From the NCBI GenBank assembly GCA_001899085.1, contig MKVB01000002.1, forward strand, positions 138,421 to 202,420: 64,000 nt of DNA, in the 5' to 3' direction. Position 1 is the stretch's first letter. Every line of letters begins with the position of its first letter. The notes beneath the pieces are model-generated. The model saw only the letters and a program-made list of their open reading frames with translations. It was not told the DNA's origin and searched no databases. Of the stretch, positions 1-64,000 are shown in pieces. The stretch comes from Devosia sp. 66-14 (lineage in GTDB: Bacteria > Pseudomonadota > Alphaproteobacteria > Rhizobiales > Devosiaceae). The translations under genes and the position numbers were made by a program.

Positions 1-154
1 ACTATTTGAAGAGGGATGCATGAACTCCGCGTGAACGTGGCGGAGCAGCCGTTTGTCGCGGAAAAGTCTGCAACTTTGATGAGAAACGCTCTATGCCGTG
101 CAGGCTGACCTGGAGCCGTGGGGGCGAGAAGGCAGCATATTGCAGGAACCAAGC

Positions 155-550
155 ATGTCGCTGCCGATCCATCACATGATTTCCAGCGGACCGCAGCCGG
201 TGGCGCCCTTCAGCCATGCCGTCGAGGCCGATGGTTTCGTGTTCATCACTGGACAGATGCCGACCGACCCGGCAGCGCCTGAAGCGCCGTTGCCCGAGGG
301 CATCGAAGCGCAGACGCGCCGGGTGATCGACAACCTGAAGCTGATCCTCGGCGGCGTCGGCCTGGGGCTCGAGCACGTGACGATGGCGCGCATCTATCTC
401 ACCGAGTTCCAGCGCGACTATGCGGCGCTCAACGCGCTGTGGCCGAGCTTCTTCGAAGCCGGAAAGCTGCCCGCGCGCACCACTGTGGGGGTGACGGCGC
501 TGGCGGTCGGGGCGCTGGTCGAGATCGACCTGATCGCGCGACGGCCTTAG
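155..550 (+). CDS. RidA/YjgF/UK114-family enamine/imine deaminase-like protein
   Basis: This 131-residue protein has the length and fold signatures of the RidA family, which hydrolyses reactive enamine/imine intermediates in the cytosol. The N-terminal half carries the VFITGQMPTDP strand. Near residue 106 the segment PARTTVGVTALAVGALVEID holds the arginine that binds the substrate carboxylate in the family, followed by the closing strand EIDLIARR. An in-frame ATG lies 57 bases upstream, but I chose ATG 155 because the family homology begins there and CAGGA lies just before it. It is convergent with the chromate transporter, with 17 bases between stop codons. Which RidA subgroup it belongs to, and its substrate, cannot be told. 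Confidence 0.88.
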   Translation: MSLPIHHMISSGPQPVAPFSHAVEADGFVFITGQMPTDPAAPEAPLPEGIEAQTRRVIDNLKLILGGVGLGLEHVTMARIYLTEFQRDYAALNALWPSFFEAGKLPARTTVGVTALAVGALVEIDLIARRP

Positions 551-567
551 GGCCGCAAGTTCCATGG

Positions 568-1737
568 CTAGAGCAGGCTCAGCCCGGCGCCGGCGGCGGC
601 GCTGAGCAGCACCACCAGCCATGGCGGCGTCCTGATCAGCAATAGGCCCAGGGCGGCAACGCCCCAGGCGAGATCGAGCGGACCGAACACGGCACTGGTG
701 AATACCGGGTCGCAGAGTGTCGCCAGCAGCAGGCCCACCACCACGGCGTTGGCGAGGTCGAGGCCGGCGCGCAGACGCGGGTTGGCACGCAGCGACTGCC
801 AATAGGGCAGGGCGCCGAACACCAGCAGGAACGACGGCAGGTAGATCGCGCCGAGCCCGAGCAGCGCGCCGGCGATGCCGTTGGGTGGCGCATGCAGCAG
901 CGCCCCGACATAGGCGGCGAAAGCGAAGAGCGGGCCGGGGACCGCCTGGGCGGCGCCGTAGCCGGCCAGGAACAGGTTGCGGTCGATCAGCCCCGGCGTC
1001 ACCAGTTCGGCCTCGAGCAGCGGCAGCACCACGTGGCCGCCGCCGAAGACCAGTGAGCCGGTGCGATAGAACTTTTCGGCGACGACGAGCCAGCTGTTGC
1101 CGGTCGCGGCGAGGAGCGGCAGGGCGAGCAGCAGGCCGAAGAACAGAGCCAGCAGCACCGTCCCGGCGCGATCGAAGGAGAGGCGCGGGGCAGCGGCGGG
1201 CGGCGCAAGCAGGTAGCCTGCGGCGGAAGCGGCGAGGATCAGCGCCAATTGGGTCGCGCCGGATGGCAGCAGCAGCGCGATGGCGGCCGCGGCAAGCGCG
1301 ATGAGGCGTCGCTTCATGTCCGGCGCCAGCGATTTCGACATGGCCCAGACCGCCTGCGTCACCACGGCGAGCGCCGCCAGTTTCAGGCCGTGCAGGACCC
1401 CGTCGGCCAGTGGGCCGGCCAGCTGCGCGGCACCATAGGCGAAAGCCAGCAACAGGATGACCGAGGGCAGGGTGAAGGCGAGCCAGGCGGCGATGCCGCC
1501 CCAGTAGCCGGCGCGCAGCTTGCCGATGGCGATGCCGACCTGGCTCGAGGCCGGGCCGGGGAGAAACTGGCAGAGCGCCACCAGGTCGGCATAGGCCGCA
1601 TCGTCGAGCCAGCGGCGGCGCTCGACCAGTTCGGTACGGAAATAGCCGAGGTGCGCCACCGGGCCGCCGAAGCTGGTGAGGCCCAGCAGCAGAAAGACGC
1701 CAAAGACCTCGGCGACGCTGTTCCTGCCTTGCTGCAT
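568..1737 (-). CDS. chrA: Chromate transporter ChrA (CHR family, long-chain two-domain form)
   Basis: The protein is a 389-residue polytopic inner-membrane protein of the long-chain CHR family, which expels chromate from the cytoplasm and may use sulfate antiport. Both CHR half-domains are visible. The N-terminal half has SFGGPVAHLGYF (about residue 22) and CQFLPGPASSQVGIAIG (about residue 56). The C-terminal half has the paired motifs FGGGHVVLPLL (about residue 231) and QAVPGPLFAFAAYVG (about residue 264). Many hydrophobic segments separate them. Length matches the roughly 390-400 residues typical of the family. No ChrB-type regulator is adjacent, so it may be constitutive or serve another oxyanion. 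Confidence 0.9.
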   Translation of the reverse strand: MQQGRNSVAEVFGVFLLLGLTSFGGPVAHLGYFRTELVERRRWLDDAAYADLVALCQFLPGPASSQVGIAIGKLRAGYWGGIAAWLAFTLPSVILLLAFAYGAAQLAGPLADGVLHGLKLAALAVVTQAVWAMSKSLAPDMKRRLIALAAAAIALLLPSGATQLALILAASAAGYLLAPPAAAPRLSFDRAGTVLLALFFGLLLALPLLAATGNSWLVVAEKFYRTGSLVFGGGHVVLPLLEAELVTPGLIDRNLFLAGYGAAQAVPGPLFAFAAYVGALLHAPPNGIAGALLGLGAIYLPSFLLVFGALPYWQSLRANPRLRAGLDLANAVVVGLLLATLCDPVFTSAVFGPLDLAWGVAALGLLLIRTPPWLVVLLSAAAGAGLSLL

Positions 1738-1748
1738 CGCCGACGCGC

Positions 1749-1764
1749 TCCCCCGTTCGGGGGA
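1749..1764. other. Short perfect hairpin between the importer operon and chrA
   Basis: TCCCCCG and CGGGGGA flank a two-base TT spacer just upstream of chrA and downstream of the importer permease gene. There is no T-run on either side, so a terminator role is weak. It may instead shape the chrA leader. Confidence 0.3.
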
Positions 1765-1807
1765 CCGGTGCCTCAGGTGGGCGTCACAATCAAGGCGGTG
1801 CGGCGTC

Positions 1808-2773
1808 CTAACTCGTCACCTTGGCCGTCCGGCCATAGACCAGCAGCATGACGATGATCACCAGCCCATAGATGATCTGCCGGCCGGCCTCCGGCATCTG
1901 CATGATCGACAGCACCGAGTTGAGCAGCACGATGAGGATCACCCCGACCACCGTGCCGATGAAGCGGCCGCGACCGCCGAGGATGTGGGTGCCGCCGATC
2001 ACCACCGCGGCGATCGCCGGCAGCAGGTAGGCATTGCCCATGCCCTGATAGGCCTTGGCCGAGTAGCCGGCGAGCAGCACGCCGGCCAGCGCCGCGCAGA
2101 GGCCGGAGATGGCGAAGGCGCCGACGATCACCCAGCGGGTGCGGATACCGCTGAGGTAGGACGCGGCCTCGCGGTTGCCGGTGGCATAGATGGCCTTGCC
2201 GAAGGCGGTGCGGCTGAGGATCGCGGCGATGACGATGGAGACGGCGGCCCAGACGAAAATCGCCACAGGGACGCCGAGGAGTTTGTCGGCCGCGAGATAG
2301 CGCATCAGCGGCGTCGCCGAATCCTGCGGGGCGAAGCCGCCGGTATGGGCGATCATCAGGCCGCGCATCACGGAGTCGACGCCCAGGGTGAAGATCATCG
2401 AGGGGATGCGCAGATAGGCGACGCCGAAACCGTTGAACAGGCCGACAAGGAGCCCGACGGCGAGGCCGGTCGGAATGGCGGCCGGCCCGCCGACGGTGGT
2501 TGCCAGCATGGCGGCGGCGGTCATGGTCCAGGGCACGCTGAGGTCGATGTGACCGAGCAGGATCACCATCATCATTCCCGCGGCGACAATGCCGAGGAAG
2601 GCGCCGGTCTGCAGTTGGGTGAGCAGGTAATTGGGGCTCAGCAGCGGCATCGTGCCGAGCGTCGCCACGGTATAGATCGAGCCGAGCGCCAGGATTACCA
2701 GCACGAAGCCGGCAGAGATGACGATCGGCAGATCGTCGGATTTCAGGCGGGGCAGGGTGAGGTCGTTGGCCAT
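1808..2773 (-). CDS. Sugar ABC transporter permease (RbsC/YjfF type), second permease of the operon
   Basis: This 321-residue integral membrane protein belongs to the branched-chain/ribose-type ABC permease family (BPD_transp_2). It should form half of the translocation channel of the carbohydrate importer encoded upstream. Multiple hydrophobic helices are visible. The family loop GLVIIVMLL near the C-terminus and the central GNREAASYLSGIRTRWVIVG (about residue 206), which contacts the ATPase, are recognisable. The gene ends the SBP-ATPase-permease-permease operon and starts 10 bases after the first permease stops. Two different permeases with one fused ATPase recalls the YtfQRT-YjfF layout, but substrate specificity cannot be read from the permease. 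Confidence 0.88.
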   Translation of the reverse strand: MANDLTLPRLKSDDLPIVISAGFVLVILALGSIYTVATLGTMPLLSPNYLLTQLQTGAFLGIVAAGMMMVILLGHIDLSVPWTMTAAAMLATTVGGPAAIPTGLAVGLLVGLFNGFGVAYLRIPSMIFTLGVDSVMRGLMIAHTGGFAPQDSATPLMRYLAADKLLGVPVAIFVWAAVSIVIAAILSRTAFGKAIYATGNREAASYLSGIRTRWVIVGAFAISGLCAALAGVLLAGYSAKAYQGMGNAYLLPAIAAVVIGGTHILGGRGRFIGTVVGVILIVLLNSVLSIMQMPEAGRQIIYGLVIIVMLLVYGRTAKVTS

Positions 2774-2783
2774 TGGTCCGGTC

Positions 2784-3857
2784 CTACCTGAAGAGTTCGA
2801 GACGGTTCTTGACCCGCAGCGTGCGGATGGCGCCGAGGCTGACCGCGGCGAGCAGCACCACGCCCTCGACCAGCGGCTGCAGCAGCGGATCGATCGACAG
2901 GATGCGGAAGTAGAACGAGATGGTGCGCAGGATCAGCGCGCCGACCAGGGCGCCGATCACCGTGCCGACGCCGCCGAGCAGCGAGATGCCGCCCAGCACC
3001 ACCGCGGCGATGGAGTTGAGCGTGTAGGCGCCGGCCTGCGGGATGTCGGCATTGCCGGAGCCGGTCTGGATGGCGAGATAGAGCCCGGCGCAGCCGGCGA
3101 ACAGGCCGGCAAGGGTAAAGGCCCAGAGCTTGGCCCGGTTGATCGGCAGGCCGGACATATAGGCGGCGCCTTCGGACGAGCCGATGGCATATAGGGTGCG
3201 ACCGGTGACGGTGCGTTGGAACGGGATCCAGACCGCGGCGGTGATGACGACCAGAATGAGCAGCGGCACCGGCACCCAGGCGACCGGCTGCAGCCAGGCG
3301 GCCTCGCCGTCGTCGAACAGGTGGTAGGTCTCGGCGAGATCCTTGATCGAGTTGGTGACCGCCCAGTTGAGGTCGAGATCGACCTCGCCGCCGGGCTGCG
3401 GGCGGATCAGCAGGGCAAGGCCGATGGCGACGGCGCCGGTGGCGAGCGTGGCGATGATCGGCTGCAGCCGGCCATAGACGATGACGAGGCCGTTGATGAG
3501 CCCGAAGCCGGCGCCGGCCGCGACCGAAACGATGCAGCCGAGCGCGATCTGCCACGGTTCGCCGCGCACCAGTTCGCTGGCAATGCAACTGGTCAGCGTC
3601 ATCACCGCGCCGACCGACAGGTCGAGACCGCCGACGATCACCGTCATCGCCTGGGCCATGGCGACGAAGGCGAGAGCCACCGATTCATTGGTGTTGGCGA
3701 TGAAGACGTTGGTGGAGAAGCCGCGCGGGTGGATCAGGTTGTAGACGAGGTAGAGCGCCGCGAGCAGCAGCAGGGCGCCATAAAAGCCGCGGTTCTGGCG
3801 GATCGACATGGCGAGCGCCGAGGCGCGCGGCGGGGTGGTGGCGGTGACGGTGCTCAT
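2784..3857 (-). CDS. Sugar ABC transporter permease (RbsC/YtfT type), first permease of the operon
   Basis: A 357-residue RbsC-family inner-membrane permease that should pair with the second permease as a heterodimeric channel. About eight to ten hydrophobic helices can be followed. The segment IGSSEGAAYMSGLPINRAKL (about residue 221) corresponds to the cytoplasmic coupling loop, and VLGGISLLGGVGTVIGALVGALI (about residue 287) is the conserved C-terminal helix pair of the family. The start codon overlaps the stop of the ATPase gene by four bases (ATGA), implying translational coupling. It differs clearly from the second permease, so the pair is not a recent duplication. Confidence 0.89.
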   Translation of the reverse strand: MSTVTATTPPRASALAMSIRQNRGFYGALLLLAALYLVYNLIHPRGFSTNVFIANTNESVALAFVAMAQAMTVIVGGLDLSVGAVMTLTSCIASELVRGEPWQIALGCIVSVAAGAGFGLINGLVIVYGRLQPIIATLATGAVAIGLALLIRPQPGGEVDLDLNWAVTNSIKDLAETYHLFDDGEAAWLQPVAWVPVPLLILVVITAAVWIPFQRTVTGRTLYAIGSSEGAAYMSGLPINRAKLWAFTLAGLFAGCAGLYLAIQTGSGNADIPQAGAYTLNSIAAVVLGGISLLGGVGTVIGALVGALILRTISFYFRILSIDPLLQPLVEGVVLLAAVSLGAIRTLRVKNRLELFR

Positions 3858-5413
3858 GCGGGCACCGCCTCTCGGGCCGGCGCCTCGGCCGGCCTCGTGA
3901 TGTTGAGCGCGGCGGCGACGAGGGCTTCCTCGGTGATCGCCGCGCCGGAGAATTCGGTGACGATGCGGCCGTCATACATCACGGCAACCCGGTCGCAGCA
4001 GCCGATCAGCTCGGCGTAGTCGGTGGAATAGAACAGGATGGCGGTATCCCGGTCGGCGAGCTCGCGCATCAGCCGGTAGAGCTCCTGCTTGGTGCCCACA
4101 TCGATGCCGCGGGTCGGGTCGTTGAGCAGCATGACCTGGGGCTGGGTCAGCAGCCACTTGGCGATCACCACCTTCTGCTGGTTGCCGCCGGAGAGGCTCG
4201 CCACCGGATCGTCGGGCTGGTTGAGCTTGATCTGCAGCTGGGCGATGGCGTCGGCCACCGCCTGGCGCGCCCTGCCGGGGTCGATGAACGGTCCCTGCCG
4301 CACCTTGTCGAAGCTCGCGACCAAGAGGTTGTCGGCAATCGACATGGGCAGCATCAGGCCCTCGGTCTTGCGATCCTCCGGCACCAGGGCAATGCGACTC
4401 CGGCCACCCTTGGCGGCGGCCGGCGAGGCCGGGATGCCGGTCTCGCCGCCGACCGTGACCTTGCCCTCGACGCCGCGCAGCACGCCGAACAAGGCCAGCA
4501 GCAACTCCTTCTGGCCCTGGCCGTCGAGACCGCCGAGCCCGACGATCTCGCCCTTGCCGACCGCCAGCGAGACGCCGTTGAGGCGGTTCTCCCATTTGAG
4601 GTCGGCGACCGTGAGATGTGGTGCGCGGGGCTGCGCCGGCGGTTTGGGCGGGAACTGGTGGACGATGTCGCGGCCGATCATCAGCTTGACGATCTCGTCC
4701 TGTGTGCGCGCGCCCTTGTCGAAGGTTTCGATGTGGCGGCCGTTGCGGAACACCGAGAGCGTGTCGCAGAGCGCTTCGACCTCATGCATGCGATGCGAGA
4801 TGAACAGCATGCCGGTGCCCTCGGCCTTCAGCTCGGCAAGCACGTTGTAGACGGTCTCGACATCACGGCTGGTGAGCGCCGAAGTTGCCTCGTCGAGGAT
4901 CAGCAGCCTGGGGTTCTTGCCGAGTGCCTTGGCGATCTCGACCATCTGCCGGCGCGACAGGGACAGATCGCGGATCAGGGCGCGTGGATCGACATCCTCG
5001 CAATGGATGCGGGCGAGCAGCGCCTCGGCACGGTTGCGCTGGGCACGCCGATCGATGAGGCCGAAGCGGCGCGGCGGATCGGAGATCGAGATGTTGTCGG
5101 CGACCGACAGGTCGGGCATCAGCGACAGCTCCTGGAACACGCAGACGATGCCGGCTTTCGCCGCCTCGGACGGGCGCGAGAAGCGGTGTGGCGTGCCCCC
5201 GACGGTGAGCGTGCCGCTATCGGGCTGCACCACGCCGGCCATGATCTTGATCAGGGTGGATTTGCCGGCGCCGTTCTCGCCCAGGATGGCGTGGATGGAG
5301 CCTTGCCGGCAGGAAAAGTCCACGCCCTCGAGGGCCCGGGCGCCCGAGAAAAACTTCGAAACGCCGCTCAGTTCGGCGAATGGCCGTGCGGCCTGACCGT
5401 CCAGCATCGTCAC
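3854..5413 (-). CDS. Sugar ABC transporter ATP-binding protein with two nucleotide-binding domains (RbsA/MglA type)
   Basis: A 519-residue fused dimer of ATPase domains that energises the carbohydrate importer. Domain 1 shows Walker A GENGAGKST (about residue 45), signature LSLSRRQ and Walker B LLILDEATSAL. Domain 2 has the expected degenerate Walker A (GLDGQGQKE), a canonical LSGGNQQK signature (about residue 408) and DPTRGIDVG. In domain 2 the Walker B acidic pair reads LLND where the family consensus is LLDE, so Asp/Glu is replaced by Asn/Asp. This may be a subfamily trait or reduced activity. The gene lies between the binding protein and the first permease, which it overlaps by four bases. 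Confidence 0.93.
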   Translation of the reverse strand: MTMLDGQAARPFAELSGVSKFFSGARALEGVDFSCRQGSIHAILGENGAGKSTLIKIMAGVVQPDSGTLTVGGTPHRFSRPSEAAKAGIVCVFQELSLMPDLSVADNISISDPPRRFGLIDRRAQRNRAEALLARIHCEDVDPRALIRDLSLSRRQMVEIAKALGKNPRLLILDEATSALTSRDVETVYNVLAELKAEGTGMLFISHRMHEVEALCDTLSVFRNGRHIETFDKGARTQDEIVKLMIGRDIVHQFPPKPPAQPRAPHLTVADLKWENRLNGVSLAVGKGEIVGLGGLDGQGQKELLLALFGVLRGVEGKVTVGGETGIPASPAAAKGGRSRIALVPEDRKTEGLMLPMSIADNLLVASFDKVRQGPFIDPGRARQAVADAIAQLQIKLNQPDDPVASLSGGNQQKVVIAKWLLTQPQVMLLNDPTRGIDVGTKQELYRLMRELADRDTAILFYSTDYAELIGCCDRVAVMYDGRIVTEFSGAAITEEALVAAALNITRPAEAPAREAVPA

Positions 5414-5437
5414 TCCTCAGCCGTCATGAAGGGAGAA

Positions 5438-5466
5438 GCAGCGCCGGCGATGGGGCCCGGCGCTGC
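5438..5466. other. Intercistronic hairpin between binding-protein and ATPase genes
   Basis: Perfect 10-base arms GCAGCGCCGG and CCGGCGCTGC with a 9-base loop lie in the 160-base gap after the solute-binding-protein gene and just before the ATPase ribosome-binding region. Such hairpins often protect the upstream message or partly terminate transcription, giving more binding protein than ATPase. No T-run follows it on the coding strand, so stabilisation is the more likely role. Confidence 0.5.
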
Positions 5467-5573
5467 CTGGAAACCCGGTCGCCGCTCGGACGAACCGGAT
5501 TCCGTTCATTGCCTGGTCGCGCGGCCGACGGCTCGATGGTCGCTGCCGACCGCGCTCCAGGACGTGCGGAGGT

Positions 5574-6710
5574 CTACTGCACGTTCTCCTCGGTCTGGGC
5601 CATGATGGCCGGCCCAGAGATGTTCACGCCGCAGGGCGGGAATTCGTTGACGGTGAAGAAATTGTCCGGCAGGTCGGTCCAGAAGTTCACCCCGTCCTTG
5701 AGCTGGGTGTAGTCGACGGCCGGTAGCGGCACCGAGATGAGTTGCGGCATGACATTGCCCTCGAGGGCCGAAATCGCCGCCTTCATCGAGATGGCGACAA
5801 GCCCGGGCGACTGGCCGATGGAGAGACCGGTGAGGCCCTCGGCCGAGTGCTTGGCGACGAGCTTGCGGAAACCGTTCTCGGCTTCGCCGCCCACCGGGAC
5901 GAACGGATGCTTGGCATCGAGCAGGGCCTGCACGGTGCCGGTCGAACCGCCCTGGGTGATGACGCCGTCGAAGCTGCCATGCACGGCGAGCGCATCGGCG
6001 GTCACCTTCTGGGCGGTGCCGTCATCCCAGTTGCCGACCACCTGAACGATTTCCCAGGGGCCGGGCGTCGCATCGAACATCTCGTGGATGCCGATCGAGC
6101 GGTCGCGATCCACCGAGTTGCCGGCGAGGCCGCGGACCTCGAGGATCTTGCCCGAGGTCTTGCCCTTGGCGGCCAGTTCCTTGAGCACGAAGCTGCCCCA
6201 GTCGCGCCCCATCTGCAGCTGGTCTTCGTTGACCATCATCACCGCGTCGGTATCGAGGATGTTGTCGAATGGCACGATGACGACGTTCTCGCGGTCGGCG
6301 AGGCGGATGACGCGGTCAAAGCCTTCCGGCGACACCGCGATGGTGACGATGGCGTCGAAACCCTGGTTGATGAAGTCCTCGATGGCGCCGAGCTGGGCCG
6401 GCGCATCGGTGCCGGTCGAGACGACCTTGAACTCCTTGATCTTGTCCTTGATCGCCGGGTCTTCGGCGAAGGCCTTGGCGGTCTTGATCATCTGGATGCG
6501 CCAGGTGTTGCCGACATAGCCGTTGACCACGGCGATGCGGTAGGGGCCGGGCTTGGCCTCCCACTGGAAGTACTTGGTTTCGGCGTTCCACGGCGCGAAG
6601 CAGGTGGGGTCGGCGCCGGGGCCGGAGACCACCTTGGGCCCGGCATAACTGAGGCTGGTCGAGACGAGCAGGCCGACAAGGGCGGCCGAGGCAATGCGTA
6701 GTACGTTCAT
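5574..6710 (-). CDS. Periplasmic sugar-binding protein of the RbsABC-type importer
   Basis: The 378-residue product begins with a Sec signal peptide (MNVLRIASAALVGLLVSTSL, with cleavage expected after ...SYA). It continues as a Peripla_BP_4/RbsB-like protein that captures the sugar for the importer. The mature domain shows PYRIAVVNGYVGNTWRIQM (first lobe), a typical GFDAIVTIAVSPEGFDRVI segment and DGVITQGGSTGTVQALL (ligand-pocket hinge region). An upstream in-frame ATG adds 11 residues before the signal peptide. I chose ATG 6710 because the signal peptide starts there and GAGGAGAAACC precedes it. It is the first gene after GntR1, and the ATPase and permeases follow. The ligand is unknown. Confidence 0.9.
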   Translation of the reverse strand: MNVLRIASAALVGLLVSTSLSYAGPKVVSGPGADPTCFAPWNAETKYFQWEAKPGPYRIAVVNGYVGNTWRIQMIKTAKAFAEDPAIKDKIKEFKVVSTGTDAPAQLGAIEDFINQGFDAIVTIAVSPEGFDRVIRLADRENVVIVPFDNILDTDAVMMVNEDQLQMGRDWGSFVLKELAAKGKTSGKILEVRGLAGNSVDRDRSIGIHEMFDATPGPWEIVQVVGNWDDGTAQKVTADALAVHGSFDGVITQGGSTGTVQALLDAKHPFVPVGGEAENGFRKLVAKHSAEGLTGLSIGQSPGLVAISMKAAISALEGNVMPQLISVPLPAVDYTQLKDGVNFWTDLPDNFFTVNEFPPCGVNISGPAIMAQTEENVQ

Positions 6711-6851
6711 AGGTTTCTCCTCCCAGAGAACGATCTGAAACAACTAGGCAGTCGCTGGTCAGTCGGTGGCCGGCAGTCCTCGTCCGTCCACCGTCGTCGG
6801 GGCCGTTGCCGGCCCGTGCGGCGCGCCGTTCGGCGTCGCCAATCTGCAGGG

Positions 6852-6870
6852 GCGCGCCGATGCGGCGCGC
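6852..6870. other. Hairpin directly after the gntR stop codon
   Basis: GCGCGCCG-ATG-CGGCGCGC is a perfect 8-base stem with a 3-base loop, placed immediately after the GntR1 stop and before the binding-protein gene. No T-run follows. It may separate expression levels of regulator and transporter in one transcript. Confidence 0.4.
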
Positions 6871-6874
6871 TGCG

Positions 6875-7612
6875 CTACTCCTTGAACAGGGCGAGGCCGG
6901 CTTCGAGGTGCTGGCTCATGCGATACTGAAAGGCAAAGCGGTTGCGGCTCTCGAGCGCATCGGCAATGCCGCCGTGTTCGTCGAAGCTGACCCCGTGGGT
7001 CTTCATGCGGTTGACGCCGCTTTCCATGATCTTCAGCATCACCGGCTTCATGATGCGGTAGATCTCGTTGACCTGCTTGTTGCCGAGGATCCCGACCAGC
7101 GTCGAGTGGAAGCGGAAGTCGTGCTGGGCGGCAATGTGGAGCTGCTCTTCCTCGCGCATGGCGTCATTGGCTTCGCGCAGCCGGACGATATCCTCCGACG
7201 TGGCGCGCTCGAACAGCTGGTCGACCGCCCCGACCTCGATCAGCTGGCGAAACCCCTGGGTGTCGAGGAAGGTCTGCCGGCTCAGCTCCAGGGTGTTGAA
7301 GGAGTAGAGCTCGAATACTGCGTCCATGCGCCGGTCGATGATCACCGCTCCGACCTTGGGGCGCACGTCGACCACGCCATAAGCCTTGAGGATGCGCATC
7401 GCCTCGCGCACCGTGGTGCGGGACGAGGTGAACATTTCGCCCAGCTCGCGCTCGGAGGGCAGCGGGTCGCCGACCCCCAGATTGCGCTCGTCGATCAGCG
7501 CCTTGATCTGCCCGACCAGGGTTTCGACGGCGGAATCGTAGAGATGAACGGCGCCCTGCTTCTGGCGCGCGCTGCCTTGTTTCAGCCGAACGACATTGGT
7601 CCTGGCCGTCAT
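6875..7612 (-). CDS. GntR/FadR-family transcriptional regulator (FCD domain), importer-linked
   Basis: This 245-residue DNA-binding protein has an N-terminal winged helix (about residues 30-95, with LPSERELGEMFTSSRTTVRE as recognition core). It is followed by an all-helical FCD effector domain containing DFRFHSTLVGI and the C-terminal histidine helix, which usually binds a metal and a small organic acid or sugar acid. It sits immediately upstream of the binding-protein gene in the same direction and so probably controls the importer. A 7+7 base dyad lies 41 bases before its start codon. Its effector cannot be deduced. It is not closely similar to the second GntR protein at 10.1-10.8 kb. Confidence 0.9.
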   Translation of the reverse strand: MTARTNVVRLKQGSARQKQGAVHLYDSAVETLVGQIKALIDERNLGVGDPLPSERELGEMFTSSRTTVREAMRILKAYGVVDVRPKVGAVIIDRRMDAVFELYSFNTLELSRQTFLDTQGFRQLIEVGAVDQLFERATSEDIVRLREANDAMREEEQLHIAAQHDFRFHSTLVGILGNKQVNEIYRIMKPVMLKIMESGVNRMKTHGVSFDEHGGIADALESRNRFAFQYRMSQHLEAGLALFKE

Positions 7613-7652
7613 GACCGGATTGCCTCGACACGAGCTGTAGTAGATCCCTCAA

Positions 7653-7668
7653 TCCTACATTTGTAGGA
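7653..7668. promoter_or_regulatory. Candidate GntR1 operator
   Basis: TCCTACA-TT-TGTAGGA is a perfect dyad 41 bases upstream of the gntR1 start, a usual position for autoregulation by a FadR-type GntR protein. Which regulator binds it is inferred. Confidence 0.5.
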
Positions 7669-7822
7669 CCAGCGGTACGGTAGTTTCAGTGTTTTTGGCT
7701 GTCAATAGTGTCACAATGGAAGCTCCGGAGAGATTGTGACGGCATCTGGTATGACAAATAGTGTCGACAGATGAACTGACAACGATTGCAGAAATCCCGC
7801 GCGCGACGGAAAATCATTGAAT

Positions 7823-7836
7823 GCTAACATGTTAGC
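7823..7836. promoter_or_regulatory. Candidate shared operator, copy 1 (GCTAACATGTTAGC)
   Basis: This perfect 14-base palindrome shares its first 13 bases with the site abutting gntR2 (10830-10843). It lies upstream of gntR1 and the importer operon. A repeated palindrome next to both transporter and catabolic genes suggests one repressor for both, most likely GntR2. Confidence 0.6.
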
Positions 7837-7944
7837 CGGGGCGTGACGAAAATCGAACCCGCGACGCCGAATGGCCTCGCAGCAGCTGACGCGAGGCTGT
7901 GAAAAACCCGTCGGCGGATGGCGCCGGAGCGGTGTCGCCCGGCT

Positions 7945-8508
7945 TCAGCCTGGCGCGTAGGTCAGCGCCACGACGCCGCCGGGCAGCGGCGCTGCGTCCA
8001 GCAGGTGGAGCTTTTTCTCGGCGCCCGGAGCGAAGACGGCGAGGCCGCCGCCGAGCAGGATCGGATTGAGGAACAAATGCAATTCGTCGATCAGGCCGCG
8101 CGCGAGGCAGGAGCGGACCAGGGTCGGGCTGCCGAAACTGACGATATCGCCACCCGACTGCTGCTTGATGCCGACGAGCTCGGCGGGATCGCGCAGCAGC
8201 AGGGACGTTTCCCAATTGGCTTCGACGTCGGGGAGGGTGCTGGAGACGACGATCTTGGTGGCGCGGGCGATCCAGTCGGCGTGCGCCAGTTCGCCGGCAG
8301 TGGCGTTGGGATCGGCCGGAACGGTGGGCCAGTAGCCCTGCATCATCTTGTAGGTGCCGGGGCCGAAGACTACGGCGTCGGCAGTGGTGGTGAGGCGTTT
8401 GGCGCGCGCGGCGACCTCCTCGTTGTAGGTCGCCCAGGACAGGCCGCCGGCGGCATCGGAGGCGTAGCCATCCAGCGAGATATGCAGATGCATCTTGAGC
8501 TTGCGCAT
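7945..8508 (-). CDS. Dihydrofolate reductase-family (RibD C-terminal domain) protein
   Basis: The 187-residue protein matches the RibD_C/DHFR-like fold of bacterial stand-alone reductases (YyaP/YwjB-like) of unknown physiological substrate. It opens with MRKLKMHLHISLDGYASD, where the family has the ...SLDG(Y/F) strand. It contains the GPGTYKMM segment and near the C-terminus has SFGSPTLVRSCLARGLIDEL followed by LFLNPILLGGGLAVF, the conserved cofactor and substrate lip. It is a cytosolic NADPH-type reductase by family, not a canonical trimethoprim-target FolA. It appears to be transcribed alone, and a 7+7 base dyad lies 17 bases upstream of its start codon. Confidence 0.85.
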   Translation of the reverse strand: MRKLKMHLHISLDGYASDAAGGLSWATYNEEVAARAKRLTTTADAVVFGPGTYKMMQGYWPTVPADPNATAGELAHADWIARATKIVVSSTLPDVEANWETSLLLRDPAELVGIKQQSGGDIVSFGSPTLVRSCLARGLIDELHLFLNPILLGGGLAVFAPGAEKKLHLLDAAPLPGGVVALTYAPG

Positions 8509-8524
8509 GGCGGGTTCCCCATCT

Positions 8525-8542
8525 GTTAAGTTGGTACTTAAC
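8525..8542. promoter_or_regulatory. Candidate operator upstream of the DHFR-like gene
   Basis: GTTAAGT-TGGT-ACTTAAC is a perfect 7+7 dyad placed between the start codon and the probable promoter. The symmetry resembles sites used by HxlR/MarR/ArsR-type winged-helix regulators. No such regulator is adjacent. Confidence 0.4.
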
Positions 8543-8660
8543 TAATTGACGAGCGCCCCTCCGTCAATGACCGGGGCGCCCTATCCGATCAAATGCGCTT
8601 CAAAGCAAAGGGCGCCGGCCTTGCGACCGACGCCCTCGAAAAAACTGGATGGCGGAAACC

Positions 8661-9512
8661 TCAGGCGGCGTAGGCCTTGGTCTTCTGCTGCTGTTCGCCC
8701 AGGCCTTCGATGCCCAGCTTCATGGTCTGGCCCGGCTTCAGCCAGATCGGGTTGGGCTTCTGGCCCATGCCGACGCCCGGCGGGGTGCCGGTGGTGATCA
8801 CATCACCCGGCTGCAGGCTCATGAACTGGCTGAGGTAGGCCACGAGGTGGGCGACGCCGAAGATCATGGTCTTGGTCGAGCCGTCCTGGTAGCGGTGGCC
8901 ATCGACGTCGAGCCACATGCCCAGGTTCTGCACGTCCTGGATTTCGTCCTTGGTGACCAGCCAGGGGCCGATCGGGCCGAACGTGTCGGCCGACTTGCCC
9001 TTGGTCCACTGGCCGCCGCGCTCGGTCTGGAAGTGGCGCTCGCTGAGGTCGTTCACCACGCAATAGCCGGCGACGTAATCGAGGGCGTCCTTTTCCTCGA
9101 TATACTTGGCTTCCTTGCCGATGATCACGCCGAGTTCGACTTCCCAGTCGGGCTTGAGGGTGTTCTTGGGCAGGATCACGTCGTCGTTGGGGCCGATGAT
9201 GGCGCTGGTGGCCTTCATGAACAGGATCGGCTCGGCCGGAATGGCGGCGCCGGTCTCGGCGGCGTGGTCGGCATAGTTGAGGCCGATGCACATGAACTTG
9301 CCGACATTGCCGACGCAGGGGCCGATGCGCGAGCCCTTGTCGAGCACCGGCAGGCTGCCATGGTCGGCGGCCTTGATCTTGGCGAGGCCGGCGGCCCCGA
9401 TCGAGGCGCCGTTGATATCGGGCACCACGGACGAGAGGTCGCGATAGGTCCCGTCGGTGTGCAGGATGGCGGGCTTTTCGGCGCCCTTGGCGCCGACGCG
9501 CAGAAGTTTCAT
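8661..9512 (-). CDS. Fumarylacetoacetate hydrolase-family protein (acylpyruvate-type hydrolase, sugar-acid pathway)
   Basis: A 283-residue cytosolic FAH-superfamily enzyme. The metal-binding core is visible as WEVELGVIIG (about residue 135), with the two acidic ligands, plus a later acidic ligand in the QDGSTKTMIFGVAHLVAYLS region. The signature LQPGDVITTGTPPGVGMG (about residue 240) is typical of ureidoglycolate-lyase or 2,4-diketo-3-deoxy-L-fuconate-hydrolase annotations. Given FucU upstream and a UxaA-type dehydratase nearby, hydrolysis of a 2,4-diketo-3-deoxy sugar acid to pyruvate and a hydroxy acid is the best inference. A plain acylpyruvate hydrolase is the main alternative. It follows fucU with a 100-base gap and probably shares its transcript. 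Confidence 0.87.
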   Translation of the reverse strand: MKLLRVGAKGAEKPAILHTDGTYRDLSSVVPDINGASIGAAGLAKIKAADHGSLPVLDKGSRIGPCVGNVGKFMCIGLNYADHAAETGAAIPAEPILFMKATSAIIGPNDDVILPKNTLKPDWEVELGVIIGKEAKYIEEKDALDYVAGYCVVNDLSERHFQTERGGQWTKGKSADTFGPIGPWLVTKDEIQDVQNLGMWLDVDGHRYQDGSTKTMIFGVAHLVAYLSQFMSLQPGDVITTGTPPGVGMGQKPNPIWLKPGQTMKLGIEGLGEQQQKTKAYAA

Positions 9513-9612
9513 GTGATGCTCCTCAGATTTGGCCTAGGGGGATAGGGCCAGAGCCGCGCGGAGTCGAGGCCAACGATGGTCGAATCCGTTCGGTGGGTGC
9601 GGCCCGATCCGG

Positions 9613-10044
9613 CTATTCGGGGCGGACGATGCCCTTCTTGAGCAGGACGTTGCCATAGAGGCGCCGCTCGCCGGTCTGGACCACGGCATAGGCGCCGTGC
9701 ACGCGCTCGTAAAAGGCGAAGCGCTCGAGCAGGCTCAGCTTCATTCCCGGCTCGTGCTTCTTGATCAGCTTGGCGAAATCCTTGTGGGTCTCTTCGCGCT
9801 TCTTGGCGTCGCCGACCACTTCCATGCCGAAGGCCTGCTCGTCGACGAAGGTGTCGAGCGGCATCACCGTCAGGATGGCGTCGAGCACTTCGCTGGCGCT
9901 GATGCCGTCGAGGCGGACCAGCTGCGGGCCGGCGCTGTCGCCGGGGTAGTTGGCATCGACGATGGCGATCTCGTCGCCATGGCCCATGGCGCGCAGGATG
10001 TAGAGCAGGTCAGGGCCGAGAATCGGCGGAATGCCCTTGAGCAT
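9613..10044 (-). CDS. fucU: RbsD/FucU-family sugar mutarotase, L-fucose mutarotase-like
   Basis: The 143-residue protein begins MLKGIPPILGPDLLYILRAM and continues MGHGDEIAIVDANYPGDS, the FucU/RbsD signature. The histidine of GHGD is the catalytic base that interconverts sugar anomers. The C-terminal SLLERFAFYERVHGAYAVVQ and RLYGNVLLKKG segments match the FucU subgroup (RYRFYERAK-type motif) better than RbsD. Its role would be to supply the correct anomer to a sugar dehydrogenase or kinase. It lies between gntR2 (30 bases upstream) and the FAH-family gene, consistent with a three-gene operon from the divergent promoter at 10.83-10.99 kb. L-fucose as substrate is inferred from family only. Confidence 0.87.
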   Translation of the reverse strand: MLKGIPPILGPDLLYILRAMGHGDEIAIVDANYPGDSAGPQLVRLDGISASEVLDAILTVMPLDTFVDEQAFGMEVVGDAKKREETHKDFAKLIKKHEPGMKLSLLERFAFYERVHGAYAVVQTGERRLYGNVLLKKGIVRPE

Positions 10045-10073
10045 GAGGTTCTCCCTTGAGGTCTGGTTGCCGT

Positions 10074-10829
10074 TCAGCCGAACGGAAAGGCGGAATAGGC
10101 CGGATCTTCGCGCAGCAACTGGCCATCGGCGAAAAGCTCGGCGTGGTCGACGGCGAAGGCAATCAGTTCGGCCATCACGGAGTCGATATGAGCGCGCATG
10201 GCGGCCGAGGCGATGGCGGCGTCGCCGACGGTGATGCCGTCGAGGATCTTCTGGTGTTCGGCGAGGGTGACGCTCAACCGGCGCGGCGTGAGGATCAGCC
10301 GACGGGCCCGGTCGAGATTGGCGCGGGTATTCTCGATGACGCCCTTCACCTTGGTGAAGCGCATGTCGCCGAAGATGATGTCGTGAAATTCGAGATCGCG
10401 CTCGTGGAAGCCGTTCTGATCGTCGATCTCCACGGCGGCGCGCTGGTAGCTCATGTTGCGCTGCAATGTGTCGATCAGTTCGGGGCTGTGGTTGCCGGTG
10501 ACGACGCGCACCGCCTCGGCTTCGAGCGCCTTGCGGATCAGCATGTACTCGAGCACGTCGGCGATGCGGACCAGCGACACGGTGGAGCCGCGCTGCGGCA
10601 GGATATCGACGAGGCCTTCGGCCTGCAGCCGGGCCAGCGCTTCGGAGACCGGGAAGCGGGAGACGCCGAGGCGCTCGCAGATGGCCCCCTTGTCGATCAC
10701 TTCGCCGGGCTTCAGATCGAGCGCGACGATGGCCTGGCGCAGGGTATCGGTGACGAACACCGTGACGTTGCCGCGGGTCGGGGTCGCCGGAGCGCTGAGA
10801 AATTGGTAGGGACTTGCCTCGGTCTTCAT
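10074..10829 (-). CDS. GntR/FadR-family regulator (FCD domain), catabolic-locus regulator
   Basis: This 251-residue regulator has a winged-helix domain (about residues 25-90, with GAICERLGVSRFPVSEALAR) and an FCD domain with the metal-ligand pattern FHDIIF...AEHQKIL...MRAHIDSV. It is divergent from the UxaA-type dehydratase and co-directional with fucU and the FAH gene. A palindrome identical in core to that near gntR1 abuts its start codon, leaving no room for a ribosome-binding site. The message may therefore be leaderless, or translation may start at a later codon such as GTG shortly before FVTDTLRQA. It most likely represses both divergent units and is relieved by a sugar-acid intermediate. 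Confidence 0.9.
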   Translation of the reverse strand: MKTEASPYQFLSAPATPTRGNVTVFVTDTLRQAIVALDLKPGEVIDKGAICERLGVSRFPVSEALARLQAEGLVDILPQRGSTVSLVRIADVLEYMLIRKALEAEAVRVVTGNHSPELIDTLQRNMSYQRAAVEIDDQNGFHERDLEFHDIIFGDMRFTKVKGVIENTRANLDRARRLILTPRRLSVTLAEHQKILDGITVGDAAIASAAMRAHIDSVMAELIAFAVDHAELFADGQLLREDPAYSAFPFG

Positions 10830-10843
10830 GCTAACATGTTAGT
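10830..10843. promoter_or_regulatory. Candidate shared operator, copy 2 (GCTAACATGTTAGT)
   Basis: The palindrome CTAACATGTTAG abuts the gntR2 start codon in the divergent gntR2/uxaA promoter. It repeats the site at 7823-7836 over 13 of 14 bases. The position fits autorepression plus control of uxaA. Confidence 0.6.
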
Positions 10844-10994
10844 TGGACTGCCGGAGCTTTTCAATCGCACCCGCTTGTCGCCCGACTGGTTTTCCGCCGC
10901 AAGCGGGCCACCTTGGGCGTACATAGATTTCGGGTGGTTTTGGGGGTCTTCGGCAGTGTTGCCCCGAAATCCTGGATCAAAAGAGCCGCCCCCG

Positions 10995-12548
10995 ATGTCC
11001 GATGTCATGTCCCGCCCCGCCGCCGCCAAGACGCTGCTGCTCAATGCCCAAGACAATGTCGCGGTGGCGCTGAGCAATCTCGATGTCGGCACCGACACGC
11101 CGCAGGGCGTCCGCACCACCAAGCGCGTGCCCAAGGGGCACAAGTTCACCGTGCGGCAGGTTGCGGCGGGCGAGCCGATCGTCAAGTTCGGGCAGATCAT
11201 CGGCTTCGCCAAGGACGCCATCCCGCCGGGAGAATGGGTGCATGAGCACAATGTGACGATCGGCGAGGAGCATGGTGCGTTCAAGCGCGACTATGCGTTC
11301 GGCGAGGGCATCGTGCCGGTGGAGTTCGTGCCCGAGGCGCAGCGGGCGACGTTCCAGGGCTTCCGCCGCTCCAACGGCCAGGTCGGGACGCGCAACTATA
11401 TCGGTATCCTCACCTCGGTGAACTGCTCGACCACCGTCGCCGGGTTCATCGCCAGGGAAGTCGAGCGTTCGGGCATTCTCGAGCAATATCCCAATGTCGA
11501 CGGCATCGTGGCGCTGAAGCAGGCCAATGGCTGCGTCATCGACTATCGCGGGGTGATCTTCGACATCCTCAAGAAAACCACCTGGGGCTATGCCACCAAC
11601 CCGAACATGGGCGGGGTGATCATGGTGGGGCTCGGCTGCGAAGGTTTCCAGATCCCGCGGCTCAAGGAGGCCTACGGGGTCACCGAGAACGAGACCTTCC
11701 GCACCATGACCATCCAGGAGGTGGGTGGCACGCGCAAAACCGTCGAGGCCGGCGTCGAGGCCGTCAAGGCCATGCTGCCGATCGTCAACAAGGCGAAGCG
11801 CGAGACGGTGCCGGCATCGGAACTGATGCTGGCGCTGCAGTGCGGCGGCTCGGACGGCTATTCGGGCATCACTGCCAACCCGGCGCTGGGCGTCGCCGCC
11901 GACATCCTGGTGCGGCATGGCGGGACGGCGATCCTCTCCGAGACGCCGGAGATCTATGGCGCCGAGCACCTGCTCACCCGCCGGGCCAAGAACCGCGAGG
12001 TCGGCGAGAAGCTGGTCGACATCATCCATTGGTGGGAAGATTACGCCGAGCGCAACAATATGGAGATGAACAACAACCCGTCGCCGGGCAACAAACTCGG
12101 CGGACTTACCACTATTCTGGAGAAATCTCTGGGAGCTTCTGCAAAAGGCGGGACAACGCCGCTCAATGCAGTGTATCACTATGCCGATCCGGTGACCGAA
12201 AAGGGGTTCGTGTTCATGGATACGCCCGGATATGATCCGGTTTCGGCGACCGGTCAGGTCGCGGGTGGTGCAAATATACTATGCTTCACCACCGGCCGCG
12301 GCTCGGCCTATGGCTGCAAGCCGACGCCATCGATCAAGATTGCCACCAACTCGGACATCTATCACAAGATGATCGACGACATGGACATCAATGGCGGCGA
12401 AGTGGTCGAGGGCGGTTCGCTCGAAGAAAAGGGGCAGGAGATCTTCGACAAGATCCTCGCCGTCGCTTCGGGCGAAAAGAGCAAGTCGGAACTCCTGGGC
12501 TACGGCGACAACGAGTTCGTGCCCTGGCAGATCGGCGCAACCTTCTGA
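10995..12548 (+). CDS. uxaA: UxaA-family dehydratase (altronate/sugar-acid dehydratase, full-length two-domain form)
   Basis: The 517-residue protein has an N-terminal SAF domain (about residues 10-95). The large D-galactarate/altronate dehydratase domain follows, with GTRNYIGILTSVNCSTTVA, the motif CGGSDGYSGITANPALG (about residue 280) and GYDPVSATGQVAGGANI...GRGSAYGCKPTPSIKIATNS near the C-terminus. These cysteine and glycine motifs serve the Fe2+ site in the family. The enzyme removes water from an aldonate to give a 2-keto-3-deoxy acid. The reading frame stays open far upstream, but ATG 10995 is where SAF homology starts. In Campylobacter jejuni a UxaA-type protein and FucU occur together in the L-fucose locus, so fuconate as well as altronate is possible. 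Confidence 0.9.
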   Translation: MSDVMSRPAAAKTLLLNAQDNVAVALSNLDVGTDTPQGVRTTKRVPKGHKFTVRQVAAGEPIVKFGQIIGFAKDAIPPGEWVHEHNVTIGEEHGAFKRDYAFGEGIVPVEFVPEAQRATFQGFRRSNGQVGTRNYIGILTSVNCSTTVAGFIAREVERSGILEQYPNVDGIVALKQANGCVIDYRGVIFDILKKTTWGYATNPNMGGVIMVGLGCEGFQIPRLKEAYGVTENETFRTMTIQEVGGTRKTVEAGVEAVKAMLPIVNKAKRETVPASELMLALQCGGSDGYSGITANPALGVAADILVRHGGTAILSETPEIYGAEHLLTRRAKNREVGEKLVDIIHWWEDYAERNNMEMNNNPSPGNKLGGLTTILEKSLGASAKGGTTPLNAVYHYADPVTEKGFVFMDTPGYDPVSATGQVAGGANILCFTTGRGSAYGCKPTPSIKIATNSDIYHKMIDDMDINGGEVVEGGSLEEKGQEIFDKILAVASGEKSKSELLGYGDNEFVPWQIGATF

Positions 12549-12826
12549 TGCGGCGCGCCGTCCACGTGGTGATCACTGGACGGGTGCAGGGAGTGGGCTT
12601 TCGCGCTTTCGTCGAGCGCGAGGCCGAGGCGCTGAGGCTCGATGGCTGGGTGCGCAACCGCCGTGACGGCACGGTCGAGGCGGTGTTTGCCGGCGACGAG
12701 AGCGAGATCCAGCATATCCTGATGGAACTCAATGCCGGCCCGCCCGCCGCGGCGGTGACCGATGTGCGGACCGGGCCGTATGAAGGCCCGATCCCCACCG
12801 GGTTCAGCTCGCTGCCGACGGCGTGA
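12548..12826 (+). CDS. acyP: Acylphosphatase
   Basis: A 92-residue acylphosphatase, a small cytosolic hydrolase of carboxyl-phosphate bonds such as acetyl phosphate. The substrate loop GRVQGVGFRAFV (about residues 11-22) carries the catalytic arginine. WVRNRRDGTVEAVFAGD (about residues 34-50) carries the catalytic asparagine. The ATG shares its A with the TGA stop of uxaA (TGATG), so translation is coupled. Length is normal. Its presence in this operon may only reflect compact packing, since no acyl-phosphate step is evident in the neighbouring pathway. Confidence 0.92.
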   Translation: MRRAVHVVITGRVQGVGFRAFVEREAEALRLDGWVRNRRDGTVEAVFAGDESEIQHILMELNAGPPAAAVTDVRTGPYEGPIPTGFSSLPTA

Positions 12827-13203
12827 GCGGGATGCAGGATACTCGCGGCTTTATGGCGTTCGAGCAGTGGCTCGAGGGCGAGATTGCCTCGCAGACGAAC
12901 CATGATCGCGAACGCGTGAATCCCGCTACGTCGATCAATGATGATCTCGGAGTGGATGGCGACGACGCGTACGAGCTTCTCGTGCATCTGGAGCGCGAGA
13001 CGGGGGCGGACTTCACCGACTTTGCCATCGGCGATTACTTCGGCGCGGAAGCGCAGGGGTATGAGGTGATCCAGGCCATTCGCCGTTTCTTCAAGGGCGA
13101 AAAGAAGATCTGGTATCGACTAAGCGTTCGAGAGCTGGCGACCTTCATGTGGGAGCATGGGGGACGGGTCCCCGGACAGGCAGCTGCCGCGGGCAATATT
13201 TGA
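12823..13203 (+). CDS. DUF1493-like (acyl-carrier-protein-like) protein
   Basis: The roughly 126-residue protein resembles DUF1493 proteins, small helical proteins with an acyl-carrier-like fold. The segment INDDLGVDGDDAYELLVHLE (about residues 38-57) matches the helix-II region. The serine that would carry phosphopantetheine in true carriers is absent (GVDGDDA), so prosthetic-group loading is unlikely. The GTG start overlaps the acylphosphatase stop. ATG 12832 or 12853 are alternatives, and no strong ribosome site decides between them. The C-terminal tail (about 30 residues, SVRELATFMWEHGGRVPGQA) looks extra to the family core. Function unknown. Confidence 0.65.
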   Translation: MSGMQDTRGFMAFEQWLEGEIASQTNHDRERVNPATSINDDLGVDGDDAYELLVHLERETGADFTDFAIGDYFGAEAQGYEVIQAIRRFFKGEKKIWYRLSVRELATFMWEHGGRVPGQAAAAGNI

Positions 13204-13321
13204 CTTTGGCTGCGGCATCACCATATTGCCGACATGTCTTGCTTCGCGACCATCACCGTTATGGCACCGCGCCGGGAAACCCCGGTCGCAGGCATATAGC
13301 CCCATGATCCGCGCCTAGGCG

Positions 13322-13361
13322 CCGCCGGGTCTGGGGCATTCCCGGACCCACGCGGATTTTT
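13322..13361 (+). terminator. Rho-independent-type terminator downstream of the uxaA operon
   Basis: CCGC plus GGGTCTGGG pair with CCCGGACCC and GCGG around a 5-base loop (one G-T pair), then TTTTT at 13357-13361. It lies 119 bases after the DUF1493-like stop and about 100 bases before the rnk start. It could end the operon or attenuate read-through into rnk. Confidence 0.6.
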
Positions 13362-13459
13362 CTGCTCGGGCTCCAGCAAGGCGCCACATCCCAAACACCA
13401 GCGTGAACCCGTCGCGGCGAAGCTCCGCAGACGTTCGCGCATCGAAAGGAATTTACCAG

Positions 13460-13864
13460 ATGCAATCCATGCGTCGCTATGACCTCAACCCGCGTATCGT
13501 CCTCGGCGAGGACGACCATCGCAAACTCATCGCCCTGGCGCTGGCCGGCAGCGGACACAGTTCCGAGGCGGCCGACGACCTGCTCAATGAAATCGAACGC
13601 GCCCGCGTCGTGCCGACGCCCAAGCTCGGCTCGAGCATCGTGCGGATGGGCTCGACCGTGACCTACCGGCCCGACCAGGGCGCCGAACGTACTGTACAGC
13701 TGGTCTACCCGGTCGATGCCGACATCGCGCAGGGCAGGATCTCGGTGCTGACGCCGGTCGGCACGGCGCTGATCGGACTCAATGTCGGCCAGTCGATCAC
13801 CTGGGAGGCGCGCGACGGCAGCAAGCACGTGCTGACTGTGATGGCGGTCGAGCCGCAGGCGTGA
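13460..13864 (+). CDS. Rnk/GreA-GreB C-terminal domain protein (nucleoside diphosphate kinase regulator-like)
   Basis: The 134-residue protein has a short N-terminal helical part (RIVLGEDDHRKLIALALAG) and a GreA/GreB C-terminal FKBP-like domain from about residue 50. That domain includes VRMGSTVTYRPDQGAERTVQLVYPVDADI and ends with VLTPVGTALIGLNVGQSITWEA. This architecture is that of Rnk-like proteins, which bind RNA polymerase near the secondary channel without the long Gre coiled coil. ATG 13460 is preceded by AAAGGA, and the upstream in-frame ATG lacks family homology. It is a single-gene unit following a terminator. An exact regulatory role is not evident. Confidence 0.85.
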   Translation: MQSMRRYDLNPRIVLGEDDHRKLIALALAGSGHSSEAADDLLNEIERARVVPTPKLGSSIVRMGSTVTYRPDQGAERTVQLVYPVDADIAQGRISVLTPVGTALIGLNVGQSITWEARDGSKHVLTVMAVEPQA

Positions 13865-13877
13865 TTCGCGCCTGTCG

Positions 13878-13904
13878 GGCTGCCCGCACGGTTGGCGGGC
13901 GGCC
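13878..13904. terminator. Possible weak terminator after the Rnk-like gene
   Basis: Ten-base arms with one mismatch (GGCTGCCCGC and GCGGGCGGCC, loop of 7) lie 14 bases after the stop codon. No T-run follows, so the call is tentative. Confidence 0.3.
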
Positions 13905-14032
13905 GGATCAATCAGTAAGACCAGACGGTTGGACTGTCACAATTGTGCGGCCCAACCGTCATCGACCGGGCATTGCTCGCGGTTAATGAAGTGTTGCGGC
14001 CGAACTGGCCGCGCCGCACTTCGGAGGCTCGA

Positions 14033-14254
14033 ATGGCCCAGCAACGTGCCCACCATCCCCCCGACATCACCGGCATGCGCTCGACCACCGGGCAGGCGCT
14101 GGCGATCCGCTATGACCTCAGCTCCAACACCATCGCGTTCGTCGAGGACGACTGGTTCGCCGACGTGGTGCGCAGCAGCAGCGTGCCGCCGCGCGCCGAG
14201 GTGCGGCAGCGGCTCGGCAACAACGTCACGCGGCTGAAGCCGCGGCGGCGTTAG
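14033..14254 (+). CDS. Small conserved-looking hypothetical protein (73 aa)
   Basis: I do not recognise this basic 73-residue protein. ATG 14033 has a strong ribosome-binding site, GGAGG, five bases upstream, which favours this start over an earlier in-frame ATG at 13943. The middle reads TTGQALAIRYDLSSNTIAFV and the C-terminus is arginine-rich (RLKPRRR). There is no signal peptide, membrane helix or cysteine. It is followed by a palindromic repeat and then, convergently, by the SMP-30 gene. Codon use resembles neighbouring genes, so it is probably real. Confidence 0.5.
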   Translation: MAQQRAHHPPDITGMRSTTGQALAIRYDLSSNTIAFVEDDWFADVVRSSSVPPRAEVRQRLGNNVTRLKPRRR

Positions 14255-14304
14255 CATCACCTGCAGCGGTCGGTGATCGACCACTGAAAACTCAGCAAAC
14301 CCGA

Positions 14305-14384
14305 TGTCATCCCTGCGAAAGCAGGGACCCAGTTCTCGTTCGGCGCTGGCTGTGAATTGGGTCCCTGCTTTCGCAGGGATGACA
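14305..14384. repeat. Palindromic intergenic repeat, family A copy 1
   Basis: Two perfect 27-base inverted arms (14305-14331 and 14358-14384) enclose 26 bases. The arm carries the pattern TCATCCC ... GGGACCCA, with a second small palindrome inside (CCCTGC-GAAA-GCAGGG). The same pattern recurs at 49906-50061 and 62066-62172. It lies between convergent gene ends and could also act as a bidirectional terminator. Confidence 0.85.
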
Positions 14385-14426
14385 GCCAGTGGGAGTAGAG
14401 ACTCCGGGGGGCGGGCGAACGTCCAG

Positions 14427-15335
14427 CTAGGGCCGCGTCGCCCCGTTCACCGCCAGGTAGATGCTGTGCAGGCTCTGGGTGGCGCAGATGAACAGGCGGT
14501 TGCGGCGGGGGCCGCCGAATTCGACATTGGCCACCACGTCGGGCGTCAGCAGCTTGCCGAGCAGGACGCCTGAAGAGTTGAAGCAATGGACGCCATCGCC
14601 GGCCGAGGTCCAGACATTGCCGCGATCGTCGAGGCGGAAGCCGTCAGGCAGGCCCGTGTCGGTGACGCAGAAGACGCGGGAGTTGCTGACGCTGTTGCCA
14701 TCATTGACGTCGAACACCCGGATGTGGCGCGGCAGGTCGGCGCCGTGGCTATAGGCGCTGTCGGCGACATAGAGGCGCTTCTCGTCGGGCGAGAAGGCGA
14801 TGCCGTTGGGTCGGACGAAATCGTCGATCGCCACCTTGAGCTCGCCGGTTGCCGGATCGAGGCAGAAGACGTAGCAGCCCTCCTGCTCGAACTCGCCCTT
14901 AAAACCCTCATAGTCCGAGAGGATGCCGTAGCCGGGATCGGTGAACCAGATGGTGCCGTCGGACTTGACCACCACATCGTTGGGCGCGTTGAGCTTCCTG
15001 CCGCGGTAGCTGTCGGCGAGCACGGTGACCGAGCCATCGAGCTCGGTGCGCACCACGTTGCGGCCGCCATGCGAGCAGGAGACCAGCCGGCCCTCGCGAT
15101 CCCGGGTGTTGCCGTTGATATAGTTGGAGTTGTGCCGGTAGACCGAGGCGCCACCATCGGGGGTCCAGCGCATCATGCGGTTGTTCGGGATATCGGACCA
15201 GAGCAACTGGTTGGCGTCGCCGAACCAGACGGGCCCCTCGGCCCAGCGGCAATCGGAATAGAGCGTTTCGAGCTTGGCGCTGCCCTGGATCAGGTGCCCG
15301 AACTCCTTCTCGTGATGCTGATAAATGCCGGCCAT
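14427..15335 (-). CDS. SMP-30/gluconolactonase/LRE-family lactonase
   Basis: A 302-residue six-bladed beta-propeller hydrolase that opens sugar lactones to sugar acids in a divalent-metal site. The metal glutamate is in CRWAEGPVWFGDANQLLW (about residue 30). The later ligands fall in NAPNDVVVKSDGTIWFTDPGYG (about residue 110), RPNGIAFSPDEKRLYVADSA (about residue 165) and the later LPDGFRLDDRGNVWTSAGDG. The frame stays open far upstream, but ATG 15335 starts the family homology (MAGIYQHHEKEFGHLIQGSA). It is divergent from the aldehyde dehydrogenase. In sugar-acid oxidation it would act after a sugar 1-dehydrogenase, which I do not find nearby. Confidence 0.9.
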   Translation of the reverse strand: MAGIYQHHEKEFGHLIQGSAKLETLYSDCRWAEGPVWFGDANQLLWSDIPNNRMMRWTPDGGASVYRHNSNYINGNTRDREGRLVSCSHGGRNVVRTELDGSVTVLADSYRGRKLNAPNDVVVKSDGTIWFTDPGYGILSDYEGFKGEFEQEGCYVFCLDPATGELKVAIDDFVRPNGIAFSPDEKRLYVADSAYSHGADLPRHIRVFDVNDGNSVSNSRVFCVTDTGLPDGFRLDDRGNVWTSAGDGVHCFNSSGVLLGKLLTPDVVANVEFGGPRRNRLFICATQSLHSIYLAVNGATRP

Positions 15336-15449
15336 CTGGTCCCCCGTTTGTTGTTTGGCGGCATCCAATCGGAAGTTTTGGAGCCCGGCAAGGCTACTTG
15401 CGTTCATTGCCAGTGAGGCGCAGTGCTTTCCGCCGCAAGGAGAATTCCG

Positions 15450-16922
15450 ATGTCCATTTCCGATGCCCTCACCTCTCGCCTGACGGACAACTCGCTGCTG
15501 CGCCCGGCAGCCTTCATCGGCGGCCGCTGGCTCGAAACGGCGGAGAACGGCATGAGCTTCGAGGTGACGAACCCCTCGACCGGTGCGGTTCTGGCGGTGC
15601 TGCCGAACTGCGGCGTGGCGGAAGCCAAGCTCGCGATCACGGCGGCCGAGGCGGCGCAACGGGCCTGGGCGAAGAAGACCGGCAAGGCGCGCGCCGCAGT
15701 GTTGCGAAAGCTCTACGATCTGATGGTCGCCAATGCCGACGACCTTGCGACGATCATGACCGCCGAACAGGGCAAGCCGTTGCCGGAGGCCAAGGGCGAG
15801 GTGCTCTATGGCGCCTCCTATGTCGAGTGGTTCGGCGAGGAAGCCAAGCGTGTCTACGGCGACACCATCCCCGGCCACCAGGAAGACAAGCGGATCATCG
15901 TGATCAAACAGCCGGTGGGCGTGGTGGCGACGATCACGCCGTGGAATTTCCCCAACGCCATGCTGGCCCGCAAGGTGGCGCCGGCCCTGGCAGCGGGCTG
16001 CGCGGTGGTGTCGAAGCCGGCGGCGGAGACGCCGCTCTCGGCGATCGCCTTTGCGGTGCTGGCGGAGCGGGCCGGGCTGCCGGCGGGGCTGTTCAACCTG
16101 TTGCCGTCGACCCACTCGTCAGACCTGGGCAAGGAGTTCTGTTCCAACGAAGCGGTCAAGAAGCTGAGCTTTACCGGCTCGACCGAGGTCGGGCGCATCC
16201 TGATGCGGCAGGGGGCCGACCAGATCAAGCGGCTGAGCCTCGAGCTCGGCGGCAATGCGCCGTTCATCGTGTTCGATGATGCCGATCTCGACGCGGCGGT
16301 CGAAGGGGCGATGATCTCGAAATACCGCAACAACGGGCAGACCTGCGTGTGCGCCAACCGCATCTATGTGCAGGAGGGCGTCTACGACGCGTTCGCCGAC
16401 AAGCTGACCGCGGCGGTGAAAAAGCTGAGGGTGGGCGATGGGTTCGGCGAAGGAGTGACCACCGGTCCGCTGATCGACGAGAAGGCGGTGGAGAAGGTCG
16501 AACGGCACCTGACCGATGCGCTGCGCAAGGGAGGGCGGTTGCTGGTTGGCGGCAAGCGCAAGGAGGGACTGTTCTTCGAGCCGACCATCGTTGCCGACGC
16601 CACCGCCGACATGGTGCTGGCGCGCGAGGAGACATTCGGGCCGCTGGCGCCGCTGTTCCGGTTCGAGACGGTCGACGAGGTGATCGGGCTCGCCAACGCC
16701 ACCGAGTTCGGGTTGGCATCCTATTTCTATGCGCGCGACCTGAGCCGGGTTTTCGAGGTCGCCGAGGCGCTCGACTACGGCATGGTCGGGATTAATACCG
16801 GGCTGATCTCCACCGAGGTGGCGCCGTTCGGCGGGGTGAAGCAATCAGGGCACGGGCGCGAGGGGTCGAAGTACGGCATCGAGGACTATCTCGACATCAA
16901 GTATCTCTGCCTGAGCGTTTGA
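15450..16922 (+). CDS. gabD: NAD(P)-dependent succinate-semialdehyde-type dehydrogenase (aldehyde dehydrogenase family)
   Basis: The 490-residue enzyme has all ALDH catalytic elements. TPWNFPNAMLARKVAPALAAG (about residue 155) forms the cofactor site, FTGSTEVGR the Rossmann loop and LELGGNAPFIVFDDADLD (about residue 265) carries the general-base glutamate. NNGQTCVCANRIYVQEG (about residue 299) carries the nucleophilic cysteine. The Cys-Val-Cys pair and the EVAPFGGVKQSGHGREGSKYG tail are typical of GabD/SSADH enzymes. ATG 15450 follows AAGGAGA by six bases. Besides succinate semialdehyde, enzymes of this group oxidise lactaldehyde, glutarate semialdehyde and 2-oxoglutarate semialdehyde. Its place opposite a lactonase gene suggests sugar-acid catabolism. 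Confidence 0.9.
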   Translation: MSISDALTSRLTDNSLLRPAAFIGGRWLETAENGMSFEVTNPSTGAVLAVLPNCGVAEAKLAITAAEAAQRAWAKKTGKARAAVLRKLYDLMVANADDLATIMTAEQGKPLPEAKGEVLYGASYVEWFGEEAKRVYGDTIPGHQEDKRIIVIKQPVGVVATITPWNFPNAMLARKVAPALAAGCAVVSKPAAETPLSAIAFAVLAERAGLPAGLFNLLPSTHSSDLGKEFCSNEAVKKLSFTGSTEVGRILMRQGADQIKRLSLELGGNAPFIVFDDADLDAAVEGAMISKYRNNGQTCVCANRIYVQEGVYDAFADKLTAAVKKLRVGDGFGEGVTTGPLIDEKAVEKVERHLTDALRKGGRLLVGGKRKEGLFFEPTIVADATADMVLAREETFGPLAPLFRFETVDEVIGLANATEFGLASYFYARDLSRVFEVAEALDYGMVGINTGLISTEVAPFGGVKQSGHGREGSKYGIEDYLDIKYLCLSV

Positions 16923-16944
16923 ACGGCTGACTGAAACTGAGGTG

Positions 16945-16961
16945 TGCTTGGCAGCCAAGCA
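16945..16961. terminator. Hairpin between gabD and the GNAT gene (convergent)
   Basis: TGCTTGG-CAG-CCAAGCA is a perfect 7-base stem with a 3-base loop in the 56-base convergent gap. Short A/T-containing flanks rather than a strong T-run follow, so efficiency may be low. Confidence 0.4.
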
Positions 16962-16978
16962 AACTGGCCTCTCCCAAA

Positions 16979-17392
16979 CTACAACCTGATCAACCCCGCC
17001 GCCGTCGGCCTGAACCCGCAGGCCTTGTAGAACCCGTCGAGCTTCGGCTCATAGTCGACATGCAGCCAGTGGGCGCCGCGCTCGCGTGCGGCCTCCGTGA
17101 CCCGCTGCACCAGCTCGGTGGCGATCCCGCGGCGCTGGAATTCGGGATCGACCGTGGTGTCGAGCAGGAAGGCGTGCACGCCGCCGTCCCAGGCAACATT
17201 GACGTAGCCGACCATGCGGTCGCCAGCATAAGCCGCGGCGTGCGTGAGGCTGCGGGTCAGGATGAAGGCGAGATCGCCGCCCCAGTCATCGCCCCAGGCA
17301 GAACGCCATAGCGGCGCCAGTTCCTCCTCACTGGGGAACGGATCTAGCCGATAGGCGACCTCGGTGTCAGTGCTGTCCTTAGTTTCTTGCAT
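16979..17392 (-). CDS. GNAT-family N-acetyltransferase
   Basis: The 137-residue cytosolic protein has the acetyl-CoA-binding motif A as LLDTTVDPEFQRRGIATELV (about residues 75-94; Q/R-x-x-G-x-A). Motif B follows around LHVDYEPKLDGFYKACGFRP, the usual C-terminal FYxxxGF signature. I chose ATG 17392, which gives a normal domain start. An upstream ATG would add 27 residues encoded in the cueR overlap. Its start lies inside the 3' end of cueR by 14 bases, so the two are probably co-transcribed. The acceptor substrate is unknown. Confidence 0.83.
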   Translation of the reverse strand: MQETKDSTDTEVAYRLDPFPSEEELAPLWRSAWGDDWGGDLAFILTRSLTHAAAYAGDRMVGYVNVAWDGGVHAFLLDTTVDPEFQRRGIATELVQRVTEAARERGAHWLHVDYEPKLDGFYKACGFRPTAAGLIRL

Positions 17393-17786
17393 GCAGGTCC
17401 GTTCCGGCCAGGCCTTCGATGATCGGGCAGTCGGGCCGGTGGTCGCCGTCGCAGGCGTCGGCGAGCGTCGCAAGGGTATGGCGCATCTCGCCGAGGAGGC
17501 GGATCTTCTGGTCGAGTTCGGCGATGTGGCTCTGGGTCAGCGCCTTGACGTCGGCGCTCGAGCGCTGTGTGTCGCCCCACAGGCGCAGCAGGTCGCGAAT
17601 TTCGTCCATCGAGAAGCCGAGATCGCGGGCGCGGCGGATGAAGCCGAGGCGGTGGATGTCATGATGGCCGTAATCGCGGTAGTTGGAGTCGCGACGGTCG
17701 GCATTCGGAATGAGGCCGATGGATTCGTAGTGGCGGATCATCTTGGCCGATACGCCGGTGAGCCGGGAGGCCTCGCCGATCTGCAT
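17379..17786 (-). CDS. cueR: CueR-type copper-responsive MerR-family activator
   Basis: A 135-residue MerR-family regulator with winged helix-turn-helix IGEASRLTGVSAKMIRHYES at the N-terminus and a dimerisation helix (LTQSHIAELDQKIRLLGEMR). The C-terminal metal loop has CDGDHRPDC (two cysteines seven residues apart), the pattern used to bind Cu(I) in CueR. ATG 17786 is used because MQIGEAS is the classical MerR N-terminus. It is divergent from the copper ATPase, and the operator with a 19-base spacer lies between them. It would sense cytosolic monovalent copper and activate the ATPase promoter by DNA distortion. Confidence 0.92.
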   Translation of the reverse strand: MQIGEASRLTGVSAKMIRHYESIGLIPNADRRDSNYRDYGHHDIHRLGFIRRARDLGFSMDEIRDLLRLWGDTQRSSADVKALTQSHIAELDQKIRLLGEMRHTLATLADACDGDHRPDCPIIEGLAGTDLHARN

Positions 17787-17812
17787 GGGAACACCTATCT
17801 GAACAAATGTGC

Positions 17813-17843
17813 TTGACCTTACCATGATGGGAAGGTGCAGAAC
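17813..17843 (+). promoter_or_regulatory. CueR-dependent copper ATPase promoter
   Basis: TTGACC (-35, 17813-17818) and CAGAAC (-10, 17838-17843) are separated by 19 bases, the overlong spacer typical of MerR-family promoters. The spacer region holds the dyad CCTTACCATGATGGGAAGG (17817-17835, one arm mismatch), matching the known CueR box pattern CCTTCC-N7-GGAAGG. Confidence 0.8.
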
Positions 17844-17918
17844 AGGGCCCAGTACGATGTCGTTTGTCGCGTTCCGGGAGGTAAAGTCGCTCCCCGGGCC
17901 GCCCTGTAGGAGCCGAGC

Positions 17919-20501
17919 ATGGATCACGCTGAACACAAGCATTCGCACAAGGCAGGGGGCGCGGTGACTCGCGACCCGGTCTGCGGCATGACCGTCGATA
18001 TGGCCAGGACGCCGCACCGCACCATGCATGAGGGCCGCGAGATCGGTTTCTGCAGCGGCGGCTGCAAGGCCAAGTTCGAAGCGGACCCCGCAAAATACCT
18101 GACGGCGACCGATCCGGTCTGCGGCATGCAGGTGGACCGGGCGAGCGCCCAGCACATGTCCAAGCTTGAGGGCACGCGCTACTATTTCTGCTGCGATGGC
18201 TGCCAGAAGAAATTCGAGGCGGATCCGGGCAAGTACCTGAACGCCAAGCCGTTCGAGCTTCCGGTGGCGAAGCTGGCGGCTGGTGCTGCCTCCGCCATGC
18301 CGAGCGCCGGACACGACCATGCCCGTCACGACCACGGCCATCATGGCCATTCGCATGGCGCGCCGCCGGTCGATCCGTCGACCGTCGCAGCGGGGACCAA
18401 ATGGACCTGCCCGATGCATCCGGAGATCGTCAAGGATGGACCGGGCGATTGCCCGATCTGCGGCATGGCGCTCGAGCCGATGGTGGCTTCGCTCGACGAT
18501 GGTCCAAACCCGGAGCTGGTGGATTTCACGCGCCGGCTGTGGGTGAGCGCCGGGCTGTCGATCCCGATCCTCATCATTTCGATGGGCGGCATGGTCGGCC
18601 TGCCGGTGCGCGAATGGATCGGCGAGCCGCTGGCGACCTGGATCGAAATGGCGCTGGCCACCCCGGTGGTGCTGTGGGCCGCGTGGCCGTTCTTCCGGCG
18701 CTTCTGGAACTCCTTGCGCAACCGCTCGCCCAATATGTGGACGCTGATCGGGCTCGGGGTGGGCGCGGCCTACCTGTTCTCGGTGGTGGCGGTCCTGTTC
18801 CCGCAGCTGTTCCCGATGAGCATGACGCATATGAACGGCGTGCCGCCGGTGTACTTCGAGGCCGCGGCAGTGATCGTGGCCCTGGTGTTCGTCGGGCAGG
18901 TGCTGGAACTCAGGGCCCGCGACGCGACCGGGAAGGCGATCCGGGCGCTGCTCAACCTGGCGCCGAAGACGGCGCGCCGGGTCTGGCAGGGCAAGGATAT
19001 CGAGGTGCCGATCGAAGAGGTGCGGGCCGGCGACTGGCTGCGGGTGCGGCCGGGCGAGGCCGTGCCGGTCGATGGCGAGGTGCTGGACGGGCAGTCATTC
19101 GTCGATGAATCGATGCTGACCGGCGAGCCGGTGCCGGTGGAAAAGCTCAAGGGTGAGCCGGTGACCGGCGGCACGCTGAATGGCGAAGGCAGCTTCGTCA
19201 TGCAGGCGACCCGCGTCGGCTCGGAGACGCGGCTCAGCCAGATCGTCGAGCTGGTCGGCAAGGCGCAGCGCAGCCGCGCTCCGATCCAGGCGTTGGCCGA
19301 CAAGGTGGCGAACTGGTTCGTGCCGCTGGTGGTGGTGATCGCCATTGCCGCGTTTGCCGCCTGGATGATCTGGGGCCCCGGGCTCGCCGAAGCGATCGTC
19401 GCGGCAATCTCGGTGCTGATCATCGCGTGTCCCTGTGCGCTCGGCCTCGCGACGCCGATTTCGATCATGGTGGCGACCGGCCGCGGCGCGCATGCCGGCG
19501 TGCTGGTGAAGGATGCCAAGGCGCTGGAGGGCTTTGCCCGCGTCGACACGCTGATCGTCGACAAGACCGGCACGCTCACCGAGGGCAAGCCGACGCTCGA
19601 CCAGGTGATCCCGGTGAAGGGCGTCGACGAAGGCTTCGTGCTGGCCGTTGCGGCGGCGCTCGAAAAGCACTCCGAACACCCGATCGGCACCGCCGTGGTC
19701 AAGGGTGCCGAGGCGCGTGGGGCGCGGGTCTACGAGGCCGACGGCTTCACCTCGCTCACCGGGCGCGGCATCAAGGGCAATGTCGGCGGCAAGCCGGCGC
19801 TCCTGGGCAACCTAAAGCTGTTCAGGGAGCAGGGGATTAGCGTCGACGACAAGCTGGCGGGTCTGCTCGAGCAGCAGGCCGGCTCGGGTCGGACCGCGAT
19901 CCTCGTCGGCTATGACGGGGTGGCGATCGGCGTGGTGACGGTGTCGGACCCGATCAAGTCCGGCGCCAGGGAAGCGATCGCGGCGCTGCGCGCCGACGGG
20001 GTGTCCGTGGTGATGGCGACCGGCGACGCCAAGGGCACGGCCGAGGCGGTGGGGCGTGAGCTCGGCCTCAGCGAGGTGCAGGCGGGCATGGCGCCCGAGG
20101 ACAAGCACACGCTGATCGAGGCGCTGAAGCAGCAGGGCAAGTCGGTGGCGTTCGCCGGCGACGGCGTCAACGATGCGCCGGCGCTCGCGGCAGCCGATGT
20201 CGGCGTGGCGATGGGCACCGGCGCGGATGTGGCGATCGAAAGCGCCGGCATCACGCTGCTCAAGGGCGAGCTCAGCGGCATCGTCAAGGCGCGCAAGCTG
20301 TCGAAGGCGACGCTCAGCAACATCAAGCTGAACCTGCTGTTCGCCTTCGGCTACAACGCGCTTGGCATCCCGGTGGCAGCCGGTGTGCTCTACCCGCTGA
20401 CCGGCTGGCTGCTCTCGCCAATGCTGGCCGCGGCGGCCATGGCGCTGAGCTCGGTGAGCGTCATCGCCAATGCGCTGCGGCTGAACTCGGTGAAGCTGTA
20501 G
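17919..20501 (+). CDS. copA: Cu(+)-exporting P1B-type ATPase with two YHS domains and a heavy-metal-binding domain
   Basis: The 860-residue inner-membrane pump exports monovalent copper at the expense of ATP. The N-terminus has two YHS-like domains (about residues 19-65 and 66-112, with [31 protein letters not shown] and [13 protein letters not shown]). A histidine-rich linker ([15 protein letters not shown]) and a HMBD segment (WTCPMHPEI...[10 protein letters not shown]) follow. The core has [19 protein letters not shown] in the membrane, [12 protein letters not shown] (phosphorylated Asp), SEHPIG and [17 protein letters not shown] and the final MALSSVSV give the Cu(I)-type YN and M-x2-SS patterns. 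No CxxC-type HMA domain is present, and the YHS and HMBD modules take its place. Regulated by CueR. Confidence 0.95.
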
Positions 20502-20517
20502 CCCAGGCTAGCGCGGA

Positions 20518-20579
20518 AAGAGTAACCCCCCCCTGTCCCTCCCGCTTTCGCGGGGAGGGGCAGGGGAGGGTGCGCTCTT
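20518..20579. repeat. GC-rich inverted repeat (family B, short form) between copA and the secreted-protein gene
   Basis: Imperfect arms beginning AAGAG and ending CTCTT pair around CCGC-TTTC-GCGG, with stacks of C on the left and G on the right. It lies between convergent genes and resembles one end of the 22.6-kb element (CTGTCCCTCCC ... GGGAGGG). Confidence 0.65.
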
Positions 20580-20602
20580 GCCGGCTGCTGTGATTGCTCT
20601 CG

Positions 20603-21175
20603 CTAGAGCGCCGGCGGGCTGATGGTGATGGCGGGGTCGTAGCGATAGACCGCCTTGGTTTCATTGGTCTGCCCGCCGATCGTCGCCTTGGTCTCGATGA
20701 TGGCGGGCAGGCCGGTTGCCGGGTCGACGAAGAGCTGGTTGGTGCTGTCGACGCCCATCATCGACATCTCGTATTTGAACGCCTTGAGGTCGCGGCCGTC
20801 GACGTTCTGGTTGCCCAGGCATTCAGGCGCCTTGATCTGGTCGTTCATCGCGGCAACGTCCAGCACGGTGGCGGTGATCTGCGCGGCAACGGCTTCAGGC
20901 ATTGCCGTCCAGCCCTGGCCGGCCATGTTGCTCCAGGCCTTGCCGTCGAGGACGATCATCTCCTGCTTCACGCCGCCGGTCTCGATGGTCGAATGGAAGC
21001 CATCGGGCGGCACCACATTGGAGGTCATCTTCAGTTCGGGCGAGTCGATGCTCATGGCGTAGGGGCCCGACGCCATCGAGCGGTTGAGGACGTCCTTGAT
21101 GTCGCCGAGGCAGTCGGCCTGCGCCGGCACGGCAAGAGCGAGGGTGGCGAATGCGGCAAGGGTGGCAATGCGCAT
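20603..21175 (-). CDS. Secreted protein of unknown function (190 aa)
   Basis: The product starts with a clear Sec signal peptide (MRIATLAAFATLALAVPAQA, cleavage before DCLGD), so it is periplasmic or secreted. The mature part has two cysteines that could form a disulfide (ADCLGD and APECLGN). It also has a repeated beta-strand look (TIETGGVKQEMIVLDGKAW; KAFKYEMSMMGVDSTNQLFV; TGLPAIIETKATI), reminiscent of the LolA/LppX half-barrel fold, but this is only an impression. A longer in-frame start (21313) would destroy the signal peptide and overlap a palindrome, so it was rejected. It is divergent from the lactate dehydrogenase gene. Confidence 0.7.
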   Translation of the reverse strand: MRIATLAAFATLALAVPAQADCLGDIKDVLNRSMASGPYAMSIDSPELKMTSNVVPPDGFHSTIETGGVKQEMIVLDGKAWSNMAGQGWTAMPEAVAAQITATVLDVAAMNDQIKAPECLGNQNVDGRDLKAFKYEMSMMGVDSTNQLFVDPATGLPAIIETKATIGGQTNETKAVYRYDPAITISPPAL

Positions 21176-21306
21176 GTGAGTCTCCGTTGAACGCCGCGAC
21201 CCTGCGCGGCAGAGGATGAAGTGGGGATGAACGTTCAGGGTTCCCAGTGGCGCACCCGGGAATGCGCGCGGAGCCGCCCAAGGAACGCCCAACGTCGCAT
21301 TGACCA

Positions 21307-21318
21307 CTGACATGTCAG
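21307..21318. promoter_or_regulatory. Candidate GntR-type operator upstream of lldD (CTGACATGTCAG)
   Basis: This perfect 12-base palindrome lies 36 bases before the lldD start. It differs from the CTAACATGTTAG sites at 7.8 and 10.8 kb only by one symmetric base change. It could be bound by the same GntR protein or by an LldR-like one encoded elsewhere. Confidence 0.5.
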
Positions 21319-21354
21319 AGAACTAGAAAGCGCCAACGTTTCCGCGGGGCGCAC

Positions 21355-22527
21355 ATGGCCAATCTCGACAAGTATCTCACCATCGAAGACCTGATGAAGG
21401 CCGCGAAGCGCCGCGTGCCCAAGATGTTCTTCGACTACGCGGACTCGGGGTCGTGGAGCGAGAGCACCTATCGCGACAACACCACCGACTTCGAAAAGAT
21501 CAAGCTGCGCCAGCGCGTGGCGGTCAACCTCGAAAACCGCAACCTTGCGACGACGATGATGGGCCAGTCGGTGTCGATGCCGGTGGCGATCGCCCCGGTC
21601 GGCTCGACCGGGATGCAGTCGGCCGACGGCGAGATCAAGGCGGCGCGGGCGGCGGAGAAGTTCGGCATTCCGTTCACCCTCTCGACCATGGCGATCTGCT
21701 CGATCGAGGACGTGGCCGAAAACACCTCGAAGCCGTTCTGGTTCCAGCTCTACGTGATGCGCGACAAGCCGTTCATCGAGCGGCTGATCGACCGCGCCAA
21801 GGCGGCCAAGTGTCCGGTACTGGTGCTGACGATGGACCTGCAGATCCTCGGGCAGCGCCACAAGGACATTCGCAACGGGCTGAAGGCGCCGCCGCCGATC
21901 ACTCCGAAATTCCTGTTCGAGATCGCCACCAAGCCGGCCTGGGCATTCGGCATGCTGGGCACCAAGCGCCGCACGTTCCGCAATATCGCCGGCCATGTCA
22001 CCGAGGCCGTGGACCTCGCCTCGCTCAGCCAGTGGACGGCGACGCAGTTCGACCTGACGCTGAACTGGAAGGACATCGCCTGGATCAAGAAGCGCTTCGG
22101 CGGTCCGGTGATCGTCAAAGGCATCCTCGATGCCGAGGACGCGCGGCTGGCGGTGGAAAACGGCGCTGACGGCGTCATCGTCTCCAACCATGGCGGCCGG
22201 CAGCTCGACAGCGCGCCCTCGACCATCCGGGTGCTGCCCGAGATCGTCGATGCAGTGGGCAACCGCACCGAAGTGCTGATGGACTCGGGTATCCGTTCCG
22301 GCCAGGACGTGCTCAAGGCGCTGGCGCTGGGGGCCAAGGGCACCTTTGTCGGCCGCGCCATGGCCTTCGGGCTGGGTGCCGGCGGCGAAGCCGGCGTCAC
22401 CCGGGCGCTGCAGATCATCAACAAGGAGATGGACGTCACCATGGCCCTGATGGGCGAACGCGACGTCAAGAATATCGGGCTCCACAACATCTATTCGAAC
22501 GACCTGCTGAAGCGTCAGGGCTACTGA
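21355..22527 (+). CDS. lldD: FMN-dependent alpha-hydroxy-acid dehydrogenase, L-lactate dehydrogenase type
   Basis: The 390-residue flavoprotein belongs to the LldD/glycolate-oxidase family and oxidises L-2-hydroxy acids to 2-keto acids, passing electrons to the respiratory chain. It starts with LTIEDLMKAAKRRVPKMFFD and includes MPVAIAPVGSTGMQ (FMN site). The active-site strand VIVKGILDAEDARLAVENGA (lysine) is followed by VIVSNHGGRQLDSAPSTI, which carries the catalytic histidine and the arginine. GRAMAFGLGAGGEAG near the end is the FMN phosphate site. L-lactate is the commonest substrate. Lactaldehyde-derived lactate from deoxysugar breakdown would fit the upstream locus. It is a single gene with its own promoter. 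Confidence 0.9.
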   Translation: MANLDKYLTIEDLMKAAKRRVPKMFFDYADSGSWSESTYRDNTTDFEKIKLRQRVAVNLENRNLATTMMGQSVSMPVAIAPVGSTGMQSADGEIKAARAAEKFGIPFTLSTMAICSIEDVAENTSKPFWFQLYVMRDKPFIERLIDRAKAAKCPVLVLTMDLQILGQRHKDIRNGLKAPPPITPKFLFEIATKPAWAFGMLGTKRRTFRNIAGHVTEAVDLASLSQWTATQFDLTLNWKDIAWIKKRFGGPVIVKGILDAEDARLAVENGADGVIVSNHGGRQLDSAPSTIRVLPEIVDAVGNRTEVLMDSGIRSGQDVLKALALGAKGTFVGRAMAFGLGAGGEAGVTRALQIINKEMDVTMALMGERDVKNIGLHNIYSNDLLKRQGY

Positions 22528-22563
22528 GCCCTCCCCGTAGCGCACTGAAGGGCCGGTGCGGAC

Positions 22564-22678
22564 AGAGCACCCCCACCCCTGTCCCCTCTCCGCAAGGGGG
22601 AGGGAGACGCTCTCACTGATGCTGGTGTTTTGGTCTCCTCCCCCTTTGCGGGGAGGGACAGGGTGGGGGGTGTTCTTT
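22564..22678. repeat. Long inverted repeat (family B) between lldD and the synthetase-like gene
   Basis: Arms of about 47 bases (22564-22610 and 22632-22678) pair imperfectly around a 21-base loop. Shared blocks are CACCCCC, CTGTCCC and CCGCAA-GGGGGAGG. Each arm also contains a short internal hairpin around CGCAA. It fills a convergent gap. Confidence 0.8.
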
Positions 22679-22729
22679 CTGAACTGAGCTATCCCATGCG
22701 GACGGGGCAAGCTCCCCGCCCGCACGGCA

Positions 22730-23494
22730 TCACGCCGTGAGCGCCGCTTCGCGCTCGTCGGCGATCGACCAGTTGTAGATGCAGCGGTCGAGCCCGATGG
22801 CGATCTCGACCACCAGCACGTCGATCTCACGCGTTCCGCCCTTGCCGGTCACCACGGCCCGCTGCGGAAAATCGGTGCGACGGGAGATGGAGGCGACCTC
22901 CATCCATTTGTCGCCATTGTCGACCTCGACATCCATGGTGATCTCGGAATAGGCCGGCAGCCGGTCCGAGGGCACGATGCGGGTCGGCAGGCGGGTCACC
23001 GCGGCGATCATCCGGCGCACCGGTTCGAGCACCGCCGCGTGGTAGTCGTTGGCGGTGTCGGCGGCGTAGGCGCACTGGAACTCCATCTGCCAGAACTCCT
23101 TGAGCCGGACATGCCGGGTCGACTGGTCCTGCTCGCGGCGGAACGATTTGCCGGCCTGCCAGACGCAGAACGGCAGCCGGGTCCTGGCGTGGGTGTTGAG
23201 CTGGTGCGTCATGTAGACATAGGTCGAGGGCGTCGTCTCGGGCCTGAGCACCAGTTCCCGGTCGGTGTCGGAACTGCGCTGCTGCACGTAGATATCGTCG
23301 GGGCCATAGGCCGGCGAGATCAGCTCGCGCGGGGTCAGGATCGGCGCTTCGACGCGGCGGATGTCCCAGGCGGGGTTGATCGAGCGGAGGAGGAGGGTGA
23401 CCTCGGCCGAAATGTAGGAAATAGCGCTGTCGCGCAGGCGGATTTCGCGCTCGTTCCAGTGGACGAGCCCGTTGGCGTCATAAAGGGAAAGCAT
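22730..23494 (-). CDS. Stand-alone class II aminoacyl-tRNA-synthetase-like catalytic domain (glycyl/threonyl-type), function unknown
   Basis: The 254-residue protein is only the catalytic core of a class II synthetase. A motif 1-like strand is at DIRRVEAPILTP (about residue 44). Motif 2 is clear as SFRREQDQSTRHVRLKEFWQ (about residues 117-136, FRxE...R-x-K/R-EF), closest in pattern to glycyl-tRNA synthetase. Motif 3 appears as VVEIAIGLDRCIYN near the C-terminus. Anticodon-binding and editing domains are absent, so it is probably not a housekeeping synthetase. It may activate an amino acid for transfer to something other than, or to a variant of, tRNA. It lies alone between a long inverted repeat and a strongly structured leader. 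Confidence 0.7.
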   Translation of the reverse strand: MLSLYDANGLVHWNEREIRLRDSAISYISAEVTLLLRSINPAWDIRRVEAPILTPRELISPAYGPDDIYVQQRSSDTDRELVLRPETTPSTYVYMTHQLNTHARTRLPFCVWQAGKSFRREQDQSTRHVRLKEFWQMEFQCAYAADTANDYHAAVLEPVRRMIAAVTRLPTRIVPSDRLPAYSEITMDVEVDNGDKWMEVASISRRTDFPQRAVVTGKGGTREIDVLVVEIAIGLDRCIYNWSIADEREAALTA

Positions 23495-23515
23495 GCTGCT
23501 CTCTCGTTCTCAAAG

Positions 23516-23603
23516 GGTATCGGGATGTGGTTCGGGCTTTACGTCTCCGGCGGGCGGAGACGGCGCATGCCGAACCCCGCGTCTAGCCGAAGACGCCGAT
23601 ACC
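23516..23603 (-). ncRNA. Candidate structured leader RNA (three-way junction) upstream of the synthetase-like gene
   Basis: Four perfect helices can form within 88 bases. P1 is GGTATCGG (23516-23523) with CCGATACC (23596-23603). P2 is GGTTCGG (23529-23535) with CCGAACC (23570-23576). P3 is CGTCTCCG (23542-23549) with CGGAGACG (23555-23562). P4 is CGTCT (23580-23584) with AGACG (23591-23595). P1 closes a junction from which P2/P3 and P4 emerge. It ends 21 bases before the start codon of the minus-strand gene, so it would be in its 5' leader. I know of no named RNA family it matches. No T-run suggests a terminator, so translational control is more likely if it is an RNA. Confidence 0.45.
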
Positions 23604-23712
23604 TCGACGACCGGCGCCACGAAGCGCGGCCGGAACGATGGATGCAGCAATGTTCGCGAGCGTGAACATGGGCGCGAACCTATGCGAGGCCGCGCCGCGG
23701 CGCAAGTCGGGT

Positions 23713-24531
23713 TCAGGTGCCCCAGGCCGCGCCGGTTCCCCCGTCGGGGCGCCAGGTGAGCTGCTGGTAGACCTTCTTGGCCACGGCCTGCATCTGGGCT
23801 TCAGGCAGGTCGCCGACCACGGTGCAGGTGATCTTGTCGTTGGCCCAGTAGAAGGCGTCGAGATTGTCGCGCGCCGTGAATTCCCGGTCGGTCCGCCGAT
23901 CGGGCAGCGCCGCGGTAATGTAGACGGTCACCCGCTCCTGCGCGGCGTTCTCGTACATCAGCTGCGCGGCCGGGCCAGTGGGTTGCTCACCGTAGCCGGG
24001 CAGCAGCCGGCCCCCTACCAGGGTGAAGCCGTCGGGCGCCAGGTCGGGTGGGGTGATCGGGCGTTCGACCCGGTTCGACAGCCAGGACACCAGGTGGTCC
24101 TTGTCGGCGGCCGCGACCTCGACGGCGTGGCGGTTCTCCTTTACGTAGAGGGCGTGGGCGCTGACCGCCGAAGCGATCAGTTCCTGCCGCTCGCTGGGCT
24201 TGAGGTAATCGCGTCCGGCCCAGCCCAGGGCGCCACCGAGCGCCAGCATCACCACTGCCGCCGCCGCCAGCTGCCAGCGCGCCGGGTGGCGCGTCGCGGC
24301 CGGAGAGCGGGCGATGAGATGCGGATCGAGCCGCGACGGCACGGTCTCGTCGGCGGTGCCGCCGAACAGCGCGGCAAGCGCTTCGTTCTGGCGCTGCCAA
24401 CCGGCCACTTCGGCCGCCTTGTCGGGATGCGCCGCCAGCCAGGTCTCGACTTCGGTGCGACGCTCGGGCGTCAGCTTGCCGTCGACAAAGGCATGCAGGT
24501 CGGTTTCGGAGATGGGGACGAGGTTCGTCAT
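23713..24531 (-). CDS. Membrane-anchored anti-sigma factor
   Basis: The 272-residue protein begins with an anti-sigma domain (SETDLHAFVDGKLTPERRTE, about residues 8-27). One transmembrane helix follows (about residues 92-113, WQLAAAAVVMLALGGALGWA), then a periplasmic domain of about 155 residues. No zinc-binding HxxxCxxC pattern is present in the cytoplasmic part. Its ATG overlaps the sigma gene stop by four bases (ATGA), the usual coupling for such pairs. The real start is 24531, although the frame is open further upstream. It should hold the partner sigma factor inactive at the membrane until an envelope or redox signal arrives. Confidence 0.85.
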   Translation of the reverse strand: MTNLVPISETDLHAFVDGKLTPERRTEVETWLAAHPDKAAEVAGWQRQNEALAALFGGTADETVPSRLDPHLIARSPAATRHPARWQLAAAAVVMLALGGALGWAGRDYLKPSERQELIASAVSAHALYVKENRHAVEVAAADKDHLVSWLSNRVERPITPPDLAPDGFTLVGGRLLPGYGEQPTGPAAQLMYENAAQERVTVYITAALPDRRTDREFTARDNLDAFYWANDKITCTVVGDLPEAQMQAVAKKVYQQLTWRPDGGTGAAWGT

Positions 24532-25034
24532 TTGACCGACCTCAATCTCGGTTCCTCGCCATTGCCGGTCAATGTGCGAAGCGCCGCACGGGCGCGACCG
24601 AGCCGCGACATCAGGGTGCCGGCGGGGATGCCGAGGACGCTCGCGGCATCCTGGTAGCTCATGCCTTCGAGCACCACCAGCAGCAGCGCTTCGCGCTGAT
24701 CGTCGGGCAGCCGGTCGATGGCGCGAGACATTTCGGCAAGGGCGATGCGGCCGGGTTGCGGCGCGGCGACCGCGGGTTCGGAAACGAGGCTGTCGATAGG
24801 AATGTGGTCTCCACGGCGGCGCTCGAAGCGAAGGTCGTTGCGCCACAGGTTGATGAGGATGCGGAACAGCCAGGCCTGTAGCGGCCCGGTGGGGGCGAAC
24901 AGGCTGCGCTTGCGGATGGCCCGTTCGAGGCAGTCCTGGACGAGATCGTCGGCACGGTCGGCGTTGCGGGTCAGCGCGCGCGCATAACGGCGCAACGCGG
25001 GAACCGTCGCCTCGATCTCATCCAGGAAGTCCAT
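24528..25034 (-). CDS. ECF-type RNA polymerase sigma factor
   Basis: A 168-residue group IV sigma factor with region 2 (RRYARALTRNADRADDLVQD ... LFRILINLWRNDLR) and region 4 (LPDDQREALLLVVLEGMSYQ, then SVLGIPAGTLMSRLGRARAA). Sigma regions 1 and 3 are lacking. It lies between the small secreted protein gene (20-base gap) and the anti-sigma gene (overlapping), so the three form one operon. ATG 25034 is the domain start. It probably drives its own operon, as ECF factors usually do. Confidence 0.9.
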   Translation of the reverse strand: MDFLDEIEATVPALRRYARALTRNADRADDLVQDCLERAIRKRSLFAPTGPLQAWLFRILINLWRNDLRFERRRGDHIPIDSLVSEPAVAAPQPGRIALAEMSRAIDRLPDDQREALLLVVLEGMSYQDAASVLGIPAGTLMSRLGRARAALRTLTGNGEEPRLRSVK

Positions 25035-25054
25035 GTAACGGTATGGGCGCCAGC

Positions 25055-25447
25055 TTACTCTTCGTAAGCAGTGTGCCAGACCTCGCCGACCATGTCGCCG
25101 GTGGTGTCGCCGGGCTTCTGGTCCTTGACCCAGAAGTAGAGCGGCTTGCCCTTGTAGGCCCACATCTTGGAGCCGTCGGTGCGATCGACCAGGGTGAAGT
25201 CGCCCTCGGCCTTGGCGCCGGCATCGGCGATCGCCGGGGGCCAGTTTTCCGCGCACTTGTCGTAGCAGTTGGTGACGCCGGCAGCGTCCTTGTCGAAGGT
25301 GTAGAGCGTCATGTCGTTGGCGCCGACCAGCACCTGCTTGCCGGCGATGTCCATCGTCTTGATCGCCCCGCCGACATAGTCCTCGGCCATGGCGGCAGTG
25401 GCGAACAGGGCAAGCGCGGCGGCGCCGAGCGTGAGTGCGAGTTTCAT
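25055..25447 (-). CDS. Secreted COG4315-type small protein of the ECF operon
   Basis: A 130-residue protein with a Sec signal peptide (MKLALTLGAAALALFATAAMA, cleavage before EDYVG). The mature part has the COG4315 'predicted lipoprotein' repeats: MTLYTFDKDAAGVTNCYDKCAENWPP (about residues 46-71, with the C-x3-C pair) and KMWAYKGKPLYFWVKDQKPGDTTGD. These proteins are often linked to ECF sigma/anti-sigma pairs and to redox or envelope stress, but their biochemical role is undefined. There is no lipobox cysteine, so it is likely soluble in the periplasm. Start 25447 is chosen for the signal peptide. Confidence 0.82.
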   Translation of the reverse strand: MKLALTLGAAALALFATAAMAEDYVGGAIKTMDIAGKQVLVGANDMTLYTFDKDAAGVTNCYDKCAENWPPAIADAGAKAEGDFTLVDRTDGSKMWAYKGKPLYFWVKDQKPGDTTGDMVGEVWHTAYEE

Positions 25448-25508
25448 GATGTATGTCCCTCCGTTGGGTGCGAGATGCGGGCCGCTGTGGCCGGCTCTCA
25501 TGGGGGTC

Positions 25509-25533
25509 AACACCCCGGCTCGCGGTTTATTCC
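25509..25533 (-). promoter_or_regulatory. Candidate ECF sigma-dependent promoter
   Basis: On the minus strand GGAAT (25533-25529) is followed after 17 bases by GTT (25511-25509), a GGAA(T/C)-N16/17-GTT pattern seen for several ECF sigma factors. It leaves a leader of about 60 bases before the COG4315-type gene and would autoregulate the operon. Confidence 0.4.
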
Positions 25534-25661
25534 GGAGGTCGGAAGGATTTTCTGCGGATTTGATCGGCGCGACTGATGGACAGTTTCAACGGTGCCTGTT
25601 CATCTAGCCGGCAAGGCCGGATAGGACGGCCAGGCAGCAAGCCATTGGGAGGACTACCTGA

Positions 25662-26765
<1,104 letters not shown>

Positions 26766-26788
26766 CCGGGACATATCCAACAGTCGAA

Positions 26789-26817
26789 GGGGCCCGGCTA
26801 CCGCCGGGCCCCTTTCT
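26789..26817. terminator. Bidirectional intrinsic terminator between TRAP genes
   Basis: GGGGCCCGGC-TACC-GCCGGGCCCC is a perfect 10-base stem with a 4-base loop, extended by AA/TT and followed by TTTCT. It stands between the convergent binding-protein and large-permease genes. Confidence 0.85.
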
Positions 26818-26820
26818 GCA

Positions 26821-28301
<1,481 letters not shown>

Positions 28302-28305
<4 letters not shown>

Positions 28306-28907
28306 TGCAGCGGCTTCTCGTAGGCGAATTCCCGCACGTAGTCGGTGGTGAGCGCCGCGATGCATTTGATGATCTCGGCGATGCCCTGCAGCAACAGCAC
28401 GGTGAAGCCGAGCGGCAGCATCAGCCGGACCGGCCAGCGCGGCAGGCCGCCGGCAGCGTTGGACATGACGTTCTGCGTCCAGGCCTGGAGGAACCACGGC
28501 CAGGTGAACCAGATCAGCAGAATGCAGAGGGGCATGAGGAAGAACAGCCCGCCGAGCAGGTCGATCCAGGTGCGCGCCTTCTCGCTGATGGCGCCGTAGA
28601 ACAGATCGACGCGCACGTGCTCGTTGAGCTTCAGCGTCCAGGCGCCGCCCAGCATCACCATGCCGCCGAACATGTACCAGACCGACTCGCTGAGCACGTT
28701 GGAATACTGGGTGTAGAATGAGACGAGGCCGCCGAAGACGCCGCCGCCATAGCTGCGCTCGAGCCAGATCATGCCGCCGATCGAATAGCGGAAGATGGCA
28801 TTGAAGGCCGAGACCAGCGCCGAAAACAGCACCAGCCAGATGGCGACAAGGCCGACCCGACGGCTCAGTTCGTCGATGAGACGCGTAAAGCGCAAAGCCA
28901 GCGCCAT
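28302..28907 (-). CDS. dctQ: TRAP transporter small permease (DctQ)
   Basis: A 201-residue four-helix membrane protein of the DctQ family that supports the large permease. Typical features are IDELSRRVGLVAIWLVLFSA at the N-terminus, the conserved hydrophobic VWYMFGGMVMLGGAWTLKLN (about residue 76) with the following EHVRVDLFYGAISEKARTW, and a C-terminal helix with LPLGFTVLLLQGIAEIIK. It is the first gene of the two-gene membrane operon. The 150 bases upstream hold no recognised operator. Confidence 0.9.
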
Positions 28908-29057
28908 CAGCGGCTGTTCCTCCCGGCAGACGGCCGAGCTTCGGCTGCCTGATTGCTTGGCGGGCTCGCTTCAGACGGCGAGTTTCCGCCCGCCAAGGCA
29001 ACATGCCGGGGGGAGCGCGTCAACCGAGGCCCGCGTTTTCCCCGGTGGTTGTGATCA

Positions 29058-29489
29058 TCAGATCGCCGCCTCGATGCCGAACACGGCGCGTCCGGTTTCC
29101 GGTTCGTAGGGGAACGAGACGTGCTGGTGGATCAGCTGCCAACGCCCATCGCGACGCTGGAAAATGCGGGTGCCGCGTGACCACAACTGATAAGCCGGCT
29201 TGCCGGGCTCGCGGTTCCACATCCGGTTGAGCCCCCAGGTCACGGCGATATCGTCGCGAATGACGATCTCGAGGTCCGGGATATCCCAGCGGAGCTCGCC
29301 GGCCGAGTTCTCGAAACCGGCGCGGCAGGTTTCGCGCAACGCCTCGACGCCGCGATATTGCAGCGGCGCCTCGTGTTCGTACGACACCACGTCCTCGGCA
29401 ATCGGCGCCATCGAGGCATCGACGTCCTTGCTCTCGCTGGCCTTGAACCAGGCGGCATGGAGCGCCCGGATCTCGTCCTCGGCCGTCAT
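29058..29489 (-). CDS. SnoaL/NTF2-like protein (ketosteroid-isomerase-like fold)
   Basis: The 143-residue protein has the alpha+beta barrel pattern of SnoaL-like/DUF4440 proteins: MTAEDEIRALHAAWFKASES, then DASMAPIAEDVVSYEHEAPL, and a final strand set GTRIFQRRDGRWQLIHQHVS. The last of these is the common hallmark of this superfamily. It lacks a signal peptide. The start overlaps the SRPBCC gene stop by four bases, so the ArsR-SRPBCC-SnoaL genes form one unit. The pocket may bind a hydrophobic ligand. Catalysis cannot be claimed. Confidence 0.82.
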   Translation of the reverse strand: MTAEDEIRALHAAWFKASESKDVDASMAPIAEDVVSYEHEAPLQYRGVEALRETCRAGFENSAGELRWDIPDLEIVIRDDIAVTWGLNRMWNREPGKPAYQLWSRGTRIFQRRDGRWQLIHQHVSFPYEPETGRAVFGIEAAI

Positions 29490-29947
29490 GTCCCCGCCCT
29501 CGCCGCGATGTGGGCGGCGAGCTTGTCGAGGCATTCGCCCCAACCCTCCTGCATGCCGTCGCGGTGGGCAAGCGACGCGAAGCCGGTTTGGTGGAAGGTG
29601 AGCTCGGTGCGGTCGCCGAGGTCGCGCAGCGTCACGGTCACCTGCATCTCAGGCGTCGACTGCCCGGGGAAGGTCTGGGTCATGGTGAAGCCGAGGCGCT
29701 CCGGCTCGGCCAGCTCGGTATAGGTGCCGTGCTCGTAGTAGGTGCCGGCTGTATCGGACGCGAAGTCGACGCGCCAGTGGCCGCCGACACGCGGGTCGAG
29801 CTTTGCGTCGGTCACCCGGTAGCCGTCAGCGGCGAACCAGTCGGCGACCGCTTCGGGGTCGAGCCAGTTCTGCCACAATACGGCGCGCGGGGCAGCGAAG
29901 ACGCGGGTCAGCTCGAACTCGAGCAGTCGTTCATTGGGTTTCAGCAT
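29486..29947 (-). CDS. SRPBCC/AHSA1-family protein (module 1)
   Basis: A 153-residue START/Bet v1-like protein of the activator-of-Hsp90-ATPase-homologue type. The family motif appears as FELTRVFAAPRAVLWQNWLD (about residues 11-30). WFAADGYRV and GGHWRVDF follow, and the C-terminal helix is GMQEGWGECLDKLAAHI. The start at 29947 is inside the ArsR gene (17-base overlap) and is preceded by GAAAGGAA. ArsR-AHSA1 gene pairs are widespread, and the SRPBCC protein is thought to bind small hydrophobic ligands or solvents. No experimental role can be assigned. Confidence 0.87.
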   Translation of the reverse strand: MLKPNERLLEFELTRVFAAPRAVLWQNWLDPEAVADWFAADGYRVTDAKLDPRVGGHWRVDFASDTAGTYYEHGTYTELAEPERLGFTMTQTFPGQSTPEMQVTVTLRDLGDRTELTFHQTGFASLAHRDGMQEGWGECLDKLAAHIAARAGT

Positions 29948-30281
29948 CGGGCGTTCCTTTCGTTTGACGGGCAAGCCGCCGATCGAGGTTGTCGAAGCGC
30001 TGGGTCCAGAGGCGACGATAGGCGGTCAGCCAATCGTCGATTTCGCTGAGCGGCTCGGCGCGGATGCGGCTCGGCCGCCTTTGGGCGTCGCGGCCGCGGC
30101 TGACCAGCCCCGCTGCCTCGAGCACGCTCACGTGCTTGCTGATGGCCCGCGGCGTCATCGCGAACGGCTCTGCCAGCTCGGCAACCGACGCCTCGCCGGC
30201 AAGCAGCCGGGCGAGAATGGCGCGGCGAGTGGGATCGGCCAGGGCTCCGAAGGTCAGCGAGAGGGCGTCGGGCTCAGTCAT
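29931..30281 (-). CDS. ArsR-family regulator of module 1
   Basis: The 116-residue winged-helix protein has LTFGALADPTRRAILARLLA at the N-terminus and the recognition region VAELAEPFAMTPRAISKHVSVLEAAGLVSR (given here as its span, about residues 33-62). No metal-binding cysteines are present, so it senses something other than metal thiolates. It ends with the typical DWLTAYRRLWTQRFDNLDRRL helix of the group that pairs with AHSA1 proteins. A perfect 16-base palindrome is 11 bases upstream of its start, consistent with autorepression of the three-gene unit. Confidence 0.9.
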   Translation of the reverse strand: MTEPDALSLTFGALADPTRRAILARLLAGEASVAELAEPFAMTPRAISKHVSVLEAAGLVSRGRDAQRRPSRIRAEPLSEIDDWLTAYRRLWTQRFDNLDRRLARQTKGTPDAETQ

Positions 30282-30291
30282 ATGGCACCAA

Positions 30292-30307
30292 ATAGTTCCG
30301 GAACTAT
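30292..30307. promoter_or_regulatory. Palindromic operator of ArsR module 1
   Basis: ATAGTTCCGGAACTAT is a perfect 16-base palindrome next to the arsR start, followed by an additional GGTTCC half-site. It is the likely binding site of the ArsR protein encoded at once downstream on the minus strand. Confidence 0.65.
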
Positions 30308-30342
30308 ATGGTTCCTAATCTCGGGCGAAGTCGCTGTCAATT

Positions 30343-30358
30343 GACAAAGAAATTTGTC
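30343..30358. promoter_or_regulatory. Candidate operator of ArsR module 2
   Basis: GACAAA-GAAA-TTTGTC is a perfect 6+6 dyad 17 bases before the second arsR-type start, overlapping a TTGACA -35-like hexamer. It differs fully from the module 1 palindrome, so the two regulators should not cross-bind. Confidence 0.5.
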
Positions 30359-30375
30359 TATTGTAGCAGAGACGC

Positions 30376-30972
30376 ATGCAGAAGATGGGCCCGGTACTGA
30401 TCGACGATGCGGACAGGGCGCGGCAGGCGATGACGCCGCTGCGCCTGAAGATGCTGGCTTTGCTGCGCGAGCCCGGCTCGGCCGCGACGCTGGCGGCAGC
30501 GCTGGAGCTGCCTCGGCAGAAGGTGGGCTATCACCTGCACGCGCTGGAGAAGGCCGGGCTGGTAGCGCCGGCCGGCGCGCGGCAGCGTCGCGGTTTTACC
30601 GAGCGACTGTTCGTCGCGACGGCCGGCTCGTTCGTCGTCGACCCGACGATTCTCGGCGTGCCGCCGGCGGTGGAAAAGCAGGATCGCTTTGCAGCCGAAC
30701 ACCTGGTGGCGCGCTCGGCCGAAACGGTACGCGAGGTGACGCGGATGCAGGCAGCCGCGGCAGAGGAGGGCAAGCGCCTCCTCACCTTCACCATCGAGGC
30801 CGATATCGGCTTTGCGGCGCCGCAGGATGTGGAGGCATTCGCCGAGCGACTGACGGCGATGGTTGCCGGCCTGGCCGAGGAATTTGCGCCCAAGGGCGAT
30901 GGGCGACGCTATCGGCTGCTGATCGGCGGCCATCCGGCGAGCAAGGGCAAGACCACCAGTACGGTCAATTGA
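30376..30972 (+). CDS. ArsR/HTH_20-like regulator of module 2
   Basis: The 198-residue protein has a winged-helix domain at residues about 18-75 (LRLKMLALLREPGSAATLAA, then LPRQKVGYHLHALEKAGLV). A C-terminal domain of roughly 110 residues follows, including LTFTIEADIGFAAPQDVEAF. Longer ArsR-type regulators of this form usually precede an SRPBCC gene, as here, where ATG of the next gene lies 10 bases after the stop. The C-terminal domain may be the sensing part. No cysteine-based metal site is seen. Confidence 0.85.
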   Translation: MQKMGPVLIDDADRARQAMTPLRLKMLALLREPGSAATLAAALELPRQKVGYHLHALEKAGLVAPAGARQRRGFTERLFVATAGSFVVDPTILGVPPAVEKQDRFAAEHLVARSAETVREVTRMQAAAAEEGKRLLTFTIEADIGFAAPQDVEAFAERLTAMVAGLAEEFAPKGDGRRYRLLIGGHPASKGKTTSTVN

Positions 30973-30982
30973 GGAGTTGCAG

Positions 30983-31720
30983 ATGACTGACAAGCAGGAT
31001 CGCACGATTGTCGAAATGACCATCGCGGCGCCGATCGAGACGGTGTGGGCGGCGATGCGCGAACCCGAGCAGTTGCTCAACTGGTTCGGCTGGGACGCCG
31101 ATACGTTGCGCGACGAGATCAAGTTCATCTTTGCCGACCACGCCGAGGCTGACGAAGCCAACAGGATCATCTCCTTCGGCGAGTACGAGGGCGTACGTGA
31201 CTGGGTGGAACTTCACCCGACGCCCGGCGGCACGGTGCTGCGCGTGGTGCGTAGTGGTCCCGTGGACGCGGACTGGAACGCCTTTTACGAGGATACCTGG
31301 GAAGGCTGGATCACCTTTTTCCAGCAGTTGCGGTTCCTGCTCGAACGGCACCCGGGGGCAAAACGGCGCACGCTGTTCCTTTCGGGGCGGCTGGAGACGC
31401 CCGGCGCCCTGCCGATCTCGGCGCTGGGCCTAGAGGCGCTGCGGACTGCGGCCGACGGCAGCTCGGCATCGTCCACGCTGCCGCTGGACGAGACGGTCAG
31501 CGGCACCGTGTGGCACCACAGCGACCGTCAGGTGGCGATGAGCGTCGAGGGCTGGGGCGACGGGCTGATGGTGATCACCGACCAGCCGGCACCCAATGCC
31601 GGGCCCAATGGCGGCGGCACGGCGCTGCTGACGACGTTCGGGCTGTCGGACGCGGCGTTCGCGGCGCTGGAGCAGCGCTGGACCGCATGGTGGCGGCAGC
31701 GGTTCGTGAAGGCGGGCTGA
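30983..31720 (+). CDS. SRPBCC-family protein (module 2), double-length form
   Basis: A 245-residue protein with an N-terminal SRPBCC domain (EMTIAAPIETVWAAMREPEQ, then LLNWFGWDAD; ISFGEYEGVRDWVELHPTPG; DTWEGWITFFQQLRFLLERH). An additional segment of about 100 residues ends in ALLTTFGLSDAAFAALEQRW and may be a second, diverged ligand-binding lobe. GAGGAG precedes ATG 30983. It forms a two-gene operon with the ArsR-type regulator and mirrors the divergent module 1. The ligand is unknown. Confidence 0.85.
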   Translation: MTDKQDRTIVEMTIAAPIETVWAAMREPEQLLNWFGWDADTLRDEIKFIFADHAEADEANRIISFGEYEGVRDWVELHPTPGGTVLRVVRSGPVDADWNAFYEDTWEGWITFFQQLRFLLERHPGAKRRTLFLSGRLETPGALPISALGLEALRTAADGSSASSTLPLDETVSGTVWHHSDRQVAMSVEGWGDGLMVITDQPAPNAGPNGGGTALLTTFGLSDAAFAALEQRWTAWWRQRFVKAG

Positions 31721-31739
31721 AGGTGGGTTGACTGACAGA

Positions 31740-31862
31740 GACGGCCCCCTCCCGGCCTCCCCCACAAAGGGGGAGGTGAAGAGTCGAGGTTGTGGCACCA
31801 TCGTGCCCGACGCACCGGCGGGGCACCTCCCCCTTTATGGGGGAGGATGAGAGGGGGCCGTC
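31740..31862. repeat. Dispersed inverted-repeat element, family B (copy related to 45.3 kb)
   Basis: Arms of about 39 bases (31740-31778 and 31824-31862) begin with GACGGCCCCCTCCC and include CCTCCCCC-ACAA-AGGGGGAGG-type inner hairpins. The 45-base loop is also similar to the loop of the element at 45263-45408, but in reverse orientation. Conservation of the loop means a whole unit of about 125-145 bases has been copied. It sits in a convergent gap. Confidence 0.85.
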
Positions 31863-31885
31863 TGCTTCAGTATGCCCCGGAGCGG

Positions 31886-33895
31886 TTACCCCTCCAGCCA
31901 CGCCACCTGTTCCGGCGTCAGCTTGATGTCGAAGGCGTTCATGCTGTCGTCGAGTTCGCCGAGTTTGCGCGGGCCGATCAGCGGGATGGACGGGAAGTCC
32001 TGGGCCAGCACGTAGGCGAGCGCCACGTGGATCGGGCTCTTGCCGAGCTTGGTGGCCAGTTCGATCGCCCGGTCGCGGCGCACGAAGTTCTGCTCGTTGT
32101 ACCAGACGCGCACCATCTCCTCGTTGTCGCGCTTGTCGCGGCCGGCGAGGTCGGTGAAGAAGCCGCGGGCCTGGCTCGACCAGGAGAAGTTCGGGACCTG
32201 GCGATCCTTCAGCCATTGCTTCCACTCGGCGGTGGAGGCGGTGACGCAGCCGGCCCAGATCGGGTCGAGCATTTCGGCAAGGGCGAAGTTGTTGCTGAGG
32301 GCGCCTGGCCGCTGCTTGCCGTGCTTGTCGGCATAGGCAATGGCCTCGTCGAAGCGCTCGCGAGTCCAGTTGGACCCACCGAACGGCCCGCGGATGCGAC
32401 CCTTCTTCACCTCGGCATCCATGGCGTCGACGAACTCGCCCACCGGCACGTCGAGGTTGTCGCGGTGCATGAAGTAGACGTCGACATAGTCGGTCTGCAG
32501 GCGATCGAGCGATTGGGTCAACTGCTTGGAGATGACGTCGGGATAGACCAGCGGGCTGTGGGCGCCCTTGCCGATCACCACGGCCTCTTCGCGCACGCCG
32601 CGCGACTTCTGCCACTCGCCGAACAGTTTTTCGGTGTAGCCGCCGGCATAGATGAAGGCGGTGTCGAAGATGTTGCCGCCCTTCTCCCAGAACGCATCGA
32701 GCAGGATGGCGCCCGAAGCGAAGGTGCGGAAATCCTCAAAGCCGAGCGCCGCGGCGGACGCCTGCTTGTTGACGCCCGGAATGGTGCGCTTGGGGATCAC
32801 CGTGCCGCCGGATTTGAGCGGGCGGCCCGACAGCGTGTTGATACGGCGGTTCGACTTCTCGATGGTGAACTCGATGCCGGCATCGGCGCGCCATTTGTCG
32901 AGCGCGCGGGCCTGGCCGAGGCTGTCGGCCCAGGTCATGCCGGGTGCGGTCAATTCCTGCCGGCCGGCCAGGATGGCTTCGGCAGCGGCGTCGGCTTCGA
33001 ACGAGAACAGGTGCTTCTGCTTGCCGACGCTGATGGTTTCGCGGGAGCCGTCATTGCGGATGATGTCGATCTTGCCGTCGCCGCCTTCGCGGCCACCATC
33101 GGCGAACCAGAAGTTGGGCACTTCGATGCGGCCGTCGGAGCCGAGGATGCGCAGCATGTTGTCCTGGTTGACGAATACCGAGCAGCTGACCTCGGCGATG
33201 ATGCCGTTCTCGAACTGCAGCAGCGCCGCCGCCCAGTCATCGGTGCCTTCGGCGTTGAGGCGGGCCATGCCCGACACCTTCACCGGATCGGCGAAGGGCC
33301 GGCCGAGCGAAGCGCCGGCAATGAAGCGCGACATCGAGACCGGGTAGCCGCCGACATCGAGAATGCCGCCGCCGGCGAGTTCGGAGGCGAAGATGCGGTG
33401 GTCGGGGATGAACTTGCCCATCTGGAAGCCGAAGCTCGACTTGATGGCGCGCACTTCCCCGATGGTGCCGGAGTTGACCAGCTCCCAGAGCTTCTGGGTT
33501 TGCGGGTGGAGCCGGTACATGAAGGCCTCGCCGACAAAGGTGCCGGCCTTCTTGTGCGCGTGGATCACCGCGTCGACTTCGAAGGCGGTGAGCGCCATCG
33601 GCTTTTCGACCAGCACATGCTTGCCGGCTTCGGCGGCCTTGATCGCCCATTCGGCGTGCCCGGTATGGGGCAGGGCGAGATAGACCGCATCGACGTTGGG
33701 GTCGGCGAGCAGCGCATCATAGCCGTGGATGACGCGCGCGCCGGGGAAGTCGTCGGCAAGGCCGGGCTTGTTCGGGTTACGAGTGGCGATGGCCTCGAGC
33801 TTGCCGAGCCGCGAGTCCTTGAGACCGCGGGTGAAGTCCTTGGCAATGGCGCCGGGGCCGATGATCCCCCAGCGGATGGGGGCCTGGATGGTCAT
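31886..33895 (-). CDS. Fusion of Gfo/Idh/MocA oxidoreductase and aldo/keto reductase
   Basis: The 669-residue protein joins two NAD(P)-dependent sugar-type dehydrogenases. Residues about 1-330 form a Gfo/Idh/MocA enzyme: nucleotide-binding WGIIGPGAIAKDF, then VYLALPHTGHAEWAIKAAEA and the catalytic-lysine motif GKHVLVEKPMAL. Residues about 340-669 form an aldo/keto reductase with Asp/Tyr in NIFDTAFIYAGGYTEKLFGE, Lys in AVVIGKGAHS and His in VDVYFMHRDN. No frameshift or stop separates them. It follows the ABC importer genes in the same direction (70 bases after the permease), so the two activities probably process the imported sugar in sequence. Confidence 0.92.
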   Translation of the reverse strand: MTIQAPIRWGIIGPGAIAKDFTRGLKDSRLGKLEAIATRNPNKPGLADDFPGARVIHGYDALLADPNVDAVYLALPHTGHAEWAIKAAEAGKHVLVEKPMALTAFEVDAVIHAHKKAGTFVGEAFMYRLHPQTQKLWELVNSGTIGEVRAIKSSFGFQMGKFIPDHRIFASELAGGGILDVGGYPVSMSRFIAGASLGRPFADPVKVSGMARLNAEGTDDWAAALLQFENGIIAEVSCSVFVNQDNMLRILGSDGRIEVPNFWFADGGREGGDGKIDIIRNDGSRETISVGKQKHLFSFEADAAAEAILAGRQELTAPGMTWADSLGQARALDKWRADAGIEFTIEKSNRRINTLSGRPLKSGGTVIPKRTIPGVNKQASAAALGFEDFRTFASGAILLDAFWEKGGNIFDTAFIYAGGYTEKLFGEWQKSRGVREEAVVIGKGAHSPLVYPDVISKQLTQSLDRLQTDYVDVYFMHRDNLDVPVGEFVDAMDAEVKKGRIRGPFGGSNWTRERFDEAIAYADKHGKQRPGALSNNFALAEMLDPIWAGCVTASTAEWKQWLKDRQVPNFSWSSQARGFFTDLAGRDKRDNEEMVRVWYNEQNFVRRDRAIELATKLGKSPIHVALAYVLAQDFPSIPLIGPRKLGELDDSMNAFDIKLTPEQVAWLEG

Positions 33896-33965
33896 GATAC
33901 TCTCCTCAAGAAATCGGGCCCCAGCGGCAGCGATTCCTGCCGCTGGGACAAGTAGCGGTTAGTCG

Positions 33966-34838
33966 TTATTTCACCGCGCCCAGCATGCCTTCGACGAAGC
34001 GGCGCTGGAGCAGGAAGAAGATGACGAGCGTCGGCAGCGTGGCGAGGATGGTGCCGAACAGGATCATGCCGAAGTCGGGGGTATAGGACGAGGTCAGCGC
34101 CGAGATCACCAGTGTCGCCGTCTTCTGCTCGGGCTTGTTGAGCACGATCAGCGGCCACAGGTAGTTGTTCCAGTTGGCCATGAACACGATGATGATGGCC
34201 GCCGCGTAGGTCGAGCGCATGGTGGGCAGGTAGATGTAGAGAAAGATCTGCCACTCGTTGAGCCCGTCCACCCGTGCCGCGTCGCGCAGCTCGCCGGGGA
34301 ACGCCTTGGTCGCCTGGCGGAAGTAGAAAATGATGAAGATCGAGGCGATGCCGGGCAGCACCACGGCCGCCACGGTGCCGACCAGCTTGAAAGACGAGAT
34401 CATCACGAACAGCGGCACCATCAGCGCCGCGAACGGGATCGAGAGCAGCAACAGCATCAGGGTGAAGATGCGTTCGCGGAATTTCGACCGGAACATCTCG
34501 AAGCCGTAGCCGGCGAGCGAGGAGATGGCGAGGGTCAGCACGGTGCCGACCAGCGCGATGAACGCCGAGTTCCAGAAGATGCGCGGAGCATCGACCGTGG
34601 CGAAAAAGTTTGCGGCGTTGACGAACAGCTGGTCGCCGAACGTCGCCTTGCCGATACCGATATCGACCGAGCGGTTGGTGGCGCCCACCACCATCCAGAA
34701 GAACGGGAAGATCGAGACGAAGGCGGCCAGGCTCAGCAGCAGGTACTTGATGGCGCGAGCAACGAAGTTCGGCAGGTTGAACGAGCGGGTGCGGCGTTCG
34801 ACCCTGGAGGTGGCGAGGGGAAGGGCCTGGTCGGTCAT
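33966..34838 (-). CDS. Carbohydrate ABC transporter permease (MalG/UgpE type)
   Basis: A 290-residue inner-membrane permease of the CUT1 family. It has an N-terminal helix (LLLSLAAFVSIFPFFWMVVG), further helices and the EAA coupling loop ELRDAARVDGLNEWQIFLYI (about residue 190). It ends with VIFFLLQRRFVEGMLGAVK, the typical MalG tail. The ATG overlaps the stop of the MalF-type gene by four bases. The frame is open much further upstream, but those codons are shadows of the partner gene. Confidence 0.92.
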   Translation of the reverse strand: MTDQALPLATSRVERRTRSFNLPNFVARAIKYLLLSLAAFVSIFPFFWMVVGATNRSVDIGIGKATFGDQLFVNAANFFATVDAPRIFWNSAFIALVGTVLTLAISSLAGYGFEMFRSKFRERIFTLMLLLLSIPFAALMVPLFVMISSFKLVGTVAAVVLPGIASIFIIFYFRQATKAFPGELRDAARVDGLNEWQIFLYIYLPTMRSTYAAAIIIVFMANWNNYLWPLIVLNKPEQKTATLVISALTSSYTPDFGMILFGTILATLPTLVIFFLLQRRFVEGMLGAVK

Positions 34839-35719
34839 TTGCTGCGATCCCGTGCGATGACGAACTGCGCGAAGCTCAGGACGGCGACGAGCAGCACGAT
34901 GACCCAGGAGACAGTGGCCGAGTAGCCGAAGCTGGGCATGAACTTGAAGGTCAGGTTGTAGATGTAGAGCGACAGCGTCAGCGTCGAATCCGACGGGCCA
35001 CCCTGGGTGATGTTGTTGACCTCGTCGAACAGCTGCAGCGTGCCGATGGTCGAAATGATGGTGGTGAACAGGATCACCGGCTTCAGCATGGGGACGGTGA
35101 TGTACCAGAACTGGTGCCAGCCCGAGGCGCCATCGATGCGCGCCGCTTCGTAGATCGAGCGGTCGACGTTCTGCAGCGCCGCCAGGTAGAACACCATGTT
35201 GTAGCCGGTCCAGCGCCAGGTGATGGCGATGATGATCAGGACCTTGGCCCAGAACGGATCCTGCAGCCAATGGATCGGCTCCTGGATGATCCAGACCGCC
35301 ATCAGCATGTTGTTGACGACGCCGTCGGTGGCGAACATCGACTTGAACAGGGTCGAGTAGGCGATCAGCGAGGTGACGCAGGGCAAGAAGATCGCGGTGC
35401 GGAAGAAGCCGCGGAAGCGGAGCTTTGGGTCGTTCAGCGCCACTGCCGCCAGCAGCGCCAGGCCGATCATGATCGGCACCTGCACGACGAGGAAGGTCAG
35501 GGTGTTGACCAGCGCGCGGATGAAGACCGGGTCCTTGGTCAGGCGGACGATATTGGCGAAACCGCCGAAATTGAAGTTCATCCCCTTGCCGACCTGGAAG
35601 CTCATCCAGAGCGACCACAGGATCGGATAGAGCATGAAGATGCCGAGCAGCACGAGGGCGGGCGCGATGAACGTCCAGCCGGTGATGTGCTCGGTTCGGC
35701 CAAGTCTTGCGTTTGCCAT
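34835..35719 (-). CDS. Carbohydrate ABC transporter permease (MalF/UgpA type)
   Basis: The 294-residue CUT1-family permease has ITGWTFIAPALVLLGIFMLY at the N-terminus and the EAA loop SIYEAARIDGASGWHQFWYI (about residue 189). The conserved LFDEVNNITQGGPSDSTLTL, which faces the binding protein, follows at about residue 227. It forms the channel with the downstream MalG-type protein. No ATPase gene of this system lies nearby, so it must use a shared MsmX/UgpC-like ATPase encoded elsewhere. Confidence 0.92.
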   Translation of the reverse strand: MANARLGRTEHITGWTFIAPALVLLGIFMLYPILWSLWMSFQVGKGMNFNFGGFANIVRLTKDPVFIRALVNTLTFLVVQVPIMIGLALLAAVALNDPKLRFRGFFRTAIFLPCVTSLIAYSTLFKSMFATDGVVNNMLMAVWIIQEPIHWLQDPFWAKVLIIIAITWRWTGYNMVFYLAALQNVDRSIYEAARIDGASGWHQFWYITVPMLKPVILFTTIISTIGTLQLFDEVNNITQGGPSDSTLTLSLYIYNLTFKFMPSFGYSATVSWVIVLLVAVLSFAQFVIARDRSK

Positions 35720-35795
35720 GCCAACTCCCCCGACAGGCGACTACACAACAGCTGCCGGTCGCACCCCGGCGAGGAGCGCGACCGTCAACGGGAGG

Positions 35796-35824
35796 CGGAG
35801 GCGGGACGCGTGGCCCCGCCTCCG
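35796..35824. other. Intercistronic hairpin after the second binding-protein gene
   Basis: CGGAGGCGGG and CCCGCCTCCG form a perfect 10-base stem (9-base loop) six bases after the binding-protein stop. As in the first importer, this probably favours accumulation of the binding-protein message over the permease part. Confidence 0.5.
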
Positions 35825-35830
35825 AACCCG

Positions 35831-37111
35831 TTACTGCATCTGCTGGCTGGCCTGGTCGTTGATGGCCTTGAGCGCGTCGTCGACGCTGCCGCCCTTGGTG
35901 ATGGCCGGAAGCTGCGCGATCACCGCCGCGTCCACTTCGGCGGTGTAGATGCCGTAGTCGATGCTCGGGATCTTGGCCTGCCAGTCGGAGAAGTTCGCCC
36001 AGACCGGCTGGCCGCCGAAGAAGTCGTCCGAAGCCTTGTAGGCAGCGCCCTGGCTCGCCGGGAGCCAGGTGCTGAAGGCGCCCTGGCCGATGAGGATCTT
36101 CTGGTAGAAATCGACGTCGGTCGCCCAGATGGACTTGAGGAAGTCGACGGCGGCGTCCTTGCCGGCGCCCGACGACAGCACGTACCAGCTCGAGCCGCCT
36201 TCGTTGGAATAGCCGGTGGCGCCTTCGACGCCTTCGAGCTTGGGAATGGGGGCCACGCCCCACTTGCCGGCCTGGTCGGGCTGCGACTTGATGGTGCCGG
36301 TCATCCACACGCCATTGAGCGCGACGGCGGTTTCGCCCGAGGTGAAGGCGCCGGTAAACTCGGTCCAGCCGGAGGCGGGCTTGACGATGTCGGCCTGCCA
36401 GATCTTGGCGTAGGTCTCGAGCGCGGCCTTGAGCGGCTTGTTGTCGACGATGTTGAGGCTGCCGTCGGCGTTGAAATACCAGGCACCGGCCGACTGCATC
36501 ATGACGCGGATGATGCCGTCGCCATTGAGGTCGAGGGCGATGAGGTTATGGCCGGTCTTGGCCTTCACGTCCTTGCCGATCTGGATGAACTTGTCCCAGG
36601 TCAGGTCCTGCAGGTCGGCGGCCTTGTAGCCGGCCTGTTCGAGGTAGTCGGCACGGTAGAACAGGCCCGTGACGCCCGAGTCGAAGGGCAGCGAGTAGGA
36701 CTTGCCGTCATAGGTGGCGGCCGCGACCTTGTAGGGCGCGAAGGCGGTCATATCGATCGAGTCGGACAGCGGCACGAAGGCGCCCGGGAACGACTGCAGG
36801 TATTTCTGCGCCACGTCATCCTGGATCAGCACGATGTCGGGCAGGCCGGTGGTGTCGCCGGCGAGCAACTGGGTCTGCAGCTTCTGACGGATATCGTCCT
36901 GCTGCATGCTGTCGTCGATCTTGATGTTGACGTCCGGATGCGACGGGGCATAGCGCGACGCGGCTTCCTTCATGGCGGCGCCGTTGAAATTGGTATCCCA
37001 GGCCCAGACGGTGACGTCGACGGCCATGGCCGCGGTCATGGTGAGCATGGAGACGCCGGCAGCTGCTGCTATGGCGAGCGCGTGGCGCCAGCGCGATGCG
37101 GTGGTAGTCAT
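35831..37111 (-). CDS. Extracellular sugar-binding protein of the second importer
   Basis: The 426-residue protein starts with a signal peptide (about 31 residues, ending ...LTMTAAMA before VDVTVWAWD). It is an SBP_bac_1/CUT1-type binding protein, with VTVWAWDTNFNGAAMKEAAS, then LPDIVLIQDDVAQKYLQSFP, SLPFDSGVTGLFYRADYLEQ and FTSGETAVALNGVWMTGTIK. The start has a good ribosome site (GGGAGGA, five bases away). It heads the operon SBP-permease-permease-fusion oxidoreductase and is divergent from the AraC regulator with only 50 bases between start codons. The ligand is not predictable. Confidence 0.92.
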   Translation of the reverse strand: MTTTASRWRHALAIAAAAGVSMLTMTAAMAVDVTVWAWDTNFNGAAMKEAASRYAPSHPDVNIKIDDSMQQDDIRQKLQTQLLAGDTTGLPDIVLIQDDVAQKYLQSFPGAFVPLSDSIDMTAFAPYKVAAATYDGKSYSLPFDSGVTGLFYRADYLEQAGYKAADLQDLTWDKFIQIGKDVKAKTGHNLIALDLNGDGIIRVMMQSAGAWYFNADGSLNIVDNKPLKAALETYAKIWQADIVKPASGWTEFTGAFTSGETAVALNGVWMTGTIKSQPDQAGKWGVAPIPKLEGVEGATGYSNEGGSSWYVLSSGAGKDAAVDFLKSIWATDVDFYQKILIGQGAFSTWLPASQGAAYKASDDFFGGQPVWANFSDWQAKIPSIDYGIYTAEVDAAVIAQLPAITKGGSVDDALKAINDQASQQMQ

Positions 37112-37161
37112 GTAGTCCTCCCGTTTTCATTTGGCTCACCTTGGGCAAGCGTGGTTAGAAT

Positions 37162-38103
37162 ATGCGACCAAAGGCGCATGTCCGCGACAAAGGGAAACTC
37201 GACTTGGCGGAAAGTAAGGTAGAGCAGCGGCCGGTGTACCAACCCAACGCCAGCAGCGTTGAGGCCCATCCGACGATCCTGTCGACCTTCCACAACCACC
37301 CGCTGGTGATGCTGAAACCGCATTGGCATGCGCAGGTCGAGGTCAACTTCATCGTCTCGGGCACCGTGCACTATCGCATGCACACGCACGAGCTGACGCT
37401 CTCGGCCGGCCACATGGTGCTGTTCTGGGGCGGGCTGCCGCACCAGATGTATGATCTGTCGGACGATGCGATCTATGCCGGGGCGCATCTGCCGCTGATG
37501 CACTTCTTCCGGCTGCGACTGCCCGAGGACGTGCCGCACAAGCTGATGCAGGGCACGACGCTCCTCAGCTGCACCCCCGACGATTCCGACGCGCATAATT
37601 TCGAGCGCTGGAACCGCTATGCCCGCTCGGGCGATGCGGTGAAGGCGCAGCACGCCGTGGATGAATTGCTGCTGCGGCTCGAGCGGGTACGGTTCGAGCC
37701 CTACGAGCTGGTCGGCAACAGCAAGGCAGAAGGCCACGCGGTGGAAACCGCCGAAGTGCAGTCGTCGCGCAATGTCGGCAGGATGTGCGACTACATCGCC
37801 GAGAACTTCCTGCACGAGATCGACTCGGTCGACATCGCCCGGGCGGCGAACCTCCATCCGAAATACGCCATGAGCATCTTCAAGCGCTCCACCGGCATGA
37901 CGCTCAACGAGTATGTCAGCCTCCTGCGATTGAGCTACGCTCAGGCGCTGCTGCTGCGCGACGATGCCAATGTGCTGCGCGTCGCGATGGAATCCGGGTT
38001 CGGTTCGCTCAGCGCCTTCAACAAGTCGTTCCGCAAGATCGCCGGCATGTCGCCGTCGGATTTCCGCCGCGACGCCTTCATCCCCGGAGCGCTCGCCTCC
38101 TGA
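37162..38103 (+). CDS. AraC-family regulator with N-terminal cupin domain
   Basis: The 313-residue protein has an N-terminal cupin sensor (LVMLKPHWHAQVEVNFIVSG, then MHTHELTLSAGHMVLFWGGL). Two helix-turn-helix motifs follow at the C-terminus (VDIARAANLHPKYAMSIFKR and NVLRVAMESGFGSLSAFNKS). This is the MelR/RafR-type layout that responds to imported sugars. With the divergent importer start only 50 bases away, it very likely activates that operon. The start could be later (TTG 37204), which would enlarge the promoter gap. Confidence 0.9.
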   Translation: MRPKAHVRDKGKLDLAESKVEQRPVYQPNASSVEAHPTILSTFHNHPLVMLKPHWHAQVEVNFIVSGTVHYRMHTHELTLSAGHMVLFWGGLPHQMYDLSDDAIYAGAHLPLMHFFRLRLPEDVPHKLMQGTTLLSCTPDDSDAHNFERWNRYARSGDAVKAQHAVDELLLRLERVRFEPYELVGNSKAEGHAVETAEVQSSRNVGRMCDYIAENFLHEIDSVDIARAANLHPKYAMSIFKRSTGMTLNEYVSLLRLSYAQALLLRDDANVLRVAMESGFGSLSAFNKSFRKIAGMSPSDFRRDAFIPGALAS

Positions 38104-38163
38104 GCTTGAATTCTCGGGCGGCGGCATTGTAACGATGCCAAAATCCAGCTTGGGGAATTGTCT

Positions 38164-39156
38164 ATGTTCGTAGTGGGTGGAGAGAGCCTGATCGACCTGA
38201 TCTCGGAGCCGGTCGGGGCCGATGGCGTCATCCGCCTCGTGGCGCACCAGGGCGGCTCGCCCTATAACTGCGCCATCGCACTTTCAAAGCTCGGCAACGA
38301 TACCGGCTTCCTCTGCCCGATCAGCACCGATGGCCTGGGCACCTACCTTCTGGCGCCGCTGGCGGAAGCCGGGGTGAAACCGCTGCTCGGCGAGCGCGTC
38401 GAGGCCTACACGACGCTGGCGGTGGTGACGTTCGACGCCAGGAAAAGCGCGCAGTACGGTTTCTATCGCAATGCCGACCGCGCCTTCACGCGCGAAGGGC
38501 TGATCGCGGCGCTGCCGCAGCGGCTCGAGGCATTCCAGGTCGGCGGCTTCTGCCCGATCGAGCCGGAAGACGCGGGCGTATGGCTGGACGTGGCGCAGGA
38601 AGCGGCGCGGCGGGGCGCGACGCTCACCATGGACCCCAATGTGCGGCCGTCGCTGGTGCCGGATTTCGCCGGCTACAAGCAGCGGCTCTCGAGCTTTCTC
38701 GGCATCGTCAACCTGGTGAAGGTGTCGATCGAAGATCTCGCGTCGCTGGAACAGAACCGGGCGGTGCGCGCCACCGAGCTGACAGCAGCTGAGGTCGAGG
38801 CGCTGGTGGAGAAGTACACCGCCGATTTCCTCGGCCGGCCAAATTGCGAACTGGTGATCGTCACCTTCGGCGAAGAGGGCAGCCGCGCCTTCACCCGATC
38901 AGGTTCGGCGCGGCAGGATGTTTACCCCGCCGTGCCGTTCGGCGACACGGTGGGCGCCGGCGACACGCTGATGGCGGCGGTGCTGACCCTGCTCAATGAA
39001 CAGGGCAACCTCAAACCCGGCAGGCTCGGTGCCATGGGCGATGCGGCGCTGGCGAAAATGCTGCGCTTCGGGGCGGTGGCTGCGGGGCTCAACTGCCAGT
39101 TCGTCGGCTGCCACCCGCCGACCCGCGCCGAAGTGGATGCGGTTCTGGCCGACTGA
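38164..39156 (+). CDS. PfkB-family carbohydrate kinase (fructokinase-like)
   Basis: The 330-residue sugar kinase begins MFVVGGESLIDLISEPVGAD and contains the substrate-side HQGGSPYNCAIALSKLGND (signature 1). The anion-hole/catalytic motif AVPFGDTVGAGDTLMAAVL (about residue 258) has the catalytic Asp in GAGD. ATP-dependent phosphorylation of fructose or a related ketose is typical. GGGGA precedes ATG 38164 and is preferred over the in-frame TTG six bases upstream. It follows the AraC gene by 60 bases and should act on the sugar delivered by the adjacent importer. Confidence 0.9.
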   Translation: MFVVGGESLIDLISEPVGADGVIRLVAHQGGSPYNCAIALSKLGNDTGFLCPISTDGLGTYLLAPLAEAGVKPLLGERVEAYTTLAVVTFDARKSAQYGFYRNADRAFTREGLIAALPQRLEAFQVGGFCPIEPEDAGVWLDVAQEAARRGATLTMDPNVRPSLVPDFAGYKQRLSSFLGIVNLVKVSIEDLASLEQNRAVRATELTAAEVEALVEKYTADFLGRPNCELVIVTFGEEGSRAFTRSGSARQDVYPAVPFGDTVGAGDTLMAAVLTLLNEQGNLKPGRLGAMGDAALAKMLRFGAVAAGLNCQFVGCHPPTRAEVDAVLAD

Positions 39157-39174
39157 CGGTTTGGCAGGAGCAGG

Positions 39175-39285
39175 TCAGTCGAACATCTCCGATGAGATGC
39201 GGCTAGCAGAGTCAATAACGCGCACCACCCGCAGCGTGGTCGCGTCTAAGTCGAAGAACACGAGATAGCTCCTTTGGGGAGCAAA
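39175..39285 (-). pseudogene. Remnant of a ParE/RelE-type toxin C-terminus
   Basis: In the minus frame an open stretch of 36 codons after an in-frame TAG reads FAPQRSYLVFFDLDATTLRV followed by VRVIDSASRISSEMF. This matches the last two strands and C-terminal helix typical of RelE/ParE superfamily toxins (RSYxxFF...RVxRVxxxxRxxxxxF). No start codon and no N-terminal part are present, and no antitoxin gene is adjacent. It is therefore a decayed fragment and not an active toxin. Confidence 0.5.
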
Positions 39286-39303
39286 CTATCACTTTATGAT
39301 AGT
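39285..39303 (-). terminator. Weak hairpin downstream of nadB
   Basis: ACTATCA and TGATAGT pair around a 5-base loop nine bases after the nadB stop (minus strand). The stem is AT-rich and the following TTTG is short, so it may be a weak terminator. Confidence 0.3.
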
Positions 39304-39311
39304 CGTGGCCA

Positions 39312-40901
39312 TCATGCCTCGGCGCGGATGGCCAGCGCGTCGTCCAGCGTCATCTCGGTATGGTGCTCCCACTCCGGCCGGGGCTCGGGGAAATCGGTGC
39401 GGAAATGGCCGCCGCGACTTTCCTCGCGCTTGAGGGCGCCGGCGGCCACCAGCGTGGCCGAGGTGGTCATGTTGAGGAACGAGCGCGTCACCCCCTGCGC
39501 CGTGGCCTCGAGTTCGCCGATGCTGCGCAGCGCCGTCCGCAGGTCCGCCGCGTTGCGCTCCACGCCAACCAGGTCGGTCATGACGCGGCGCAGCTCCTGC
39601 ACCGATTTGTGGTTGCGCAGGCGCTCCTCGACCGCCTCGCCCTCGACGGGGTCCCAACTGATGCCGGGGAACGGGGCGAGCGGGTTGCGCAGCGGTTCGA
39701 GCCCGGAAATGTCGGCGGCGATGCGCGCACCGTAGACCACTGCTTCGAGCAGTGAATTCGAGGCGAGCCGGTTGGCACCGTGCAGCCCGGTGGACGAGCA
39801 CTCGCCGGCGGCCCACAGGCCGGGCAGCGACGAGCGGCCGGTGGCTTCGACCTTGACGCCGCCCATATGGTAGTGGGCTGCCGGCGTGACCGGGATCAAC
39901 TGGGTCACCGGGTCGATGCCGAAATCGGTGCAGTATTTCGCGACTGTCGGGAAGGCGGTGAGGATGCGTGCGCCGATCGCCGTGCGGGTGTCGAGGAACA
40001 CCTTTCGGCCGGCCTTGATCTGCCGGTAATTGGCGCGAGCGACGATATCGCGGGGCGCCAGTTCGGCATCGGGGTGCACCGCCAGCATGAAGCGCTCGCC
40101 GAGATCGTTGACCAGAATGGCCCCTTCGCCGCGCAGCGCCTCGGTGGCGAGCGGCGCCGGATCGGCGCCGGTGGCGATGGCGGTGGGGTGGAACTGCACG
40201 AACTCGGGATCGGCGATCAGCGCGCCGGCGCGGGCCGCCATGCCCATGGCGTGGCCGCGTACGCCGGGCGGATTGGTGGTCACGGCATAGAGGCCACCGA
40301 GCCCTCCGGCGGCGAGCACGGTGGCGCGAGCCCGGATCAGCACCGGTTCGCCGTAACGGTCGCCGAGCTTGCGGGCATAGACGCCGATGATGCGGCCATC
40401 GGCGCGGGCGAGGTCCATCACCGTCAGGCCCTCGACGATGCGGATCGACGGGGTCTTGCGCACCTGGGCGATGATCGCCTGCATGATGGCGTAGCCGGCG
40501 CGGTCGCCTTCGACGCGCACCACGCGGTTGCGCGAGTGCGCTGCTTCCTTGCTCAGCACATAGTGGCCGAGTTCGTCGCGATCGAACGGCGTACCCCAGC
40601 GGGCGAGATCCTCGATGCGGGCCGCGGCCTCGGCGGTCACCGACTCCGCCTCGTCCTCATCGACGATGCCGGCGCCGGCGATCTCGGTGTCGACGGCATG
40701 GGCATGCGAGGTGTCGCCCGGGCCGACGGCGGCAGCGACGCCCCCTTGGGCCCAGGCGGATGAGGCGCCATTGCCCAGCGGCACGGGAGAGATGACGGTA
40801 ACAGGGCGGGGCGCCAGCTTCAGCGCGCAGAACAGGCCGGCAAGGCCAGCGCCGACGATGAGCGCACCGTCGGCGTTGAGGACGTTGTCAGTGATAGTCA
40901 T
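39312..40901 (-). CDS. nadB: L-aspartate oxidase NadB
   Basis: The 529-residue FAD enzyme converts L-aspartate to iminoaspartate, the first step of de novo NAD synthesis. It has the dinucleotide motif LIVGAGLAGLFCALKLAPRP at the N-terminus, SSAWAQGGVAAAVGPGD (about residue 46), and HYMGGVKVEATGRSSLPGLW (about residue 344) with GECSSTGLHGANRLASNSLL. These distinguish it from succinate dehydrogenase. It lies 27 bases after the DUF1508 gene in the same direction as nadA, so the three form an operon. nadC, often third in this operon, is not present in the window. Confidence 0.95.
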   Translation of the reverse strand: MTITDNVLNADGALIVGAGLAGLFCALKLAPRPVTVISPVPLGNGASSAWAQGGVAAAVGPGDTSHAHAVDTEIAGAGIVDEDEAESVTAEAAARIEDLARWGTPFDRDELGHYVLSKEAAHSRNRVVRVEGDRAGYAIMQAIIAQVRKTPSIRIVEGLTVMDLARADGRIIGVYARKLGDRYGEPVLIRARATVLAAGGLGGLYAVTTNPPGVRGHAMGMAARAGALIADPEFVQFHPTAIATGADPAPLATEALRGEGAILVNDLGERFMLAVHPDAELAPRDIVARANYRQIKAGRKVFLDTRTAIGARILTAFPTVAKYCTDFGIDPVTQLIPVTPAAHYHMGGVKVEATGRSSLPGLWAAGECSSTGLHGANRLASNSLLEAVVYGARIAADISGLEPLRNPLAPFPGISWDPVEGEAVEERLRNHKSVQELRRVMTDLVGVERNAADLRTALRSIGELEATAQGVTRSFLNMTTSATLVAAGALKREESRGGHFRTDFPEPRPEWEHHTEMTLDDALAIRAEA

Positions 40902-40928
40902 CGGTCTCCCCCGGGCAGAACGCCCGGA

Positions 40929-41297
40929 TCAGGCCTCGTCGACCACCGGCGTGTCTGCGGCGCGCTTCTTAAGCGATTCGATGGCGTTCTTGGCGCTGGA
41001 CTTCGACTTGTAGGTTTCGGTCCGTACCATGGTCTCGTTGTTGGAGGCGACGAAGCGCACGAAGGTCTGGCCGTCCTTGGAAGCGGCGATCTCGAAGCGA
41101 TAGCCCTTGCCGGTCTCTTCCTTGGTCAGGTCGACGACAGAAGCGCCTGGGGCGTTCTTCTTCAGCGACTCGATGCAGTTCTTGGCGCTCGCCTTGCCCG
41201 CATAGTTCTCGGACCAGAAAATGGTCTCGGCGTTGTAGACGAACTTGGCGGCGAACTGACCGCCCTTGGCGGTCGTAATCTTGAAGGTGTGTGGCAC
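40929..41297 (-). CDS. DUF1508 (YegP-like) protein with two tandem repeats
   Basis: The 122-residue protein has two copies of the DUF1508 unit: one with YNAETIFWSENYAGKASAKN and CIESLKKNAP, the other with ASNNETMVRTETYKSKSSAK and NAIESLKKRA. This small alpha+beta fold has no established function. GTG 41297 gives the normal N-terminus (PHTFKITTAKGGQF) and is preceded by GAGGGG. An ATG 81 bases upstream would add an atypical arginine-rich head. It lies between nadA and nadB, which is unusual, and may be carried along by co-transcription. Confidence 0.82.
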   Translation of the reverse strand: MPHTFKITTAKGGQFAAKFVYNAETIFWSENYAGKASAKNCIESLKKNAPGASVVDLTKEETGKGYRFEIAASKDGQTFVRFVASNNETMVRTETYKSKSSAKNAIESLKKRAADTPVVDEA

Positions 41298-41501
41298 GAC
41301 GCTGGGACCCCTCGGTTCGCGGGCCGGGGAAGTCGTGGCCCGATGCCGCAAATCTAGCGCTATGGTGGAGTCGCGCAACCCTCAAAGTCACGCACCCGGT
41401 TGATTTGATTGAGCTTGGGCTCACGGGTCGCCGATCGAGCCAAGACCTGCGCAGACGAAAGTCGAGGCCCCTCGATACATCGCGCGCCTCGAGCGCCGCG
41501 G

Positions 41502-42566
41502 TCAGTCGCGTTTTTTCGAGAAGTCGATCATCCGCTGCACGGCGGCGCGCGCCGGCTCCAGCAGTTCCTCGGCCACCGTCACTTCCTCGGTCATGGTGTG
41601 CAGCGACCACAAGACGTTCTCGAGATTGATGCGCTTCATGTGCGGACAGATATTGCAGCCGCGCAGGAAGTCGACGCCGGTCGCCTCGGACGCGACGTTG
41701 TCGGACATCGAGCACTCGGTCACCATCACCACGCGCGGCGGCTTCTGGGTCTTGACGTAGTCGATCATCGCCGCGGTCGAGCCGGCGAAATCCACCGCAT
41801 CGATCACTTCGGGCGGGCATTCGGGATGGGCGATGATCTTGGCCGTCGGATAGGCATGACGGAGTTCGGCGATGTCGTCGGCGGTGAAAGTTTCGTGCAC
41901 CTCGCACGAGCCGGCCCAGGTGATGACCTTCTTCTGCGTCTTCTTGGCGGTGTTGCGGGCCAGGTACTGGTCGGGGATCATGATCACCGTGTCGCCCGGT
42001 ACGCCGTTGACGATATCGGCGGCGTTCGACGAGGTGCAGCAGACATCGGTCACCGCCTTCACCGCGGCGGAAGTGTTGACGTAGGTGATGACCGGCACGC
42101 CCGGATACTGGGCGCGCATGGCGATGACATCCTCGGGGGTGATCGAGGAGGCGAGCGAGCAGCCGGCGCGGCTGTCGGGGATCAGCACGGTCTTTTTGGG
42201 GTTCAGCAGCTTCGAGGTCTCGGCCATGAAGTGCACGCCGCACTGCACGATGATCGACTGCTTGACCTTGGTGGCCTCGATGGCGAGTTGCAGGCTGTCG
42301 CCGACGATATCGGCGACGCCGTGATAGATCTGCGGCGACTGGTAGTTGTGCGCGAGGATGACCGCATCCTTCTCCTTCTTCAGCCGGTTGATCTGCAGGA
42401 TCAGCGGCGCATAGAAGGGCCATTCGATCTCGGGGATACGGTCTTTCACCCGCTCGTAGACGCGTGAGGTCACGCGTTCGACCGCCTTGGTGAACTTGAG
42501 GTCGAAACTCTCCGAGAGGATGGCGCGAGCCTCCTCCAGCGGGGTGAGAGCATTGATAAGCTGCAC
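41502..42566 (-). CDS. nadA: Quinolinate synthase NadA
   Basis: The 354-residue [4Fe-4S] enzyme condenses iminoaspartate with dihydroxyacetone phosphate to quinolinate. The three cluster cysteines are in [12 protein letters not shown] (about residue 105), AHPECPPEV (about residue 220) and [15 protein letters not shown] (about residue 310). [20 protein letters not shown] (about residue 70) is the family signature near the substrate. The gene starts the nadA-DUF1508-nadB operon. Its promoter lies in the 130-base gap shared with the divergent eda gene. Fe-S chemistry makes it oxygen-sensitive. Confidence 0.96.
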
Positions 42567-42696
42567 CGGACCGTCCCTCCAGACAGGTGGGAGACTTAAG
42601 GTCGATCGGCGTCTATTTCAATGTCGCGATTTGGCTTGATCGGCATGCGCCAAGTGCCTAACGCTCTCGCCGAACGACAGCCCCTCGAGGATCGCC

Positions 42697-43332
42697 ATGC
42701 CGCAAGACGCCGCCGCCCTTCGCCAGACTCTCTCGCTTGCGCCGGTGATTCCGGTGATCGTGCTGGATGATGTTGCCGCGGCGCGGCCGCTGGCCGAGGC
42801 GCTGGTGGCAGGCGGCCTGCCGGTGCTGGAAGTGACGCTCAGGACGCCGCACGCGCTGCAGATCATCGAGGAAATGGCCAAGGTGCCGGGCGCCGTGGTC
42901 GGCTCGGGCACGGTGCGTTCGCCACTGCAGATGGGCCACTCGGTCGATGCGGGCTGCCAGTTCATGGTGTCGCCCGGCGCCTCGCCGCGGCTGCTCGAGG
43001 CGGCCGAGGAGCACAAGATCCCGCTGCTGCCCGGCATCGGCACCCCGACCGAGGCGATGACCGCTTCCGAACATGGTTACTCATTCCTCAAGTTCTTCCC
43101 AGCCGAGGCGCTCGGCGGGGTGAAGGTGCTGAAGGCCTATGCGAGCCCGCTCGCCGACATCACCTTCTGCCCGACCGGCGGCATCGACATGGCCAAAGCC
43201 AGGGAATACCTGGCGCTGCCCAATGTGATCTGCGTCGGCGGCTCGTGGATCATGCCGGCCGATGCCATTGCCGGCAAAGACTGGAAGCGGATCGAAACGC
43301 TGGCGCGGGAAGCGGCGGGGTTGAAGGGCTGA
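42697..43332 (+). CDS. eda: 2-Keto-3-deoxy-6-phosphogluconate aldolase (Eda)
   Basis: The 211-residue class I aldolase cleaves KDPG to pyruvate and glyceraldehyde 3-phosphate in the Entner-Doudoroff route and also accepts other keto-deoxy acids. It shows LAPVIPVIVLDDVAAARPLA at the N-terminus, GLPVLEVTLRTPHALQII with the catalytic Glu, and GAVVGSGTVRSP. The Schiff-base lysine is in GYSFLKFFPAEALGG (about residue 132). CPTGGIDMAKAREYL closes the phosphate site. It is followed 18 bases later by modE and may be only loosely linked in function. Confidence 0.94.
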   Translation: MPQDAAALRQTLSLAPVIPVIVLDDVAAARPLAEALVAGGLPVLEVTLRTPHALQIIEEMAKVPGAVVGSGTVRSPLQMGHSVDAGCQFMVSPGASPRLLEAAEEHKIPLLPGIGTPTEAMTASEHGYSFLKFFPAEALGGVKVLKAYASPLADITFCPTGGIDMAKAREYLALPNVICVGGSWIMPADAIAGKDWKRIETLAREAAGLKG

Positions 43333-43350
43333 TCCAGCGCAGCGGCAGGA

Positions 43351-43740
43351 ATGGCGGAGAGAGCGGTGGCCAAGGCTAGACCGGTCAAACTGGGCCTCTC
43401 CCACCTTCGCATCACGCTGAGCGAAAACTTCTATATCGGGCCCGGCCGCGCCGACCTGATGGAACTGATCGCCGAGACCGGCTCGATCTCGGAGGCGGCC
43501 AAGCGGATGGGGATGTCGTACAAGCGGGCCTGGGTGCTGGTGCAGGCGCTCAACGAGGGGTTCGGGGCGCCGCTGGTCGAGGCGTCGCGCGGCGGCACTG
43601 CACAGGGGGCGTCGCTGACCTCGGCGGGCCGCGAGGTGCTGGAGCGCTATCGCGGCATGCAGGAGGCGACACGCCGAGCGATCGGCCGGGATGTCGAGGC
43701 GTTGAGCGCGCTGCACGCCGATATGTCCACGCGAAAATAA
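43351..43740 (+). CDS. modE: ModE-type molybdate-responsive regulator, DNA-binding domain only
   Basis: The 129-residue protein is a LysR-type winged-helix domain of the ModE family, with LRITLSENFYIGPGRADLMEL, then ETGSISEAAKRMGMSYKRAW and the wing SLTSAGREVLERYRGMQ. It lacks the C-terminal molybdate-binding (MOP) domains of full ModE, as in many alphaproteobacteria, so sensing may be indirect. ATG 43351 is close to its AGGA, and GTG 43366, preceded by GGAGAG, is an alternative. It lies 67 bases before modA, with a palindrome between that fits a Mo-box. Confidence 0.85.
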   Translation: MAERAVAKARPVKLGLSHLRITLSENFYIGPGRADLMELIAETGSISEAAKRMGMSYKRAWVLVQALNEGFGAPLVEASRGGTAQGASLTSAGREVLERYRGMQEATRRAIGRDVEALSALHADMSTRK

Positions 43741-43774
43741 CGCTTGCTGCGTGCCCTCGGCATTGGCACAACCA

Positions 43775-43800
43775 TCGATATTCCCATTCGGACATATCGA
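43775..43800. promoter_or_regulatory. Candidate Mo-box upstream of modA
   Basis: TCGATAT (43775-43781) and ATATCGA (43794-43800) form a perfect dyad with a 12-base spacer, resembling ModE half-sites (CGnTATAT). It overlaps the modA ribosome-binding region, so ModE bound here could block transcription and translation start of modAB. Confidence 0.6.
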
Positions 43801-43807
43801 GGACCCT

Positions 43808-44560
43808 ATGCGTCGGACCACCATTCTGCTTGGCGTCAGCCTGCTTGCGCTGTCGAGCGTGCCGGCCTTTGCCGCCGATGTCAGCGCCGCCGTTGCCGCC
43901 AACTTCACCAAGCCGGCCGAGGAACTAGGCGCCGCGTTCACCGCCAAAACCGGCGACACCGTAACCTTCAGCTTCGGCGCCACCGGGGCACTCTATACCC
44001 AGATCAGCCAGGGGGCGCCGTTCGAGGTGTTCTTCTCGGCGGACAACAAGCGGCCGGCCCAGGCGGTCAAGGAAGGCTTCGGCGTCGAGGGGACGGTCTT
44101 CACCTACGCCGTGGGCAAGGTGGTGCTCTATTCGCCCTCGCTCGATCTCACCGATGGCGCAGCGGTGCTGAAGGCGAATGCGTTCCAGCACCTGTCGGTC
44201 GCCGACCCCAAGACCGCGCCCTATGGCGCGGCGGCGATGGAGACGCTGGACAAGCTCGGGCTCACCGAGGCGCTGAGCCCGAAGATCGTCACCGGCGAGA
44301 ATATCAGCCAGGCGCTGCAGTTCATCGACAGCGCCAATGCCGAACTCGGCTTCGTGGCGCTGAGCCAGGTGATCGACAAGCCGGCGCCGCAGGTCTGGCG
44401 CGTTCCGGCCGAGGACTACACGCCGATCCTGCAGGATGCGGTGCTGCTGAAGCCGGGCGAGGCCGATCCGGCCGCGGCAGCATTCCTCGAATTCTTGAAG
44501 AGCGACGAAGCGCGCGCCATCATCGAGAAATACGGCTACGAGGTCGGCTCGGGCCAGTGA
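43808..44560 (+). CDS. modA: Periplasmic molybdate-binding protein ModA
   Basis: The 250-residue protein starts with a signal peptide ([20 protein letters not shown], cleavage before ADVSAAV). It continues as the ModA fold, with [40 protein letters not shown] (oxyanion-binding Ser/Ala loop, about residue 57), [20 protein letters not shown] (about residue 160) and the C-terminal [20 protein letters not shown]. The start codon is 8 bases after GAGGA, and the upstream in-frame ATG would disrupt the signal peptide. It captures molybdate (or tungstate) for ModB. Confidence 0.93.
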
Positions 44561-44570
44561 GGGACTTTCC

Positions 44571-45254
44571 ATGCTGAGCGCCAGTGAGATCGTACAGCCG
44601 GTCGGGCTGACGCTGACACTGGCGCTGATCGTCACGCTGATCCTCCTCGTGGTCGGCACGCCGATTGCCTGGTGGCTATGCCGGACACGATCGCCGCTGC
44701 AACCGGCGGTGGCGGCAGTGGTGTCGCTGCCGCTGGTGCTGCCGCCGACGGTGCTCGGCTTCTACCTGCTGCTGGCATTCGGCCCCAACGGGCCGGGCGG
44801 GCTCTTGGCGCCGCTCTGGGGCGCGCGCACGCTGGCCTTCTCGTTCGAGGGGCTGATCATCGCCTCGGTGCTCTACTCGCTGCCGTTCATGGTGCAACCG
44901 TTGCGCACCGCGTTCGAAGCGCTGGGCGACGAACCGCTGGAAGCGGCGGCGACGCTCGGGGCAGGGCGGTGGAAGACGTTCTTCCGCGTCGTGGTGCCGC
45001 TGTCGCGCGCCGGCTATCTCACCGGCGCCATCCTGACCTTTGCGCACACGGTCGGCGAGTTCGGCGTGGTGCTGATGATCGGCGGCAACATCCCGGGCAA
45101 GACCAAGCTGGTGTCGATGGCGATCTACGATTTCGTCGAGCGGCTGGAATGGGACAAAGCCCATATCCTCGCCGGCGGCATGGTGGTGTTCGCCTTCGTG
45201 GTGATAACGGCGGTGATGATGCTGGATCGGCGGGTTGGCCGGGTGGCGGGGTGA
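44571..45254 (+). CDS. modB: Molybdate ABC transporter permease ModB
   Basis: The 227-residue inner-membrane permease has five to six helices. It has the EAA-loop [20 protein letters not shown] (about residue 116) followed by [20 protein letters not shown], and [20 protein letters not shown], which is typical of ModB. It starts 10 bases after modA. The expected ATPase gene modC is missing: after modB comes a long inverted repeat and then a MarR gene on the opposite strand. The transporter therefore needs an ATPase from elsewhere or is incomplete. Confidence 0.92.
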
Positions 45255-45262
45255 GTGGCGCC

Positions 45263-45408
45263 GACTGAGAGAGACGGCCCCCTCCCATCCTCCCCCACAA
45301 GGGGGGAGGTGCCCGCTGGTTCACCTGGCACGATCGTGGACAGAGCCTCGACCCTTCACCTCCCCCCTTGTGGGGGAGGATGGGAGGGGGCCGTCTCTCT
45401 CTCAGTCA
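45263..45408. repeat. Dispersed inverted-repeat element, family B (copy related to 31.8 kb)
   Basis: Near-perfect arms of about 50 bases (45263-45311 and 45358-45408) start GACTGAGAGAGACGGCCCCC. The 46-base loop aligns, in reverse complement, with the loop of the 31.8-kb copy (shared GTCGAGG, ATCGTGCC and GCGGG). It occupies the exact position after modB where modC would be expected and fills a convergent gap. Confidence 0.88.
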
Positions 45409-45412
45409 GCGC

Positions 45413-45880
45413 TCAAGCCAACCGTAACAACTCCACGAAGCGCTTCAGCGCCTTGCTCAGCCCCTTGCGCTTCTTGGCGTCCAGATCCGCGAACAGAGCT
45501 TCCTCGAGCTGTTCCCAGTTGGCGGCCAGCACTTCGCGGATGCGGGCGCCGCGTTCGGTGAGGGCGAGGCCCTCGGTCAGATCGGGGCCGATGGCCTGGC
45601 GCGCCACGATGTCCCGCTCGATCAGCCGTTGCAGCCGGGGCTGCAGCGCTTCGGGCTCCAGCCCCAGATGCTCGGCGAGGGCCGCCTCGCTGGCCCCCAG
45701 TTCGGCATGCAGCACGAAGATCACCGCGTCGTCGCCCGCCTCCAGCCCGCGGTCGAGCAACGGCACCAGCAGCGCCTTGTGGGCCAGCTGGCCGGCTTCG
45801 ATCAGCCGGTAAAGCGTTGAGCGGGCTTCGGGTTTGGTCATGGGTGGATAGATAGACTTGAAGGTGGGTTCGAGCGACAT
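45413..45880 (-). CDS. MarR-family winged-helix regulator
   Basis: A 155-residue protein of MarR topology. A helical N-terminus (TLYRLIEAGQLAHKALLVPL) is followed by a winged helix with VIFVLHAELGASEAALAEHL and LEPEALQPRLQRLIERDIVA and the wing. The C-terminal helix is LAANWEQLEEALFADLDAKK. No redox cysteine is present. ATG 45880 is chosen, and ATG 45889 or 45841 are possible. No target gene is divergent from it within a short distance except the LysR regulator, so it may act elsewhere. Confidence 0.78.
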   Translation of the reverse strand: MSLEPTFKSIYPPMTKPEARSTLYRLIEAGQLAHKALLVPLLDRGLEAGDDAVIFVLHAELGASEAALAEHLGLEPEALQPRLQRLIERDIVARQAIGPDLTEGLALTERGARIREVLAANWEQLEEALFADLDAKKRKGLSKALKRFVELLRLA

Positions 45881-46012
45881 GGGACCCATCCTATCGTTAA
45901 TCTCACGGAGACCAAGGGGCGGCATTGTTCAGGCTTTTGAGATGACTTATGCGTGGCGGAGGCGGTGTTCGACTGTAACGCGGCCAGTTTACATGCTTCA
46001 GGTCGGAAACGC

Positions 46013-46912
46013 ATGAGCCAGGACCTCGCCCGCATCCGGGCCTTCGTGCAGGTGTTCGATGCCGGGGGCTTTTCTTCGGCGGCGCGGCAGCACGGCCGCT
46101 CCAAGGCGCTGCTGTCCAAGTATGTCACCGACCTCGAGGATTATCTCGGGGTGCGGTTGATGAACCGGACCACCCGCAAGCTCAGCCTGACCGAGGCCGG
46201 CGAGGCCTATTACCGCGAGGCGAGCCAGCTGCTGCAGCAGCTCGACGACCTCGATGCGACGATCTCGGACCAGACCGCCGAACCACGCGGACTGGTGCGG
46301 GTGTCGGCGCCGCGCAACCTGGGCGAGACGACGCTGGCGCCGGCGATCTTCGCCTTCATCGCCAGGAACCCGCTGATGTCGGTCGATCTCCGGCTCGAGG
46401 ATCGCTATGTCGATCTGGTCGAGGAGAGCGTCGACGTGGCGCTGCGCATCTCGACAATGACGGATTCCTCGCTGATCGCACGCAAGATCAGCGACATGCG
46501 CCACGTGATCTGCGCCGCCCCGAGCCTCGTCAAGCGGGTCGGTACGCCAACCTCGGGCGAGGCGCTGCGCAACATGCCCTGCGTGCTCGACACCAACATG
46601 CCTTCGCACAGCTCGTGGCGCTTCATCGAGAACGGGCTGCCGGTCTCGGTGCATGTCTCGGGCCCGGCACGGGTAAATTCTCCGGTGGCCGCGCTGCAGG
46701 CGGCGCTCGCCGGCCTTGGGTTCGCCGTATTGCCGACCTACCTCGCTGACCCGCTGATCGCCGAGGGGCGGCTGGTTCGCGTGCTCGAGGACAGGATGCC
46801 CGAGGGCCCGAGCCTGATGGCCGTCTATCCGCATCGGCGGCACCTTGCCGGCAAGGTTCGCGCGCTGATCGACCATCTGGTCGCCTGGTTCGCCGACAAC
46901 CCGGTGAAGTAG
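46013..46912 (+). CDS. LysR-family transcriptional regulator
   Basis: The 299-residue protein has a LysR winged helix (LARIRAFVQVFDAGGFSSAA, then RSKALLSKYVTDLEDYLGVR) and a linker helix. A periplasmic-binding-protein-like effector domain follows, with GLVRVSAPRNLGETTLAPAI and AALQAALAGLGFAVLPTYLA. ATG 46013 (MSQDLARI) is chosen because the helix-turn-helix starts there. Its usual targets in this subfamily are neighbouring genes, but the DUF1007-NicO gene runs in the same direction and has only 56 bases upstream, so control is uncertain. Confidence 0.9.
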   Translation: MSQDLARIRAFVQVFDAGGFSSAARQHGRSKALLSKYVTDLEDYLGVRLMNRTTRKLSLTEAGEAYYREASQLLQQLDDLDATISDQTAEPRGLVRVSAPRNLGETTLAPAIFAFIARNPLMSVDLRLEDRYVDLVEESVDVALRISTMTDSSLIARKISDMRHVICAAPSLVKRVGTPTSGEALRNMPCVLDTNMPSHSSWRFIENGLPVSVHVSGPARVNSPVAALQAALAGLGFAVLPTYLADPLIAEGRLVRVLEDRMPEGPSLMAVYPHRRHLAGKVRALIDHLVAWFADNPVK

Positions 46913-46968
46913 ACCAGGATCATTTCGTCGTTCAGCTGAGGCGGCGAACGGCAGGGCACGGGGCGTCG

Positions 46969-48762
46969 ATGAGGGGTTTGTTGCGCAAGCTGGCGCTGGC
47001 TTTTTCCGCCACACTCGGTCTTGTCGGCGCGGCTGAGGCTCACCCCCATATCTTCATCGACGCCAAGGCGACGATCGTCTTCAACGATGCGGGCGAACTG
47101 ACCGAGATCAGAAACGCCTGGACCTTCGATGAAGCGTTCTCGGTCTGGCAGATCCAGGGGCTCGACACCAATAATGACGGCATTACCTCGTCCGAGGAGA
47201 TGCAGGAGCTCGCCGACGAGAACATCAAGGGGCTGGGCGAGTACAATTTCTACACCTCTGCCGGCGAGTACACGGCGAGCGGCGCGACCACCGCCTCATT
47301 GCCCTTTACCGAGGTGGGAGGGGCGAAGTTCGTCTTCGCCGACAACCGCTCGACCCTCAGTTTCGATATCGCGCCCAAGACGCCGTACCGGATCAAGGAC
47401 AAGCTCGAGATCGCCATTGCCGATCCCGAATATTATGTGGCGATCACCTTCCACGCCCCGGCCGACGTGACCCTGGTCAATGCCCCCGCGGGCTGCGTGC
47501 TGCATATGGAACCGCCGCGCGAACTGTCGCCGGACCTGCAGGCGCGGCTGTTCGACCTGTCGCCCGACGTGACGCAGCTGCCGCCCGATCTCGAGGCGGC
47601 GGTGCGCGGTTCGCAAGGCGCGATCGTGCTCGATTGCGCCGCGGCTGCGCCGCCCAGGGAGGCGGCGACGGCGCTCGAGGCGGTGACCCAGGTGGCGGAA
47701 GCCAAGCCGGCTTTGCCGTTCGGCGGCCCGCCCCCCGAGGCGGGTTTCGTGCTGCCCAAGACCGGGTTCCTGGGCTGGGTGTCGCAGATGCAGTCGGACT
47801 TCTACCAGGCGCTGACCGCGGCGCTGGGCAAGCTGAAGAGCGATTACACGGCGTTCTGGGTGCTGGGCGGCCTGAGTTTCCTCTATGGCGTGTTCCATGC
47901 CGCGGGGCCCGGACACGGCAAGGTGGTGATCGGCTCCTACATGCTCGCCAACGAGCGGCAGGTGCGGCGCGGCATCGGGCTCAGTTTTGCCGCCGCGATG
48001 ATGCAGTCGCTGGTCGCGGTGGTGTTTGTCGGCGTCGCCGCTGCCATTCTCGGGCTGTCGAGCGTCGCGATGGGCACGGCCGTCGGCTGGATCGAGAAGG
48101 CGTCCTACGGCCTCGTGGCGCTGCTCGGCCTGTGGCTGATCGCGCGGAAGCTCTTCGGCTGGGGCCATGCGCACGACCATGGGCCCGACCTGACGGCCAA
48201 GGCGCACCAGCACCTGCATGCCGACGAGGCCCCCACGCATGCGCTGCTGAACGTGCGTGGCCCGAGCTTCAACTTCCGCACCGGCCTGCAGCCGGCGGAT
48301 GGCCCGCGGCTCGACGCCTACGGGCGGGTGCCTGGCGATGCGCATTACGGGCACGACCACGGCGACCATGACGGGCACGATCACGGCCATCAGCACGGCG
48401 ACCATGCTCACGGCCACCACCATATGGTGACGCCGGAGCAGACCAGTGGCGATTGGCGCGAACAGCTCGGCGTGGTGCTCGGCGTCGGGCTTCGGCCCTG
48501 CTCGGGGGCGCTGGTGGTGCTGGTGTTCGCGCTGAGCCAGGGCATCCTCGCGGCGGGCATCGCCGCGGTGTTCCTGATGGGGCTCGGCACGGCGATCACC
48601 GTCTCGGTGCTGGCAGTGCTGGCAGTGGGGGCGAAGGGGTTCGCCACCCGGTATCTCGGTGCTGAAGGCAGGCTCGGCAGCCGCCTGGTGTGGTGGGCAG
48701 AGCTTGCCGGCGCGCTGGTGGTGTTCGCCTTTGGCGCCGTGCTGCTGCTCGCCAGTTTCTGA
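46969..48762 (+). CDS. Fusion of DUF1007 periplasmic domain and NicO-type nickel/cobalt exporter (RcnA-like)
   Basis: The 597-residue protein starts with a signal peptide (LRKLALAFSATLGLVGAAEA) and a DUF1007 domain (HPHIFIDAKATIVFNDAG, about residues 25-220). Within this domain is an EF-hand-like loop, DTNNDGITSSEE (about residues 64-75). From about residue 290 a NicO/RcnA transporter follows, with GVFHAAGPGHGKVVIGSYML and GVGLRPCSGALVVLVFALSQ. A histidine-rich cytosolic or loop segment (HDHGDHDGHDHGHQHGDHAH) between membrane parts probably binds Ni/Co. The two domains are usually separate adjacent genes, so this is a true fusion. Export of Ni2+ or Co2+ is the likely role. Confidence 0.87.
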   Translation: MRGLLRKLALAFSATLGLVGAAEAHPHIFIDAKATIVFNDAGELTEIRNAWTFDEAFSVWQIQGLDTNNDGITSSEEMQELADENIKGLGEYNFYTSAGEYTASGATTASLPFTEVGGAKFVFADNRSTLSFDIAPKTPYRIKDKLEIAIADPEYYVAITFHAPADVTLVNAPAGCVLHMEPPRELSPDLQARLFDLSPDVTQLPPDLEAAVRGSQGAIVLDCAAAAPPREAATALEAVTQVAEAKPALPFGGPPPEAGFVLPKTGFLGWVSQMQSDFYQALTAALGKLKSDYTAFWVLGGLSFLYGVFHAAGPGHGKVVIGSYMLANERQVRRGIGLSFAAAMMQSLVAVVFVGVAAAILGLSSVAMGTAVGWIEKASYGLVALLGLWLIARKLFGWGHAHDHGPDLTAKAHQHLHADEAPTHALLNVRGPSFNFRTGLQPADGPRLDAYGRVPGDAHYGHDHGDHDGHDHGHQHGDHAHGHHHMVTPEQTSGDWREQLGVVLGVGLRPCSGALVVLVFALSQGILAAGIAAVFLMGLGTAITVSVLAVLAVGAKGFATRYLGAEGRLGSRLVWWAELAGALVVFAFGAVLLLASF

Positions 48763-48850
48763 GCTCGCCGCGACACCCTTGCACTTGTGTTCGGGGCGCT
48801 GCTGACTATGTTGCGCGCCAACAGAACGTTTCCAAACTACAGGCCAGCCC

Positions 48851-49870
48851 ATGGCAACCGGACTTCCCCCCGGACACCCCCCGATCGCGGCGCCGAAAGT
48901 GGGGGTGCTGCTGCTCAACCTGGGCACTCCCGATGGCACCGACTACTGGGCAGTGCGCCGCTATCTCAGCGAATTCCTGTCGGACCCCCGGGTGATCGAG
49001 TCCCCGCAATGGCTGTGGCAGCCGATCCTGCAGGGCGTGGTGCTCAGTACCCGGCCGCAGAAGAGCGGCGAGAACTATGCCCGCATCTGGGACAAGGACG
49101 CCAATGACAGCCCGCTGCGCGTCATTACCCGCAAGCAGGCGACCAAGCTGCAGGAGCGGCTGGGCAGGAACGTCATCGTCGATTTCGCCATGCGTTACGG
49201 CAATCCGTCGACCAGGTCGGGCATCGAGGCGCTGCAGGCGGCCGGCTGCCAGAAGATTCTCCTCGCGCCGCTCTATCCGCAATATTCGGCAACCACCACG
49301 GCCACGGCCAACGACAAGGCGTTCGACGCGCTGAAGACGCTGCGCTGGCAGCCGGCGGTGCGCACGCTTCCCGCCTATTTCGATGAGCCTGCCTATGTCG
49401 AGGCGCTGGCGCAGAGCATCGCCGACGGCGTGGCGGCGCTGGATTTCACCCCCGACGTGATCCTCACCTCGTACCACGGTATGCCGGTGCAGTATTTCGA
49501 GGCGGGCGACCCCTACCACTGCCAGTGCCTGAAGACGACGCGGCTGGTGCGCGAGCACCTGGGCTGGTCGGAGGACAAGCTCAAGGTCACCTTCCAGAGC
49601 CGGTTCGGCCCGACGAAGTGGCTCGAGCCCTATACCGATGCGACGCTGATGGCGTTGCCGGGCCAGGGGATCAAGCGGGTGGCCGTCGTCGCCCCGGCTT
49701 TCTCGGTCGATTGCATCGAGACGCTGGAAGAAATCGCCATCACCGGTCGCGAACAGTTCGAACATGCCGGCGGCGAGCGCTATGCCTATATCCCCTGCCT
49801 CAATGACAGCGAGCTGGGCATGACGATGCTGGAAAGCGTGATCCGCAAGGAACTGGCCGGCTGGGTGTAG
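48851..49870 (+). CDS. hemH: Ferrochelatase HemH
   Basis: The 339-residue enzyme inserts Fe2+ into protoporphyrin IX, the last step of haem synthesis, at the membrane surface. It has KVGVLLLNLGTPDGTDYWAV (about residue 16) and PLYPQYSATTTATANDKAFD (about residue 136). The catalytic histidine motif is ILTSYHGMPVQYFEAGDPYH (about residue 205). SRFGPTKWLEPYTDATLMAL and FSVDCIETLEEIAI, with the metal-side glutamate, follow. No Fe-S cysteine cluster at the C-terminus is seen. It is a single gene in the 88-base gap after the metal exporter. Confidence 0.96.
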   Translation: MATGLPPGHPPIAAPKVGVLLLNLGTPDGTDYWAVRRYLSEFLSDPRVIESPQWLWQPILQGVVLSTRPQKSGENYARIWDKDANDSPLRVITRKQATKLQERLGRNVIVDFAMRYGNPSTRSGIEALQAAGCQKILLAPLYPQYSATTTATANDKAFDALKTLRWQPAVRTLPAYFDEPAYVEALAQSIADGVAALDFTPDVILTSYHGMPVQYFEAGDPYHCQCLKTTRLVREHLGWSEDKLKVTFQSRFGPTKWLEPYTDATLMALPGQGIKRVAVVAPAFSVDCIETLEEIAITGREQFEHAGGERYAYIPCLNDSELGMTMLESVIRKELAGWV

Positions 49871-49905
49871 GGGTAGGCGGCGCTAGCCGCGGTCGGTCAG
49901 CCAAC

Positions 49906-50061
49906 CACCGGCCGTCATCCCGACCAACGTCGGGACCCAGTGCACTGGCTGCCCCATATCCGCCGATCTCTCCGACCCTGCCGTGCTGGACCGGCGCGGT
50001 CACCACCAAGACGGGCCGTCCGAGCAATGGGTCCCGACTTTCGTCGGGATGACGGCCGGTG
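49906..50061. repeat. Palindromic intergenic repeat, family A copy 2
   Basis: Arms of 34 bases (49906-49939 and 50028-50061) with two mismatches enclose 88 bases. The pattern TCATCCCGAC ... GTCGGGACCCA is the same as in the copies at 14.3 and 62.1 kb. It fills the convergent gap between hemH and ligD. Confidence 0.85.
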
Positions 50062-50094
50062 GGTGAGGTAGTCGGAGCACTTGGTGCCCGCTGG

Positions 50095-52677
50095 TCAGAG
50101 CTTCAGATCCTTCAGCGGCCCGGCCACCGACTCGACCATGCCCTTGGTGATCGACTGGGTCAGGTCGAAGTAACCGACCCATGGGTCGGCTTCTTGCGCT
50201 TTCGCCGCTGCGGCCTCGATCTTGAACAGGTTGGCGGCTTTCAGGGTTTCGAGTTCGTCCCAGCCGACCGGCACGGCGCAGGGGGCTCCCGGGCGGGCGC
50301 GGGTCGAGAACGGGGCAATCGCGGTGGCGCCGCGCTCGTTGCGCAGGTAATCGACGAACATCCGGCCCTTGCGCTCCACCTTGCGGATATTGGCGGTGAA
50401 GCTGTCGGGTTCATTGTCCTCGAGCTTCTGCGCGAAGGTGCGGCAGAACAGCTTGACCAACGGCCACTCGGTCACCGGTTTCAGCGGCGCGATGACGTGA
50501 ATACCCTTGCCGCCGGTGACCATGGGGAAGCTCTCGAGCCCCCATTCGCCCAGCACGTCGCGGATGTGGAGCGCCGCCTCGCGGGTGACCTTGAAATCGA
50601 GGCCCTCGTCCGGATCGATGTCGAAGATGATGCGGTCGGGCTTTTCCAGCGTATCGATATGGCTGCCCCAGATGTGGAACTCGAGCGTCGACATCTGCAC
50701 TCCGGCGAGAATGCCGGCGACATCGACGACATAGAAATGGTCCTGTTTGTCGCTTTCCTTGAGCTCGATGGCGACGCGCTTCATGGTGTCGGGGAAGCCG
50801 CCGGTATCATGTTTCTGGAAGAAGGGCTTGCTGCCGCGCGGCACCCGCACGAGGCTGAGGGCGCGCCTTTCGATATGGGGCAGCATGCGCTCGGCGACGG
50901 CATCGTAATAGGCGACGAGCTGGCCTTTGGTGACACCGCCATCCGGCAGCGCCTCGCGATCGGGGCTGGTGAGCCGGACGCCGAGCCGCTCGGCCACGGC
51001 TATCCCCATGTCGTCGGTGAGCTTCATGGACTTGAGCTTAGCCGCTGATTTCCGCTTTGTCGCCGTGGGCTTCGGCGACTTGGTTTCCAGTTTCACCTCG
51101 CGCGCCGCCTTGTCCTGTCTGAGGCCGACAAACGAGGGGTGGCGCAGCACGCCATCGGGGGTGAACTCGGTGAAGTCGATCTCGCCCACCAGCTCCGGCT
51201 CGACCCAGCGGGCGCGGCGGACGATATCGCGGGGGACGGTTTCGAACGGTGGGGTCTTGCGCGCCCGTTGGTCGAGCTCGGCCTGCAGTTCGGCGGCGCT
51301 CTTGTGCGTGAAGCCGGTGCCGACCCGACCACGATAGATCAGCTTGCCGCCTTCCCAGGTGCCGAGCAGCAGCGACGCGAAGCCCTTGTGCTTGTCGGAG
51401 GGCCGCCAGCCGCCGATGACGAATTCCTGCCGGTTGGTGCACTTGATCTTGAGCCAGCTGCGCGTGCGTTCATGCCGGTAGGGGGCATCGGCGAGCTTGG
51501 CGATCACCCCCTCCTGGTGCGCTTCGCACATCGCCTTCAGCACCTTGTCGCCGTGCCCGCGCACGTGCTCGGAATAGCGGATCGCCGCATTGTCGCGGGT
51601 CTTGCCGAGCAGCTTTTGCAGCCGTTGCTTGCGCTCGAGCAGCGGCAGTTTTTCGAGGCTCTCGCCGTCCTGCTCGAGCAGGTCGAAGGCGAAATAGACC
51701 AGCGGGCCACCGCTCGACAGCGCGTCCTTGAGGGTCGAGAAATCGGAGCGGCCATCCTTGAAGGCGCAGATCTCGCCGTCGAGCAGCGCCGAGCCCTTGG
51801 TCAACCTGGAAAGCGGCTCGACCAGGTCGTGGAACTGCCGGGTCCAGTCATTGCCATTGCGGGTGAAGAGCCGCACTTCGGGGCCGGCCACCGCGGCGAC
51901 GCAGCGATAGCCGTCATATTTCATCTCGAACAGCCAGTCGTCGCCGGCGGGAACCGCGTCGACCAGTGTCGCCAGCTGCGGTTCGCGGAAATCCGGCAGC
52001 GCCACGGCTTGCCCGCCCGTCCACACCCTCGCAGCGGGTTCCGCCGCGGCCTTTGCGGCGCTCTTCCGCGGCTTGTTGCCTTTGGCAATGCCGGGGAGAT
52101 CGCGGCCGGTCTCGACGCTGGTGGTGAACTTCTCGGTCAGGCCATCGGTGTCGGTCGAATAGTCGTCGCGGTGCTTGATCAGCAGCCAGTTTTCACGCGT
52201 GCCGTGCCTGGTCTGGTTGTCGCGGCCCTTCATATGGACCAGCACCCACTCGCCCTTCATGCGTTTGCCCTTGAGGGTGAACTTGAGGTCGCCGCTGTCG
52301 AGCCCATCATGCGGGTCGCCGACCGGCTCCCAGGTGCCTTCGTCCCACAACATCACCGTACCGCCGCCATACTCGCCTTCGGGGATGGTGCCCTCGAAGT
52401 CGCCATAGTCGAGCGGATGGTCCTCGACGCGGACGGCGAGGCGCTTGTCGGCCGGGTTGCTGGAAGGCCCCCTGGTGATGGCCCAGCTTTTCAGCACGCC
52501 GTCGAGCTCGAGGCGGAAATCGTAATGCAGCCGAGTCGCGTCATGCTTCTGCACCACGAAGCGCAGCGGCTTGCCTTTCCTCTTGCGCTTCGCCTTCGCC
52601 CCGGAAGGCTCGGCGGTTCGCGAAAAATCGCGCTTTGCCCGATAGTCCTTCAGCAGTTCGCCGGGGCGGGTCGCCAT
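50095..52677 (-). CDS. ligD: Multifunctional non-homologous end-joining protein LigD
   Basis: The 860-residue enzyme carries the three LigD modules in the order phosphoesterase, ligase, polymerase. The 3'-phosphoesterase has FVVQKHDATRLHYDFRLELD (about residues 40-59) and WAITRGPS. The ATP-dependent ligase has the AMP-accepting lysine in WLFEMKYDGYRCVAAV (about residue 247) and RVGTGFTHKSAAEL. The primase-like polymerase (about residues 565-860) has FHIWGSHIDTLEKPDRIIFD and IDPDEG with the metal aspartates, then FPMVTGGKGIHVIAPL. It repairs double-strand breaks with Ku. Its ATG is one base after the ku stop, so the genes are co-transcribed. Confidence 0.96.
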   Translation of the reverse strand: MATRPGELLKDYRAKRDFSRTAEPSGAKAKRKRKGKPLRFVVQKHDATRLHYDFRLELDGVLKSWAITRGPSSNPADKRLAVRVEDHPLDYGDFEGTIPEGEYGGGTVMLWDEGTWEPVGDPHDGLDSGDLKFTLKGKRMKGEWVLVHMKGRDNQTRHGTRENWLLIKHRDDYSTDTDGLTEKFTTSVETGRDLPGIAKGNKPRKSAAKAAAEPAARVWTGGQAVALPDFREPQLATLVDAVPAGDDWLFEMKYDGYRCVAAVAGPEVRLFTRNGNDWTRQFHDLVEPLSRLTKGSALLDGEICAFKDGRSDFSTLKDALSSGGPLVYFAFDLLEQDGESLEKLPLLERKQRLQKLLGKTRDNAAIRYSEHVRGHGDKVLKAMCEAHQEGVIAKLADAPYRHERTRSWLKIKCTNRQEFVIGGWRPSDKHKGFASLLLGTWEGGKLIYRGRVGTGFTHKSAAELQAELDQRARKTPPFETVPRDIVRRARWVEPELVGEIDFTEFTPDGVLRHPSFVGLRQDKAAREVKLETKSPKPTATKRKSAAKLKSMKLTDDMGIAVAERLGVRLTSPDREALPDGGVTKGQLVAYYDAVAERMLPHIERRALSLVRVPRGSKPFFQKHDTGGFPDTMKRVAIELKESDKQDHFYVVDVAGILAGVQMSTLEFHIWGSHIDTLEKPDRIIFDIDPDEGLDFKVTREAALHIRDVLGEWGLESFPMVTGGKGIHVIAPLKPVTEWPLVKLFCRTFAQKLEDNEPDSFTANIRKVERKGRMFVDYLRNERGATAIAPFSTRARPGAPCAVPVGWDELETLKAANLFKIEAAAAKAQEADPWVGYFDLTQSITKGMVESVAGPLKDLKL

Positions 52678-52678
52678 C

Positions 52679-53542
52679 TCAGCTCGCCTTCCGGCGCGGC
52701 GCCGATTTGGCCGGGGCCTTGCGCGGCTTGGCAGCCGGCTTGCCGGTGCCGCCTTCGAGGCTCTTCTTCAGCGCCGCCATCAGGTCGACGACATTGTCGC
52801 CGCGCGGGCTGCGCGAGGGTTCCTCGACCTCGGTGGTGATCTTGTTGCCCTTGGATTTCAGCTTGCGCTGGATCAGCTCGCGCAGCGCCGCCTGGTAGTG
52901 ATCCTTGAAGGCCTTGGGGTCGAACTTCTCGGTCTTCTTCTCGATCAGCGCGGTCGCCACGTCGAGCAGGTCGGCGTCGCTGGATTTGGCCGGGATGTCG
53001 GAGAAGAAACTGTCGGACTTCTTCAGCTCATCCTCGTAGTGCAGGGTCTCGAGCAGGATGCCCTTGCCGCAGGGCTTGATCGAGACCAGGTACTCCTTGC
53101 CGCGCAGCGCCAGCTGTCCGATCCCCACTTTCTTCGCCTTGCGCAGCGCATCACGCACCACCCGGAACGCGTCTTCGGCGAGTTCGTCGGCAGGCGTGAG
53201 GTAGTAGGGCGTGTCGAAATACATCGGCGGGATCTCGTCTTCGTCGACGAACTGCACCAGCTCGAGGGTCTTGCGCGTCTCGAGCTTCACCGCGTCGATC
53301 TCGTCGTCGGTGAGCAGCACGTAATCGCCCTTGCTGTACTCGAACCCCTTGCGGATCTGGTCCTTTTCGACCGGGCCGACGCCATCGACCACCTTCTCGT
53401 AGTGGATCGGTTTGCCGGTCGGTTCGTGGATCTGCCGAAAGCTCGGCTTGGCGCCGGACTTGGTCGCAGTGAACATCTCGACCGGGATCGAAACCAGGGA
53501 AAGGCGCAACTGGCCTTTCCAGATCGGGCGGGTGGCGGGCAT
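52679..53542 (-). CDS. ku: Ku protein (NHEJ DNA end-binding)
   Basis: The 287-residue bacterial Ku binds broken DNA ends as a homodimeric ring and recruits LigD. It begins ATRPIWKGQLRLSLVSIPVE, has the core FDTPYYLTPADELAEDAFRV (about residue 106) and KGILLETLHYEDEL. The basic C-terminal tail (PAAKPRKAPAKSAPRRKAS) is common and helps DNA sliding. The start 53542 is used, and an earlier ATG would add 21 residues without homology. It is divergent from the SPFH gene. Confidence 0.95.
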   Translation of the reverse strand: MPATRPIWKGQLRLSLVSIPVEMFTATKSGAKPSFRQIHEPTGKPIHYEKVVDGVGPVEKDQIRKGFEYSKGDYVLLTDDEIDAVKLETRKTLELVQFVDEDEIPPMYFDTPYYLTPADELAEDAFRVVRDALRKAKKVGIGQLALRGKEYLVSIKPCGKGILLETLHYEDELKKSDSFFSDIPAKSSDADLLDVATALIEKKTEKFDPKAFKDHYQAALRELIQRKLKSKGNKITTEVEEPSRSPRGDNVVDLMAALKKSLEGGTGKPAAKPRKAPAKSAPRRKAS

Positions 53543-53691
53543 GGGATCAACTCGCGAACGATTGGCCTGGTCGTTCAACGGGCTTGGCCACCCGAGTGTT
53601 CCCACCGGATTCGGGGCCCCGACATTGCACCGACTCCACCGGGCACATACATATTTCCTGACGGGTCAGGGATGTGGAAGGGGACGAGACG

Positions 53692-54669
53692 ATGGACTTC
53701 ATGGAACTCGATGGGTTGAGCCTGACGCTGATCGCGCTGGGTGTGCTGGCGGTGCTGGTGCTGTTCGCCGGCGCCAAGGTGGTGCCGCAGGGCTACAACT
53801 TCACCGTCGAGCGCTTCGGCCGCTACATCCGCACATTGAAGCCGGGCCTGAACCTGATCATCCCGTTCGTCGACAGCATCGGACGCAAGATGAACATGAT
53901 GGAGCAGGTGGTCGACGTTCCGCACCAGGAAGTCATCACCCGCGACAACGCCACGGTCACCGTCAACGGCGTCAATTTCTACCAGATCCTCGATGCGGCG
54001 GCGGCGGCGTACGAAGTGGCGCAGCTCGAACTGGCGGTGCAGAACCTCACCATGACCAATATCCGTACGGTGATGGGCTCGATGGATCTCGACCAGTTGC
54101 TGAGCAACCGCGACGAGATCAACCACCGGCTGCTCAAGGTGGTGGATGCCGCGGTGCAGCCCTGGGGGCTCAAGATCACCCGCATCGAGATCAAGGACAT
54201 CGATCCGCCCAAGGACCTCGTCGAGTCGATGGGCCGGCAGATGAAGGCCGAACGCGAGAAGCGCGCGCTGATCCTCGAAGCCGAGGGCAAGCGGCAGGCC
54301 TCGATCCTGCAGGCCGAGGGCCAGAAGCAGAGCCAGGTGCTGGAAGCCGAGGGTCGGCGCGAAGCAGCATTCCGCGACGCAGAAGCGCGCGAACGTTCCG
54401 CCGAGGCCGAGGCCAAGGCCACTCAGGTGGTGTCGGACGCCATCGCCTCGGGCAACGTGCAGGCGATCAACTACTTCGTCGCCAACAACTACATCAAGGC
54501 GCTCGAGAGCCTCGCCAAATCGCCGAACCAGAAGGTGCTGATGCTGCCGGTCGAGGCGGCCAGCGTGATCGGCGCCATCGGCGGTATTGCCGAGATCGCC
54601 AAGGAAACCTTCGGGGCCGAGAAGCCGGCGACCAGGCCGGCCAGCGGTCGCCCGCCGTCCACCACCTGA
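53692..54669 (+). CDS. SPFH/Band-7 membrane protein (paraslipin type)
   Basis: A 325-residue protein with a single N-terminal membrane helix ([20 protein letters not shown]), then the SPFH domain ([40 protein letters not shown]). A long charged coiled coil (about residues 190-250, [20 protein letters not shown]) and the C-terminal conserved [20 protein letters not shown] follow. It matches the group that forms operons with NfeD and is thought to build large membrane cages. ATG 53692 is favoured by AAGGGG at 53678. GTG 53674 is possible. Confidence 0.92.
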
Positions 54670-54695
54670 TCCGAACCGAGCCATAGGAGGCAGAC

Positions 54696-55142
54696 GTGCA
54701 GGTTATCGACTTCATCGCCACCCACGGGGCGTGGTCCTGGGTGGTAGCCGGGCTGATCCTGCTGGCGCTGGAACTGGTGGTGCCGGGCGGTGTGCTGGTC
54801 TGGCTCGGCGGCGCGGCGCTGGTCACCGGCGTACTGGCGCTGTTCGTGACGATCTTCTGGCCGCTGCAGTTCGTCATTTTCGGCGCCCTGGCGCTGGTCA
54901 GCATCGGGCTGTGGCTGAAGTTCCGCGGTCCGGGCGTCGCCTCGGACCGGCCCTTCCTCAACCAGCGCGCCAATCGCTTCATCGGCCAGGAGGCGGTGCT
55001 CGACGAGCCGATCCGCGACGGCATCGGCCGGCTGGCGCTCGATGATACCGTGTGGCGCGTGCAGGGGCCTGACCTCGCCGCCGGCTCGCGCGTGCGCATC
55101 GTCGAGGCCGACGGGGCGCTGCTGAAGGTGGAGGCCGCCTGA
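54696..55142 (+). CDS. NfeD-family membrane protein with OB-fold domain
   Basis: The 148-residue protein has two to three helices (WSWVVAGLILLALELVVPGG, then AALVTGVLALFVTIFWPLQF) and a C-terminal OB-fold (about residues 85-148, GQEAVLDEPIRDGIGRLALD ... VRIVEADGALLKVEAA). This is the short NfeD1b type that lacks the serine protease domain. It follows the SPFH gene by 26 bases with AGGAGG before the start. The pair acts together in membrane microdomain or quality-control functions. Confidence 0.9.
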   Translation: MQVIDFIATHGAWSWVVAGLILLALELVVPGGVLVWLGGAALVTGVLALFVTIFWPLQFVIFGALALVSIGLWLKFRGPGVASDRPFLNQRANRFIGQEAVLDEPIRDGIGRLALDDTVWRVQGPDLAAGSRVRIVEADGALLKVEAA

Positions 55143-55240
55143 GGCGCCTTCAGATGACACGCCGAAGCCATCCGACAAGGCTTCCTTAACCATAAGCTGC
55201 AAGGGTTCGTTGACCATTATCGCCCGAGGCGGTGCAGCGT

Positions 55241-56515
55241 ATGCGAACGAGGAGAACCGGCATTGCCGTCAGCGCCATGGCGCTGACGCTGCTCAGCGTT
55301 CCCGCCGGCGCGGGCGAGTTCGTGCCACTCGGCGACGGTTCGGCGACCAATAATGCCGACCTCCTCGGCAATCCCGCGATCGACTGCTCCAACTGCACCG
55401 CGACGCCGCCCTACGAGACCGACACTCCGTTCGATATCGACTGGAGCCTCGGGCTGCGCGGCGGCATGCGCGACGATGGGACCGGCAACGGGCCGACCTA
55501 TCAGCTGATCGCGCTGCCGAGCGTGACGCTGAAGCAGCAGACCATCCGCGGCGGCTATGATGTCGGCCTGAGCGGCGAGCTCACCTACGAGGTCGAGGGC
55601 AGCGCCCGCATCGGTTCGATCAGCGGCACGGCGGGGGGCGAGTACAAGCTCGACGCGCTGACCACGCTGACCGGCCGCGGCAATTTCAAGGCGTCGCAGG
55701 ATGATCCGGGCGGCCCCGACTATGCCAGCAATGTCGCTGCGGCGCCGGTGGTGCTGTCAGGCGACGGCGAGATCGGCGCGTCGCGCGACCTCGGTGCGTT
55801 CAACCTCGCGGTGCGCGGCAGCGCCGGTCGCGAGGTCTATGGCGAGACCGTCTATGACGACAACTCGACCTCGGACAACACCTTCCAGAACACCACGGCT
55901 TACGGCGTCGGCGCCCGGCTCGGCTACGAGCTGATTCCCGGCCTCGTCGCCTTCATCGATACCGAGGCCGACTATCTGGCCTATGACGTGGCCTCGCCGA
56001 GCCTGCTGGTGAAGCTCGACAACGTCACCTATGCCGGGCGGGCCGGGCTCAACGCGCGGTTCAACGAGACGCTGGAACTCGAGGGTTCGCTCGGGCTCGG
56101 CTACACCGACCTGATCGATGAGACGCTCGACGACTTCTCGGCCGTGCTTTATGGCGCGCGGGCGGTGTTCAAGCCTGATGAGACGCTGACGCTGACCGGC
56201 GCCCTGACCACCACGATCTCGCAGCCGGGCACCACCTCCGGCGCAACCGCCAAGCTGACCTATGCGGCGAGCGGCCAGGTCGAGTACCTGGTGAACCCCT
56301 GGCTGAAGTTGCGCGCCGACGCGCAATGGAGCCAGGCGCATTACCAGGGCATCGACAGCGAGGAGCAGAGCTGGGGGTTCGGTGCGGGGGCGGACTATCT
56401 GCTGAACGAGCGCACCGACCTGACGGCCGATTACAGCTTCCTCAGGACCGAGAAGACGCCGGCTCCGGCCACCGACGAGCACCAGGTGACGGTGGGCGTG
56501 AAGTTCCATCGGTAG
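55241..56515 (+). CDS. Outer-membrane beta-barrel protein
   Basis: The 424-residue protein starts with a signal peptide (AVSAMALTLLSVPAGAGEF). Alternating amphipathic strands run over about residues 75-424, ending with the outer-membrane pattern TVGVKFHR (terminal aromatic/hydrophobic position plus basic end). Segments such as DWSLGLRGGMRDDGTGNGPT and YELIPGLVAFIDTEADYLAY fit the BBP2-like or OmpA/autotransporter-like barrel families annotated as outer membrane beta-barrel protein. One short extracellular CSNC motif is present near residue 48. ATG 55241 is preferred over GTG 55232. Cargo unknown. Confidence 0.8.
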   Translation: MRTRRTGIAVSAMALTLLSVPAGAGEFVPLGDGSATNNADLLGNPAIDCSNCTATPPYETDTPFDIDWSLGLRGGMRDDGTGNGPTYQLIALPSVTLKQQTIRGGYDVGLSGELTYEVEGSARIGSISGTAGGEYKLDALTTLTGRGNFKASQDDPGGPDYASNVAAAPVVLSGDGEIGASRDLGAFNLAVRGSAGREVYGETVYDDNSTSDNTFQNTTAYGVGARLGYELIPGLVAFIDTEADYLAYDVASPSLLVKLDNVTYAGRAGLNARFNETLELEGSLGLGYTDLIDETLDDFSAVLYGARAVFKPDETLTLTGALTTTISQPGTTSGATAKLTYAASGQVEYLVNPWLKLRADAQWSQAHYQGIDSEEQSWGFGAGADYLLNERTDLTADYSFLRTEKTPAPATDEHQVTVGVKFHR

Positions 56516-56580
56516 AGCTGGTGACGCTCCACAGGCGATAGACGTCGCTGCGTAGCTGCAAAGCCCTGTGGCCGCCGCGA

Positions 56581-56775
56581 CCCCCTCTCTTGCGAAAACT
56601 AAGGACTTGGCTGCGCTAAGCCCAAGTTTTCGCTTTCTTCCCCGCCAAGGGGGAGAGTCCCGACTGATGCTCCGATGCGAGTGGAAGCCACAGATCATCT
56701 CCCCCTTGGCGGGGGAGAAAGCAAAATCTTAGGTTTAGCCGTTTGGCTAAGCCTTGGATTTTGCAAGAGAGGGGG
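56581..56775. repeat. Large nested inverted repeat between the barrel gene and galU
   Basis: Arms of about 76-78 bases (56581-56656 and 56698-56775) begin CCCCCTCTCTTGC. Each arm contains its own hairpin (GCGAAAACT ... AGTTTTCGC on the left, GCAAAATC ... GATTTTGC on the right) and ends with a GCCAAGGGGGAGA-type block. It fills nearly the whole 297-base convergent gap. No gene is seen in this gap. Confidence 0.85.
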
Positions 56776-56812
56776 TTTTGGAGGGCACGATCGGTAAGGG
56801 CGGCGCGCTCGC

Positions 56813-57682
56813 CTACACCAGGTGCCGGATTTCCTTACGGAAGGCGTCGGCGAGATCGGGGCGATCGAGCGCGAACGCCACGTTGGCGGTGAGGAAGCCA
56901 AGCTTCGAACCACAATCGAACGACTGGCCCTTGTATTTGACGCCGCTGAAATGCTGCTGGGTCATCAGCGTCTGCATGGCGTCGGTGAGCTGGATCTCGC
57001 CGCCGGCGCCGCGCTCCTGGTCGGCGATCAGCGAGAAGATCTGCGGCTGCAGAATGTAGCGGCCGGAAATGATCAGGTTGGAAGGGGCGTCTTCGCGCTT
57101 CGGTTTTTCCACCATGCCGGTGATGCGGAAGCCTTCATCGGGGCCGGCGCCGCGCGCCACCACGCCATAGGACGAGACATCCTCCATCGGCACTTCCTCG
57201 ACGGCGATGACGTTGCCGCCGCTGGTCTCGTAGGCATCCATCATCTGGCGCAGCACGCCGGGGGCGCCCTTGAACACCATGTCGGGCAGCAGCAGCGCGA
57301 AAGGCTGATCGCCCACCAGCTCGCGGGCACACCAGACGGCGTGGCCCAGCCCGAGCGGCTCCTGCTGGCGGGTGAAGCTGGTCTGGCCGGCCGAAGGCAG
57401 GTCCTTCTGCAGCTCGTGCAGTGCCGCGGTCTTGCCGCGGATCTCGAGCGTGTGCTCGAGTTCGTACTGGCGATCGAAATGGTCCTCGATGACACCCTTG
57501 TTGCGGCCGGTGACGAAGACGAAATGTTCGATCCCCGCTTCGCGCGCCTCATCGACCGCGTACTGGATCACCGGCCGGTCGACCACGGTCAGCATTTCCT
57601 TGGGCATCGCCTTGGTGGCGGGCAGGAAACGGGTGCCGAGACCGGCGACCGGGAATACGGCGGTGCGCACACGATTGGACAA
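56813..57682 (-). CDS. galU: UTP-glucose-1-phosphate uridylyltransferase GalU
   Basis: The 289-residue enzyme makes UDP-glucose from UTP and glucose 1-phosphate. It has the nucleotide motif [20 protein letters not shown] (about residues 10-29), [20 protein letters not shown] and the sugar-phosphate site [20 protein letters not shown] (about residue 171). KKx-type [13 protein letters not shown] and the C-terminal [20 protein letters not shown] also match. It is divergent from galE with about 108 bases between starts, so the two probably share a regulatory region for polysaccharide precursors. Confidence 0.95.
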
Positions 57683-57790
57683 GGATCAACTCCTGAGGCG
57701 GCAAGGGAGGCAGTGCGAAGGCAATAAGCCGTTTCTTAGCACCTACCGAATTAGCGTCCATGCCATTAATTTCTGGTGTCAGGGGGTACC

Positions 57791-58777
57791 ATGACAGTTC
57801 TGGTCACAGGTGGCGCCGGCTATATCGGCAGCCATATGGTGCTGCGGCTCGCCGATGCCGGGCAGGCGGTGGTGGTGCTGGACAACCTCACCACCGGCTT
57901 CGATTGGGCCATCGACCATCGCGCGACGTTCGTCGAGGGCAATGCCGGCGACATGGAGCTGGTGGGCAAGCTCATCGCCGCGCACGGCATCACCGAGATC
58001 GTGCACTTCGCCGGCTCGATCGTGGTGCCGGAATCGGTCAGCGACCCGCTTAAATACTACGCCAACAACACTGCCACCTCGCGCAACCTGATCGAAGCGG
58101 CGGTGAAGGGCGGGGTGAAGCACTTCATCTTCTCCTCGACCGCCGCGGTCTACGGCAATGCCGGGCTCGAGCCGGTGGCCGAGACCAGCCAGCTGATGCC
58201 GGAATCGCCCTATGGCCGCTCCAAGCTGATGACGGAACTGATGCTGGCCGATGTCGCGGCGGCGCATCCGCTGACCTACGGCGTGCTGCGCTATTTCAAC
58301 GTGGCCGGCGCCGACCCCAGGAAACGCAGCGGACAATCCTCGCCGACCGCCACGCACCTGATCAAGGTGGCCTCGCAGGCCGCGCTGGGGCAGCGGCCGA
58401 GCATGGGGATTTTCGGCACGGACTTCCCGACGCCCGACGGCACCGGGGTGCGCGACTATATCCATGTCAGCGACCTGGTCGAAGCGCACGCCCTGCTGCT
58501 CGACTACCTGCGCAAGGGCGGCGCGTCGGTCACGATGAACTGCGGTTACGGCCGCGGCTTTTCGGTGCGCGACGTGGTGCGCACGGTGAAGGCGGTCTCG
58601 GGCGTCGACTTCAAGGTGGTCGAGGAGCCGCGTCGCGCCGGCGATCCGGCGTCGATCGTCGCCAGGGCCGACAAGGTGCGGCAGGTGCTGGGCTGGAAGC
58701 CGGCGCACGAGGACCTCACCGAGATCGTTGACGCGGCGCTGAACTGGGAGCGCTATTTAGCCACACGAAACAGGTAG
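57791..58777 (+). CDS. galE: UDP-glucose 4-epimerase GalE
   Basis: The 328-residue SDR-fold enzyme interconverts UDP-glucose and UDP-galactose with bound NAD. It starts TVLVTGGAGYIGSHMVLRLA (Rossmann motif). The catalytic Ser is in FSSTAAVYGNAG (about residue 119) and the Tyr/Lys pair in SPYGRSKLMTE (about residue 143). GVRDYIHVSDLVEAHALLLD (about residue 219) closes the substrate lid. ATG 57791 is used, and an earlier ATG adds five residues. It supplies galactose units for surface polysaccharide. Confidence 0.95.
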   Translation: MTVLVTGGAGYIGSHMVLRLADAGQAVVVLDNLTTGFDWAIDHRATFVEGNAGDMELVGKLIAAHGITEIVHFAGSIVVPESVSDPLKYYANNTATSRNLIEAAVKGGVKHFIFSSTAAVYGNAGLEPVAETSQLMPESPYGRSKLMTELMLADVAAAHPLTYGVLRYFNVAGADPRKRSGQSSPTATHLIKVASQAALGQRPSMGIFGTDFPTPDGTGVRDYIHVSDLVEAHALLLDYLRKGGASVTMNCGYGRGFSVRDVVRTVKAVSGVDFKVVEEPRRAGDPASIVARADKVRQVLGWKPAHEDLTEIVDAALNWERYLATRNR

Positions 58778-58786
58778 CGATTCGCC

Positions 58787-60001
58787 ATGCAACGTCACCT
58801 CGCCTTCGTCGTCGCGTTTATTGGCCTCACTTCGGCAGCTTTCGCCCAGCCGACCGAGAGCTTTGAGTCCTTCATCAAGAACTTCGAAGCGACGGCGGTG
58901 GCGGCCGGTGTCACCCACGAAACCTACGCCAAGGCGATGTACGGGCTGCAGCCCGATCCGAATGTGCCGGCGCTGGTGACGGCGCAGCCCGAGTTCACCA
59001 CGCCCTTGTGGGAGTATATCGAAAAGCGCGTCACCGACTGGCGCATCGGCAAGGGCAAGGAAGCGATCGCCGAGAACAAGGCACTGCTGACGGCGACGGG
59101 CCAGAAGTATGGCGTCGACCCGTATCTGCTGGCCTCGATCTGGGGCATCGAGACCAATTACGGCCGAGTGCTGAGCGATCCGCAGTATATCCGTCCGATC
59201 ATCCCATCGCTGGCAACGCTGGTGCATCAGCGGCGGGTGCGGCTCGAAGGCGACACCGCGGACCTGATCGCGGCGCTCTTGCTGGTGCAGCGCGGACCGC
59301 TCGACGCCACCCAGCTGGTCGGCAGCTGGGCCGGCGCCATCGGCCACCTGCAGGTCAACCCGAGCAACGTGCTCAAATATGGCACGGACGGCGATGGCGA
59401 CGGTGCGGTCGACCTGCAGAACTCGCTTGCCGACGCGCTCGCGACCTCCGCCGTTTACATCATCGGCCTTGGTTACAAGCCCGGTCTCGACTGGGGCTAC
59501 GAGGTCGACGTGCCGGATGGCTTCGACTACCTGCTGGCGACGCGCGACCAGCTCAGGCCCATCTCGTTTTTCACCGGGCTCGGGGTGAAGCGGGTCGGCG
59601 GCACAGCCTTCAGCGACCCCTCGATCCCGGTATTCCTCTACGCCCCGACGGGGGCGAAGGGCCCGAAATTCCTGATGACGAACAACTATCTCATCCTCAA
59701 GGGCTATAATTTCTCCGACAGCTACGCGATGGCGATCTCGCATCTCGAAGACCGGTTGCAGGGCCGCGGCGAGTACATCACGGCCTGGCCGCGGGATACC
59801 GAGTTTCCCAATCTCGAGCAGCGCCGCGCGATCCAGGAAGCCCTGATCAAGCTTGGGCTGTACGAGGGGCTGGTGGATGGCCGGATCGGGCCGGTCAGCC
59901 AGGCGGCATACGCCAAGTTCCAGGCCTCGAAAGGCGAAGTCGCCGACGGCTTCATCACGCTGCACAGCTATGAGGAACTGGTGGCCGCTGCCGGGCGGTG
60001 A
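58787..60001 (+). CDS. Lytic murein transglycosylase (MltB/SLT_2 type) with peptidoglycan-binding domain
   Basis: The 404-residue periplasmic enzyme cleaves peptidoglycan to 1,6-anhydro-muropeptides. It has a signal peptide (LAFVVAFIGLTSAAFAQPTE) and an SLT_2 catalytic domain with ASIWGIETNYGRVLSDPQYI, where the glutamate of GIETNYG is the catalytic acid (about residue 124). A later SWAGAIGHLQVNPSNVLKYG segment is present. A PG_binding_1 domain is at the C-terminus (about residues 345-404, RRAIQEALIKLGLYEGLVDG ... VSQAAYAKFQ). It is 9 bases after galE, perhaps co-transcribed. No lipobox is visible. Confidence 0.9.
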   Translation: MQRHLAFVVAFIGLTSAAFAQPTESFESFIKNFEATAVAAGVTHETYAKAMYGLQPDPNVPALVTAQPEFTTPLWEYIEKRVTDWRIGKGKEAIAENKALLTATGQKYGVDPYLLASIWGIETNYGRVLSDPQYIRPIIPSLATLVHQRRVRLEGDTADLIAALLLVQRGPLDATQLVGSWAGAIGHLQVNPSNVLKYGTDGDGDGAVDLQNSLADALATSAVYIIGLGYKPGLDWGYEVDVPDGFDYLLATRDQLRPISFFTGLGVKRVGGTAFSDPSIPVFLYAPTGAKGPKFLMTNNYLILKGYNFSDSYAMAISHLEDRLQGRGEYITAWPRDTEFPNLEQRRAIQEALIKLGLYEGLVDGRIGPVSQAAYAKFQASKGEVADGFITLHSYEELVAAAGR

Positions 60002-60010
60002 CTGTCGGTT

Positions 60011-60063
60011 GGCGCCTCCCTCCCTCCGCGGCGCTACGCGTCCGCCAGGAGGGGAGGGGAGCC
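60011..60063. repeat. GC-rich hairpin between the transglycosylase and SGNH genes
   Basis: Arms GGCGCCTCCCTCCCTCC (60011-60027) and GGAGGGGAGGGGAGCC (60048-60063) pair with a few mismatches around a 20-base loop that itself contains GGCGC/CGCG stretches. It resembles the family B ends but lies between tandem genes. Confidence 0.5.
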
Positions 60064-60127
60064 AGGTAGGACGATCCCGATAGATTTATCGCGAGCGGTC
60101 TTCAATTCACCGCCGTTCGTCAGCTAA

Positions 60128-61369
60128 ATGGCTGCCATGCAGAAGAAACCCAACCGGTTCATGCTCTGGGTGATTGGCCTCGTCGTTGCGGCGCTGGTGC
60201 TCACCGATATGCTGCCGATGTTCGTGCAGGCGCGTGAAGCGGAGGCGTTGACGCCGGCGATCACGCAGGCCGTGGACGACGGGCGCATCCTCGTGGCGCA
60301 GCAGGAACAGATTCCGCCGCGCAAGAAGCGGCGCACGCTGATGGACCTGCTGTTCGGCGATCAGCAGCCGGAGGAGCAGGCCCCGGTGGTCGAAAAGCCG
60401 GTGGTGAAGAAGCAGAAAAAGGCGGCGTTGCCGCCGCCGGAAAAGCCCAGGATCGAGAAAGCCGTCGGCGCGACGCGCCTCGCCGTGTTCGGCGACTCGA
60501 TGGCGACCGATGTCGGCAAGGCGCTGGAGCGCTTCTATGCCGAGGATCCGAACATCTCGATTCTCACCCAGGGCGTCGGTTCGTCGAGCTTCGTGCGGCC
60601 GGATTTCTTCGACTGGCCCAAGACCATCAGCGAGCAGATCGCCGCCAACAGTTTTGATATCGCGGTGATCCTGATCGGCATCAACGATCGCCAGAAGATG
60701 AACCTCAACGGCCAGAGCTATGGTTCGCTGACGCCGGAATGGACCGCCGAATATTCGGCGCGCATTACCAATGTGGTGAAGGCGCTGCGCGCGGCCAACA
60801 AGCCGACGATCTGGATTGGCCTGCCGCCGATGGAAGCGCCGAAGTTCGGCAAGGCGATGATCCAGGTCAACGAGATCCAGCGGCTGGCGGCCTTCAGCGG
60901 CGGCGCCGAGTTCCTCGATATCTACGAGAAGTTCGCCACCGAGGACGGTGGCTATACCTCGCGCGGCCCGGATCTGAGCGGCACGCAGGTGCGCATGCGC
61001 AAGGATGACGGCATCCACTTTTCCGCGGCGGGCGCCGACAAGTTGGCCTTCTACCTGAGCCAGAGCCTCAAGAACTATTATCGCGGCGGTGGCACGGTGG
61101 GCATCGAGGTCGCCGATCCGCTGCTAGGGACCGACGCGCAACTGATGATGCGGCCGCCCTACCAGGGGCTGGGGCAGATGAAGCTGCTGGAAGTGGCGGG
61201 CGCGGTGATCTCGCTTACCAACACGCCGCGGCGGGCCGCCGACCTGGTAACCGCTGACATGGCCGATGCCGCGACGGTCGGATTCGATCTGACGCAGATG
61301 ATCCAGGCGCCGGTCGGGCGCGCCGACGCGTTCGGGGTCGGCAAGGTCGCCAATCCGAGCCCGAAATGA
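60128..61369 (+). CDS. DUF459/SGNH-hydrolase-family protein, membrane-anchored
   Basis: The 413-residue protein has an N-terminal membrane anchor (MLWVIGLVVAALVLTDMLPM). A basic/proline-rich linker follows (KPVVKKQKKAALPPPEKPRI), then an SGNH esterase/acetyltransferase-like domain with AVFGDSMATDVG (block I, catalytic Ser, about residue 120). ILIGINDRQ (block III Asn-Asp, about residue 180) and DDGIHFSAAGADK (block V Asp-His, about residue 296) complete the triad. Such DUF459 proteins are tied to cell-envelope polysaccharide or peptidoglycan O-acetyl chemistry. The following ankyrin gene overlaps by four bases, so the products may function together in the periplasm. Confidence 0.87.
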   Translation: MAAMQKKPNRFMLWVIGLVVAALVLTDMLPMFVQAREAEALTPAITQAVDDGRILVAQQEQIPPRKKRRTLMDLLFGDQQPEEQAPVVEKPVVKKQKKAALPPPEKPRIEKAVGATRLAVFGDSMATDVGKALERFYAEDPNISILTQGVGSSSFVRPDFFDWPKTISEQIAANSFDIAVILIGINDRQKMNLNGQSYGSLTPEWTAEYSARITNVVKALRAANKPTIWIGLPPMEAPKFGKAMIQVNEIQRLAAFSGGAEFLDIYEKFATEDGGYTSRGPDLSGTQVRMRKDDGIHFSAAGADKLAFYLSQSLKNYYRGGGTVGIEVADPLLGTDAQLMMRPPYQGLGQMKLLEVAGAVISLTNTPRRAADLVTADMADAATVGFDLTQMIQAPVGRADAFGVGKVANPSPK

Positions 61370-62019
61370 GACGCCGGGCCGTTCTCGCCGGCCTCGCCCT
61401 CGTCGCAGGAGCATTCCCCGCCATGGCCGACGACCAGGCTTTTCTTGCCGCAGCGCGTGACAACGACGCTGCTGCGCTGACCCGGCTGCTGGCGGCCGGG
61501 CAGCCCGTGGATGTTCGCGACAGCGGTGGCCGAACGGCGTTGCTGGTGGCGACCCATGCCGATGCGATCGAGGCGGCGCGGATGCTGATCGAGGCTGGCG
61601 CCGACGTCAACGCCAAGGACGATATCAAGGATACCCCCTACCTCTATGCCGGGGCCGAGGGGCGGATCGAGATCCTGAAGCTGCTGCTCGCAAACGGCGC
61701 CAACCTCAAGGACACCAACCGTTTCGGTGGTACGGCGCTGATTCCGGCCGCGGAGAAGGGGCACCCCGAGAATGTGCGGTTGCTGCTCGCAGCCGGTGTC
61801 GACCCCAACCACGTCAACGGGCTCGGCTGGACGGCGCTGCTCGAGGCGGTGATCCTCACCGATGGCGGGCCGACCTATCAGGAGATCGTCGCCGACCTCA
61901 TCAAGGGCGGGGCAGACGTCAATCTCGCCGACGGCGACGGGGTGACGCCGCTGGCCCATGCGCGAGCGCGGGGCTATGCCGAGATCGCCAGGCTGCTCGA
62001 GGCGGCCAGGGCGAGGTAG
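61366..62019 (+). CDS. Secreted ankyrin-repeat protein
   Basis: The 217-residue protein has a signal peptide (RRRAVLAGLALVAGAFPAMA). Five ankyrin repeats follow from about residue 24, such as DDQAFLAAARDNDAAALTRL, TALLVATHADAIEAARMLIE, TPYLYAGAEGRIEILKLLLA, GTALIPAAEKGHPENVRLLL and a divergent last repeat with ADVNLADGDGVTPLAHARAR. It overlaps the SGNH-hydrolase gene (ATGA), implying coupled synthesis. Ankyrin proteins bind partners, and the most likely one here is the neighbouring hydrolase, but this is inference. Confidence 0.9.
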   Translation: MRRRAVLAGLALVAGAFPAMADDQAFLAAARDNDAAALTRLLAAGQPVDVRDSGGRTALLVATHADAIEAARMLIEAGADVNAKDDIKDTPYLYAGAEGRIEILKLLLANGANLKDTNRFGGTALIPAAEKGHPENVRLLLAAGVDPNHVNGLGWTALLEAVILTDGGPTYQEIVADLIKGGADVNLADGDGVTPLAHARARGYAEIARLLEAARAR

Positions 62020-62065
62020 CTCGTTTGTTCACTACAATGCCGCCGAAGCACGGCATCTCAGCATA

Positions 62066-62172
62066 CCACCGGCGTCATTCCCGCGAAGGCGGGAACCTAG
62101 TGGGATGCTGCGGCACCCGCTGAGGCTGAGGTATCCTACTGGGTCCCCGCCTTCGCGGGGATGACCCGGTGG
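62066..62172. repeat. Palindromic intergenic repeat, family A copy 3
   Basis: Imperfect arms of about 41 bases (62066-62106 and 62132-62172) carry the CCACCGG-GTCAT-CCC...GCGAAGGCGGG...ACCCAGT pattern shared with the 14.3- and 49.9-kb copies. It lies between convergent genes (ankyrin, ohrR). Confidence 0.85.
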
Positions 62173-62191
62173 GGGGCAGGCTCGAGCGCAC

Positions 62192-62650
62192 TCACGCCTC
62201 GCCCGCCGCTTCCATCAGGTTGCTGCGCAGGTTGGTGATGCCGCGCTGCAGGATGCGGAACTCGTCCGGGCTGAGCCCGGTCGCCTTATAGGTGATCATC
62301 GACAACTCGCGCGCCTTGTCGCGGAGCTTCCTGCCGGCGTCGGTCAGCCGGACATGGACGACGCGCTCATCCTCGGTGCTGCGGGTGCGCGTCACATAAC
62401 CCATCATCTCGAGGCGCTTGAGCATCGGCGTCACCGTGCTCGGCTCGAGGAACAGCTTGTCGCTCAGGCCTTTGACCGTCAGTTGCTCCTCGTCCCATAG
62501 CGCGACGATGGTCACGTACTGGGGGTAGGTGAGACCCAGCTCTTCGAGCACCGGCTTGTAGACCCGCGAGTAGGCGAGGTTGGCCGAGTAAACGGCAAAG
62601 CACATGAAATCGGCGAGTCCTGCCGTTTCGTCACGCTGCTGTTTGGCCAT
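62192..62650 (-). CDS. ohrR: OhrR-type MarR-family organic-hydroperoxide sensor (1-Cys)
   Basis: The 152-residue MarR-family repressor has its single reactive cysteine in ADFMCFAVYSANLAYSRVYK (about residue 17), corresponding to the sensing cysteine of OhrR. The winged helix contains LTYPQYVTIVALWDEEQLTV and LFLEPSTVTPMLKRLEMMGY. No second cysteine is present, so oxidation should proceed by the 1-Cys route with small thiols. It is divergent from ohr, and two identical 14-base palindromes lie between the genes, one near each start. Confidence 0.93.
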   Translation of the reverse strand: MAKQQRDETAGLADFMCFAVYSANLAYSRVYKPVLEELGLTYPQYVTIVALWDEEQLTVKGLSDKLFLEPSTVTPMLKRLEMMGYVTRTRSTEDERVVHVRLTDAGRKLRDKARELSMITYKATGLSPDEFRILQRGITNLRSNLMEAAGEA

Positions 62651-62673
62651 CGGAGGTCTCCGTTCGCAAAATC

Positions 62674-62687
62674 ATTATCGCGATAAT
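62674..62687. promoter_or_regulatory. OhrR operator, ohrR-proximal
   Basis: ATTATCGCGATAAT is a perfect 14-base palindrome 24 bases upstream of ohrR. An identical copy lies near ohr, a layout fitting repression of both genes by OhrR. Confidence 0.75.
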
Positions 62688-62736
62688 TTTTCGCTTGTAC
62701 GGCTGGGTGAGCTGTGACACAAGTCGCGCCATAATG

Positions 62737-62750
62737 ATTATCGCGATAAT
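62737..62750. promoter_or_regulatory. OhrR operator, ohr-proximal
   Basis: Second identical copy of ATTATCGCGATAAT, 63 bases before the ohr start and 63 bases (six helical turns) from the first copy, centre to centre. It suggests cooperative binding on one DNA face. Confidence 0.75.
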
Positions 62751-62813
62751 TAAATGGGAGCGACGGCGCGGCCAGCCAAGTCCCGATCAGTCAACAAACG
62801 GAAGACCTGAAGA

Positions 62814-63227
62814 ATGAACCAGATCGAGAAGATCCTCTATACCGGCCGTACTCACACCATCGGCGGCCGTGCCGGCACGGCGCGCAGCTCGGATGGGGCG
62901 CTCGACGTGGCGCTGTCGCCGCCGGGCTTCGGCAACGGCACCAATCCCGAACAGCTGTTCGCGGCCGGCTGGTCGGCGTGCTTCCTCGGCGCCATCGGGG
63001 CGGTCGCCAGCAAGCTCAAGGTGACGCTGCCGGCCGAGCGTACGGTGGATGCGGAAGTCGATCTGGTGATGGAAGGCGAGCAGTACGGCCTCAGGGCCCG
63101 GCTCAATGTCAGCCTGCCGGGCCTCGAGCGCGAGATCGCCGAACAACTGGTCGCCGCGGCGCACCAGACATGCCCGTATTCGAAGGCGACGCGGGGAAAT
63201 ATCCCGGTCGAGATCAACGTGGTGTGA
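62814..63227 (+). CDS. ohr: Organic hydroperoxide resistance protein Ohr
   Basis: The 137-residue thiol peroxidase reduces organic and lipid hydroperoxides in the cytosol. It shows EKILYTGRTHTIGGRAGTAR at the N-terminus, the peroxidatic cysteine in LFAAGWSACFLGAIGAVASK (about residue 56) and the resolving cysteine in AAHQTCPYSKATRGNIPVEI (about residue 121). TNPEQLFAAGWSAC is the Ohr hallmark that distinguishes it from OsmC. It is regulated by the divergent OhrR. Confidence 0.96.
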   Translation: MNQIEKILYTGRTHTIGGRAGTARSSDGALDVALSPPGFGNGTNPEQLFAAGWSACFLGAIGAVASKLKVTLPAERTVDAEVDLVMEGEQYGLRARLNVSLPGLEREIAEQLVAAAHQTCPYSKATRGNIPVEINVV

Positions 63228-63263
63228 GTGCGCAACTGGGCTGGTGCCCCACGCACAAAAGCA

Positions 63264-63293
63264 AAGAAGGGGCGCCACGTGGCGCCCCTTCTT
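63264..63293. terminator. Bidirectional intrinsic terminator between ohr and gltD
   Basis: A perfect 30-base palindrome (15-base arms, core GGGGCGCCAC/GTGGCGCCCC) is flanked by A-rich sequence on the left and TTCTT-CATTTTC on the right. It serves both convergent genes. Confidence 0.85.
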
Positions 63294-63312
63294 CATTTTC
63301 AAGAGTGACCGC

Positions 63313-64000
63313 TTACCGCGGCAGATCGGTCTTGCCCATCAGCCACTCGTCGATCGAGCGGGCGCACTGGCGGCCTTCGCGGATGGCCCAGACGACCAGC
63401 GACTGACCGCGGCGCATGTCGCCACAGGCGAAGAACTTTTCCCGGGACGTCTGGTACTTCACCGTGTCGGCCATGACGTTCGAGCGCTTGTCGGTGGCGA
63501 CGCCGGCGCCCTGCACCAGGCCCTCCTGCACCGGGCCGAGGAAGCCCATGGCGAGCAGCACCAGATCGGCCTTGAGCACGAACTCGGTGCCCGGGATGGG
63601 CTGGAACTTCTCGTCGGCACGGGCGCATTGCAGGCCCGTCACCTTGCCGTTCTCACCGTCGAAGCGGATGGTCGCAACGGCGAAGTCGCGGGTGACGCCC
63701 TCTTCCTGCGAGGACGAGATGCGGAACTTCACCGGGTAGTTCGGCCAGACCAGCGCCTTGTTCTCCTTTTCGGGAGGCATGGGCATGATTTCGATCTGGG
63801 TGACCGAAGCGGCGCCCTGGCGGTTCGAGGTGCCGATGCAGTCCGAGCCGGTGTCGCCGCCGCCGATGACCACGACATGCTTGCCGCCGGCGAGGATCGG
63901 GGTGACGTTGTTCAGCGGTTCGCCGGTGACGCGGCGGTTCTGCTGGCTGAGGAAATCCATGGCGAAATGGATGCCGTCGAGTTCGCGGCCGGGGATCGGC
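63313..64000 (-). CDS. gltD: Glutamate synthase small subunit GltD, C-terminal part (truncated by the window edge)
   Basis: The visible 228 or so residues belong to the NADPH-dependent glutamate synthase beta chain, which feeds electrons to the large subunit. They include the second dinucleotide motif [20 protein letters not shown] and the conserved [34 protein letters not shown] and [20 protein letters not shown] follow, with the terminal [14 protein letters not shown]. The N-terminal Fe-S domain lies beyond base 64000. Reading continues through the ATG at 63960 (upstream codons give [13 protein letters not shown]), which shows that this ATG is internal. Confidence 0.93.

Follow-up and report, generated by a model that had tools for sequence, protein, structure and literature searches.

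Leader control of synthetase genes is familiar from thrS-type tRNA-mimic operators and from T-boxes. The leader described here differs from both in that it has no match in Rfam and no tRNA is recognised. The nearest published case, going by the passages of PMC8632094 that describe it, is the cysS motif uORFC-8-2 of Rhodobacterales, likewise an alphaproteobacterial uORF followed by hairpins in front of an aminoacyl-tRNA synthetase gene and read as ribosome-mediated attenuation. As set out in those passages, uORFC-8-2 carries Cys codons in tandem, and its intrinsic terminator includes a U-run, whereas the codons here are mixed Gly and Arg and no U-run is conserved; its target is cysS, whereas here it is a different, truncated synthetase-like gene. 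The trpL (rnTrpL) leader of Sinorhizobium meliloti, as portrayed in the relevant parts of PMC7298713 and PMC10117765, likewise combines a leader ORF at the 5' end with mutually exclusive structures and is leaderless, as the present transcript probably is; however, it has 14 codons, Trp codons and a terminator, whereas the present ORF has 28–35 codons and no terminator was found. The alphaproteobacterial odc1 (uORF-25-1) motif, again in the pertinent section of PMC8632094, likewise joins a structured RNA to a conserved short ORF, but that uORF starts two nt before the main start, whereas here the uORF ends ~90 nt before the gene. A description of this leader was not found in the literature searched. 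As an attenuator it would be of a known kind, but the family is new and the target unusual.

The leader lies in a 64,000-nt stretch of Devosia sp. 66-14 (henceforth referred to as 'the window'), in which a first-pass annotation made from the letters alone had placed an unnamed three-way-junction RNA at 23516–23603, in the leader of a synthetase-like gene. The attribution to this gene holds, as the element is kept at orthologues, single-copy and linked to the gene, and the gap of 21 bases between element and start codon is correct. The GlyRS-like gene (254 aa) is on the minus strand at 22730–23494, and the leader RNA is therefore the reverse complement of the letters at 23516–23603. We conclude that the leader element is real, conserved and gene-specific, and that it probably controls the GlyRS-like gene as a ribosome-mediated attenuator. 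The unnamed leader thereby gains a testable identity: a gene-specific switch with covarying arms, operated by translation, in soil- and plant-associated Alphaproteobacteria. The features to which we refer are, in window coordinates and all on the minus strand:

22730–23494, minus strand: GlyRS-like class II catalytic core, 254 aa, without anticodon-binding domain (Pfam, NCBIfam, PDB sequence and fold matches)
23499–23505, minus strand: Shine-Dalgarno-like GAGAGAG (sequence)
23509–23536, minus strand: C-rich, G-poor segment, lying between arm B and the Shine-Dalgarno sequence (composition compared with random segments)
23516–23523, minus strand: P1 3' arm, CCGAUACC (fold)
23535–23541, minus strand: UAAAGCC, conserved, directly 3' of B, with AAA unpaired (alignment)
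23542–23550, minus strand: arm B, CCGGAGACG, whose partner is A or A' (alignment and shuffles)
23555–23562, minus strand: arm A', CGUCUCCG, the alternative partner of B (state 2, the P3 of the first-pass annotation; masking and shuffles)
23570–23576, minus strand: P2 5' arm, GGUUCGG, partner 23529–23535 (state 2; fold)
23583–23669, minus strand: leader ORF, 28 codons, MFTLANIAASIVPAALRGAGRRGIGVFG, stop TAG at 23583–23585, probably leaderless (sequence and orthologue comparison)
23587–23595, minus strand: arm A, CGUCUUCGG, last leader codons, pairs with B (state 1; fold and alignment)
23596–23603, minus strand: P1 5' arm, GGUAUCGG, within the leader ORF, partner 23516–23523 (fold)
23677–23682, minus strand: -10-like box TAGGTT, 17 nt from the -35-like box and 7 nt before the leader ATG (comparison of leaders)
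23700–23705, minus strand: -35-like box TTGCGC, TTGACA in most Rhizobium orthologues (comparison of 71 leaders; weak in the window)

The leader reading frame

A search of the GTDB collection yielded 70 orthologous loci, which are full length or nearly so apart from two fragments (L082 and L083) and a Rhizobium hainanense locus (L043:3001-3747), in which the synthetase-like frame stops at codon 102 and the match runs on, reflecting either a broken gene or a sequencing error. From Devosia, Mesorhizobium, Rhizobium, Shinella, Phenylobacterium and others we extracted 71 leaders (70 distinct), and in all 71 a related sequence precedes the gene. A leader ORF enters the element from upstream, its final codons making up the element's 5' half and its stop codon falling inside; this ORF was found in 71/71 leaders (the window's included). 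It spans 28–35 codons, and 26 in a Rhizobium tropici strain (L072:2877-3003) in which an in-frame TGA, a natural nonsense change from CGA at leader codon -7, shortens it; this mutation offers a ready-made test of the leader peptide. The peptide ends mostly in G-R-G-L-R-V-x-x-stop, and in R-R-G-I/M-G-V-F-G in Devosia.

Promoter-like boxes, chosen by score, precede the leader ORF in 70/70 distinct leaders, with the pattern TTGAC(A)-N17-TAGNNN or weaker and then an ATG mostly 6–8 nt on; scores of such level occur in 0.4–4.8% of random windows from the same loci, depending on the clade. The 17-nt spacing is favoured by the tie-breaking used, and under the opposite tie-breaking it is 17 in 68/70. 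A strict sigma-70 scan of the window gave no match to the window's own boxes. In 66/70 leaders the first ATG past the boxes shares its frame with the leader stop, and in the other four an ATG lies 0–2 nt after the box; in-frame stops occur in 1/70 leaders in the leader frame versus 15/70 and 27/70 in the other frames. Because the boxes mostly lie 6–8 nt before the leader ATG, the leader transcript is probably leaderless, and we infer from these sequences that transcription would begin at the leader AUG or very close to it, as it does for Sinorhizobium trpL.

Amino-acid constraint is confined to leader codons -12 to -5, where pN/pS was 0.40–0.78 in six of seven clade comparisons (0.50 within Rhizobium, 0.40 within the Mesorhizobium type, 0.72 within the Devosia type, and 0.48, 0.62 and 0.78 between clades) and 1.69 within Phenylobacterium. 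Values for codons -27 to -13 were 0.87–1.29, and those in arm A, where computable, were 0.79–4.5, with changes that track pairing. In 47 leaders compared over 33 codons, among them one stray Phenylobacterium row, variation is the same at the three codon positions (entropy 0.59, 0.58 and 0.55), so that the leader taken whole does not look coding. This pattern, which is not alone proof of coding, would fit a leader that matters more for being translated than for the peptide it yields. The last 12 codons hold, by clade, 2.5–5.4 Gly and 2.4–2.9 Arg, and the first 200 codons of the gene are 2–3% Gly and 9% Arg. The Gly codons are interspersed with Arg codons, none in tandem, and some Rhizobium leaders have two Gly only. 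In an attenuator such codons would be a clue to the amino acid and tRNA of the enzyme.

The same leader and hairpins could instead serve an arrest-peptide sensor, in which the nascent ...F-G-G-R-G-L-R-V together with a small molecule or antibiotic, and not uncharged tRNA, stalls the ribosome. Residues -12 to -5 are indeed conserved between Phenylobacterium and Rhizobium (the comparison with pN/pS 0.48), and a drug-stalled uORF with an Arg-Leu-Arg motif has been proposed before hflX in the part of PMC8632094 that deals with it. However, part of the conservation is at the nucleotide level (CGAGGU is present in 70/71 leaders, and GUC is kept in arm A) and comes at least partly from pairing, and the Devosia ending shows that the motif is not strict. 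We therefore regard an arrest peptide as rather unlikely, although it fares best among the alternatives to an attenuator that reads tRNA charging.

Competing hairpins around arm B

The first-pass annotation described four perfect helices of 8, 7, 8 and 5 bp within 88 bases: P1 (23516-23523/23596-23603), P2 (23529-23535/23570-23576), P3 (23542-23549/23555-23562) and P4 (23579-23583/23592-23596). The complementary arms do exist at these places, but P1 with 8 bp and P4 with 5 bp both claim base 23596, so that the four helices cannot form together at these lengths, and folding the 88 bases into the junction required the loss of one P1 pair. On the gene strand the minimum-energy fold consists of P1 and a helix A:B with inner hairpins (-43.8 kcal/mol), and the three-way junction (-39.8 kcal/mol) is 4 kcal/mol less stable; the ensemble is mixed, the longer window leader giving A:B a probability of 0.50. 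The plus strand folds best as the junction (-44.4 kcal/mol). Folds of both strands are stable beyond chance, with z -3.6 and 2/200 shuffles equally stable on the gene strand, and z -2.8 and 1/200 on the plus strand. Since A:B is conserved across the aligned clades, the orthologues decide more than energy does: the conserved helix is A:B, which is built from the 5' arm of P4 and the 3' arm of P3 and is not among P1–P4, so that the three-way junction is not supported as the conserved fold and is at most an alternative state of the element in Devosia.

Helix A:B was recovered unaided by RNAalifold from 32 leaders. Arm B lies ~32 bases past the leader stop, and the GCC of the UAAAGCC that follows it pairs with the GGU of leader codon -6 (CGA GGU); across the 32 aligned leaders, 95.4% of the 416 cells of A:B plus GGU:GCC are paired. 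The covariation score of this extended helix was 0.381 versus 0.027–0.235 in slid versions and was reached by 0/500 shuffles, and cells with double changes numbered 62 versus 26.5 in shuffles. Not above shuffles were the number of pairs with double changes (five, reached by 496/500 shuffles) and that of further pair types (191/500). The variable pairs, 4–8, each changed state at least 3–5 times on the gene tree (24 leaders), while Rhizobium-type rows carry mismatches at pair 5 (19/49) and pair 8 (41/49).

The second hairpin pairs B with A', which sits after the leader stop codon. With A masked, B pairs with the post-stop segment above shuffles (≤6/100) in 18/20 leaders of the Devosia, Phenylobacterium and Rhizobium types, L027 and L052 being the two that fail, and in 0/4 leaders of the Mesorhizobium type. 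When all clades are placed in one alignment, A':B (that is, P3) is 68.8% paired, with one slid control showing higher covariation, and P2 is 56.7% paired; neither appears convincing in such an alignment, and the support for A':B therefore comes from the per-leader shuffles. Thus, mutually exclusive hairpins, one of which uses the last codons of the leader, are found as A:B versus A':B in three of the four clades. Among the eight leaders of the Devosia type, double changes affect one pair of P1 (an Ile/Met codon difference answered on the opposite strand; 55/500 shuffles reach the cell count) and two pairs of P2 (67/500), whereas P3 and P4 are nearly invariant and, with hardly any variation, are neither supported nor excluded. 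The covariation among orthologues that the first-pass annotation had proposed as its check is thus borne out for the element as a whole, in A:B, and not clearly above shuffles for P1 and P2.

The internal loop of A:B (GGU-N4 / AAA-GCC) might itself bind the synthetase-like protein, a tRNA or a small molecule, in which case the RNA would be autoregulatory or ligand-binding and the ORF incidental. Synthetase genes are hosts of tRNA-mimic operators, the AAA 3' of B is nearly invariant and unpaired, the CGUC:GACG pairs of A:B are invariant, and the leader as a whole gives no coding-like codon-position signal. Against this, the reading frame, the promoter spacing and the in-frame ATG are conserved, the 5' side of the loop differs between clades, ARAGORN recognises no tRNA gene in the window and Rfam gave no match. 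The first-pass annotation had likewise recognised no known family, and Rfam agrees: no match to the element was obtained at gathering scores over the whole window, none at E up to 1 over 23400-23800, and at E up to 1 over seven orthologue loci there were four matches, none of them in leaders. An RNA that senses a ligand by itself is not supported, given that the element's 5' half is taken up by the last part of a leader ORF, before whose ATG promoter-like boxes lie, and we judge this alternative improbable, more so than the arrest peptide.

Proposed switch and its output step

Since a leader ORF and two competing hairpins are kept before the same gene in relatives, the element is most likely a peptide-coding leader switch worked by translating ribosomes and not a free-standing riboswitch. 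In such a switch the transcript would start at or very near the leader AUG. A ribosome held at the Gly/Arg codons before A (...G-R-G..., the CGA-GGU pair) or at the stop codon would cover A, so that B would pair with A' or stay free; if the leader is translated fast and vacated, or is untranslated, A:B would form. A:B is most likely the OFF form, so that slow decoding (low charged tRNA, most plausibly Gly) would raise expression of the synthetase-like gene. The last step may be control at the level of transcription, perhaps via Rho at the C-rich segment.

We looked for the output step in several ways. No terminator-like site was found at 23400-23800; a conserved U-run is absent, the longest T run being ≤3 in 64/71 leaders, and at least five T within 7 nt after B occur in 7/71, so that the leaders do not show an intrinsic terminator of the uORFC-8-2 type, with a stem and then a U-run. 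Masking by the ribosome changes the partner of B, and in a thermodynamic model the predicted access of the Shine-Dalgarno sequence shifts by ≤0.14 with ribosome position in each clade; simple masking of this site was rejected, as its predicted access is hardly altered. The segment between B and the Shine-Dalgarno sequence (23509..23536 in the window) is C-rich and G-poor in all four clades, with C minus G above that of random segments from the same locus (empirical p < 0.05) in 51/56 leaders counted, and by its composition would suit Rho. A consistent exposure of this segment by a ribosome at the stop codon was also considered and rejected, as its direction differs between and within clades: up in 6/7 and down in 1/7 of the Devosia type, up in 6/9 of the Phenylobacterium type, up in 14/45 and down in 9/45 of the Rhizobium type, and down in 4/5 of the Mesorhizobium type. 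Three leaders (L055, L065 and L067) carry insertions of ~48–92 nt, palindromic by eye, between arm B and the gene, with the element intact and B at 99–143 nt from the gene instead of ~50; this displacement makes it slightly less likely that control depends on a set spacing from the ribosome site. The C-rich segment, the near-constant Shine-Dalgarno access and the variable distance from B to the gene together lead us to favour slightly, as a guess, transcription-level control, perhaps by Rho on the C-rich segment, over Shine-Dalgarno masking.

Linkage to the gene and its phage relatives

The gene is present in 4/19 genomes of its genus and in 8/397 genomes of its order (the window counted and a ninth, weak partial match excluded), and a covariance model found the element in 3/297 genomes of the order. 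The element is single-copy in its genome, both by sequence and by covariance model, and lies directly before the gene in 10/11 gene-bearing genomes, the exception being a distant homologue in G542. A candidate second leader in G338 (E 0.04) was rejected, as it lies over an unrelated long open frame. The copy on a Devosia neptuniae plasmid, which was outside the model's input, scored 57.7 bits. The first-pass annotation had raised the prospect that the sequence might be scattered beside unrelated genes; a mobile palindromic repeat, or a chance fold before the gene, is scarcely credible and is ruled out, despite the GC-rich inverted repeat nearby, by the single copy, the gene linkage and the strong covariation of A:B. 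That repeat (22567-22690) is long and imperfect by eye, in the convergent gap downstream of the gene, and a sequence resembling it adjoins the gene at L003. Apparent anti-sigma factor and ECF sigma factor genes, named by eye, lie directly upstream on the same strand (23713-25036), and on the D. neptuniae plasmid (L116:5061-6724) the gene adjoins a HipA-domain/HTH pair. An operon partner was sought by crude ORF clustering within 3 kb (18 largest clusters), in which no gene common to the clades was seen, so that leader and gene behave as a unit; one reverse-strand cluster is present in 38 loci, many of its members overlapping the gene itself.

The 254-aa protein has a class II core domain by Pfam and no room for an anticodon-binding domain. 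No curated GlyRS model matched at its cut-off, the best being NCBIfam PRK04173 at 69.3 bits versus 312, while PDB sequences and the fold (structure model with mean pLDDT 85.4) both indicate GlyRS. All 27 aligned proteins share the motif-like segments R-P-E-T-T-P, R-R-E and G-L-D-R without change, which makes catalysis plausible. Apart from the window's gene and L084, one homologue search gave weak matches, mostly to frames of 450–550 aa taken as ordinary synthetases. L084 itself lacks the leader; this homologue, 53% identical, comes from an alphaproteobacterial genome of 1.0 Mb, whose small size suggests that the host is an endosymbiont.

The gene family is found mostly in jumbo phages. Homologues turned up in 21 phage records, with at least 80% of the query covered in 19, and in 103 viral stretches; 80 of these stretches were retained. 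In a midpoint-rooted tree of 97 proteins, made without outgroup, the leader-bearing bacteria form one clade inside the phage sequences (support 0.89), and the clade of these bacteria with viral L145, L129 and L122 has a support of 0.999. The leader was found at 0/40 of the phage loci searched (of 80 viral loci), and at none of L117-L121. The simplest history would be that the gene was captured from a jumbo phage and that the leader was acquired in the bacteria. No study of a single-domain synthetase-like family common to jumbo phages and bacteria, and no account of phage synthetase-tRNA pairing, was found in the literature searched.

A tRNA lies within ~1.5 kb of the gene at 29/73 distinct phage loci. 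At 8/73 a tRNA with anticodon CUA lies 50–1110 nt upstream of the synthetase-like gene (viral contigs L132, L133, L134, L135, L136, L138 and L139, and Sinorhizobium phage Phosso, L117:4594-4669), and long frames holding TAG occur at 8/8 of these loci and at 1/3 other loci examined; tRNA and gene may possibly form a synthetase-tRNA pair. An amber tRNA was also sought in the gene-bearing bacterial genomes and rejected, as a narrow, self-made pattern was absent from 12/12. The wider scenario would be that Alphaproteobacteria adopted a minimal jumbo-phage synthetase and brought it under the control of a leaderless attenuator that senses how far the enzyme's own tRNA is charged, the phage relatives being dedicated synthetase-tRNA pairs with one branch using an amber-reading (CUA) tRNA. 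We regard this scenario as speculative and unlikely as a whole; if true, the phages would have a naturally orthogonal pair that is distinct from the pyrrolysine system. At L121 a tRNA-like sequence absent from the ARAGORN output was seen by eye ~20 nt before the gene. At this and other phage loci (L118:3893-3980, L144, L145, L159, L162, L163, L168 and L171) the gene lies ≤120 nt from tRNA genes, and the tRNA kinds near these copies are Ser, Arg, Gly, Glu, Val and Thr.
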